Below are positions 1 through 31,752 of a stretch of 31,752 bases of DNA, piece by piece (position 1 is the first letter of the stretch; the number at the start of each line of letters is the position of its first letter). This stretch comes from a virus. The notes under the pieces were generated by a model. It had not been told where the DNA came from. It made no database searches and saw nothing but the letters and a program-made list of their open reading frames with translations. The DNA is taken from positions 1 through 31,752 of the IMG/VR virus record IMGVR_UViG_3300032214_001160; one strand, 5' to 3'. Made by a program: the position numbers and the translations under genes.

Positions 1-20
1 ACGGGTAGCACACGGGTATC

Positions 21-66
21 CCTACCTACCTACCTACCTACCTACCTACCTACCTACCTACCTACC
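21..66. repeat. CCTA tetranucleotide tandem repeat
   Basis: About 11.5 uninterrupted copies of CCTA. The flank on both sides is C-rich, and ACGGGTA occurs twice just before it. No gene is visible in 1-127. Short relatives of the unit occur in hairpins at 25018-25099 and as GGTAGGTAGGTAG near 2707. Slippage makes its length likely to vary. Function unknown; it may mark a region boundary or genome end, but nothing in the sequence proves that. Confidence 0.9.
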
Positions 67-127
67 CCATACCCCTCGCATACACATACCCTTTACCAAC
101 ACCCCACCTAGTAGTACCCTCGCCCCT

Positions 128-508
128 ATGAAGGGGACACCTTGTATCCACCACCTATCACCTAGAGCAGACACCATTAGAGGTATCAGGACACTTCGCC
201 TAGTGAACCCCCTACACACATACCAACAGGTGATAGAGGAGTGGCACTACATAACAACCTTTATGAGTAACGCCTTTAGAATAATGCGTAAGCAACGCAT
301 AGTGAACAACATACTTACACCTCAACTCAATATGAGCGCACTACATATACGCACAGAGAAGCAACTAGGTATATACCAGACAGTCGATTACATAAAGACA
401 ATGACACCAGAGCAACAACACATAGTAAATGATGAAATAAAAAGACGGCGCATAAGGGCATACACCACACTCTTACGCACTACCTCAACAAGTGAGTTCT
501 CCAGATGA
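128..508 (+). CDS. Hypothetical protein, basic
   Basis: A 126-residue ORF with no recognised family. It is basic, with Arg/Lys clusters near both ends (RIMRKQR, KRRRIRAY), and mostly alpha-helical in appearance. No ribosome binding site precedes the ATG, so the true start may be further in. The stop overlaps the next ATG by four bases (ATGA at 505-508), which suggests translational coupling and supports the reading frame. It heads the first rightward gene pair. Confidence 0.5.
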   Translation: MKGTPCIHHLSPRADTIRGIRTLRLVNPLHTYQQVIEEWHYITTFMSNAFRIMRKQRIVNNILTPQLNMSALHIRTEKQLGIYQTVDYIKTMTPEQQHIVNDEIKRRRIRAYTTLLRTTSTSEFSR

Positions 509-759
509 GTTCGCATACACACCTACCTAAGTTCGTGATAGCACAGCGCACGGTGTCATATCAGGTGAGTGACATACTTCGTGGTATGAGTGATGATGAC
601 ATTAGTTCTCTCACTCTTAGCGACCTACTAGACATAGTAGATAGTTCAGCCGTACTTGACTTCGGCAGTACTGACTATGTCACCTATACAGATGAACACG
701 GTATTGACCTGCTATCCAAGATAGACCTAGATGCGCCTTACCCCACAACCACACCATAA
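505..759 (+). CDS. Hypothetical acidic protein
   Basis: An 84-residue acidic protein rich in Asp and Ser (DDDISSLTLSDLLDIVDSS), coupled to the previous gene by an ATGA overlap. No cysteines, membrane segment or known motif are seen. The C-terminal tail (YPTTTP) is probably disordered. Not recognised. Confidence 0.55.
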   Translation: MSSHTHLPKFVIAQRTVSYQVSDILRGMSDDDISSLTLSDLLDIVDSSAVLDFGSTDYVTYTDEHGIDLLSKIDLDAPYPTTTP

Positions 760-824
760 CCACACAGGGGCAGGGGTAAGACGCTAGGACAGCGTACAGG
801 GGGTATCCATATTTCTGGGAAAAT

Positions 825-854
825 GCGTCTAGTCTGATACTCGCCGAGTAGCCT
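825..854 (+). promoter_or_regulatory. Promoter, AGTCTGATAC spacer variant, probably leaderless
   Basis: -35 GCGTCT, an 18 bp spacer beginning AGTCTGATAC, and -10 TAGCCT at 849-854. The ATG of the next gene begins exactly seven bases after the -10, where transcription should start, so the message probably has no 5' leader. Confidence 0.6.
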
Positions 855-860
855 ACGGGT

Positions 861-1160
861 ATGACCACACACACATACACAACCACATACAACGAACAAC
901 GAGGTGCTTACCGCAAGGGCGCACTGATACAAGCCAGAGTTATCCCAGAGCGTATGAGTGCCTATGGCGTTCGTACAGAGTGGGCAGTGTCACTAGTCGT
1001 AGCCTCACCAACAGGTGACAGTTCAGACTTTATTGACCTACCTATTCCTTGTCTCTCACTCCTACAAGCGTGCGATATCGCAGATGACTACAACAGTGGA
1101 TTAGCACCAGAGTTGGTAGGACACTTTCACGCTTTGTACAAAGAAACCAGTTCTATCTGA
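861..1160 (+). CDS. Hypothetical protein, probably leaderless
   Basis: A 99-residue protein of unknown family with a beta-rich central part (TEWAVSLVVASPTGD) and a helical C-terminus (LSLLQACDIADDYNSG). There is no ribosome binding site, but the ATG sits at the expected transcription start of the promoter at 825-854, so I chose this start. Its stop shares one base with the next ATG. Confidence 0.65.
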   Translation: MTTHTYTTTYNEQRGAYRKGALIQARVIPERMSAYGVRTEWAVSLVVASPTGDSSDFIDLPIPCLSLLQACDIADDYNSGLAPELVGHFHALYKETSSI

Positions 1161-1567
1161 TGGGTAACCTACGGGTATGTTCTGGTTGTGGAGTTGAGCA
1201 ACCGTGTACACAGCAAAAGAATTATCCAGATAATGGTTGGGTACTACCCTTTGACACTTTCGGTTACTACGGTGGCTTTGATGACAATGTTGATGTTCTG
1301 CTATCGGATATCCAGAGCAGACAGTGGGTATTCTGTCACGACTGCGTAGTCAAGTTCCTTACTTTATTCCCTCGCTTACAGGACACTTTCAGCAAAGGCC
1401 TACACCCCTGCGAGAGTGAGACACCTTGTTGTGAGTGGGCTTGGCGTGGGACTGACAAGTTCGGCGAGTATGAAACCAATGAGAGTGGCGAACTTGTACC
1501 TGCCAGTGGAGCGCACTACCAAGTAGTCCAGAACGGATTATGGGTAGACGCCGAGAGTGATGAGTGA
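1160..1567 (+). CDS. Zinc-ribbon-like hypothetical protein
   Basis: A 135-residue protein. Two cysteine pairs, CSGCG near residue 8 and CHDC near residue 59, look like the knuckles of a zinc ribbon; further cysteines (HPCESETPCCEW) lie in the middle. Trp- and Tyr-rich C-terminal half. The family is not recognised. It overlaps both neighbours by 1-8 bases, so it is part of a tight rightward operon. A structural zinc site is inferred from cysteine spacing. Confidence 0.7.
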   Translation: MGNLRVCSGCGVEQPCTQQKNYPDNGWVLPFDTFGYYGGFDDNVDVLLSDIQSRQWVFCHDCVVKFLTLFPRLQDTFSKGLHPCESETPCCEWAWRGTDKFGEYETNESGELVPASGAHYQVVQNGLWVDAESDE

Positions 1568-1760
1568 CCACTACGCAAAGCCGTATCTCTACGACCAACC
1601 AGATGACGTCATAGCCAGATACGAAGCGATAGCCCTTGAGCGAATAGCACAGTCAGCGTCAGCAGAGGGTCAGAGCCACTTTGATTATGTCCAGACTGCC
1701 TTTGACCTCATTCACGCAGTTGCTAACGAAGTGTGGCTTAGCGAGATTACTTACGAATAG
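1560..1760 (+). CDS. Small hypothetical protein ending in a 13-mer repeat
   Basis: A 66-residue acidic helical protein. I prefer the ATG at 1560 over the GTG one codon upstream. It overlaps the previous gene by eight bases. Its TAG stop is supplied by a variant 13-mer (GAATAGATAACT). It is the last gene of the rightward group and faces the leftward gene at 1823-2029. Confidence 0.65.
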   Translation: MSDHYAKPYLYDQPDDVIARYEAIALERIAQSASAEGQSHFDYVQTAFDLIHAVANEVWLSEITYE

Positions 1761-1813
1761 ATAACTTTTTCGAGAAAGCCGGGGCTCCTCACCACCTCAT
1801 CACAGGTGTATCC

Positions 1814-1832
1814 AGTTATCTATTAGATAACT
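1814..1832. repeat. Palindromic 13-mer between convergent genes
   Basis: AGTTATCTA, one base, then TAGATAACT: a perfect inverted repeat made of two overlapping 13-mers. It supplies the TAA stop of the leftward gene and lies just after the rightward gene, so each strand carries a copy in its own direction of transcription. It may act as a two-way terminator or binding site. Confidence 0.75.
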
Positions 1833-2029
1833 ATTTGTCCGACACTCACGATAAAGATATTTCCACCCTGAACAATGTAGGCGTATTCTTTTTCAGTTCC
1901 CTGATACTCAACGAAGGTTGCCTCAACCGTTCCAGTGCGTTCCCGTTTTGCTTTCCCGTTATCGGTTATGTATCCGAACGATACGGGTATCTGCACAGTT
2001 GTTCCCTTTTTTATTTCTGTTGTGTTCAT
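1823..2029 (-). CDS. Hypothetical small beta-rich protein
   Basis: A 68-residue protein with alternating beta-type segments (TTVQIPVSFGYI, RTGTVEATFVEY, NIFIVSVGQIVI), like a small SH3- or KOW-type barrel, though I cannot assign a family. The last residues and the stop are encoded by the 13-mer palindrome. The start ATG shares one base with the stop of the upstream gene at 2029-2211. Confidence 0.65.
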   Translation of the reverse strand: MNTTEIKKGTTVQIPVSFGYITDNGKAKRERTGTVEATFVEYQGTEKEYAYIVQGGNIFIVSVGQIVI

Positions 2030-2211
2030 TATTCTGGGCAGTCCTCGTACGGGTTCTCGTTACCCTCGTTATCCTCGCACGAACAAAAGCCGAATAGGGC
2101 TACTTGTGTTTCGTGTGTGAGTTCAGCCATATCGTCATAAGACGGTGAGCCACCGAGTTGGTCAATGACAACACTCCAGAAGTCCACAAATAGTTTCTCT
2201 TGTGTGTTCAT
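2029..2211 (-). CDS. Small hypothetical acidic protein
   Basis: A 60-residue protein with a helical N-terminus and an acidic, Cys-containing tail (CSCEDNEGNENPYEDCPE). Linked to the downstream gene by a one-base overlap and to the upstream gene by a three-base gap. Not recognised; may bind a metal through CSC and the C-terminal Cys. Confidence 0.55.
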   Translation of the reverse strand: MNTQEKLFVDFWSVVIDQLGGSPSYDDMAELTHETQVALFGFCSCEDNEGNENPYEDCPE

Positions 2212-2214
2212 CAG

Positions 2215-2586
2215 TTACCCACCATAACTTTCACAGCCCCAACCATCACCATCAGCGTCAAGGTTGTCAGTGTCTTCATCACCAACCCATACTTCTTCAC
2301 CTATATCGGCGCAGTTTCTATTATCAATAATGTCTAACGGGTCATTTGGGTCATAAGACGGGTCATAAGACGGGTCGTAATCGGTGTACGGGTCTTCACA
2401 GTAACCAGTTGCCCAGTCGCAATTTCCATACTGACCACCACTACCTAATCCCTGAAAAATTCCGACAACAAATACAAGTACGACAAAAGCAATAACGGAA
2501 GTCACAAGTATGTTTACAAAACGCTGTCCAGTGGATTGCTCTTTATTCATACCGAGTGCTTCTTTTATATCATTTGTTTCCATCAT
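2215..2586 (-). CDS. Excalibur-domain membrane protein
   Basis: A 123-residue protein with a cytoplasmic start, a membrane segment at about 23-45 (NILVTSVIAFVVLVFVVGIF), a low-complexity linker containing repeated YDPS units, and a C-terminal Excalibur-type domain with two cysteines and the calcium-loop motif DADGDGWGCE. Excalibur domains occur on extracellular proteins of Gram-positive bacteria and their phages. An AAGGGG ribosome binding site precedes the start. The YDPS repeats come from a DNA repeat that contains ACGGGT. Likely exposed outside the membrane; role unknown. Confidence 0.75.
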   Translation of the reverse strand: MMETNDIKEALGMNKEQSTGQRFVNILVTSVIAFVVLVFVVGIFQGLGSGGQYGNCDWATGYCEDPYTDYDPSYDPSYDPNDPLDIIDNRNCADIGEEVWVGDEDTDNLDADGDGWGCESYGG

Positions 2587-2645
2587 TTTCCCCTTGTCTA
2601 GTAGTTATCTATGAGTGTATCTCTACGGGTACAGAGTAGCCAGAG

Positions 2646-2978
2646 TTACTTACAGTCCTCTATCATCTCTCCACCATCAGTAAGGCGAAGTTCACAACTG
2701 TTATGGGTAGGTAGGTAGATGGTGTCTCCAATGGTGAGTGTCGTGCCGTATATCTCTACGAGCCTGTTCACTGCTTCCATAAAGTTCCCATCACAGTTCA
2801 TACGGGCTATCCAGTAAAGGGTGTCTCCCTCTTGGATTACTACGGGTGCGCCAGTACAAAAGAACTCACTGCTCTCTGTCCGTTGCTTGCTCAAGTATGA
2901 AAATGCGAACACTGACGCAATAGTCAGTGCGATAGTGATGAGTACGGTCTTTGCTGTTCTGTATGTGTTTTCGCTCAC
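2646..2978 (-). CDS. Membrane-anchored LysM-domain protein
   Basis: A 110-residue protein starting with GTG after an AAAGGGAG site. A membrane or signal-anchor segment spans about residues 11-28, followed by a LysM module at 46-90 (QEGDTLYWIARMNCDGNFMEAVNRL, ending DTIYLP). LysM domains bind peptidoglycan or chitin sugars. Four cysteines outside the membrane could pair. A paralogue lies at 14458-14763. A role at the host envelope, such as superinfection exclusion or wall binding, is possible but not shown. Confidence 0.8.
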   Translation of the reverse strand: MSENTYRTAKTVLITIALTIASVFAFSYLSKQRTESSEFFCTGAPVVIQEGDTLYWIARMNCDGNFMEAVNRLVEIYGTTLTIGDTIYLPTHNSCELRLTDGGEMIEDCK

Positions 2979-3005
2979 TGTGTTCTCCCTTTGTTGAGTT
3001 ATCTA

Positions 3006-3227
3006 TTAGAAGTGGTCACGGGTTAGTTGGTCGTGTACTGCGTCATCTTGCATCTGTTCCTCAAGGCTCGCAATCTTTTGGACAAGTGAAAGGTGTCTGT
3101 TATTCAGACCCTCAAGTTTTTCTGTTTTTGTTTCTGTGTCTGGGCGTGAGTTCCAGTACACAAGTTCTGACTCAACTTGGGCGATAGCCAGAAGGCAGAT
3201 TTCATAAGTTTTAGTAAGTGTGGTCAT
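3006..3227 (-). CDS. Small coiled-coil hypothetical protein
   Basis: A 73-residue protein with a heptad-like helical pattern (NNRHLSLVQKIASLEEQMQ). No known domain. It ends next to a 13-mer (2997-3009) and is preceded by a C-type hairpin cassette at 3266-3339 in the same orientation. Confidence 0.55.
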   Translation of the reverse strand: MTTLTKTYEICLLAIAQVESELVYWNSRPDTETKTEKLEGLNNRHLSLVQKIASLEEQMQDDAVHDQLTRDHF

Positions 3228-3265
3228 AAGAAAACCTTATCCAGTTATTTCGGAAATAGCAAGGA

Positions 3266-3339
3266 TTATCGGAAGCCCCCCGTCTCACGGCCACACAAGC
3301 ACACAGGGATAAGCCCCGGCTTTTTCCCCTGTGTGCTTG
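3266..3339 (-). repeat. Hairpin cassette, leftward
   Basis: Read leftward: a perfect 13 bp stem (arms 3296-3308 and 3327-3339) with the GGGGCTT core in its loop, then the C strand GGGGGGCTTCCGATAA at 3266-3282. A covarying D stem-loop lies just to the right at 3368-3390. Confidence 0.7.
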
Positions 3340-3367
3340 GGCGTGTGTGAGTTATCTATCAGGGAAC

Positions 3368-3390
3368 TGGCGCACCCTTCGGGCTTGCCC
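3368..3390 (+). repeat. D stem-loop (GGC...TTGCC)
   Basis: First of six copies of a short stem-loop with GGC/GCC closing pairs, a TT bulge, and a variable inner stem (here CCC/GGG). Other copies: 10921, 11717, 13446, 14216 (reverse) and 22524. Confidence 0.55.
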
Positions 3391-3436
3391 TCAATGTGGG
3401 GGGGTGGGTTTGGGGCGAGACTCCGCCCCTCTCCCG

Positions 3437-3838
3437 TCAGTACCCCAAGACGCTGTGTGCTGGTTTGCCCTCGGGGATGTACTGTGCGACCCACTCTCGG
3501 TTGAGACCACAGTCGGTCAGGAACTCGGCGAACTCGCTTGACGATGTGTCACGCCAAGAGCCTGCGAGAGCCTCAACCATGCCGAACGCCACCTGTGCGA
3601 TGTGCCAAGTTGCGTCACGGGAAATGGTGTCGTACCAACCGCTCTCGCTCTCATCCTCGTCCTTTTCCCATGGGAAGCCACAGCCACCGAGGGTTGCGTC
3701 ACGGTAGTCCTCGTAGTCAAGGCTGTCACGCTTCTCTTGGGCATACGGGTCGGGGGTTGGTTCGGACATGAGGCGCACGATGGATGTGTGCGCTCGGATG
3801 GATTTTGAGACTACGGACTTTGCTTCTTTGAGGTTCAT
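3437..3838 (-). CDS. Hypothetical protein, GC-rich
   Basis: A 133-residue protein, ribosome binding site GAAGGGAAAATC before the ATG. The N-terminus is basic and helical, the middle acidic (EKDEDESESG), and the C-terminal half is helical with a conserved-looking stretch (SSSEFAEFLTDCGLNREWV). Not recognised. Base composition is more GC-rich than neighbouring genes, which may indicate separate acquisition. Driven by the leftward promoter at 3869-3898. Confidence 0.65.
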   Translation of the reverse strand: MNLKEAKSVVSKSIRAHTSIVRLMSEPTPDPYAQEKRDSLDYEDYRDATLGGCGFPWEKDEDESESGWYDTISRDATWHIAQVAFGMVEALAGSWRDTSSSEFAEFLTDCGLNREWVAQYIPEGKPAHSVLGY

Positions 3839-3868
3839 GATTTTCCCTTCGGTGTGTGGTGTGACATC

Positions 3869-3898
3869 ATCGTATCAGTAGAGGTACAGACTTGCAGA
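3869..3898 (-). promoter_or_regulatory. Promoter with conserved AGTCTGTACC spacer
   Basis: Read leftward: -35 TCTGCA, an 18 bp spacer starting AGTCTGTACC, -10 TACGAT. A 13-mer (3898-3910) abuts the -35. The transcript has about a 30-base leader with a ribosome binding site. Confidence 0.75.
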
Positions 3899-3944
3899 GT
3901 TATCTATTAGAGATGGTCGGGTGCGTTTGAGTTTGGCCGTGACA

Positions 3945-3980
3945 AAACATCTGGGCTTTTTGGAAACATCTGGGCTTTTT
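3945..3980. repeat. 17 bp direct repeat pair
   Basis: AAACATCTGGGCTTTTT occurs twice, 19 bases apart, between the leftward promoter and a C strand at 3980-3996 with a small hairpin at 4020-4035. The remainder of 3839-4138 is non-coding control sequence between divergent genes. Confidence 0.8.
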
Positions 3981-4035
3981 ATCGGAAGCCCCCCGTGACC
4001 AGAGCAGGCCAAAAGACAGGGAAGCCCCGGCTTCC
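3980..4035 (-). repeat. Hairpin cassette, leftward
   Basis: The C strand is at 3980-3996 and a 7 bp hairpin (GGAAGCC/GGCTTCC) at 4020-4035, upstream of the leftward promoter and the gene at 3437-3838. Confidence 0.65.
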
Positions 4036-4138
4036 TCGACCCCGTTCCCATTAGAGCCAGACCTACGCAGGAAACCTCTCTCTACCTCTAAGATGTATTC
4101 AGATAAATCTATCTAGAAGGTAAGTGAGAGGACAGGCT

Positions 4139-5161
4139 ATGGCACACGAGTTAGAAATAACAAAAGATGGGGTGGCTCGTATGGCGTACTCCAATAGAGA
4201 GATACCTTGGCACAGGCTTGGGGTAGCAATGAACGGTCTCCAGACAGCAGAGGCAATGCTTCAGGCTGCTGGGGCTGACTTCGACGTAGTTACTACACGG
4301 GTTGCTGTATGTGATGACAATGGTGAGCCGATTAGAAACCCAGACAATACGCCAGTCCTCATTAGTGATAGCCGTGCGACCGTACGGGTGAATAGTGACG
4401 GGACATTTGATGGTCTGTCTACCGTTGGAACTCGCTACGTGGTTCAGCAAAACAAGGAGTGTCTGGACTATGCATTGGCGATAGTCGGCGCTAGCAAAGG
4501 TGACGCAGTAGTCGACACCTGTGGAGTTCTAAACGAAGGGCGTGAGTTTTTCGCCTCGCTCGACTTGGGTTCTCTAGTCATTGACCCAATGGGAATAAAC
4601 GACAGCATTGAGCGTTATCTATTAGTAAGAAACGGACACGACGGCAAGACGCCGATTACCTTCGCTAATACTTCTATTCGTGCCGTATGCAAGAACACGG
4701 TTATCGCTGGTATGAAAAACTCTAAAAGAGTGTTCACTGCTCGACATACCAGAAACGTGGAGACAGCAATAGAGCAGGCGAACGAAGTCCTAAATATCTC
4801 CAATGTCTGGGCGTCAGAATTCACCAGAACTGCAGAGAAACTTCTTTCAGTAAAAGTCGCACCGGGAACGAAAATATTCGGTGATGTTCTTGATGCTGTA
4901 TTCCCTTTAGAGACTGGCTCTACGTCAAGACAAAAGAAAAATAGAGATAATGTCTTGTCTCTTGTCAAGGGTGTTTATGAAAGTGACAATAATGCAAAGG
5001 GCTACGGGTATAACGGGTGGTCAATGCTGAACGCAATTGGCGAATACCTCGACCACTATCGTGAAGCAACTCCGATAGAAAGAGCATTGGCGTCAATGGA
5101 TAATAACTCTTGGGTCACTAGAGCCAAGATGATTGCTCAAGACAAACTCTTGTCAGTATAA
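4139..5161 (+). CDS. DUF932 / TIGR03299 phage-plasmid protein
   Basis: A 340-residue protein of the DUF932 family (phage/plasmid-like protein, TIGR03299). The family signature is clear at the start (ARMAYSNREIPWHRLG) and in the conserved VVTTRVAV and TRYVVQQN stretches. These are widespread on phages and plasmids, with no established reaction. I take the ATG at 4139, after an AGAGGA site, over a GTG 15 bases upstream. A 13-mer-like sequence is read in frame as RYLLV near residue 160. The gene is the first rightward gene after the divergent control region. Confidence 0.85.
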   Translation: MAHELEITKDGVARMAYSNREIPWHRLGVAMNGLQTAEAMLQAAGADFDVVTTRVAVCDDNGEPIRNPDNTPVLISDSRATVRVNSDGTFDGLSTVGTRYVVQQNKECLDYALAIVGASKGDAVVDTCGVLNEGREFFASLDLGSLVIDPMGINDSIERYLLVRNGHDGKTPITFANTSIRAVCKNTVIAGMKNSKRVFTARHTRNVETAIEQANEVLNISNVWASEFTRTAEKLLSVKVAPGTKIFGDVLDAVFPLETGSTSRQKKNRDNVLSLVKGVYESDNNAKGYGYNGWSMLNAIGEYLDHYREATPIERALASMDNNSWVTRAKMIAQDKLLSV

Positions 5162-5214
5162 AGAGCGATTTCGGTTGTATTATCTATTTATAACTTCCAC
5201 GAAGTGAGGCAGTA

Positions 5215-5658
5215 GTGAGCGAAGAACACGACGACGAAATGCCGGACTTTACAGACGACTATTCTGATGACACGCCTACTCGTGAGGAACTAGCAATTTG
5301 GCTGAGCGAGTTCATGTCGCAATCACAAAAAGCAACAGCAATGTATCGCAACCACTTCTGCACTTTGCTTGTCGCAAAACTTCACCACGAATTCGGTATC
5401 GAAGGTATGTGTGAACTAATGATGGCTATCGACAAGAGGGCTGGCTGGGTGTCCGACATTATTATCGAGGACAACGATATTCATGATGTCTTGTTCCGTG
5501 ATTACGGCGTATTCGATAATGACGCAATAATCAAAGCACGTATGAGCAGTCAACTTACAGAAATGAATAAGAAAATCTGGAGACTAAGAAAGAAGTACTC
5601 GAAGCTTATTGCCGAGGAAATAGCCTCTGGCGCTAGCGCTAGACAGACAGAAGCGTAA
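5215..5658 (+). CDS. Hypothetical protein
   Basis: A 147-residue protein starting with GTG. The first 20 residues are very acidic; the rest is helical with a basic C-terminal region (KKIWRLRKKYSKLIAEE). No recognised domain. It ends exactly where the convergent helicase gene ends (stops abut at 5658/5659), with no terminator between, so the two transcripts should overlap. Confidence 0.65.
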   Translation: MSEEHDDEMPDFTDDYSDDTPTREELAIWLSEFMSQSQKATAMYRNHFCTLLVAKLHHEFGIEGMCELMMAIDKRAGWVSDIIIEDNDIHDVLFRDYGVFDNDAIIKARMSSQLTEMNKKIWRLRKKYSKLIAEEIASGASARQTEA

Positions 5659-7599
5659 TTACCTCTTAGAGGCTTTCTCCATAAGGTTTAGTATCAACTG
5701 AACCGCACCCTCTGTTTCGGCGAACTCTCCACCCTCTACTGCGGCGTTCACTACTGACCTTTTGTTATCTATTAGAGAATATATGTATTCATCTATTGTT
5801 CCGCTAGTCAGCATGTACGTAGCCGTTACTGAACCCTTCTGTCCGAGGCGGTGAAGTCTCGAGTAAGTCTGGTCTACGTCTGCGGGTGTCCATGGGAGTT
5901 CTATAAACAAGCACTCCTCTGATGATGTCAGGGTGTGTCCGGTCTTTGCCGCTTGTATGGAAAGCACGATTACTGGCGCTTCCTCTACGGGTAGTGTCTG
6001 GAACTTCCTCTTGTTCTCCTCTACTTCCTCTACCTTCATGCCACCCTGGATACGCAAGCCACCGAACTTTCTGGCTAGTTCATCAACAACGTCTCTATGG
6101 TGAGCAGCAACAACTACTTTCTTTCCATTGTCTATTCTTTCTTGTATCCACTCTATGGCTGCTTCCATCTTGGCTTTAGCAGCCAGTCTCCTAAGAACCG
6201 ATAGCCGTACAAGGTGTTCGTTCGCTTCTGCTCTAATCATTGCCGACATAGCAGCGTTGTATGAGGGCAGTCCTTGCTCTATTGCCAATTGACGGGCTCT
6301 CTCTGCGATGTACATCAAAATGTCTTCTTCAGCCTTGACGTACTCCTTCATTGCCGGCGCTGAACCGTCGACTACTAGTCGGCTATGTACAACGGGTGGA
6401 AGTTCGGATAAGACTTGGTCCTTCGTTCTACGTATGTAGCATGCACCTCGTAGTCGTTCGTTTAGTTCGTCGAGGTGTGAGTTACCACTTAGGTTCCATT
6501 GACCAAATCGGTCTTGGTACGCTGCGCAATACCTTCGATAGAAGCCCCATAGTCCACCGAAGTCCTTTAGTCTCCCGAGTATGTCCAACTGACTTGCGTA
6601 TTCCGCTGGTCTATTGGTTACGGGTGTTCCAGTGAGGCATAGCACAGGTGTATTTTTCTTTGTGCTTCTGGCTATCTTTACTGCCGCTTTTGTTCTCTGT
6701 GCTGTTGACGTCTTGCAGTAATGACTTTCGTCGAATACGTACGAGCCATGTTCCATTAATTGTGACTGCCATGCCTGTATGTTGCTGTACCCAACGACAA
6801 CGACATCATAGGAGTTCTTTTCTGGGAAAGACTTCCTGTTAGTTACTGCGCTCACTCGTCTGTGTGGGACCCACTTGGATATTTCGTACGACCAGTTAAG
6901 AACAAGGCTTGGTGGACAAACGATTACCGCTGGATAGACATCTCCCTCACGTGACGATAAGTACTCGAGTGTCGCTATCGCTTGTATCGTCTTTCCTAAT
7001 CCCATCTCGTCAGCGATAAATGTTCGTCTGGCATTCGCAGCGTAAGCAACTCCCGCTTTCTGGTAAGGCAATAGTTCTCCAGTCAAACCGGGAACAACAA
7101 TGTCAGCGTCGGTCGAGCGAGAGGCCTCTATGAGCGTATTTATTTCAGTATTTACTCTTTGTGATATCGCTGTTACGCCGGCGTCTACCGGTACATCAAA
7201 ACCGTTAGCCCACTCGATTACCTGGGTTATCGATGACAGTGGCGCACGCCATGAATATCTATCGCCGTCCCATGAGACTGCAGGTATTTTCTTTACCGCC
7301 GAAATGATTACTCTTTCGTACGGGAACTTCATATAAATCATTTCATCATGAAGCGATACTCTCTTGTCCCCTTGTGAAGTAATGCTTTTAGGGGCTTGGA
7401 ACTTAAGTATGTCCGACGTGATATCGAATTCGTATTTCAGGGCAAATTCCCTGGCCGAAGCAATAGAGGTTATTGGAACTCTCCAGATACGTGAGACCTT
7501 GTCCCACCTGGCACCCTCGACACGCTTCATCTCATTGACTTGCTCTTGGTCGTAGGGGAAGTCGAAGAGAAGCTCTCTTCCGTCCAGGTACATCTTCAT
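5659..7599 (-). CDS. SNF2-family DEAD/H helicase with HARP-like N-terminus
   Basis: A 646-residue SF2 ATPase of the SNF2 type, related to SMARCAL1-like enzymes that remodel or anneal DNA. Two HARP-like repeats precede the motor: residues about 11-42 (ARWDKVSRIWRVP) and 86-120 (SWDGDRYSWRAP). Motif I is DEMGLGKT (197-204), the DESH box 290-293, motif III LTGTPVTNRP, and motifs V-VI lie in the C-terminal lobe (AAKTGHTLT; QTYSRLHRLGQKG). I use the ATG at 7599: the upstream 51 residues are Cys-rich and unlike the family, and a -10 box TATACT ends seven bases before this ATG. A 13-mer is read in frame near the C-terminus as SLIDNKR. Confidence 0.9.
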   Translation of the reverse strand: MKMYLDGRELLFDFPYDQEQVNEMKRVEGARWDKVSRIWRVPITSIASAREFALKYEFDITSDILKFQAPKSITSQGDKRVSLHDEMIYMKFPYERVIISAVKKIPAVSWDGDRYSWRAPLSSITQVIEWANGFDVPVDAGVTAISQRVNTEINTLIEASRSTDADIVVPGLTGELLPYQKAGVAYAANARRTFIADEMGLGKTIQAIATLEYLSSREGDVYPAVIVCPPSLVLNWSYEISKWVPHRRVSAVTNRKSFPEKNSYDVVVVGYSNIQAWQSQLMEHGSYVFDESHYCKTSTAQRTKAAVKIARSTKKNTPVLCLTGTPVTNRPAEYASQLDILGRLKDFGGLWGFYRRYCAAYQDRFGQWNLSGNSHLDELNERLRGACYIRRTKDQVLSELPPVVHSRLVVDGSAPAMKEYVKAEEDILMYIAERARQLAIEQGLPSYNAAMSAMIRAEANEHLVRLSVLRRLAAKAKMEAAIEWIQERIDNGKKVVVAAHHRDVVDELARKFGGLRIQGGMKVEEVEENKRKFQTLPVEEAPVIVLSIQAAKTGHTLTSSEECLFIELPWTPADVDQTYSRLHRLGQKGSVTATYMLTSGTIDEYIYSLIDNKRSVVNAAVEGGEFAETEGAVQLILNLMEKASKR

Positions 7600-7605
7600 T
7601 AGGGA

Positions 7606-7635
7606 AGTATATTCCAGATAGGTAACCACTGACGG
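7606..7635 (-). promoter_or_regulatory. Probable leaderless promoter of the helicase gene
   Basis: Read leftward: CCGTCA, 18 bases that contain a degenerate AGTGGTTACC form of the conserved spacer, then TATACT. The helicase ATG at 7599 is at the expected transcription start. Confidence 0.45.
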
Positions 7636-7754
7636 GCCACATCCGAGCAGCCATCGAAGGGAATAAGATGGTTCTCGCAGTGACCCGTCAGCCACCACGT
7701 AAGCCACCCTACAGGTGCAGCAACAGACTAGCCACGGGATAACATGTAACACCT

Positions 7755-7961
7755 ATGAACCAAAGTTACTCCCATTTTAAATGTGTTGTATGCGGCCTTC
7801 CAGTTGACCCATCTAATAACAACGTGGAGCGATTAGGCGTGGTCTGGCTTAGGTCAAATGGCAAGACCGTGAATCGGGTGGTAGAGGAACTTCACTCTTA
7901 CAAGCATGACTTCTGTAACGACAAGGGGATGACCGACTATGTACAAGATGCGCTTTTCTAG
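7755..7961 (+). CDS. Small zinc-finger-like protein
   Basis: A 68-residue protein. CVVCG near residue 10 and H..FC near residue 50 could form a CCHC zinc site. Transcribed away from the helicase; no ribosome binding site is visible. It overlaps the next gene by 23 bases in another frame. Not recognised. Confidence 0.6.
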   Translation: MNQSYSHFKCVVCGLPVDPSNNNVERLGVVWLRSNGKTVNRVVEELHSYKHDFCNDKGMTDYVQDALF

Positions 7962-8169
7962 ACTGGCCGGGCGGCTACGGAACATCAGGGCAGTTATCTA
8001 TTGGAAGAAGAACAGTCTTCTCGCTCCACCATGTGAGTACTGCATATTCGAAGAAACAACCATGCCTAACTCGCGCGGCCGGATGAAGTACTACCCGGTT
8101 TGGATTACATGCACGAATCCACGTTGGGGTGGGCCGGCAAATGACGGATGCCAGTGGGGAAACGTTTAA
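7939..8169 (+). CDS. Small Cys-rich protein
   Basis: A 76-residue protein with a basic N-terminus and CEYC...C...C cysteines in a motif-like stretch (GRMKYYPVWITCTNP, GGPANDGCQW) that looks conserved, although I cannot name the family. The ATG at 7948 is an alternative start. A 13-mer variant is read in frame as AVIYW. It ends just before a leftward hairpin cassette. Confidence 0.6.
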   Translation: MYKMRFSRLAGRLRNIRAVIYWKKNSLLAPPCEYCIFEETTMPNSRGRMKYYPVWITCTNPRWGGPANDGCQWGNV

Positions 8170-8170
8170 G

Positions 8171-8212
8171 TTATCGGAAGCCCCCCATGAAAAGGTTTAG
8201 AGCGGGGCTCTG
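8171..8212 (-). repeat. Hairpin cassette, leftward, reduced form
   Basis: The C strand lies at 8171-8189 with one complementary arm (GAGCCCCGCT on the minus strand) at 8200-8212, just downstream of the leftward gene at 8221-8391. The B arm is missing, so only A:C pairing is possible. Confidence 0.6.
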
Positions 8213-8220
8213 CCCACTCA

Positions 8221-8391
8221 TTAGAGGCTGTCCTCCAAATCTTCGTAGGCATCCTTGTCTGAAATAAATTCGTTGCCCTGTTCGTCGACCTCCTCCAACA
8301 GAAACATCTCATGATGAATCTTGCACCAAATGAAGTCGGTGACTAAGCGTGTTTTTCCAATGTCCGAGCAGCGTTCGCAGTAAGTTGTCAT
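8221..8391 (-). CDS. Short zinc-finger-like protein, leaderless
   Basis: A 56-residue protein, below usual size cut-offs. CERC near residue 5 and WCKIH near residue 22 give a CCCH arrangement, followed by an acidic tail. The ATG lies exactly seven bases beyond the -10 of the leftward promoter at 8398-8427 with no ribosome binding site, so the message is probably leaderless. The promoter and the hairpin cassette after the stop, both in the same direction, are the main support for the gene. Confidence 0.65.
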   Translation of the reverse strand: MTTYCERCSDIGKTRLVTDFIWCKIHHEMFLLEEVDEQGNEFISDKDAYEDLEDSL

Positions 8392-8397
8392 GCGGCC

Positions 8398-8427
8398 ATC
8401 GTATCAGTCAAGGTACAGACTAGCCGA
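8398..8427 (-). promoter_or_regulatory. Promoter with conserved AGTCTGTACC spacer, leaderless
   Basis: Read leftward: -35 TCGGCT, an 18 bp spacer starting AGTCTGTACC, -10 TACGAT; a 13-mer at 8427-8439 abuts the -35. The gene's ATG at 8391 is the predicted first base of the RNA. Confidence 0.8.
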
Positions 8428-8503
8428 GTTATCTATTAGTAATTCCTTTCCGGAATGTTTTCTGTTTTCTTTGCAGCTACGTCCATTGCAGCGCACACGC
8501 TGG

Positions 8504-8537
8504 CAAGCCCCGCTAGACACGGTTGACGACGGGGCTC
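8504..8537 (+). repeat. Hairpin cassette A-B arms only
   Basis: AAGCCCCGCT at 8504 pairs with GACGGGGCTC at 8528. No C strand follows. A D-like sequence precedes it. It lies upstream of the rightward promoter at 8569. Confidence 0.5.
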
Positions 8538-8568
8538 TCCAGAGATGCTGTCGCGCACAAAACAAAGT

Positions 8569-8598
8569 GTGGCTAGTTTGTACCGTGCCTAGTATCGT
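8569..8598 (+). promoter_or_regulatory. Promoter with conserved spacer
   Basis: GTGGCT, an 18 bp spacer beginning AGTTTGTACC, and -10 TATCGT. It drives the gene at 8630, with an AAGGGG ribosome binding site in the leader. Confidence 0.75.
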
Positions 8599-8629
8599 GA
8601 GAGTATCCACACCAACGAAGGGGAAAATC

Positions 8630-9004
8630 ATGGACACCATGCAAAAGATAAAGGCTCAAGACCTAAAAGAAGGTATGAAAATTAGTTGTGTAGTCAATGG
8701 GCTACAAGTACTTTCTGCACCAATGGAATTGACCGAGGTGATTATTGTGAAAGATGATGAGGACGCTGACAATTCTTTTGTAGAAATTGAGGGATACACA
8801 ATTCCTAGCAAAGAATTAGTTTTTGCATCATTTTCTTTTGATGAAGAAATAGAAGCATTTATCCCAAGTGCAAAGACGGGAACATTTTACGATTTTCTTC
8901 CCGAAGGTAATTTCACCGAAGAAGATTTATGGGAAGCGATAGCCGAGCAACACGGACTAGACCCATCAGAAATTATGGACGGCGATTTAGCCGAGTGGCT
9001 TTAG
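8630..9004 (+). CDS. Hypothetical acidic protein
   Basis: A 124-residue acidic protein. The ATG at 8630 follows an AAGGGG site and the promoter at 8569-8598, which excludes the longer ORF reaching upstream. The N-terminal half is beta-type (LKEGMKISCVVNGLQVL), the C-terminal half helical and very acidic (TEEDLWEAIAEQHGLDPSE). Base use is more AT-rich than its neighbours. Not recognised. The low charge could fit a DNA-mimic or anti-defence protein, but that is only a guess. Confidence 0.7.
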   Translation: MDTMQKIKAQDLKEGMKISCVVNGLQVLSAPMELTEVIIVKDDEDADNSFVEIEGYTIPSKELVFASFSFDEEIEAFIPSAKTGTFYDFLPEGNFTEEDLWEAIAEQHGLDPSEIMDGDLAEWL

Positions 9005-9031
9005 TAGTCACCACTAAATAGTTATCTATTA

Positions 9032-9065
9032 GAGAGAGTGACCTACTTCGGTGGGTCACTCTCTC
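9032..9065. terminator. Bidirectional hairpin between convergent genes
   Basis: A perfect 12 bp stem (GAGAGAGTGACC with its complement) with a ten-base loop, flanked by 13-mers at 9020-9032 and 9087-9110. The latter is a 23 bp palindrome of two opposed 13-mers around one base. It separates the convergent genes ending at 9004 and 9113. Confidence 0.75.
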
Positions 9066-9112
9066 GCTGTATGTATGGACATAAATAGTTATCTATTAGT
9101 AATAGATAACGT

Positions 9113-9553
9113 CTAAACCTTATTGCGATAATCCCATACGTGAACTAATGGATACAAAGTACCGAGACACTCTAAATCTATTTCTTCATTATCTATGTCT
9201 GGCGTAGTGCAGAACATACTTGCCTTAGCGTCTATCCCGTTATAGTTGTCTGGGTAGTTCTCTCTTACTGTTGCCACGAACTCATCAAATTGTTTTCTTC
9301 CGATATTCGCGAGTAGTGCTAGTTGGCAAGCGAATAAATCTGGCTCGGTAATTTTTGGCATGGTTAGAGATAGTGTCGCGCGATTATTTCGCTTTTGCTT
9401 TTCCCACTCGTCACCGAATTGTTCCGTCAATACTTGTTTCACTTCTTTTGATTTTATTCCAAAGTGTTTTGCGATATCGCATACGGGTACTTCATCAAGA
9501 AACATCTCACATATGTATTTATACAATTTGCTGTTTAGTGATATCTCGGTCAT
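9113..9553 (-). CDS. Helix-turn-helix hypothetical protein
   Basis: A 146-residue protein. Residues about 20-42 (EVPVCDIAKHFGIKSKEVKQVL) have the pattern of a resolvase- or sigma-like helix-turn-helix, so DNA binding is likely. The C-terminal part is not recognised. No strong ribosome binding site. It is downstream of the ADP-ribosyltransferase-like gene, with two 13-mers (9564-9593) between them. Confidence 0.65.
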   Translation of the reverse strand: MTEISLNSKLYKYICEMFLDEVPVCDIAKHFGIKSKEVKQVLTEQFGDEWEKQKRNNRATLSLTMPKITEPDLFACQLALLANIGRKQFDEFVATVRENYPDNYNGIDAKASMFCTTPDIDNEEIDLECLGTLYPLVHVWDYRNKV

Positions 9554-9572
9554 GTTCGCCAGTAGTTATCTA

Positions 9573-10193
9573 TTAGTAATAGTTATCTATTAGTAGTATC
9601 TCGCTCTCGCCCCTACGGGTGAAATAAGCGATAGCGTCATCACGCTTGATAGTTCGCTCTAGGACTAATGGCTCATCTCCATCACGCGCTAGACGTTCTG
9701 AAAACCACTTTGCCCTACTTGGGTCAAGCGTCCATGAGAACCCATCCTCGTTCTGCCCTGCGATACACCCACGATAAACGGTAAGCGTTTCTGGTAGTTC
9801 TTTGTACTGCTCGTACTCATCAGCGTCCATCATCAAGTGACGGTCACTCCTATCTGCTGTAAGTAGTTCGTGGATTAGGTACTTTTCTTGCCACATATTT
9901 TCTGTACCGATACATACGTCAGCGAGTAGTGACCAGTATTCAGCGTCAGTAAGTAGGTTCTCAATGGAGTCAAAAGCGTTTATGCGATACGGCTTTTCAT
10001 GTAGATAGACGTAGGTGCTGTACTGCTCGTTCTCTATTGCTCGGTCTATCGCGATTTTCTTCTGGGTATAAAGCAGATTTATTGTCGCTGTATCCAGTAC
10101 GCCCACGATATGCACGTATGGGTGAGATACGCGCTTACCGAATATCTCGCACTCCACCACGTAGTCCTGTAGTTCGTCTAGTAGTTCTTCCAT
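9573..10193 (-). CDS. ADP-ribosyltransferase-like protein
   Basis: A 206-residue protein whose C-terminal half carries an R-S-E type ADP-ribosyltransferase signature: YRG with R141, GFSWTLD with S153-W-T155, and ESEIL with E196/E198 in the right order and spacing. Phages and bacteria use such enzymes to modify host proteins or as toxins; the target here cannot be told. The last six residues (LIDNYY) and the stop are encoded by the 13-mer repeat. The ATG follows a -10-like TACATT by eight bases. A PARP-like activity without toxicity is an alternative. Confidence 0.6.
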   Translation of the reverse strand: MEELLDELQDYVVECEIFGKRVSHPYVHIVGVLDTATINLLYTQKKIAIDRAIENEQYSTYVYLHEKPYRINAFDSIENLLTDAEYWSLLADVCIGTENMWQEKYLIHELLTADRSDRHLMMDADEYEQYKELPETLTVYRGCIAGQNEDGFSWTLDPSRAKWFSERLARDGDEPLVLERTIKRDDAIAYFTRRGESEILLIDNYY

Positions 10194-10200
10194 GTAAGTA

Positions 10201-10229
10201 AATGTACCAGTGACGTATCAAAATTGCAA
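10201..10229 (-). promoter_or_regulatory. Possible leaderless promoter of the ART-like gene
   Basis: Read leftward: TTGCAA, a 17 bp spacer containing GATAC, then TACATT, followed after seven bases by the ATG. It resembles the TTGCAAGTCTGATAC variant at 21802. A leftward hairpin cassette (10233-10310) lies just upstream. Confidence 0.45.
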
Positions 10230-10232
10230 GGG

Positions 10233-10310
10233 TTATCGGAAGCCCCCCGTGTCAGCCAAAAAAGCTTTTGGAACAAGAGCGAGGGAAGCCCCGGCACAAA
10301 CGCATTGAGA
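10233..10310 (-). repeat. Hairpin cassette, leftward
   Basis: The C strand is at 10233-10250, with GGAAGCCCCGG and GCGGGGC arms further right, all oriented with the ADP-ribosyltransferase-like gene. Confidence 0.65.
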
Positions 10311-10365
10311 GCGGGGCCCCCTGTGGGTCGGTCGAATGCCGGGTTGTCCACGTCACTATTTCCCC

Positions 10366-10395
10366 ATGGCTAGTCTGTACCACGGGTGGTAGGCT
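10366..10395 (+). promoter_or_regulatory. Promoter with conserved AGTCTGTACC spacer
   Basis: ATGGCT, an 18 bp spacer starting AGTCTGTACC, and -10 TAGGCT. It drives the two small genes from 10432. Confidence 0.7.
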
Positions 10396-10431
10396 GCGCG
10401 TGGCGCAAGCCACCAACTGAAAGGGGACAAG

Positions 10432-10569
10432 ATGAAGAAGACGGTCGAGTGCGGTGTCTGCGGACACGGCGAAGCAACTCACTACCACGAGACCGAGACT
10501 GTTCACGAAGATGGACAGGGCGAGTTCATGTGCTGCAGTTGTGACCACGGCTCGGGGGGTTGCCAATGA
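10432..10569 (+). CDS. Short double-knuckle zinc-ribbon protein
   Basis: A 45-residue protein, ribosome binding site AAAGGGG. CGVCG near residue 7 and CCSC near residue 34 form a typical zinc ribbon, with several histidines between (HGEATHYHE). High GC and very different codon use from the genes around it suggest recent transfer. The stop overlaps the next ATG (ATGA at 10566). Confidence 0.7.
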   Translation: MKKTVECGVCGHGEATHYHETETVHEDGQGEFMCCSCDHGSGGCQ

Positions 10570-10790
10570 AAAGGACAATCGAGTGGCGGCTCACCGAAAC
10601 GCAGAAGGAGCTCATTCTGCGGGCTGTTCTCCACTGCCCTTGCGAAATCGGCGAGGGAGCAACTGAGCACGAGGGTCACCACGCTCAGCTTCGGAAGAGC
10701 GAGGAAGAGCTCGAGCAGCTCGGCTGGGTGAGCGGCTCTCTTTGGGAGTACCTCAACGGGGACACTCGCCGAAAGGCCAAGTCTCGCTGA
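10566..10790 (+). CDS. Small hypothetical protein, GC-rich
   Basis: A 74-residue protein coupled to the upstream zinc-ribbon gene by ATGA. It has a helical N-terminus (LTETQKELILRAVLHCPC) and a GEGATEHEGHHAQL region with Cys and His that might bind metal. High GC like its partner, so the two probably moved together. Not recognised. Confidence 0.65.
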   Translation: MKRTIEWRLTETQKELILRAVLHCPCEIGEGATEHEGHHAQLRKSEEELEQLGWVSGSLWEYLNGDTRRKAKSR

Positions 10791-10793
10791 GAC

Positions 10794-10920
10794 AGCAGCC
10801 CGCGGGGGTCTCGAACCCTCCGGGCTGCTCACCCCAGCAGGAGCCCCGGCTAAACACGAACCACGCGGGGCTTTCCCCCGAGGGGAAGGCTTCGGCGTCA
10901 CGGGGGGCTTCCGATAACGC
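10794..10920 (+). repeat. Hairpin plus A-B-C cassette
   Basis: A strong hairpin (GCAGCCCG/CGGGCTGC, about 10796-10829) follows the gene. Then come arms A (GGAGCCCCGGC) and B (GCGGGGCTTT), and the C strand at 10899-10918. A D stem-loop follows at 10921-10954. The TCTCGAACC in the first hairpin loop recalls a tRNA T-loop, but no tRNA fold is present. Confidence 0.7.
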
Positions 10921-10985
10921 TGGCGCACCCTCTCGCTTCGCTTCGGGCTTGCCCACAAGTGAGCCGACTATCCATAATAGATAAC

Positions 10986-11015
10986 TTGTCAAGTGTGTAC
11001 CTTGGCTAGTATGAT
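10986..11015 (+). promoter_or_regulatory. Promoter with conserved spacer
   Basis: TTGTCA, an 18 bp spacer starting AGTGTGTACC, and -10 TATGAT. A 13-mer variant abuts the -35. Confidence 0.75.
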
Positions 11016-11052
11016 GATTACTAATAACCACTTACCACGAAGGGAACGAATA

Positions 11053-11505
11053 ATGGAGATTATGGAACTAGCCGAGCGAGTAGAGAGTGAAGTGAATAAC
11101 ACTCTCGGGTTTGACCTAAAGCAAGCCCTACTTGTATCCGTTACAGACGGACTATTTGGAGTTGAGTTATCAGCACCACTTACTCACGGAGATGTCTATG
11201 AACTATTGGAGAGCGAAGCGTCAATGGAGTTGGCTAAGCGTTCGGAGTATGTCGCTATCGTCACTTGTGGTTGGGCTGCGCCTATCCGTGAAGATGATGA
11301 TGATGATAACCAAGTAGCACCAAGCCAACACCCAGCCCGTAGGCGTGTCCGTCTAGTCGTACTTGCTAGCCGTAGTTCAGTATCTAGCGTGCTTCGCTTC
11401 AGCGATACGCCTGATGAAGTAGTTACAGACGCAGGCAAGGCTACGGGTTCGCTCGCAGACGCTATCCACCAACTCATATCTAAGACGGTTAGAAACTCAA
11501 ACTAA
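11053..11505 (+). CDS. Hypothetical protein
   Basis: A 150-residue protein. The ATG at 11053 follows GAAGGGA and the promoter above, so longer upstream readings are unlikely. It has an alternating helix-strand N-terminal half, an acidic run of five Asp near residue 110, and a C-terminal half with RRVRLVVLASRSSVSSVL. It looks globular and conserved, but I do not recognise it. Confidence 0.7.
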   Translation: MEIMELAERVESEVNNTLGFDLKQALLVSVTDGLFGVELSAPLTHGDVYELLESEASMELAKRSEYVAIVTCGWAAPIREDDDDDNQVAPSQHPARRRVRLVVLASRSSVSSVLRFSDTPDEVVTDAGKATGSLADAIHQLISKTVRNSN

Positions 11506-11528
11506 CTACTAATAGATAACTCAACTCA

Positions 11529-11564
11529 CGCCACGACACTCACCCCCCGAGTGTCGTGGCGTTT
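11529..11564 (+). terminator. Rho-independent-like terminator
   Basis: A perfect 13 bp stem (CGCCACGACACTC and its complement) around a short C-rich loop, followed by TTT. It is flanked by a 13-mer before (11509) and an inverted 13-mer pair after (11564/11598). Confidence 0.85.
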
Positions 11565-11621
11565 AGTTATCTATGAGAGATACAGCGAACTCACTCACTA
11601 ATAGATAACTCAGCCCGAGCA

Positions 11622-11741
11622 GGGGGAAGCCCCGCTGGAAAGACTTTGTCGCGGGGCTTGTCCCCGAGCAGGGGCTGGGGCAGGCTTCGCCGTAGACGGG
11701 GGGCTTCCGATAATTCTGGCGCACCCTGTCGGGCTTGCCCA
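11622..11741 (+). repeat. A-B-C cassette plus D stem-loop
   Basis: A (GGGGAAGCCCCGC) and B (GCGGGGCTTGTCCCC) pair over about 14 bases; the C strand is at 11696-11714; the D stem-loop at 11717-11741. Single 13-mers follow at 11760 and 11792. This accounts for most of the 366-base gap before the gene at 11873. Confidence 0.75.
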
Positions 11742-11810
11742 CGCCAACCAGAGCAGTCTCTAATAGATAACTCACGGGCTACGGACAACCTCTAATAGAT
11801 AACTCAAATG

Positions 11811-11840
11811 CTGGCAAGTCTGTAAGCGTCTTACTAGGCT
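11811..11840 (+). promoter_or_regulatory. Promoter with conserved spacer
   Basis: CTGGCA, an 18 bp spacer beginning AGTCTGTAAG, and -10 TAGGCT. Confidence 0.7.
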
Positions 11841-11872
11841 TGTAGTACCACTACAACCACAAGGGGGCAAGT

Positions 11873-12358
11873 ATGACCGAAGTTCCAACCAACCGAGTAG
11901 ATACGGCTGTTGCGTATCTGGAATTACATCATCAGGGCAATTCGTTTTATGCGAGTTTGCTCTTATCGTTTCAGAAGTATGGAACGCTAAGTATCAAGCA
12001 GATAGAAGCCGTTGAGAAGGGCGCAGAGCGTGACAAGGCTCGTGCTAAGTCAGAGGTGAACCCTGTAACTGAAATTGGTATGTACCAAAACGCTGACGGT
12101 GTTTTCCGTGTAAAGAAAAGCAGGGAGAGTGGCAACCTCTACGCTATGCGTCTTGTTCCAGAAGCAACCACTAAGTCAGAACGCTTTACATACGAGCGTG
12201 GTGGCATTTATAAACTCACGGCTGACAACCGTATGACTGTAGAGCAGTGCGCTGAATTGGGCTTGCTGTACTCAATGTGTGTCATCTGTGGCGCAGACCT
12301 CACCGACCCAAAGAGCGTTGCTCGTGGTATGGGTGCTACTTGTGCCAAGAACGTCTAA
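11873..12358 (+). CDS. DUF6011-like zinc-binding protein
   Basis: A 161-residue protein whose C-terminus matches the DUF6011 pattern: CVICGADLTDPKS then RGMGATCAK, a compact zinc site common in actinobacteria and their phages. The N-terminal part is helical. An AAGGGGGCAAGT ribosome binding site fits the ATG. The function of the family is not known; nucleic-acid binding is likely from the zinc ribbon. Confidence 0.75.
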   Translation: MTEVPTNRVDTAVAYLELHHQGNSFYASLLLSFQKYGTLSIKQIEAVEKGAERDKARAKSEVNPVTEIGMYQNADGVFRVKKSRESGNLYAMRLVPEATTKSERFTYERGGIYKLTADNRMTVEQCAELGLLYSMCVICGADLTDPKSVARGMGATCAKNV

Positions 12359-12389
12359 TCACTAATAGATAACTAAAAAAGGGGAAAAA

Positions 12390-12671
12390 ATGAACATCAT
12401 TACATCAGTATTTCTAAGCGCATTATTTCTATCCAGTCCGTTATGGCTTGCTGTAATTATTGGAAAACTCAAGTCACGCCGAGAAGCCAAAGAAAACCTA
12501 ATCCAAGACACGATAGAGAACGCTATGCGCCGTGGATATGACTGGGGATACGAGAAAGGTCACCTAGACGCAGAACTAGAGAAAGACCCTAACTACACAC
12601 CAAATGAAAGTCCATTTAGTTATTGGAACATTGGATATAACGACCTACAACGTCAAGGAAGCGAGAAATAA
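12390..12671 (+). CDS. Single-pass membrane protein
   Basis: A 93-residue protein with a membrane segment at about 3-26 (SVFLSALFLSSPLWLAVII) and a charged cytoplasmic tail. The 13-mer at 12362 sits immediately upstream of a GGGG ribosome binding site. It forms a pair with the next gene, two bases on. Not recognised. Confidence 0.65.
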   Translation: MNIITSVFLSALFLSSPLWLAVIIGKLKSRREAKENLIQDTIENAMRRGYDWGYEKGHLDAELEKDPNYTPNESPFSYWNIGYNDLQRQGSEK

Positions 12672-12673
12672 TT

Positions 12674-12979
12674 ATGAGTTCACCAAACGAAACAGACATC
12701 TATCAGACCGAGTGCGTTCATTGTGAGCGTGAAGCGAACTGGTCTGAAATTGACCCGAACACTGATTTCCCATTTGGATTTATTGAGGACAAATGGGAGA
12801 ACCTGTGGTGCGAGAAGTGCTACTACGAGGACAGGAAGCAGAGCCGTAGAGGGGGTAATGAGCGTCACTCATCTATTAGTGACTACTCACATTGGAACGA
12901 GGAAGCGTCTATCGTCAAGGCGCAAGAGGACAGATACTCCGACTACTATGCCGAGCCAAATGACTATGACGATTACTAG
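12674..12979 (+). CDS. Zinc-ribbon-like acidic protein
   Basis: A 101-residue protein. CVHC near residue 14 and CEKC near residue 53 make a likely zinc ribbon; the rest is acidic and Tyr-rich (YSDYYAEPNDYDDY). It ends before a pair of leftward 13-mers that separate it from the convergent gene at 13036. Confidence 0.65.
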   Translation: MSSPNETDIYQTECVHCEREANWSEIDPNTDFPFGFIEDKWENLWCEKCYYEDRKQSRRGGNERHSSISDYSHWNEEASIVKAQEDRYSDYYAEPNDYDDY

Positions 12980-13035
12980 ACGTAGTCGGATTACGAGTTA
13001 TCTATTAGTGATAGGGAACTATCGCTAGTAGGTAA

Positions 13036-13290
13036 TTAGTTATCTATTGAGAATAGGTGAAGCGAGGTGCTTCGTGCTTCCCTGAATAAATATCCTGCGT
13101 CTGTAATCCACTTAGCAAATGCGTTCACCTCTGTAACGAGTTCGCTCATTGACACACCCCACTCTTTACATTGGTCATCAAAGTTGCCTTCGGCTATATC
13201 GCCCCAGACAGCCTCAATGGCTTGTGCGCCAGTTGTAGCGAGCGTGTAGTAATTCTCTGTAAGTATCAAAATTATTTCTTGTTTATCCAT
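13036..13290 (-). CDS. Small hypothetical protein with repeat-encoded C-terminus
   Basis: An 84-residue acidic, helical protein. The last four residues (SIDN) and the TAA stop are encoded by a 13-mer variant. It is the only confident leftward gene inside the long rightward block. Not recognised. Confidence 0.6.
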   Translation of the reverse strand: MDKQEIILILTENYYTLATTGAQAIEAVWGDIAEGNFDDQCKEWGVSMSELVTEVNAFAKWITDAGYLFREARSTSLHLFSIDN

Positions 13291-13324
13291 TCGCTCATCA
13301 TACCGACACAGAACCTTTGCGACT

Positions 13325-13471
13325 TATCGGAAGCCCCCCGTGTTCAGAGATGCGACAGCCCCACAGGGAAGCCCCGGCAAACGCACCCGCCCGCGGGGCT
13401 TCTCCCCAGCTCGGCACCTGCGCGTCACGGGGGGCTCCCGATAACTGGCGCGCGCTAACGCGCTTGCCCAC
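13325..13471. repeat. Two-way hairpin cassette with D element
   Basis: Between divergent genes. A leftward C strand (about 13325-13342) and a rightward C strand (13426-13446) flank one shared A-B hairpin, so either strand of RNA could form the switch. A D stem-loop with a CGCG-type inner stem follows at 13446-13471. Confidence 0.75.
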
Positions 13472-13503
13472 ACGCGAACACGGCACAATCTCTAATAGAT
13501 AAC

Positions 13504-13533
13504 TTGGCTAGCCTGTACCAGCGCTGATACTCT
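13504..13533 (+). promoter_or_regulatory. Promoter with 13-mers on both sides
   Basis: TTGGCT, an 18 bp spacer starting AGCCTGTACC, and -10 TACTCT. One 13-mer (13492-13504) touches the -35 and another (13532-13544) covers the end of the -10 and the start site, a natural operator position. Confidence 0.8.
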
Positions 13534-13566
13534 AATAGATAACTACTAGTGAAGGGAACACACGAT

Positions 13567-13872
13567 ATGGGCAGAGTATTCGCAGAGGAATTGAGTGGGG
13601 GTGAGCTTGGGCTAGGAATGGTGGAGTCAATCCGTATTCACTTAGCGCACAATCATTATCCACCTGTACCAGCGTCAATGGTGCCAGTTTGCATTGACGC
13701 AATATTCGCATACAACCAAGGTGATGGGCAACGTCTCATTGAGTTGCCTGCAAACACTTCATGGCGTGGCCATTCAAGCGCGCCAGCAATCGCAATCATT
13801 GAGGCCCACCACCTAGATTCATGGTGCGAGTCGGAATACGATGAATACGATGACAATGAAGGGGGTGAATAA
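13567..13872 (+). CDS. Hypothetical protein
   Basis: A 101-residue protein, GAAGGGA ribosome binding site. Residues 15-60 (LGMVESIRIHLAHNHYPPVP and following) read like a conserved helical phage protein; the tail is very acidic (EYDEYDDNEGGE). It shares one base with the next gene. Not recognised. Confidence 0.65.
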   Translation: MGRVFAEELSGGELGLGMVESIRIHLAHNHYPPVPASMVPVCIDAIFAYNQGDGQRLIELPANTSWRGHSSAPAIAIIEAHHLDSWCESEYDEYDDNEGGE

Positions 13873-14162
13873 TGATGGATATAGATTCAGAGGTAATCAC
13901 GTGCCTGAATCACGATGACCCATTCGACCCTTGCGAGGGTGAGGTTGAGTATCAGATTACTCTGCCAGTGCGTTACTACAATTCAGGCGCAATGGTGCGA
14001 TTCCCACGATGCGCCAAACACTTCATCGCGTACTGCGATGCTTACGATGAGCGCCAAGCACAAGAGGAACGCTACCGTGCGAGTCTCTATTGCGAACACG
14101 GCACCTATGTCGGTGACGCGTGGGGCCCTGATTACTTGTGTGGGCGTTGCGAGTCTGAATGA
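13872..14162 (+). CDS. Zinc-ribbon-like protein
   Basis: A 96-residue protein; the second of two ATGs (13875) is equally possible. Cysteines occur at the start (CLNH...C) and as a C-terminal ribbon (YCEHGTYVGD, YLCGRCE). It overlaps the preceding gene by one base. The arrangement recalls proteins that recognise labels on substrate chains, but no family is certain. Confidence 0.65.
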   Translation: MMDIDSEVITCLNHDDPFDPCEGEVEYQITLPVRYYNSGAMVRFPRCAKHFIAYCDAYDERQAQEERYRASLYCEHGTYVGDAWGPDYLCGRCESE

Positions 14163-14167
14163 GCGTG

Positions 14168-14206
14168 AGTTATCTATTAGGGACTGGCAATCTCTAATAG
14201 ATAACT
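14168..14206. repeat. Inverted pair of 13-mers with reverse D element
   Basis: AGTTATCTATTAG at 14168 and CTAATAGATAACT at 14194 form a 13 bp stem around 13 bases, directly after the gene. A D stem-loop in reverse orientation follows at 14216-14241. The pair may terminate transcription. Confidence 0.7.
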
Positions 14207-14272
14207 TTGCATCGCGTGGGCAAGCGCGTCAGCGCGCGCCAGTGAATCGTCTGGGCAATCAGGGGAGCTCGG

Positions 14273-14360
14273 AACGGGGGAAGCCCCGCGCGAGAGGCTG
14301 AAAGCCGGGGCTTATTCCCGAGCGAGAGGCTCTGGCTGGACACGGGGGGCTTCCGATAAC
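14273..14360 (+). repeat. A-B-C hairpin cassette
   Basis: Arms GGAAGCCCCGCG and CCGGGGCTT, then the C strand at 14341-14360. No conserved-spacer promoter is visible before the next gene; a 13-mer at 14422 precedes its leader. Confidence 0.75.
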
Positions 14361-14457
14361 TTTCTGCTGTTTCTTTCTTATTCTGTGAGGGTGCTTGACT
14401 TGCTTTCCGACTTTCCCTAACCTAATAGATAACTACTAACCACAAAGGGGATACACA

Positions 14458-14763
14458 ATGAACGCAAAGAGCGAACTAGAGAGACAAGCAAGAATAGACG
14501 CACACTATCGGGCGCTGTCTAAGAACATTTGGAGAGTGTCAATTTTTTTGGTCATCACTTTTCTTTTAGTTTTTTTCGGTATGTCTAAGCCGTCATACAC
14601 TTGCCCTAATCTTTCGGTCACTGTCAAGCAAGGTGACACGCTTGACGCCATAGTGCGTGAACACTGTTCAGGTACTTTCACTGACGCACTTGACGATATG
14701 GTGAGCGAGTACGGCTCAACTATCTACGCAGGGCAAGTAGTAACACTTCCAGACAATGACTAA
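14458..14763 (+). CDS. Membrane-anchored LysM-domain protein
   Basis: A 101-residue paralogue of the protein at 2646-2978, with the same order of parts: a polar start, a membrane segment at about 25-41 (VSIFLVITFLLVFF), then LysM at 52-97 (VKQGDTLDAIVREHC, ending GQVVTLP). AAAGGGG ribosome binding site. The stop (TAA TAG) is inside a 13-mer. Two such proteins suggest a real function at the host envelope. Confidence 0.8.
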   Translation: MNAKSELERQARIDAHYRALSKNIWRVSIFLVITFLLVFFGMSKPSYTCPNLSVTVKQGDTLDAIVREHCSGTFTDALDDMVSEYGSTIYAGQVVTLPDND

Positions 14764-14774
14764 TAGATAACTAT

Positions 14775-14804
14775 TTGGCTAGTCTGTACCACTACTGATA
14801 GTCT
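14775..14804 (+). promoter_or_regulatory. Promoter with conserved AGTCTGTACC spacer
   Basis: TTGGCT, an 18 bp spacer, and -10 TAGTCT, two bases after a 13-mer (14760-14772). Confidence 0.8.
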
Positions 14805-14842
14805 CACACCTAACAACTACTACACGCAAGGGGCAAGCAATT

Positions 14843-15328
14843 ATGGGTTATACGCATTACACCTACAGACCACGCAATAACGCAGGTTCGGCTTATATGT
14901 TCGGCAAATTGGCGCTAGACGCTAAGACCATTTGCGATTACGCAAACGCAAACGGAATTCGTATCCGTAACGGCAACGGCGAAGGCGAGCCAGAATTTAC
15001 AGAATTTTATTTTTCTATAAACGGTGACGCAGAGGCTTTTACAAGTGACGGCAGAGATTTAGCGCACGAGAGTTTCTATTGGGCAGGTATTCCAAGCCAG
15101 CCAGAGTGGCGCAAAGATGAGCCAGATTTTTTTGAGTTTTGCAAGACTGCCTACAAGCCTTATGACGCCGTAGTAACGGCGATACTTATTCGGGCTAAGA
15201 CTATCTACGGGTCTTGTGTCTCTATCTCATCAGACGGCGAGTGGAGTGAGTGGCAGGCAGGGCGTGATATGTACGAGGCGATATTTGGAGAGGTTGCCGA
15301 GTGCCCATTTGATAGGGCGAGCGTATGA
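14843..15328 (+). CDS. Conserved hypothetical phage protein (GYTHY start)
   Basis: A 161-residue protein that begins MGYTHYTYRP, a start I associate with a phage/bacterial hypothetical family without known function. It contains DGDAE- and CKTAYKPYD-type stretches and a CVSISSDGEW segment, consistent with an alpha/beta fold. AAGGGGCAAGC leader. It overlaps the next short gene by four bases. Confidence 0.7.
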   Translation: MGYTHYTYRPRNNAGSAYMFGKLALDAKTICDYANANGIRIRNGNGEGEPEFTEFYFSINGDAEAFTSDGRDLAHESFYWAGIPSQPEWRKDEPDFFEFCKTAYKPYDAVVTAILIRAKTIYGSCVSISSDGEWSEWQAGRDMYEAIFGEVAECPFDRASV

Positions 15329-15453
15329 GCGCCGAGAGCGTGAGAGAGCGAGCGACACTCTCTAGCACTTGTGCCGAGTGTGGGCGAGTGTTTGACCTGC
15401 TAGACGATACAGACGCACAAGAGCACGCCTACGGGCACGACTGCGAGGGCTAG
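15325..15453 (+). CDS. Short C2HC zinc-finger protein
   Basis: A 42-residue protein starting in the ATGA overlap with the upstream gene. CAECG near residue 16 and H...GHDC near residues 34-40 match a C2HC/C2H2-like finger. The tight coupling and clear finger support a real gene although it is short. Confidence 0.65.
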   Translation: MSAESVRERATLSSTCAECGRVFDLLDDTDAQEHAYGHDCEG

Positions 15454-15527
15454 TGCTCTGGGGTTATCTACTAATAGATAACTATTCCACCAATACAAAT
15501 AAGCACCTGGCTCGACGCAAGCGCAAC

Positions 15528-15617
15528 GGAGCCCCGCTGACAACGTTTGACGCGGGGCTTCAAACTGCTCGCACGAACGAGCGTTCGCAGGCACAACACG
15601 GGGGGCTTCCGATAACT
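15528..15617 (+). repeat. A-B-C hairpin cassette
   Basis: Arms GGAGCCCCGCT and GCGGGGCTTC, the C strand at 15597-15617, and a LexA-type box (15574-15587) between B and C. A palindromic 13-mer pair lies upstream at 15463-15483. Confidence 0.75.
15574..15587. promoter_or_regulatory. LexA/SOS-box-like site
   Basis: CGAACGAGCGTTCG is a perfect match to the Gram-positive LexA consensus CGAACNNNNGTTCG. It lies within a hairpin cassette about 125 bases upstream of the promoter at 15712, so regulation by position alone is uncertain. Confidence 0.45.
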
Positions 15618-15667
15618 TCGCCCGACCCCCACGACTTCGTTCCTTCTTTCATTTCAGTCTTTATCAT

Positions 15668-15684
15668 TTGACGGTGGTGGAAGA
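15668..15684 (+). repeat. 17-mer TTGACGGTGGTGGAAGA
   Basis: Copy 1 of the 17-mer family that dominates the right part of the window; it lies nine bases before a 13-mer and upstream of the promoter at 15712. Confidence 0.7.
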
Positions 15685-15711
15685 CCCTCTCTCTAATAGA
15701 TAACTATGGGT

Positions 15712-15741
15712 GTGGCTAGTCTGTACCTTTGCTGATACGCT
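15712..15741 (+). promoter_or_regulatory. Promoter with conserved AGTCTGTACC spacer
   Basis: GTGGCT, an 18 bp spacer starting AGTCTGTACC, and -10 TACGCT; 13-mer at 15693-15705. Confidence 0.8.
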
Positions 15742-15795
15742 GACACCACTCCCGTTGTACCACCACAACTAGACCCAACTGGAGTGGAGAAAAAA

Positions 15796-16224
15796 ATGAG
15801 TAAGTCCCTATCCGTGAAAGTCAAGGTGAGTTCGCTCATCAAGGCTTTAGAGCAAGCAAGGCTTGAGCGTGAAAAGCGTTTCCACGCACAAGAGTTAGAG
15901 GAAGCAAAGTTTGAGAAGGCAACAGAGGCATACAACCTCGCTGTGCTGAAACTCATCAAGGCAGGCAAGGGAAGCATTGAGGAAGCCTCACGCAACCATT
16001 GGTACGGCAGAAACGACAAGCACAAGGGGAAAGTGTCTTTCTCTGTGACTGTGTACTTGCCTACTGGTGCTTTGCCAAAAGAGCCAGAGCGACCTGAAAC
16101 CTACTCCGAGCGTGAGTACAAGCGAGATGTGGAAAACATCTCACAAGCAATCCGTGTGCTGAAAATGACAGACCAAGAGAGTGTCAATGCCAGCACCTAC
16201 AAGAGCGTGGCTGAATACCTGTAA
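15796..16224 (+). CDS. Coiled-coil hypothetical protein
   Basis: A 142-residue protein; ATG at 15796 behind a GGAG site. Residues about 14-55 are a long charged helix with heptads (LEQARLEREKRFHAQELEE). The middle has a strand-rich stretch (GKVSFSVTVYLPTG), then another helix. Not recognised. A terminator follows its stop. Confidence 0.65.
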   Translation: MSKSLSVKVKVSSLIKALEQARLEREKRFHAQELEEAKFEKATEAYNLAVLKLIKAGKGSIEEASRNHWYGRNDKHKGKVSFSVTVYLPTGALPKEPERPETYSEREYKRDVENISQAIRVLKMTDQESVNASTYKSVAEYL

Positions 16225-16245
16225 ACCCCTTCCAGAGAAAAGCCC

Positions 16246-16285
16246 AAAGGGCTGGTGGGCAAATCGCCTGCCAGCCCTTTCTCCA
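16246..16285 (+). terminator. Rho-independent-like terminator
   Basis: AAAGGGCTGG pairs with CCAGCCCTTT around a 15-base loop, followed by CTCCATTT. Next is a 13-mer inverted pair (16297/16327). Confidence 0.8.
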
Positions 16286-16326
16286 TTTATGGGCGAAGTT
16301 ATCTATGAAAGATGGGGCGATTACCT

Positions 16327-16464
16327 CTAATAGATAACTCTGAACGCACTCCGATACACAGACGCTCGCAGCCTGCTGTTCGCTTCACGCAGTTCGGTAA
16401 TCTCTCCCTCAAGAGCGTTGAGCCTCTGTCGTGTTGCCAAGAAATCAAACTTATTGGAAGCCAC
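16327..16464 (-). CDS. Possible short leftward coiled-coil protein
   Basis: A 45-residue reading frame from GTG at 16464, with a convincing helix (ATRQRLNALEGEITELREANSRL). It begins inside a degenerate leftward C strand and ends in a 13-mer (RVIY, TAG). No promoter or ribosome binding site is visible, so it may be a remnant. It would partly fill the 506-base gap 16225-16730. Confidence 0.3.
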   Translation of the reverse strand: MASNKFDFLATRQRLNALEGEITELREANSRLRASVYRSAFRVIY

Positions 16465-16572
16465 CCGTGAGATGGGAGTGATACTGGCAACGAAGCCCCG
16501 GCTTTGACGCTTCACCAACGGGGCTTCCTTCGCAGAAGGACTGCTCTGGGACACGGGGGGCTTCCGATAACT
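16450..16572 (+). repeat. A-B-C hairpin cassette with degenerate reverse C
   Basis: A degenerate leftward C strand (about 16452-16467), then arms GAAGCCCCGG and CGGGGCTTCC, then the rightward C strand at 16552-16572. Confidence 0.7.
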
Positions 16573-16604
16573 GTCGGGTCTGTCGCTCACTCACACAGGC
16601 TACC

Positions 16605-16618
16605 CGAACGGGTGTTCG
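16605..16618. promoter_or_regulatory. LexA/SOS-box-like site
   Basis: CGAACGGGTGTTCG, a perfect CGAACNNNNGTTCG, about 40 bases upstream of the -35 of the promoter at 16657. It could place the next gene under DNA-damage control. Confidence 0.55.
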
Positions 16619-16656
16619 TATGCCCGAAGTCTCTAATAGATAACTGTCAAGGTATG

Positions 16657-16686
16657 TTGGAAAGTCTGATACTGGGGGTGTAGGGT
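16657..16686 (+). promoter_or_regulatory. Promoter, AGTCTGATAC spacer variant
   Basis: TTGGAA, an 18 bp spacer starting AGTCTGATAC, and -10 TAGGGT; 13-mer at 16633-16645. Confidence 0.7.
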
Positions 16687-16730
16687 AGTGGCTAGCCACA
16701 ACCCACACCAACTAGAAAGCAGGTAATCAA

Positions 16731-17144
16731 ATGGCTACATCAGCAAGGGCAGTAGAAGCAACAGAGAACTATCTGAAGGCTTTGACACTCCAAGAGCAAG
16801 CCGAGCAAATGCTCGCAGAAGTGAAGGAGACAATGCTCGCCGTCTATCAGGCAGAGGGCATTAGCGAAACAGAAGTGAACGACCTCGTAGTGAAGGTATC
16901 TGCGTCATCACGCCGAAACTTTGACATTGAGAAACTCCGTGAGAAACTCACACCTGCTCTCTTTCGCAAAGTGACTAAGCCAACAGTGGACACACGGGCT
17001 TGGGATAGCGCACAGGACAAGGGTGAAATCTCCAAGAAAGTAATCTCAACCTGCGTAGAAGTGACGAGTTTCTTTCGTGTCACCGTCAAGCCTGCGAAGG
17101 GCGCACAGAAGCCAGCCACCAAACAGGTAAGCGAAGTCGCTTAG
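16731..17144 (+). CDS. Hypothetical protein
   Basis: A 137-residue protein with a helical N-terminal half (LTLQEQAEQMLAEVKETMLAVYQ), a central strand-rich stretch (VNDLVVKVSASSRRNFDIEKL), and a Lys/Thr-rich tail. The helix-then-beta order resembles small phage accessory proteins, but I cannot assign it. It may be SOS-controlled (box at 16605). Confidence 0.65.
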   Translation: MATSARAVEATENYLKALTLQEQAEQMLAEVKETMLAVYQAEGISETEVNDLVVKVSASSRRNFDIEKLREKLTPALFRKVTKPTVDTRAWDSAQDKGEISKKVISTCVEVTSFFRVTVKPAKGAQKPATKQVSEVA

Positions 17145-17156
17145 TCTGTCTAGTCT

Positions 17157-17184
17157 GTATCGGGGGCGTAAATGCCCCCGATAC
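17157..17184 (+). terminator. Hairpin after gene
   Basis: A perfect 11 bp stem (GTATCGGGGGC and complement) around six bases, followed by a 13-mer at 17186 rather than a T-tract. Confidence 0.75.
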
Positions 17185-17221
17185 ACTAATAGATAACTCC
17201 ACTACTAGGAAAGGGGCAGAG

Positions 17222-17641
17222 ATGCCAACAGCATTATTACTAAAGACAACGGGCGAAGTAATCCCATTAGAACTAAACAACGAGAACGACCACATACTTA
17301 TTCGTGAAAGCGTTGGGGGCTGGTTTGACTGCGTGAGAAATCACGAAAGGCGCATTGTCGGTTATGTTCACGACGAAGGGCTACTCATTGGTTTGCCAGC
17401 AAATCCAGTTTCGTCGTTTCTCTTTGACCAAGTACTCGCAGGTGACTGCGTTATCGTTGGCTCTTTCAGCGAGGCTGGAGAGTATGACGGAGAGAGCCAC
17501 GAATTGCCTATTGCGTTTCGTTCGGGTCGTTTCGTAGAAATGGCTCGTGAAATGGGCGCAGATGTAGAACTCAACGAGAAACTAAACGCTCTGCTCGCTG
17601 GAGTAGATACAAGTTTCACAGTCAGCGAGTGGACTGAATAG
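17222..17641 (+). CDS. DUF3846-like protein
   Basis: A 139-residue protein with the order typical of DUF3846: an N-terminal strand pair, VGGWFDCVR, then GLLIGLPANPVSS and a VLAGDCVIVGSF strand. The family is common in phages and mobile elements and has no known function. AAAGGGGCAG ribosome binding site. It probably shares the upstream transcript or depends on the 13-mer region, as no conserved-spacer promoter is visible. Confidence 0.7.
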   Translation: MPTALLLKTTGEVIPLELNNENDHILIRESVGGWFDCVRNHERRIVGYVHDEGLLIGLPANPVSSFLFDQVLAGDCVIVGSFSEAGEYDGESHELPIAFRSGRFVEMAREMGADVELNEKLNALLAGVDTSFTVSEWTE

Positions 17642-17708
17642 TTATCTATTAGGAGAGTGGTGCGAAGTCCGTGCCACTCCCCAAATGGATTATCTCTAAT
17701 AGATAACT
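17640..17708. repeat. Inverted 13-mers flanking a hairpin
   Basis: AGTTATCTATTAG at 17640 and CTAATAGATAACT at 17696, with a GAGTGG.../CCACTC hairpin between them (about 17654-17681), form a long nested stem right after the gene. A further 13-mer lies at 17713. Confidence 0.7.
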
Positions 17709-17736
17709 TTCACTAATAGATAACTCCGAGCCATTC

Positions 17737-17822
17737 AGGGGGAAGCCCCGCTACCGAGCCTTACAGCCGGGGCTTCGTTCCCAGGATGAAGCAAGAGCAG
17801 AACACGGGGGGCTTCCGATAAG
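17737..17822 (+). repeat. A-B-C hairpin cassette
   Basis: Arms GGAAGCCCCGCT and GCCGGGGCTTC, the C strand at 17803-17822, directly joined to the -35 of the next promoter. Confidence 0.75.
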
Positions 17823-17852
17823 TTGGCAAGTCTGTACCGTGACCAGTATTAT
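17823..17852 (+). promoter_or_regulatory. Promoter with conserved AGTCTGTACC spacer
   Basis: TTGGCA, an 18 bp spacer, and -10 TATTAT, the best -10 of the series. Confidence 0.85.
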
Positions 17853-17879
17853 GACTACACCTAACCACAAGGAGCAAAT

Positions 17880-18182
17880 ATGGAAAATCACCTCACACTC
17901 ATAAACGGCAGAACATCAGACCTAACTTTCGCCGAACCAGAAATTGGAGAAATCCTTGAGACTGGCGCAACGATACTCGCCCTCACGAAGCAGACAGAAC
18001 GAGTTGTTGGAGATAGTTACGCAAGTTGGGTGACTGTCTGTTACAAGTCTGGAACTGATTACCACCCATTTGTGGTGTGGACTGTTATCGCTCGCCCAGA
18101 CGGTTTCTCGGCACAGACTGGTGACTACGCTTTCACACTCACAGAAGCGATGGGTTACTACGAGAGGCGTGGTGGCAAGTGA
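17880..18182 (+). CDS. Hypothetical protein
   Basis: A 100-residue alpha/beta protein, AAGGAG ribosome binding site. Strands at GATILALTKQTERVV and YHPFVVWTVIARPD look conserved; the end is helical. Not recognised. It overlaps the next gene by four bases (GTGA). Confidence 0.65.
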   Translation: MENHLTLINGRTSDLTFAEPEIGEILETGATILALTKQTERVVGDSYASWVTVCYKSGTDYHPFVVWTVIARPDGFSAQTGDYAFTLTEAMGYYERRGGK

Positions 18183-18445
18183 CACGTTTATTCTCCGAAT
18201 ACATCGGTGGAACGACTGACTGGTTTCAGTGCCTATGTGGAAATCAGCCAAATTATGACGGTTTCTATTCGTGCCGAAGCACTGGGGAAATTGTCTCACC
18301 AACGCTCTATGGAGAGTGGGATGGAATTTCCTACCTCTGTGAGCGTTGTAGTCGCATTATCAACGGAAATACACTAGAAGTAATCGCTGTATGTTCCGAG
18401 CAAGTTGCTTTTCGCAATTCCCAGTTTGACTGGAATTCTTACTAA
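18179..18445 (+). CDS. Zinc-ribbon protein
   Basis: An 88-residue protein starting with GTG in the overlap. CLCGNQPNYDGFYSC at about 18-32 and CERC near 54 form a zinc ribbon of a type often seen in actinobacteriophages (CxCGN...DGFY...G....C.RC). Function unknown. Confidence 0.7.
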   Translation: MTRLFSEYIGGTTDWFQCLCGNQPNYDGFYSCRSTGEIVSPTLYGEWDGISYLCERCSRIINGNTLEVIAVCSEQVAFRNSQFDWNSY

Positions 18446-18473
18446 CATCTAATAGATAACTAGGAGAACGACA

Positions 18474-18659
18474 ATGAATAAAGTAGGCGAGCGAGTGAGA
18501 TTCATACACTCATCAGACCCATATACGAAATTGGTAGAAGGTGATGAAGGAATTATTACTGGCGAGGATTCGCTTGGCACTGTACATATCAAGTGGGATA
18601 GCGGAAGCACTCTCGGGATGATTCAGAGCGAAGGTGACTGTTTTGAGATTATCGGATAA
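18474..18659 (+). CDS. DUF4314 protein
   Basis: A 61-residue protein matching DUF4314 over its whole length: VRFIHSSDPYTKL, GDEGIITGEDSLGTVHIKW, then STLGMI and a terminal FEII. It is a small SH3-like barrel found in many mobile elements, without known function. The 13-mer at 18449 lies directly before an AGGAG site. Confidence 0.85.
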   Translation: MNKVGERVRFIHSSDPYTKLVEGDEGIITGEDSLGTVHIKWDSGSTLGMIQSEGDCFEIIG

Positions 18660-18665
18660 CGACCA

Positions 18666-19025
18666 GTGTCTCTAATAGATAACTTTTTTTCTAGAATTCG
18701 GGCGTTTGTGTCCGTTCTATTTCAGTGGCTTCTCACCTATGGGAAGGACGCTAAAATCATTGGCATAGAAGCCCGTATCAAGTGTGTTGACATGTTTGAC
18801 TACATCGGCTCGTATAACGGGATAATTGACACCTACTGCTCAATATCCAAAGAGCCACCGTACCAAATTCTGTTTGATGACTACGGCATACCAGATGATG
18901 AGATATTCCATTATTTCGCCAGTGTCAGAGAGGTCCTTAAGTACTGCCTGACCACGAACAAGGATGAGTGCTTCCGAATCCACTCATGCCGACTGGTCAC
19001 TGCCAAAGAGGAGTTGAGTATCTAA
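18666..19025 (+). CDS. Hypothetical protein beginning in a 13-mer
   Basis: A 119-residue frame whose first residues (MSLIDN) are encoded by the 13-mer at 18672, and whose stop lies in the next 13-mer (19022). The start is uncertain, as no ribosome binding site is seen; a later GTG is possible. The body (KCVDMFDYIGSYNGIIDTYC and following) looks like a real mixed alpha/beta protein, of unknown family. Confidence 0.5.
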   Translation: MSLIDNFFSRIRAFVSVLFQWLLTYGKDAKIIGIEARIKCVDMFDYIGSYNGIIDTYCSISKEPPYQILFDDYGIPDDEIFHYFASVREVLKYCLTTNKDECFRIHSCRLVTAKEELSI

Positions 19026-19045
19026 TAGATAACTTCCAGCTCGAC

Positions 19046-19157
19046 GCAAAGAAGCCCCGCTTGCAACGAAAGGGGGCGGGGCTCCGAACTGGCGCAGGCA
19101 GTCTCGGGGAACGGGGGGCTTCCGATAACAAAGCAGTCACGGGGGGCTTCCGATAAG
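19046..19157 (+). repeat. Hairpin cassette with two C strands
   Basis: Arms GAAGCCCCGCT and GCGGGGCTCC, then C at 19110-19129 and again at 19138-19157. The second copy may be a duplication. Confidence 0.75.
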
Positions 19158-19202
19158 TCGGGCGCAGAATCCTGTGGGTCACTCTCTAATAGATAACTTT
19201 AC

Positions 19203-19219
19203 TTGACGGTGGTGGATGA
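19203..19219 (+). repeat. 17-mer TTGACGGTGGTGGATGA
   Basis: Copy 2, immediately upstream of the promoter at 19221. Read from TTG, it opens a short frame that stops two bases before the ATG of the next gene. Confidence 0.75.
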
Positions 19220-19220
19220 G

Positions 19221-19250
19221 TTGGCAAGTCTGTACCTGTGGGGATATAGT
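19221..19250 (+). promoter_or_regulatory. Promoter with conserved AGTCTGTACC spacer
   Basis: TTGGCA, an 18 bp spacer, and -10 TATAGT. Confidence 0.85.
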
Positions 19251-19282
19251 GGGTCATACCACAACTATCAAAGGAACTAGAC

Positions 19283-20011
19283 ATGCCAAACTGGTGCTAC
19301 CAAAGCCTAGAAGTACGAGGACCATCGCACGACCTTGATTCTTTCGTTGACGCTATGCAAGTGAGCGAACCCGACAAGACAGGTGCTATGCAGACAAGCG
19401 TAGAACTGAATCAGATGTGTCCAGTTGATGACAGGACTTTCGCTTACAAGACCATTACCAATGACGAGGGAGTGGAAACGCTTATCAAGACATACGCAAC
19501 GCTAAGCGAGAACGGCTTTGACGGATACGCTCACTGCGTTGAGATTTGGGGAACGAAGTGGGGTGCATGCCATATTCAGTGGAGTGGCACAAAGGGCAAG
19601 TATCCAGTACACATTTACTTTGAGAGTGCGTGGTCACCAGCGAGTGGTCTAATTCAGGCAATATCCACAAAGTTCCCAACGCTCATATTCGGTCTTTCAT
19701 ACACAGAGGAAGCCGACTTCTTTGCAGGGTACGAGATATTCCAAAATGGCAGGCAAGTTGACGAGTACAACGCTGGAGTGGTTACGAGTGAGGAAGCAGA
19801 AAAGTACCTTGCAGATTTCACGGCTAAATCGGAAGCCGACAACACCGAAGTACCTCAAGAGAATTGGGATACATATTACGAAATGATGTCCGAAGCAACA
19901 CAGGCTCGTGATGAGAAACTGGAAATGGCGTTCACTAAAGGCATGAACAACTATTCCAAGTCCTACTCGGCTAAACCCCCGAAAGCGAAGGTGATAACTG
20001 CACCTTTCTAA
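19283..20011 (+). CDS. Api92/YubB-like ferredoxin-fold protein (DUF1281-like)
   Basis: A 242-residue protein. The start MPNWCYQSLEVRGP is the hallmark of the Api92-like/YubB (DUF1281) family of phage and plasmid proteins, followed by WGTKWGACHIQW and FESAWSPASGLI, which also fit. Function unknown. The C-terminal 60 residues are charged and less conserved-looking. The stop codons lie in the 13-mer at 20008. AAGGAAC ribosome binding site. Confidence 0.8.
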   Translation: MPNWCYQSLEVRGPSHDLDSFVDAMQVSEPDKTGAMQTSVELNQMCPVDDRTFAYKTITNDEGVETLIKTYATLSENGFDGYAHCVEIWGTKWGACHIQWSGTKGKYPVHIYFESAWSPASGLIQAISTKFPTLIFGLSYTEEADFFAGYEIFQNGRQVDEYNAGVVTSEEAEKYLADFTAKSEADNTEVPQENWDTYYEMMSEATQARDEKLEMAFTKGMNNYSKSYSAKPPKAKVITAPF

Positions 20012-20060
20012 TAGATAACTCAATTACCCCCCAAACAAACAAACTAACAAAGGAATAAAT

Positions 20061-20282
20061 ATGAGTACCATGATTCAGAAAGAATCCAAGAAAATTGCAC
20101 TACGCCTACTCCGTGAGCGTCAAGAGCGAGAGTGGTCGCAACAGGAACTTGCCGATAAGGCAGGAATTGACAGAAAGACCGTGAATCGTATTGAGAACCT
20201 TCACTTCTCACCGAGCATGGAAACATTTCTGCGCCTATGTAATGCGATGAAGGTTCAGGCACACGAAGTATTAAAGGGCTAA
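20061..20282 (+). CDS. XRE-family helix-turn-helix regulator
   Basis: A 73-residue, single-domain Cro/CI-type protein: WSQQELADKAGIDRKTVNRIE forms the HTH, followed by the usual FSPSMETFLRLCNAMKV helices. No dimerisation domain. AAAGGAAT ribosome binding site. It is a candidate binder of the 13-mer or of the conserved promoter spacer, but nothing in the sequence proves this. Confidence 0.9.
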   Translation: MSTMIQKESKKIALRLLRERQEREWSQQELADKAGIDRKTVNRIENLHFSPSMETFLRLCNAMKVQAHEVLKG

Positions 20283-20293
20283 TTGGTGTCGTG

Positions 20294-20325
20294 GTGGTCG
20301 CTGTGCGAATCTGTACAGCGACCAC
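20294..20325 (+). terminator. Hairpin after the HTH gene
   Basis: A perfect 11 bp stem (GTGGTCGCTGT and complement) with a ten-base loop, followed by ACACAC and a variant 13-mer at 20331. Confidence 0.75.
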
Positions 20326-20342
20326 ACACACTAATAGATAAC

Positions 20343-20372
20343 CCGTCTAGTCTGTACCCTTCCTGATACGAT
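20343..20372 (+). promoter_or_regulatory. Promoter with conserved AGTCTGTACC spacer
   Basis: CCGTCT, an 18 bp spacer, and -10 TACGAT. The weak -35 suggests activator dependence. Confidence 0.75.
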
Positions 20373-20401
20373 GAAGTCACCACAACCAAAAGGAGTAAGC
20401 C

Positions 20402-21073
20402 ATGTCAGAAACCACTGATGAGTTCCAAAACCAAAAAATGTTCTCTGTATTAGAGGACGCTCTAGAACGAGCCATGTATGCAAAGACAGAGATGTGCAAA
20501 GAGGAGCCAATGTCCGACAACCCACCGATGTTGCTGGTCGGCTACAACAAAGAAAATGTAGAGGAAAAAACACGCCTAACCATTGGTGACGATGATGACA
20601 GCGAAATGCAAATTGGCATGGTTCCACTGATTCACAAGGACGATGTTCGTGAGTGCTTGGTGGACGCTATCGGCGCAATTCCAACCCAAAAGTTTGAGTT
20701 CTTGATTCTTGCAGTTGAGGGATACAAGGACGAGATGAGCGAGGACTTGCCCGAAGGTTGGTCAAGGGGTGACTTGGCAAAGGACTTTAAGGAGAATCCT
20801 TTCACAACTGTCAGAGAGGGCGTAATCGTCAGTGGCGTTGACTGGGAACACAAGTACGCAATAAACGGCGCATGCACATACTCGTACGATGACAAGGGCG
20901 TTCCACAGTTCGGAGAACCATCGTGGTCGCAAGTTGAGATTTCAGAGGAAACTGGCATGATGACATTTATCATGGCGAGTGCGTGTGAGTTTATGAAAAA
21001 GAAAATAATCACAGAATCATTTCACGCACTACTGGAAGCAACACCGAAAAAATCAAAGAAAGACAAGGAGTAA
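20402..21073 (+). CDS. Hypothetical protein
   Basis: A 223-residue acidic alpha/beta protein, AAGGAG ribosome binding site. Core strands include FEFLILAVEGY and MMTFIMASACEF; the C-terminus is Lys-rich. No catalytic motif recognised. Its AAGGAG-TAA-TAG end doubles as ribosome binding site and 13-mer for the next gene. Confidence 0.7.
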   Translation: MSETTDEFQNQKMFSVLEDALERAMYAKTEMCKEEPMSDNPPMLLVGYNKENVEEKTRLTIGDDDDSEMQIGMVPLIHKDDVRECLVDAIGAIPTQKFEFLILAVEGYKDEMSEDLPEGWSRGDLAKDFKENPFTTVREGVIVSGVDWEHKYAINGACTYSYDDKGVPQFGEPSWSQVEISEETGMMTFIMASACEFMKKKIITESFHALLEATPKKSKKDKE

Positions 21074-21082
21074 TAGATAACT

Positions 21083-21238
21083 ATGAGTGACGATGTAATC
21101 ACGCAAGTTACGACACTTGTTGACAAAGCAATAAACACAATATCGGGCAGAGAGTTGGTAGCGTCAGCCGAAATGGTTGACCTACTGCTTGATATCCGAC
21201 TACTACTACTAGACACAGAAGCAAAGGAAATAGCATGA
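21083..21238 (+). CDS. Short helical protein
   Basis: A 51-residue protein that begins immediately after the 13-mer (21070-21082), which separates its ATG from the AAGGAG site at the end of the upstream gene. Entirely helical and Leu-rich (MVDLLLDIRLLLLDTE). It overlaps the next gene by ATGA. Not recognised. Confidence 0.6.
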   Translation: MSDDVITQVTTLVDKAINTISGRELVASAEMVDLLLDIRLLLLDTEAKEIA

Positions 21239-21600
21239 CAACGCACCTTACGGAAAAAGAAAAAAATAACCCTTTCATGTCAGACTCGTTTGACATTGAG
21301 GACCTATCACTAATCACAGAAGCGATAGGGCTTTACATTGACAACAACTCTCGCCTGATGTACAACGCACCACAGATTATGGAAGTTGCAAAGATAGAGG
21401 ACGAGACAAAGCGCATGATGGCTCTATCACTACTGAAACCAAAGTACGAAGGTCAGCCACTATCCGATGAGGAAGTGGACCGACTACTACTAATAGATAA
21501 CTTGGTGCTTGACGCTATGGGCGTGAAGGAAGTGGAGAGCGAAGTTGACGGAGTTATCTATTCATTGGAAGAACACCTGAAGAAAAACGGAAAGGAGTGA
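21235..21600 (+). CDS. Hypothetical protein containing two in-frame 13-mers
   Basis: A 121-residue acidic helical protein. It contains both repeat orientations in frame: LLLIDNLVL (exact 13-mer at 21490) and GVIYSLEE (partial reverse copy near 21549). It is thus the clearest case of repeat sequence within a protein. No ribosome binding site besides the ATGA coupling. Not recognised. Confidence 0.65.
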   Translation: MTTHLTEKEKNNPFMSDSFDIEDLSLITEAIGLYIDNNSRLMYNAPQIMEVAKIEDETKRMMALSLLKPKYEGQPLSDEEVDRLLLIDNLVLDAMGVKEVESEVDGVIYSLEEHLKKNGKE

Positions 21601-21617
21601 GTGGCGACACTTCGCCG

Positions 21618-21720
21618 TTCGGAGCCCCGCTGCAGGTGCAAAAAAAATCAAAAAAAATCAAGAAAAAACCTCACATTACCGGCAGCGATACGTCACGTTC
21701 AGCCGGCTGCGGGATTATAG
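21618..21720 (+). repeat. Truncated cassette and AT-rich spacer
   Basis: A lone A arm (GGAGCCCCGC), followed by an A-rich tract with AAAAAAATC twice and a GCCGGCTGC hairpin part. No B or C arm. The region 21601-21873 has no convincing gene apart from a possible 38-codon frame from ATG 21749. Confidence 0.5.
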
Positions 21721-21736
21721 AAAAAAATCGTTTTAT

Positions 21737-21753
21737 TTGACGGTGGCGGATGA
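21737..21753 (+). repeat. 17-mer TTGACGGTGGCGGATGA
   Basis: Copy 3. Its last bases contain an ATG followed by ACTACTGC, as in copy 7 at 30512. Confidence 0.7.
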
Positions 21754-21801
21754 CTACTGCATGTTTTCATCTGATAGAAAATCAAATTTATAAACATGTA
21801 C

Positions 21802-21831
21802 CTTGCAAGTCTGATACTCGCTTATTATGCT
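21802..21831 (+). promoter_or_regulatory. Promoter, AGTCTGATAC spacer variant
   Basis: CTTGCA, an 18 bp spacer starting AGTCTGATAC, and -10 TATGCT. Confidence 0.7.
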
Positions 21832-21873
21832 GGGTGGCTATAGATAACTTTTATCCAAGAAAGTAGGATTACT

Positions 21874-22359
21874 ATGCAGGCAATAACAGAACAATTCGTT
21901 GACAGCGTCAATAAAGAATTATGGGATGAAGCGACCAAGAAGCATAAATCCAAGTTCTCCGTTCCAGCAGATGAGGTCAACTACATAGGGGAACTTATCC
22001 GTGGACTCCATGTACTGGCAGTGTGGCAACGAGAGGGTCAGGCTCGCCCACCCGAATCCTTCCTACGGTCTTACTCTGTGCAAGATTTCGTTATTCCTGA
22101 CCTACTCCAGAAATATCTGGGTAAATCTACGGTCTTGTCGCTCGACGAGGTGAAGCCAGAAAAACGAGAAAAGAAGTGGGGTGCTTTCATTGAGTGGGCA
22201 AAACTCCACGAATCAGAACAGTTCACCACCGAACAACTTGTTGAGACATGTGGTTTCTCCTATCCGACCACACTTGAGTATCTACGGATTTCTCCATACT
22301 TCAGGAAAATCAAGAAGGGTCTTTATGAAGTCATTGACCCCAAGACCCAAGATAAGTAA
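21874..22359 (+). CDS. Hypothetical protein with winged-helix-like C-terminus
   Basis: A 161-residue protein. Residues about 105-155 (KLHESEQFTTEQLVETCGFSYPTTLEYLR, ending FRKIKKGLYEVID) read like a winged helix with recognition helix and wing, so DNA binding is likely. The N-terminal half is helical and unassigned. It has its own promoter variant and lies just left of the AAA/VWA pair. Confidence 0.65.
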   Translation: MQAITEQFVDSVNKELWDEATKKHKSKFSVPADEVNYIGELIRGLHVLAVWQREGQARPPESFLRSYSVQDFVIPDLLQKYLGKSTVLSLDEVKPEKREKKWGAFIEWAKLHESEQFTTEQLVETCGFSYPTTLEYLRISPYFRKIKKGLYEVIDPKTQDK

Positions 22360-22405
22360 TTACTTCTAATAGATAACTTTTTCTCCTTTTTCTTCTTCTT
22401 TTAAG

Positions 22406-22560
22406 AAAGAGCCCCGGCCAACTCGCCGACACAGCGGGGCTCGGCTCGGGGAACGAGCGAGCAGGCACACGGGGGGCTTCCAATAACTCTCGCCAGTCAA
22501 CGGGGGGCTTCCGATAACTTCGCTGGCGCACACTTCGCTTCGCTTCGTGCTTGCCCCCAC
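22406..22560 (+). repeat. Cassette with two C strands and a D stem-loop
   Basis: Arms GAGCCCCGG and GCGGGGCTC, C strands at 22468-22487 (GATAA changed to AATAA) and 22500-22519, then D at 22524-22560 with a GCAC/GTGC inner stem. Three further 13-mers follow at 22576, 22599 and 22614. Together they fill the 369-base gap before the ATPase gene. Confidence 0.75.
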
Positions 22561-22658
22561 TTAAAGCCGATACCTCTAATAGATAACTCTGCCTACCTCT
22601 AATAGATAACTCTCTAATAGATAACTTGGATACATATATAAGTAGTCACAAATAAATG

Positions 22659-22688
22659 TTGGCTAGTCTGTACCCTTCCCGATACAGT
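22659..22688 (+). promoter_or_regulatory. Promoter with conserved AGTCTGTACC spacer
   Basis: TTGGCT, an 18 bp spacer, and -10 TACAGT; three 13-mers lie upstream. Confidence 0.8.
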
Positions 22689-22728
22689 GGGTGTTGCCAT
22701 ACCAACCACAACAAACAAGGAGAAAGAA

Positions 22729-23451
22729 ATGGCAGATACAGCAACCAAACTCCCCGAGTGCTGGCAAGCACTAGAGGACACACTCAACGCAGGAATTGAC
22801 CGTGTGATTCTTTACGGACCTTCGGGTATCGGAAAGACTTACGCAGGTCTAACGACTGGCGATGTTGAGGCAGGCGCATACCGACTGGTATGCACAGAGG
22901 ACATGACCAACATGGATGTTACTGGTGGATTCATGCCAAACGGCAAGGGTGGATTCCAGTGGCTCAATGGCTCGGCTCTAAAGGCTTGGCAGGGAAATGG
23001 GGTAAAGGGTGGTCGGCTCATCGTGGATGAAGTTGACAAGGCTTCGGGCGATGTGTTCGCAACACTTCTCTCCATGCTTGATTCCCCTGAATCGGCTTCG
23101 TATGAACACCCTGAAAATGGTCAAATTATCCGACCACTTGCAGGATTCTCTGCAATTATGACAACCAACATTGAGACAATGGGTGAACTCCCTACGGCTC
23201 TTGCTGACCGATTCCCAATTCGGATTCGTATTGACAAGCCACACCCACAGGCGTTGCTTCGTCTTTCGGCTGACTTGCGTGAATACGCAGTTCGCATGGC
23301 TGACGCTGGCGATGACAGAATCTCACTCCGAGCCTTCATCGCTCTTGACACACTTCGCAAGAGTGTCGGTATGGAACGAGCATGCCAGTTGACCTTCGGG
23401 CGCAGGGCAAAGCAGATTCTTGACGCTATTGCAGTGGACATGGTGAAATAA
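22729..23451 (+). CDS. MoxR/CobS-type AAA+ ATPase
   Basis: A 240-residue AAA+ ATPase. Walker A GPSGIGKT (30-37), Walker B LIVDE (97-101), sensor 1 MTTN (144-147) and an arginine-finger-like LADRF (158-162) are all present. The hairpin inserts before the sensor (GFMPNGKGGFQWLNG) are as in the MoxR/CobS branch. Such ATPases work with VWA proteins as chaperones or chelatases, and the next gene encodes one. ATG at 22729 after AAGGAG; the longer upstream start is not needed. Confidence 0.9.
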   Translation: MADTATKLPECWQALEDTLNAGIDRVILYGPSGIGKTYAGLTTGDVEAGAYRLVCTEDMTNMDVTGGFMPNGKGGFQWLNGSALKAWQGNGVKGGRLIVDEVDKASGDVFATLLSMLDSPESASYEHPENGQIIRPLAGFSAIMTTNIETMGELPTALADRFPIRIRIDKPHPQALLRLSADLREYAVRMADAGDDRISLRAFIALDTLRKSVGMERACQLTFGRRAKQILDAIAVDMVK

Positions 23452-23453
23452 CC

Positions 23454-25007
23454 ATGTCTCGTCACTCAATTCCAACCTCAACCACAGTGGGGAAAGCCTT
23501 CCCTACCTCAATAGATAACTCCGAAAGGGGGTCGGCTCAGGCAGAGCCGACCCTTCTAGGTCGTTCCGACATTGAGCATGGCAAGTGGCATGTAGAACAC
23601 TGCCGAGCAGTACGAGGCGAACCAAAGACCAATGTTGCCAAGCGTGTTATGTACGCACCTACCGATGATGATGAAAAGGGTCGGGTAATCAGGGCGCACG
23701 AAATGATGCACGCAAAGGTATCACCTGCAACCGATATGGATTCGTGGGTTGGTCGGCAAATCGCTTCTGAACAAGCACTAATCGTTACAGAGGAATTGCG
23801 TGTCAACTACCTATGCACCAAAGCAGGGTTTGACATGTCTCTACTATCTGACGGAAGTGAAACAGCAGACGGAGAACGCATGGGCGCAACCAAAGACTGG
23901 GCTGGTTGTGTTGCTTCGGCAGTGGCAACAGCAGGTACAGGTGGAAACAAATTGTTTCTCAATGGCGTTCGTAGGCACAACCGAGAGTGGGGAGAAATCC
24001 TTCTCAAAATCTCCAAGCGAGCAGTCAAAGAAATCAAAAAAGCCGATAAAGAACGGAATCTCGCAAGCACAGAAGCAGACGGGAATACTGGACTATCGCC
24101 TATTGGTTTCGCTCACACGGAAAGAATTGCCGAGTGGGTGGACAGGCTTGCCATGTTCCCACCACCACCTGAACCACCAAAAAAAGCAAAAAAATCAGGT
24201 GACTCCAAGAACGGCGAGGGTGAATCTCCAATAGATAACTCGTCCAGTGAAGTTGCCCACAGCAATAAAGGCACATCGGATAAGGGAAACAAGGAAGGAA
24301 ATCCCGACCTTGACAAAATCACTCCAACGGAAGCGACTAGAGGAATCCCACGCTGGTCAGAACTCCGTATTGAGCGTTGCCCAATGCCAAAATACAGCAA
24401 GGGTCATATCGGTAAGAAGCGAATTGCAACGAACATGGGTCGCAGACCACGCCGTATGCACCGTCTATTGACCGACCCCTCAATGCGAGTGTTTGACCGT
24501 ACCGTTCGTGGTAGTGGTGGCATGGTAATTCTTGACGCAAGTGGGTCAATGTCTTTCACCGAGAATCAAATTGCTGAAATCTTGGAACATGCCCCTGGGG
24601 CTACTATCGCCATGTACACCGACAAAGGTAACGAGGGAACGAACATGTTCATCGTTGCTGACAAGGGTCGCATGGTTGAGCAACTACCTGACTATGGATA
24701 TGGCAACGGAGTTGACTTCCCTGCCATTGAGTGGGGCGTGAAAAACAAAGCCCAAAAGAACTCGCCGTTAGTGTGGGTTACAGATGGTGGAGTGTGTGGA
24801 CACAATGACGGGTTTCACGGAGTACTGGCTATGCAGTGTCTCACCTACGCTCGCAAGAACAAGTACATAATTGTTCCCCACGCAGACGAAGCCATAAAGC
24901 AACTGAAACAACTATCAAATGGTGGCAAGGCTCGTAGCGTCTATCCAAACATGTTCAGAGAAGTGTGGCGAAATGCCAACGGTAGTGAACTTCCCTACTC
25001 TGAATAG
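23454..25007 (+). CDS. Large VWA protein with HExxH motif, partner of the ATPase
   Basis: A 517-residue protein. The N-terminal domain holds a zinc-protease-like HEMMH (82-86) with TEELR downstream (112-116); then a helical region, a Pro/Lys/Ser-rich linker (about 236-290), and a C-terminal VWA domain with the MIDAS motif DASGSM (361-366) and TDGG. This resembles metallopeptidase-VWA (CobT/DUF2201-like) proteins paired with MoxR ATPases. In-frame 13-mers give SIDNS (19-23) and PIDNS (259-263). A hairpin lies at 23534-23556 within the N-terminal coding part, so the real start may be downstream, before GKWHVEH. Confidence 0.8.
   Translation: MSRHSIPTSTTVGKAFPTSIDNSERGSAQAEPTLLGRSDIEHGKWHVEHCRAVRGEPKTNVAKRVMYAPTDDDEKGRVIRAHEMMHAKVSPATDMDSWVGRQIASEQALIVTEELRVNYLCTKAGFDMSLLSDGSETADGERMGATKDWAGCVASAVATAGTGGNKLFLNGVRRHNREWGEILLKISKRAVKEIKKADKERNLASTEADGNTGLSPIGFAHTERIAEWVDRLAMFPPPPEPPKKAKKSGDSKNGEGESPIDNSSSEVAHSNKGTSDKGNKEGNPDLDKITPTEATRGIPRWSELRIERCPMPKYSKGHIGKKRIATNMGRRPRRMHRLLTDPSMRVFDRTVRGSGGMVILDASGSMSFTENQIAEILEHAPGATIAMYTDKGNEGTNMFIVADKGRMVEQLPDYGYGNGVDFPAIEWGVKNKAQKNSPLVWVTDGGVCGHNDGFHGVLAMQCLTYARKNKYIIVPHADEAIKQLKQLSNGGKARSVYPNMFREVWRNANGSELPYSE
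23534..23556 (+). terminator. Hairpin inside the start of the VWA reading frame
   Basis: GGTCGGCTC pairs with GAGCCGACC around a five-base loop, followed by CTTCTAGG and preceded by a 13-mer (about 23511-23523). This is the same order as between genes elsewhere, yet the open frame runs through it. It may attenuate expression of the VWA gene. Confidence 0.55.
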
Positions 25008-25017
25008 ATAACTTCTC

Positions 25018-25099
25018 GCCTACCTAGTTACCCCCATTACTAGGTAGGCAGAGTAAGTACCTACCCACCCGTTCGGTCTTTCTCCTTTCGGGTGGGTAG
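25018..25099 (+). terminator. Tandem hairpins after the ATPase-VWA operon
   Basis: Two perfect 11 bp stems: GCCTACCTAGT with its complement (25018-25049) and CTACCCACCCG with its complement (25061-25099, loop T-rich). Both are made of CCTA/CTACC-like units related to the repeat at 21-66. Confidence 0.8.
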
Positions 25100-25137
25100 T
25101 GTGCTATCCCCTAATAGATAACTAGAAAAGGAAAAAA

Positions 25138-25353
25138 ATGAGCGACTACGACACACTTGATGAAGCACTAGAGGACTTGCAAGACAGTCTGCAACATGCG
25201 ATTCATGTACTCCAAGCGATTCTTGACGATGTTGAGGAAAATGGATACGACCAAGAGAAAGCAAAACTGGATTACGAAAACATAGTATGCAACGAAGGCA
25301 TTGACTTTATGAGTGCATTAGAATCGTTTGCATTATTCTCTCCAACAAAATAG
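25138..25353 (+). CDS. Small acidic helical protein
   Basis: A 71-residue protein, strongly helical and acidic (LDEALEDLQDSLQHAIHVLQAILDD as two heptad runs). The 13-mer at 25111 directly precedes the AAAGG ribosome binding site. Not recognised. Confidence 0.65.
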   Translation: MSDYDTLDEALEDLQDSLQHAIHVLQAILDDVEENGYDQEKAKLDYENIVCNEGIDFMSALESFALFSPTK

Positions 25354-25396
25354 TTCCAGTAAATACTAATAGATAACTCTAAGAAAAGAGAAAAAA

Positions 25397-25687
25397 ATGA
25401 AAAAGAAAAAGAAGCAAAGCAAATTGCGAAAGCAAATAAACGAACACTTAGAGTCAATGGGCGAGAACGCATTACTCATGGACGGGTTTGATGAAGCACT
25501 AATCGGATTCTCTCAACGAATAAACGAACCTTTATTGGCAGTTTATTCTTGGGAAAAAATGATGGATGTCTGCATTGAGCGTGACGGCATGGATGATGAG
25601 GAAGCAGAGGAATACATTAGTTACAACTGCATAGGCGCATGGGTAGGCGAGCAGACACCGATTATTGTTATGCCAGTTCTTTACTAA
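25397..25687 (+). CDS. Conserved hypothetical phage protein
   Basis: A 96-residue protein with a Lys-rich start. The segment FDEALIGF...AVYSWEKMMDVCIERDGMDDEEAEEYI and the end NCIGAWVGEQTPII match a pattern I know from many phage and bacterial hypotheticals (GF-x-A, GM-x-x-EEA-x-E-(Y/F), G-A-x-V-G-E-x-TP). Function unknown. The stop lies in the 13-mer at 25684. Confidence 0.75.
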   Translation: MKKKKKQSKLRKQINEHLESMGENALLMDGFDEALIGFSQRINEPLLAVYSWEKMMDVCIERDGMDDEEAEEYISYNCIGAWVGEQTPIIVMPVLY

Positions 25688-25712
25688 TAGATAACTAACG
25701 AAAGCGAAAACT

Positions 25713-26009
25713 ATGAACTATGAAGTTATCTATTGTGTACTATTCGTGACCCTATTGGGAATCGCATTACACACTCACACACTCACGCTCACACTCGTAC
25801 AGTTGATAAGACAGCGTGTACCAGTTGTATCTCTAATAGATAACTCTCTAACGCTCTACGCTCTCCCTAGAGGACGCTACGACAGAACCAATGGCTCGCT
25901 CTATCGTGCGCACAAGGACGAACAGGGCAGACACAGCGAGAGCCTGTGGGAACGACAACGCCCACGAAACGACTTCGGCACTGCGCAACACTCTGGTCAC
26001 GCCAAGTAA
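25713..26009 (+). CDS. Possible small membrane protein
   Basis: A 98-residue frame with a hydrophobic N-terminus (VIYCVLFVTLLGIALH), a Thr/Leu repeat (HTHTLTLTLV) and a polar C-terminal half. It contains VIY and LIDNS from a partial reverse and an exact 13-mer. No ribosome binding site. It overlaps antisense with the possible gene at 25848-26174; at most one may be real. A terminator follows at 26053. Confidence 0.45.
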   Translation: MNYEVIYCVLFVTLLGIALHTHTLTLTLVQLIRQRVPVVSLIDNSLTLYALPRGRYDRTNGSLYRAHKDEQGRHSESLWERQRPRNDFGTAQHSGHAK

Positions 26010-26174
26010 AGAAAGCGAATAAATCACAGAAATTCCCACGAAGCCGAACAGAGCCCCGCCGAAAACGGATTTGCGCGGGGCCTTTTCTTGAGAGCTAGCA
26101 ACCATTGAAGAATATTTAGAAAATTGATTTAATTCTCTTCTTGATGATTTACCGGACGGGGGAGGGGGTCTCAT
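25848..26174 (-). CDS. Possible leftward gene antisense to the previous one
   Basis: A 108-residue frame with an excellent AAGGAG site five bases before the ATG, 58 bases after the stop of the HTH regulator on the same strand, so it could be the second gene of that operon. The N-terminus is basic and polar, the C-terminal part hydrophobic. Against it: the hydrophobic end is antisense to a polar protein, and a rightward terminator lies within it. A shorter product or remnant is possible. Confidence 0.3.
   Translation of the reverse strand: MRPPPPSGKSSRRELNQFSKYSSMVASSQEKAPRKSVFGGALFGFVGISVIYSLSLLGVTRVLRSAEVVSWALSFPQALAVSALFVLVRTIERAIGSVVASSRESVER
26053..26088 (+). terminator. Rho-independent terminator
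   Basis: GCCCCGC/GCGGGGC stem with a 15-base loop, followed by CTTTTCTT. It is the last relative of the A-B hairpin to the right, here with a true T-tract and no C strand. Confidence 0.8.
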
Positions 26175-26192
26175 AAAAACTCCTTATTTAAT

Positions 26193-26209
26193 ACGACGGT
26201 GGTGGATGA
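26193..26209 (+). repeat. 17-mer ACGACGGTGGTGGATGA
   Basis: Copy 4, with two mismatches at the 5' end. It lies between the regulator's stop and the possible leftward gene. Confidence 0.65.
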
Positions 26210-26232
26210 CCTTGGCGGACTGGGTTGCTTAA

Positions 26233-26607
26233 TTAGATATCTTCATTTTTTCTAATTATTTGATGGACCCGCTGCCGGCTCAAATCAAATACATCTGCGA
26301 TTTCCCTCAGGGACTTACCGGCAGCACGCATTTGATGAATTTCTGAATTTCTACTTATGTCTGTGGCAGGACCAGGCTTAAATGGACCCCACTGCCAATT
26401 AGGAATTTCTTGAATTTTCTTTACTCGGTCTTCTGACAATTGGTTTTTACGATAACGCTGTCTGATGTAACCAACCCATGCACCTAAAGAAATATGATTT
26501 TCTTGAATTTTTTCAACATGCGCAGCGGGAATCTGGGAATTGCCTTCTCTCTCAATGTATTGGGAGAGAGCTTGTGTGTATGTGATAAATCGTGTGTTGT
26601 TGTCCAT
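26233..26607 (-). CDS. Helicase-associated (HA) domain plus HTH regulator
   Basis: A 124-residue protein. Residues about 6-65 match the helicase-associated HA domain (ISLGAWVGYIRQRYRKNQLSE...W.W), a DNA-binding module; residues about 80-120 are a sigma-region-4-like HTH (LREIADVFDLSRQRVHQII). I use the ATG at 26607: a -10-like TATTGT ends eight bases before it and a LexA box lies just upstream. The longer frame back to 26691 reads through the promoter. Probably an SOS-controlled regulator. Confidence 0.75.
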   Translation of the reverse strand: MDNNTRFITYTQALSQYIEREGNSQIPAAHVEKIQENHISLGAWVGYIRQRYRKNQLSEDRVKKIQEIPNWQWGPFKPGPATDISRNSEIHQMRAAGKSLREIADVFDLSRQRVHQIIRKNEDI

Positions 26608-26622
26608 GCCGATAACAATAGA

Positions 26623-26636
26623 CGAACAAGTGTTCG
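26623..26636. promoter_or_regulatory. LexA/SOS box in a divergent promoter region
   Basis: CGAACAAGTGTTCG, a perfect CGAACNNNNGTTCG. It lies in the spacer of the leftward regulator promoter and three bases before the -35 of the rightward promoter, so one repressor could control both. Confidence 0.65.
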
Positions 26637-26639
26637 CCC

Positions 26640-26667
26640 TTGACACTTCCCCCATAAGAGGTACAAA
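26640..26667 (+). promoter_or_regulatory. Rightward promoter
   Basis: Consensus -35 TTGACA, a 16 bp spacer, and TACAAA followed by AT-rich sequence; it is adjacent to the LexA box. It lacks the AGTCTGTACC spacer. It likely starts the 26783-30302 operon. Confidence 0.6.
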
Positions 26668-26782
26668 TATATTTATTTTATAGGTTGACATTTTAAAGCT
26701 CAGTAGATAGAGTTATTGAGGACCCAGATGACTATCTGTCATTTGGCGTTTATTGGCGGTTTCTTACCGTGGAGGAAGACCT

Positions 26783-27028
26783 ATGACTAGAAGCGTTATG
26801 GCAAGTATCAGCTTTGAGTTCAGTGAGGAAAATCTCGCCGAATTTAGAGACGTGGGTAAAGAGGACATCTCGGACCAAGACCTTATTGATTGGGCACGAG
26901 ATACCTTTATAGATGACATCCACAATTTGGTTAAATTTAACCAAGTCCTCTCAGCCGTCCAGACGAGTCTCTGGGTAAACACTGGTTTCCCTCATGAGCA
27001 CCCGGTTGTGGACGTAGAAAAAAACTAA
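26783..27028 (+). CDS. Hypothetical protein
   Basis: An 81-residue protein, ATG after GGAGGAAGACCT. Helical and acidic (FSEENLAEFRDVGKEDISDQDLIDW). First gene of the right-hand operon. Not recognised. Confidence 0.65.
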   Translation: MTRSVMASISFEFSEENLAEFRDVGKEDISDQDLIDWARDTFIDDIHNLVKFNQVLSAVQTSLWVNTGFPHEHPVVDVEKN

Positions 27029-27043
27029 CTTTTTTAAAGATTT

Positions 27044-27093
27044 CTCGCTCCTAGCCAGGCGTCTGTCGGGGACAACTGGCTGGGAGTGAGATT
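27044..27093 (+). other. Strong leader hairpin before 27112
   Basis: CTCGCTCC-AGCCAG and CTGGCT-GGGAGTGAG arms form a 14-15 bp stem with one bulge and a 17-base loop. No T-tract, so it is more likely a processing or translation-control element than a terminator. The next ribosome binding site (GGGAG) lies a few bases later. Confidence 0.6.
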
Positions 27094-27111
27094 CAAGGAC
27101 TGGGAGCTCAA

Positions 27112-27321
27112 ATGCAAGAATACCTATTAATTGAAAAAGAAGAGAAAACCAAACTTGTTCTGGCAATGCGTCTTGCCGAATCAGCAAAAATCACATACGG
27201 TGCCGCCGCTGCACTCGAGGTGATTTCTGAAAAAATCGTAAATTTGATGCCGGCCCGGAACGTTATTGAATTAATAAAAGAAATAGAAAATAACCACACG
27301 AGCGCCATCTCAGAAAGCTGA
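27112..27321 (+). CDS. Small helical protein
   Basis: A 69-residue helical protein (LVLAMRLAESAKITYGAAAALEVISEKI), GGGAG ribosome binding site. No cysteines or membrane segment. Not recognised. Confidence 0.65.
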   Translation: MQEYLLIEKEEKTKLVLAMRLAESAKITYGAAAALEVISEKIVNLMPARNVIELIKEIENNHTSAISES

Positions 27322-27334
27322 GTAAATTACCAAC

Positions 27335-27790
27335 ATGGAAGAAAAAAACAATAAATACCAGTCAGTCCGCGGCAGCGATGCATTTGAAGAAATGCTAAAA
27401 AAAGAAAAGATGAAGCCAGAGCTCATAGAAGAAGTAATGGAAAAAATCGCAGAAACCTCCGAAGAGGTCCATAACATCATCTTCGTTTTTACCGATAATG
27501 ATGTTGCGGTCACAGGCGTGCATGTCCCTAGGTCAGCGCTTAATGGCGAAGACGGTCCAGTCATATTTAAGAATTCTAAAGAAAACTCTTTGACTGCAGC
27601 CTTTTCACGTGAGTACATTGAAGAGAGAATTCAAAGGGCCGATGATGTGGGAGAGAGAGCGGGGCTCGGCAGCGTTATCGCCGACCAGGTCTGGATTTCC
27701 GAGTTGGAAAAAATAGTTGAAGAGGTTAGAATCAAAATCGAAACGACCCCTCCCAGGAGCTGGGACGAACTACTAGAAGAGGGTGAATAA
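27335..27790 (+). CDS. Hypothetical protein
   Basis: A 151-residue acidic protein with helical ends and a central strand region (VHNIIFVFTDNDVAVTGVHVPRSAL). It shares one base with the Nmad1 gene, so the two are probably made together. Not recognised. Confidence 0.65.
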   Translation: MEEKNNKYQSVRGSDAFEEMLKKEKMKPELIEEVMEKIAETSEEVHNIIFVFTDNDVAVTGVHVPRSALNGEDGPVIFKNSKENSLTAAFSREYIEERIQRADDVGERAGLGSVIADQVWISELEKIVEEVRIKIETTPPRSWDELLEEGE

Positions 27791-28482
27791 TGTTGACGGT
27801 GGTGGATGAGCTCGGCAATGACGGACCACGTTGGTGGCAAGAGGCTGCCAAGGTTGTAGTTTGTGAAATTTTTAATGATTACTCGCTCGAGAAGATTATC
27901 CACCATCTGGATTGCCTCGAAGAGGAAAGTCAAGAAATGCGAAAAAATGAAGAAAAAGTTATCTATGCGGCCGGCCAAGTATCTCGAGAATCTCAGAAAT
28001 ATTTGTCGTCCCATTTCGACGGGATGCTGAATAACTTTAAATTCTTTACTTCTGATGGCGCTTACTGGGTTGATGAATGGCGTCAGCTCGGATGTCTAGC
28101 TGCAGCCGCGGGAATCAAAAATGGCAATTTTTTAGCAATATCTGAAGACCTGGTAGCCGGCAGCGCGCATCCAGAAAATCATAAAAAACCAAGAAACTCC
28201 GCGTCAGCTGAATTCGATAGTTGGATGGTGCGCGACTCAATCCTCGAGACACTAATCAAAAAACAAAAAGATTACGGTCATGAGAACATCTCAAGGTTTG
28301 GGCGGTATGGACTATTAGTCCGCACGCACGACAAGCTAGCTCGATTAATAAACCTACAGAAAACAAAAAATACCCCAGAGAACGAATCGATAACAGATAC
28401 GTATACTGATATCGTCGGCTACTCCGCAATCGGCATGATGCTCGAGCGCGGATGGTTCGGATTACCACTAATCGATTACTAG
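27790..28482 (+). CDS. Protein with C-terminal Nmad1 (DUF1599) domain
   Basis: A 230-residue protein. The C-terminal 80 residues match DUF1599/nucleotide modification-associated domain 1: ETLIKKQKDYGHENISRFG, RTHDKLARLINL, then ESITDTYTDIVGYSAIG. The family is linked to modified-nucleotide pathways in phages; the exact role is unclear. The N-terminal 145 residues are unassigned. The ATG is followed at once by a 17-mer read as LTVVDE. The C-terminus LPLIDY comes from a degenerate 13-mer. Confidence 0.75.
   Translation: MLTVVDELGNDGPRWWQEAAKVVVCEIFNDYSLEKIIHHLDCLEEESQEMRKNEEKVIYAAGQVSRESQKYLSSHFDGMLNNFKFFTSDGAYWVDEWRQLGCLAAAAGIKNGNFLAISEDLVAGSAHPENHKKPRNSASAEFDSWMVRDSILETLIKKQKDYGHENISRFGRYGLLVRTHDKLARLINLQKTKNTPENESITDTYTDIVGYSAIGMMLERGWFGLPLIDY
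27793..27809 (+). repeat. 17-mer TTGACGGTGGTGGATGA at a gene start
   Basis: Copy 5, exact, forming codons 2-7 of the Nmad1 gene. Confidence 0.75.
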
Positions 28483-28526
28483 ATAAATCTAAGAAACAAA
28501 TAACTACTAGACAAGCCTCCGTTTAT

Positions 28527-28543
28527 ATGACGGTGGTGGATGA
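28527..28543 (+). repeat. 17-mer ATGACGGTGGTGGATGA before the membrane protein gene
   Basis: Copy 6. Its GGTGGTGG could serve as a poor ribosome binding site for the ATG at 28540 that it contains. Read in the frame of copies 5 and 8, it opens a 29-codon peptide instead. Confidence 0.7.
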
Positions 28544-29457
28544 TGGAGAAAGTAATGAAAGCATTAAAGGCGGCGCTTCTATTTGCCGTAACTGGAGTTG
28601 CCTTATCTTTTGCTAGTCAAGCAAAAGCGAATAATGACTGCCACCCTATTATGTTGGCTTTTTGGTCTGCCAATAGTCCCTACCAGCCTGGGATGGCTCC
28701 ACTGTTTGACGAAAAGTGTAATTTCGTAAAGTACATAGCAGTAAGTGGAAATGTTTCTTTTGTTGCACCTATGCCGAATGCTGCAACTACAACAATTCCA
28801 GTAACAACATTGGCGCCCAAAAACAAAATTGATACACCTAAACTCAAATCAAAAGACACGCGCCCTGCCCCAGTGATAGGGGCCCCAATAGCTCAAGTAA
28901 TACAGCCAGTTATACAAAAAACAATAACCACTACAACAACATCAATACCAACAATAACCAAAAACCAAAAGGAGACTACTGTGTTTGGCCTAAAAGAAAC
29001 AGAATTTTTTATAATCTTAGTTTTATTTATCCTTGCATCTATCTACGTCATTACTGCACAAATGAATCGTTCGAAAATGGCCATAATGCGTTTTGAACTA
29101 GAACGCAAGGAAAAAGAATTCAACTTTGAATCAAAATCATACGAGTTGCGAGAACTCGCAAAAGCAAAGATAAACAATGAACATGAAGTTGCTTTAAAAA
29201 CAATCGAAACAAAGAATGTAGTTAGTCAGCTTGAATTCACAGAACAGCAGTTGCAAAACGAACGAAGCCATAACCTCGAGCAACAGCGAATTAATTCCAG
29301 CAGCGCCGACAAGATGCTCAGCTACATCATGCCAATCGTTGGTGGTCGTGACCAGCATGAGCTTCGCATGGCTGAAATAGCAGCAGGCAGTGGGCTCGGC
29401 TCCATATTGCCACACACAATCACGAACGCAACAGTGAAACTACATACCAAGGACTAG
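28540..29457 (+). CDS. Secreted-type single-pass membrane protein with coiled coil
   Basis: A 305-residue protein: signal peptide at 1-30 (ALLFAVTGVALSFASQAKA, cleavage after AKA), an outside domain with three cysteines or so and a Thr/Pro-rich linker (TTTTTSIPTITK), a membrane segment at about 156-173 (FFIILVLFILASIYVI), then a cytoplasmic coiled coil at about 177-255. The last 50 residues are less regular. Not a known family. It would connect the cell surface with a cytoplasmic partner; the small genes after it are candidates. Confidence 0.75.
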   Translation: MMEKVMKALKAALLFAVTGVALSFASQAKANNDCHPIMLAFWSANSPYQPGMAPLFDEKCNFVKYIAVSGNVSFVAPMPNAATTTIPVTTLAPKNKIDTPKLKSKDTRPAPVIGAPIAQVIQPVIQKTITTTTTSIPTITKNQKETTVFGLKETEFFIILVLFILASIYVITAQMNRSKMAIMRFELERKEKEFNFESKSYELRELAKAKINNEHEVALKTIETKNVVSQLEFTEQQLQNERSHNLEQQRINSSSADKMLSYIMPIVGGRDQHELRMAEIAAGSGLGSILPHTITNATVKLHTKD

Positions 29458-29502
29458 TTTCATGGTTAGTACACAGAATTCCAATCGACCAAGGAGAACA
29501 TT

Positions 29503-29670
29503 ATGGGCATTGTATTAGGCACAATAATTTATAAAGCTGGTGCGCGCCGCGCTAATAAAAAACGAGATAAGCAAGAAAGAACTCGAAGCGAGAAGAGTGC
29601 CAATAAGGCAATGCATGAGTACTACAATGGCGACACGTCAGCCATGGAGGAGTATTATGCAAATCGATAA
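29503..29670 (+). CDS. Short basic protein
   Basis: A 55-residue protein, AAGGAG ribosome binding site. It begins with a hydrophobic patch (MGIVLGTIIYKAGARRA), then a very basic stretch (KKRDKQERTRSEKSANK). It overlaps the next gene by 14 bases. Too short for a confident family. Confidence 0.65.
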   Translation: MGIVLGTIIYKAGARRANKKRDKQERTRSEKSANKAMHEYYNGDTSAMEEYYANR

Positions 29671-29911
29671 CCCTGAAGAAGAAGACGCCCTCGAGCAGCG
29701 CGCAGAATTCGAAAGAAATTCGATTCTGGACGACCAGGACCAGATGCAATACAAAATGGAGAATTCTGTAGAGAACAAGAAACCAGACTACCTTGGGGAC
29801 TTGGTCACCAAGATTGGCGCATCCGGTCTTGCGGCAAACAAAATTATGGAAAATTTAGGAATTGCTTACAATTGCATTCAGCTCCCTGAGGAGGAAGACA
29901 ATGAGTTTTAA
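29657..29911 (+). CDS. Small acidic protein
   Basis: An 84-residue protein, GGAGG ribosome binding site just before the ATG. Acidic and helical, charge-complementary to the upstream basic protein. It overlaps both neighbours (14 and 11 bases), so stoichiometric expression is likely. Not recognised. Confidence 0.65.
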   Translation: MQIDNPEEEDALEQRAEFERNSILDDQDQMQYKMENSVENKKPDYLGDLVTKIGASGLAANKIMENLGIAYNCIQLPEEEDNEF

Positions 29912-30302
29912 ACTTCTTTTTTTACATATTTTGTTCCTGGCCATCTGGGCCCTCGACTCAAGGCAGCTTGATAAGGCGCGCATCTGGCGGCGGTACCAAA
30001 GAAACGTTAACAATCAGGAGCGCGCGCACCGCCAGGAGATGTCGCGCATCAACTCTACGTATGTAGACCTGACACACAACGTGAGGCTGCGGCCGGCACC
30101 AGCTGCAGAAAAAGAAAATATTTATGACGTCCAAAACGAGCTCTGGCCGGATATGGCAAAAATGAAAGAAAACAGAAAAAAATGGGCGTACGATGCCGGC
30201 CCAAAGTTCGGCTACACCAAGGCTAAGCGCGACGCGTTCTACACGCAGATGCGCATCAGCCGCTGGGGCTGGGGCTCAAGCGAGGCCGGCAAGTTCAAGT
30301 AA
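29901..30302 (+). CDS. Small basic membrane-associated protein
   Basis: A 133-residue protein, GAGGAGG ribosome binding site. A hydrophobic helix at 3-18 (FKLLFLHILFLAIWAL) is followed by a long basic region and a conserved-looking end (GPKFGYTKAKRDAFYTQMR, then SRWGWGSS). The last gene of this operon; a terminator follows. Confidence 0.65.
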   Translation: MSFKLLFLHILFLAIWALDSRQLDKARIWRRYQRNVNNQERAHRQEMSRINSTYVDLTHNVRLRPAPAAEKENIYDVQNELWPDMAKMKENRKKWAYDAGPKFGYTKAKRDAFYTQMRISRWGWGSSEAGKFK

Positions 30303-30308
30303 AAGGTA

Positions 30309-30357
30309 GCCCGGGGGAATCAACACCACCTACCACAACGGAGACTCAACCCCGGGC
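30309..30357 (+). terminator. Terminator after the right-hand operon
   Basis: GCCCGGGG and CCCCGGGC arms around a 33-base loop, followed by CTTGCTTCTT. Confidence 0.7.
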
Positions 30358-30511
30358 CTTGCTTCTTCGGCGATTGGGGAACTGTGCCAAAGGAAGCCCC
30401 GCTACCATAGCACGTGCTTTTATTATTTAATGCAAATATTTGTTTTTATTTAATAGCCGGCTCGAGCTCCCGGGGAAAATAAAAAATTCCCAAAAAATAC
30501 CCTCTAACCGG

Positions 30512-30541
30512 TTGACGGTGGTGGATGACTACTGCTAGGGT
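30512..30541 (+). promoter_or_regulatory. 17-mer copy 7, acting as a promoter
   Basis: TTGACGGTGGTGGATGA starts here; TTGACG then sits 18 bases from TAGGGT (30536-30541), the same geometry as the other promoters. This is the only copy of the 17-mer with a good -10. Confidence 0.5.
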
Positions 30542-30576
30542 GACCACCCATCTAGCCCAATAGGTCTAGGTATCAA

Positions 30577-30588
30577 TGTGACGTCACA
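30577..30588. promoter_or_regulatory. Perfect 12 bp palindrome
   Basis: TGTGACGTCACA, about 36 bases after the -10 at 30536. A likely site for a dimeric regulator. Confidence 0.5.
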
Positions 30589-30689
30589 ATCGCTGAAATC
30601 TACACGCCCAAAAACACTTTCCAAAAACGGAAAGTCTGATGGACGACGCCCGCGATAAGTTGGTACAAAATCAAAGGTTTTCCCCCAGA

Positions 30690-30717
30690 CCCCCTTTCCA
30701 AAGGGGGCTTCTTCTTT
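30690..30717 (+). terminator. Rho-independent-like terminator
   Basis: CCCCCTTT and AAAGGGGG with a two-base loop, then CTTCTTCTTT. It would limit read-through into the replication genes, as attenuation or insulation. Confidence 0.75.
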
Positions 30718-30842
30718 AACCTACTACGTTCTTTCTTTACGTAGTTATTAATGTACTAGTTAACGAAATTAATCCTTTCGTAAGGTTGAAAAAACAAAAA
30801 CCGTTTTTACCATTTTTGGTACTTACTTTTTTACGTTCACTA

Positions 30843-30859
30843 TTGACGGTGGCGGAAGA
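30843..30859 (+). repeat. 17-mer TTGACGGTGGCGGAAGA at a gene start
   Basis: Copy 8. It is read in the same frame as copy 5 (LTVAEE) and could itself be the start of the replication gene. Confidence 0.65.
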
Positions 30860-30878
30860 GCCCGATAGGATTCACCCC

Positions 30879-31247
30879 ATGGGGAAGCGCGGTCAATCCG
30901 AACACAACAAGTCAAAGACAGCTGCAGCTAAAGAAATACCAAAAGCACAAAAGCTAGAAATATTTGACTTCTGGAAACTAACGTTCAACAAGTCTCGAGT
31001 GAGCATGGACGTCAACAGAGAGAACGCAATAGGTTGGGCTATCTACACCTACGGCCTGGAAGCATGTAGGCATGCAATCCTGGGTTGCGCGGCATCAGCC
31101 TTCCATATGGGACAGAACAAAGCCGGCAAGACATACAACGGGATAGACTTAATCTTTAGAGACGCTGAGCATGTCGAGATGTTCTTAGAGCGCTATGACA
31201 AGTCGACAGATACAAACGCGCGAGATGAATGGATTAATAATGGATAA
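30879..31247 (+). CDS. Replisome organizer-like phage protein
   Basis: A 122-residue protein (TTG at 30843 is an alternative start, giving 12 more residues, MTVAEEPDRIHP). After a Lys-rich segment, the domain FDFWKLTFNKSRVSMDVNRE...AIGWAI, then CRHAILGCAASAFHMGQNKAGK and LIFRDAEHVEMFL, matches the C-terminal domain of many phage replication initiators. It lacks the usual N-terminal DNA-binding domain. It overlaps the helicase-loader gene by eight bases. Confidence 0.65.
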   Translation: MGKRGQSEHNKSKTAAAKEIPKAQKLEIFDFWKLTFNKSRVSMDVNRENAIGWAIYTYGLEACRHAILGCAASAFHMGQNKAGKTYNGIDLIFRDAEHVEMFLERYDKSTDTNARDEWINNG

Positions 31248-31722
31248 AGCTGAATTAGCTAACCTAGTTGACCAGGTCTTCGCCACGTACAACCAAGAGC
31301 TCCCATTAGATGACAAGAGCCGCGTACAGCTCATCTATAAGTCCTGGTACGACTTACTCCATGACCTGAGCTACGCAGACTGCAAGGAAGCCTTCCTCAT
31401 ATTGGCTACTACGTCCACCTTCATGCCCAAGGCAGGGGAGATAAGACGTTCCACAATTAATAGGCATACAAAAATAGGGGAAACAGATGAACCCATTATT
31501 GCTTGGGGTAAATTCCAACGGATAATGGAAGATGCCAACGCAGGTGTGATGAACCAGCAGGAGCTACAGGAGGCCCTCATACTCACTGTGCGCAAGCTGG
31601 GTGCTGCCGGCGCAGGGATGCATACCAATGGAGACAGGGAACACTTCATCCGGGTATATGAAAAAACAGTGATAGAAATAGAAGGAGAGAAATATAAAGT
31701 CCCTCTCCGAATTGAGGAATAA
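31240..31722 (+). CDS. G39P-like replicative helicase loader
   Basis: A 160-residue protein. The ATG at 31240 overlaps the previous stop. The N-terminal 75 residues (VQLIYKSWYDLLHDLSYADCKEAFLILATTSTFMPKAGEIR) follow the pattern of the helicase loader/inhibitor family typified by G39P, which loads the replicative helicase on the initiator complex. The C-terminal half is helical with an Ala/Gly-rich turn (LGAAGAGMHTNGD). Its pairing with a replisome organizer supports the role. Confidence 0.7.
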   Translation: MDKAELANLVDQVFATYNQELPLDDKSRVQLIYKSWYDLLHDLSYADCKEAFLILATTSTFMPKAGEIRRSTINRHTKIGETDEPIIAWGKFQRIMEDANAGVMNQQELQEALILTVRKLGAAGAGMHTNGDREHFIRVYEKTVIEIEGEKYKVPLRIEE

Positions 31723-31752
31723 ATGTTTGGCTTTTCTATTTGGCAATTATTA
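31723..31752 (+). CDS. Start of a gene cut by the window end
   Basis: An ATG immediately after the loader's stop, preceded by GAGGAATAA, opens a frame of at least ten codons (MFGFSIWQLL). Given the neighbours it may be the next replication gene, such as a helicase, but too little is visible. Confidence 0.4.
   Translation, partial: MFGFSIWQLL

Follow-up and report, generated by a model that had tools for sequence, protein, structure and literature searches.

The window, which is the whole 31,752-base virus record IMGVR_UViG_3300032214_001160 of a freshwater phage, carries a two-gene pair that was assigned, with a probability of about one half, to an AAA+ remodelling machine in which a MoxR/CobS-type ring ATPase works with a VWA co-chaperone carrying a zincin-like HExxH domain, possibly in DNA metabolism. 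The ATPase gene (22729..23451, 240 aa) has AAGGAG preceding its ATG, and the gene for the HExxH and VWA partner (23454..25007, 517 aa) begins two bases past the ATPase stop codon; both are on the + strand, as are all gene, motif and repeat coordinates given below except those of the HA-domain gene. Both ORFs are intact at the coordinates given by the earlier note, and its description of a complete pair was borne out, since the AAA motifs and the HEMMH, TEELR and DASGSM motifs were all located. Two scans of IMG/VR gave 87 viral loci, or 88 with that of the window. In 88/88 loci, a set into which certain contigs entered twice with different flanks, the VWA gene was always the direct 3' neighbour of the ATPase gene, on the same strand; contigs carrying the viral pair reach 170 kb. 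The AAA_5 domain motifs, together with an adjacent MIDAS protein in 88/88 loci, likewise sustain the identification of the pair as a MoxR-type ATPase plus a VWA protein.

The ATPase matched the Pfam family AAA_5 (E 1.4e-11), the ATPase family PHROG_16448 (3e-32) and the phage CobS family PHROG_249 (2e-13). Across 74 ATPases from phages and chromosomes, the key motif residues are kept in 95% or more. They comprise a Walker A motif GPSGIGKT (residues 30–37, 22816..22839) in which G30, G35, K36 and T37 are kept at that level, a Walker B motif LIVDE (residues 97–101, 23017..23031) with conserved D100 and E101, and an arginine finger, R161 of a DRF motif (23209..23211), present in 74/74; sensor-1 in the window ATPase is N147.

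The partner protein had no match in scans with Pfam, NCBIfam and PADLOC, and matched only the unannotated family PHROG_33218 (2e-42). Its architecture, an HExxH N-domain followed by a VWA-like C-domain, resembles that of the DUF2201 putative metallopeptidase-VWA proteins (PF13203/PF09967), although the window family does not match either of those models. A VWA relative was not found by tblastn of phage records, a near match to window DNA 20001–31752 was not found among the same kind of record, and a profile search of PDB sequences with the family profiles gave nothing relevant. ATPases of Microbacterium phages do match the AAA gene, but they are followed by other genes (rIIA/rIIB-like in Cece) and not by the HExxH-VWA partner. 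The partner alignment was made from 33 non-redundant viral proteins of less than 85% mutual identity, the relatives being 43–80% identical to the window protein. H82, E83 and H86 of the HEMMH motif (residues 82–86, 23697..23711), a putative metal site, and E113, E114, R116 and N118 are invariant across this set, far above chance. The MIDAS motif DASGSM (residues 361–366, 24534..24551) and the TDG motif (residues 443–445, 24780..24788), which forms the second part of the VWA metal site, are invariant at D361, S363, S365, M366, T443, D444 and G445, and the D, S and S of the MIDAS are retained in chromosomal proteins. In a set of 55 phage and chromosomal N-domains with identities down to 33%, the two histidines and the glutamate of HExxH, E114, R116 and N118 were invariant and E113 nearly so. 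The latter residues belong to the motif EELRVN (residues 113–118, 23790..23807; TEELRVN spans residues 112–118), which probably provides a third metal ligand from the next helix.

The N-domain (residues 30–240, 23541..24173) was modelled alone with AF2 using phage and chromosomal sequences, and gave a confident model with a pLDDT of 93 and a pTM of 0.90; the model of the full-length partner had a pLDDT of 79. The HExxH lies on a single predicted helix within residues 74–89 and E113/E114 on the neighbouring helix within residues 106–123, so the unclustered histidines named by the earlier note as evidence against a metallopeptidase-like domain were not seen. A Foldseek comparison of the N-domain with the PDB placed selecase in the top three positions, with abylysin and jannalysin lower, at probabilities of 0.2–0.66, E-values above 1 and about 50 aligned residues. 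The model thus suggests a zincin-like N-domain with an HExxH helix and a conserved acidic third-ligand candidate on the following helix, and the metallopeptidase-like label fits it, with minigluzincins as the best, though non-significant, structural matches. With the full model the top PDB matches were generic VWA domains only, while BFVD gave a match to a viral protein of 451 aa (5e-21) and a weaker one to a VWA protein of a haloarchaeal tailed virus.

The conservation of these residues bears on whether the N-domain acts on its client by proteolysis. Known MoxR-VWA machines such as NorQD remodel their clients or insert metal without proteolysis (PMC13036017), and the MIDAS and AAA motifs of the window family are conserved equally to the HExxH. 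The pair could accordingly be a non-proteolytic co-chaperone that works like RavA-ViaA or NorQ-NorD, its HExxH binding a structural metal or recognising the client. This was considered unlikely, as E83, at the general-base position, and the acidic residue 114 are kept in all members, which is more than a structural two-histidine metal site needs. For the remodelling machine proposed here, the VWA/MIDAS domain would dock the client, the ring ATPase would pull or twist it, as in NorQD, where the ring exerts force, and the putative metal-binding N-domain would clip or hold it; protein cleavage by the N-domain is inferred.

Relatives of about 30% identity were found by a scan of GTDB genomes in MAGs of the Acidimicrobiales, certain of them on contigs of 100–280 kb, and these chromosomal proteins retain the N-terminal motifs and the MIDAS. 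The VWA protein was present in 75 of the 150 genomes sampled from one Acidimicrobiales family. In a tree the chromosomal Acidimicrobiales sequences formed one well-supported group, with the phage group separate at a weak support of 65%. LexA was found in 144/150 genomes of the sampled family, and in 19 carriers lexA was divergent from the pair and adjacent to it. The interval separating lexA from the ATPase gene holds a perfect GAACN4GTTC box with flanking C and G in 19/19 of these (two boxes in one of them). At the lexA loci without the pair, lexA faced LysM-nrdR directly across LexA boxes in 20/20 examined, and an insertion of the pair between lexA and LysM-nrdR is therefore the simplest account of the arrangement in the 19 carriers. 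The genes downstream of the chromosomal pair in many carriers encode LysM, NrdR, PIG-L, DinB and YkuD proteins.

Where lexA adjoins the pair, control of the pair by LexA is possible, though the box may serve lexA alone. Such control does not appear to be general, because in carriers with a non-adjacent lexA no LexA box was found immediately before the ATPase gene, the two boxes of these loci preceding the LysM gene. For the same reason a role of the pair as a general SOS gene is unsupported, and a role as a replacement for LexA is ruled out by the 144/150 genomes that have LexA. The synteny with lexA could also reflect hitch-hiking after a single ancient insertion. A second actinobacterial arrangement was observed on two MAG contigs, where a separate VWA protein, an ATPase, an HExxH-VWA protein and a protein of about 400 aa without a Pfam match are encoded in a row.

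This kind of pair has already been described in viruses, as 'CobST' by Liu et al. (2021; PMC8651126), who treated the peptidase label as a mistake, and as a MoxR-vWA-metallopeptidase system of jumbo phages by Iyer et al. (2021; PMC7824862). The window family is a divergent variant within the described class. Three loci of T4-like cyanophages, annotated as 'porphyrin biosynthesis' and 'peptidase', encode a CobS/CobT pair that shares with the window a MoxR/CobS-type ATPase adjoining an HExxH-VWA protein; the cyanophage 'peptidase' has an N-terminal HEVGHA...TEDxRIE (E-D-x-R-I-E) and a C-terminal VWA domain with DWSGSM (DxSGSM). Their gene order is reversed, however, the partner has 708–741 aa compared to 517 in the window, it belongs to PHROG 459 rather than 33218, and full-length similarity is barely detectable. 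By hhalign, the N-domain alone showed homology to its counterpart in the cyanophage 'peptidase'/CobT proteins (E 5e-6, with mismatched-domain controls at about 0.5), and a protein encoded on a Klebsiella plasmid, which does match the Pfam CobT models, carries HEVAH...VEDTFIE. Taken together, the cyanophage homology and this plasmid motif indicate that the wider class has long included the HExxH module. Plasmid records, including IncC plasmids and ones of about 110 kb, encode CobT-like relatives in more than 1,700 cases and CobS-like ATPase relatives in more than 2,300.

These likenesses, the ATPase match to the phage CobS family and the published assignment would speak for a reading in which the pair supplies the ATPase subunit and the VWA subunit to an aerobic cobaltochelatase, whose CobST pair it resembles in its AAA+/VWA pairing and, distantly through the cyanophage and plasmid CobT proteins, in its N-domain. 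The viral proteins would then hijack the CobN of the host to raise cobalamin, and the HExxH would be a non-catalytic relic misannotated as a peptidase. The strict conservation of the HExxH glutamate counts against a relic, and neither the window proteins nor the 33 members matched the CobT models PF06213/PF11775 (CobT/CobT_C) or the NCBIfam CobS/CobT models. A CobST-type cobaltochelatase needs CobN. CobN/ChlH/BchH proteins were detected in 0/75 chromosomal carriers, 0/5 other carrier genomes and 0/13 phage contigs of 118–170 kb. In the sampled family PF02514 (CobN/ChlH/BchH) was above the cut-off in 18/150 genomes and the VWA protein was present in 75/150, with an overlap of zero (Fisher p 2e-6 for the exclusion, relatedness ignored); the genomes are largely MAGs and possibly incomplete, and the weight of the result rests on the 75/75 carriers without CobN. 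Since the chelatase depends on a subunit found in none of these carriers, the data are strongly against the chromosomal orthologues acting as a cobaltochelatase. The same absence lowers the likelihood of chelatase function for the phage pair, for which the cobaltochelatase reading was considered very doubtful. The earlier note had stated that related host pairs insert metals or remodel complexes: the first of these functions does not hold for the chromosomal relatives, given CobN in 0/75 carriers, while remodelling is retained in the reading preferred here.

The second published reading is that of Iyer et al. (2021; PMC7824862), in which the pair of jumbo phages is a virion assembly chaperone-protease that acts on structural proteins during maturation, folding and processing them. 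The group 2.2 jumbo phages of that study encode a MoxR AAA+ ATPase and a vWA protein with an N-terminal metallopeptidase domain, a domain combination and pairing that match the window by the description in the paper rather than by sequence, and there is a MoxR-vWA precedent in archaeal virus tail assembly (PMC7824862). Against an assembly role, the single-copy chromosomal orthologue in half of the sampled Acidimicrobiales family, at the lexA/nrdR region, has no virion to assemble, and a structural gene was not recognised among the scanned window ORFs; the role was considered rather unlikely for the window pair. Neither published reading is a clean fit to the window family, as CobST lacks a CobN and assembly does not account for a chromosomal copy without a virion.

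Under the remodelling reading, the client would come from DNA replication, repair or nucleotide metabolism and not from cobalamin synthesis or the virion only. This is suggested by the contexts in which such pairs occur: the chromosomal pair is near lexA, nrdR and dinB, the cyanophage relatives are located between gp46 and gp45/gp44, a plasmid CobS-like ATPase is beside ssb-bet-exo, and in Deinococcus deserti an independent MoxR and VWA pair belongs to an operon that carries a radiation-response motif (PMC2669436). The phage gene contexts are confounded because early genes cluster anyway. A more specific form of this reading would make the pair a counterpart, in bacteria and phages, of Wss1/Spartan with Cdc48, in which an AAA+-driven minigluzincin clears DNA of protein roadblocks or of replication proteins; it would have become a fixed element of the Acidimicrobiales SOS locus, and phages would carry it to protect replication or to redirect it. 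The Wss1/Spartan proteases (PMC4559962) share with the window type an AAA+ partner, a minigluzincin-like fold as suggested by the best PDB matches, and the DNA-damage context of the chromosomal pairs. The likeness is one of analogy, of which sequence homology is not a part, and this form was considered quite improbable.

The region upstream of the pair contains three exact copies of the 13-mer CTAATAGATAACT within 22576..22626 (starts 22576, 22599 and 22614), and a further exact copy is located at 22366. Copies of CTAATAGATAACT with two or fewer mismatches number 64 in the window, compared to 0.8 expected. The earlier note had regarded this as the richest control region of the window, which is correct for spacing, with three 13-mers in 51 bp, whereas other triple clusters occur at 1754–1832, 9020–9111 and 17640–17725. 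The promoter it had placed here was not recovered, as a search of the + strand upstream of the pair found no sigma-70-like promoter. Six related phages have their own 13-mer variants with a common core TAGATAA[CG]T, and a two-copy direct repeat CGGGGGGCTTCC[AG]ATAACT was seen by eye at 22471–22520, upstream of the pair. The pattern of the 13-mer suggests a stoperator-like or promoter-like, group-specific element.

Several small genes occur repeatedly near the viral pair, two of them more often than the others. The gene directly upstream of the pair (21874..22359) encodes a 161-aa protein whose family was present in 28/35 viral loci, typically immediately 5' of the ATPase. It had no Pfam match and did not turn up in the conserved gene neighbourhood of the chromosomal pair; it may be a third component or a regulator. 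Downstream of the pair in 23/35 viral loci is a gene for an HA-domain and HTH protein, which in the window lies on the - strand (26233..26691; Pfam HA 3e-12) and contains a LexA-type box at 26623–26636. The window has three perfect LexA-type boxes CGAACN4GTTCG (15574, 16605 and 26623) against 0.01 expected, and the window and related loci together, 35 viral loci and 414 kb, have 26 against 0.4 expected. In 16 of the 23 viral loci that have the HA/HTH gene, a box was located close to its start, which suggests that this phage regulator is under the control of host LexA. Because the nearest chromosomal relatives are from Acidimicrobiales and the LexA-type boxes of the window are like theirs, a phage of actinobacteria is plausible.

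What is new for this class of proteins is the chromosomal context, with an orthologue in 75/150 genomes, CobN in 0/75 carriers and an insertion between lexA and LysM-nrdR in 19, together with the confident model of the N-domain. Viral CobST pairs have been reported as vitamin-B12 (cobalamin) genes. The orthologous pair occurs in genomes without detected CobN, so the cobalamin label should not be the default for the branch to which the window belongs. The HExxH motif that was once called a misannotation ranks among the most strictly conserved features of this branch, and the copies at the lexA/nrdR locus offer a cellular setting for testing a class of proteins whose function in phages two published readings dispute.
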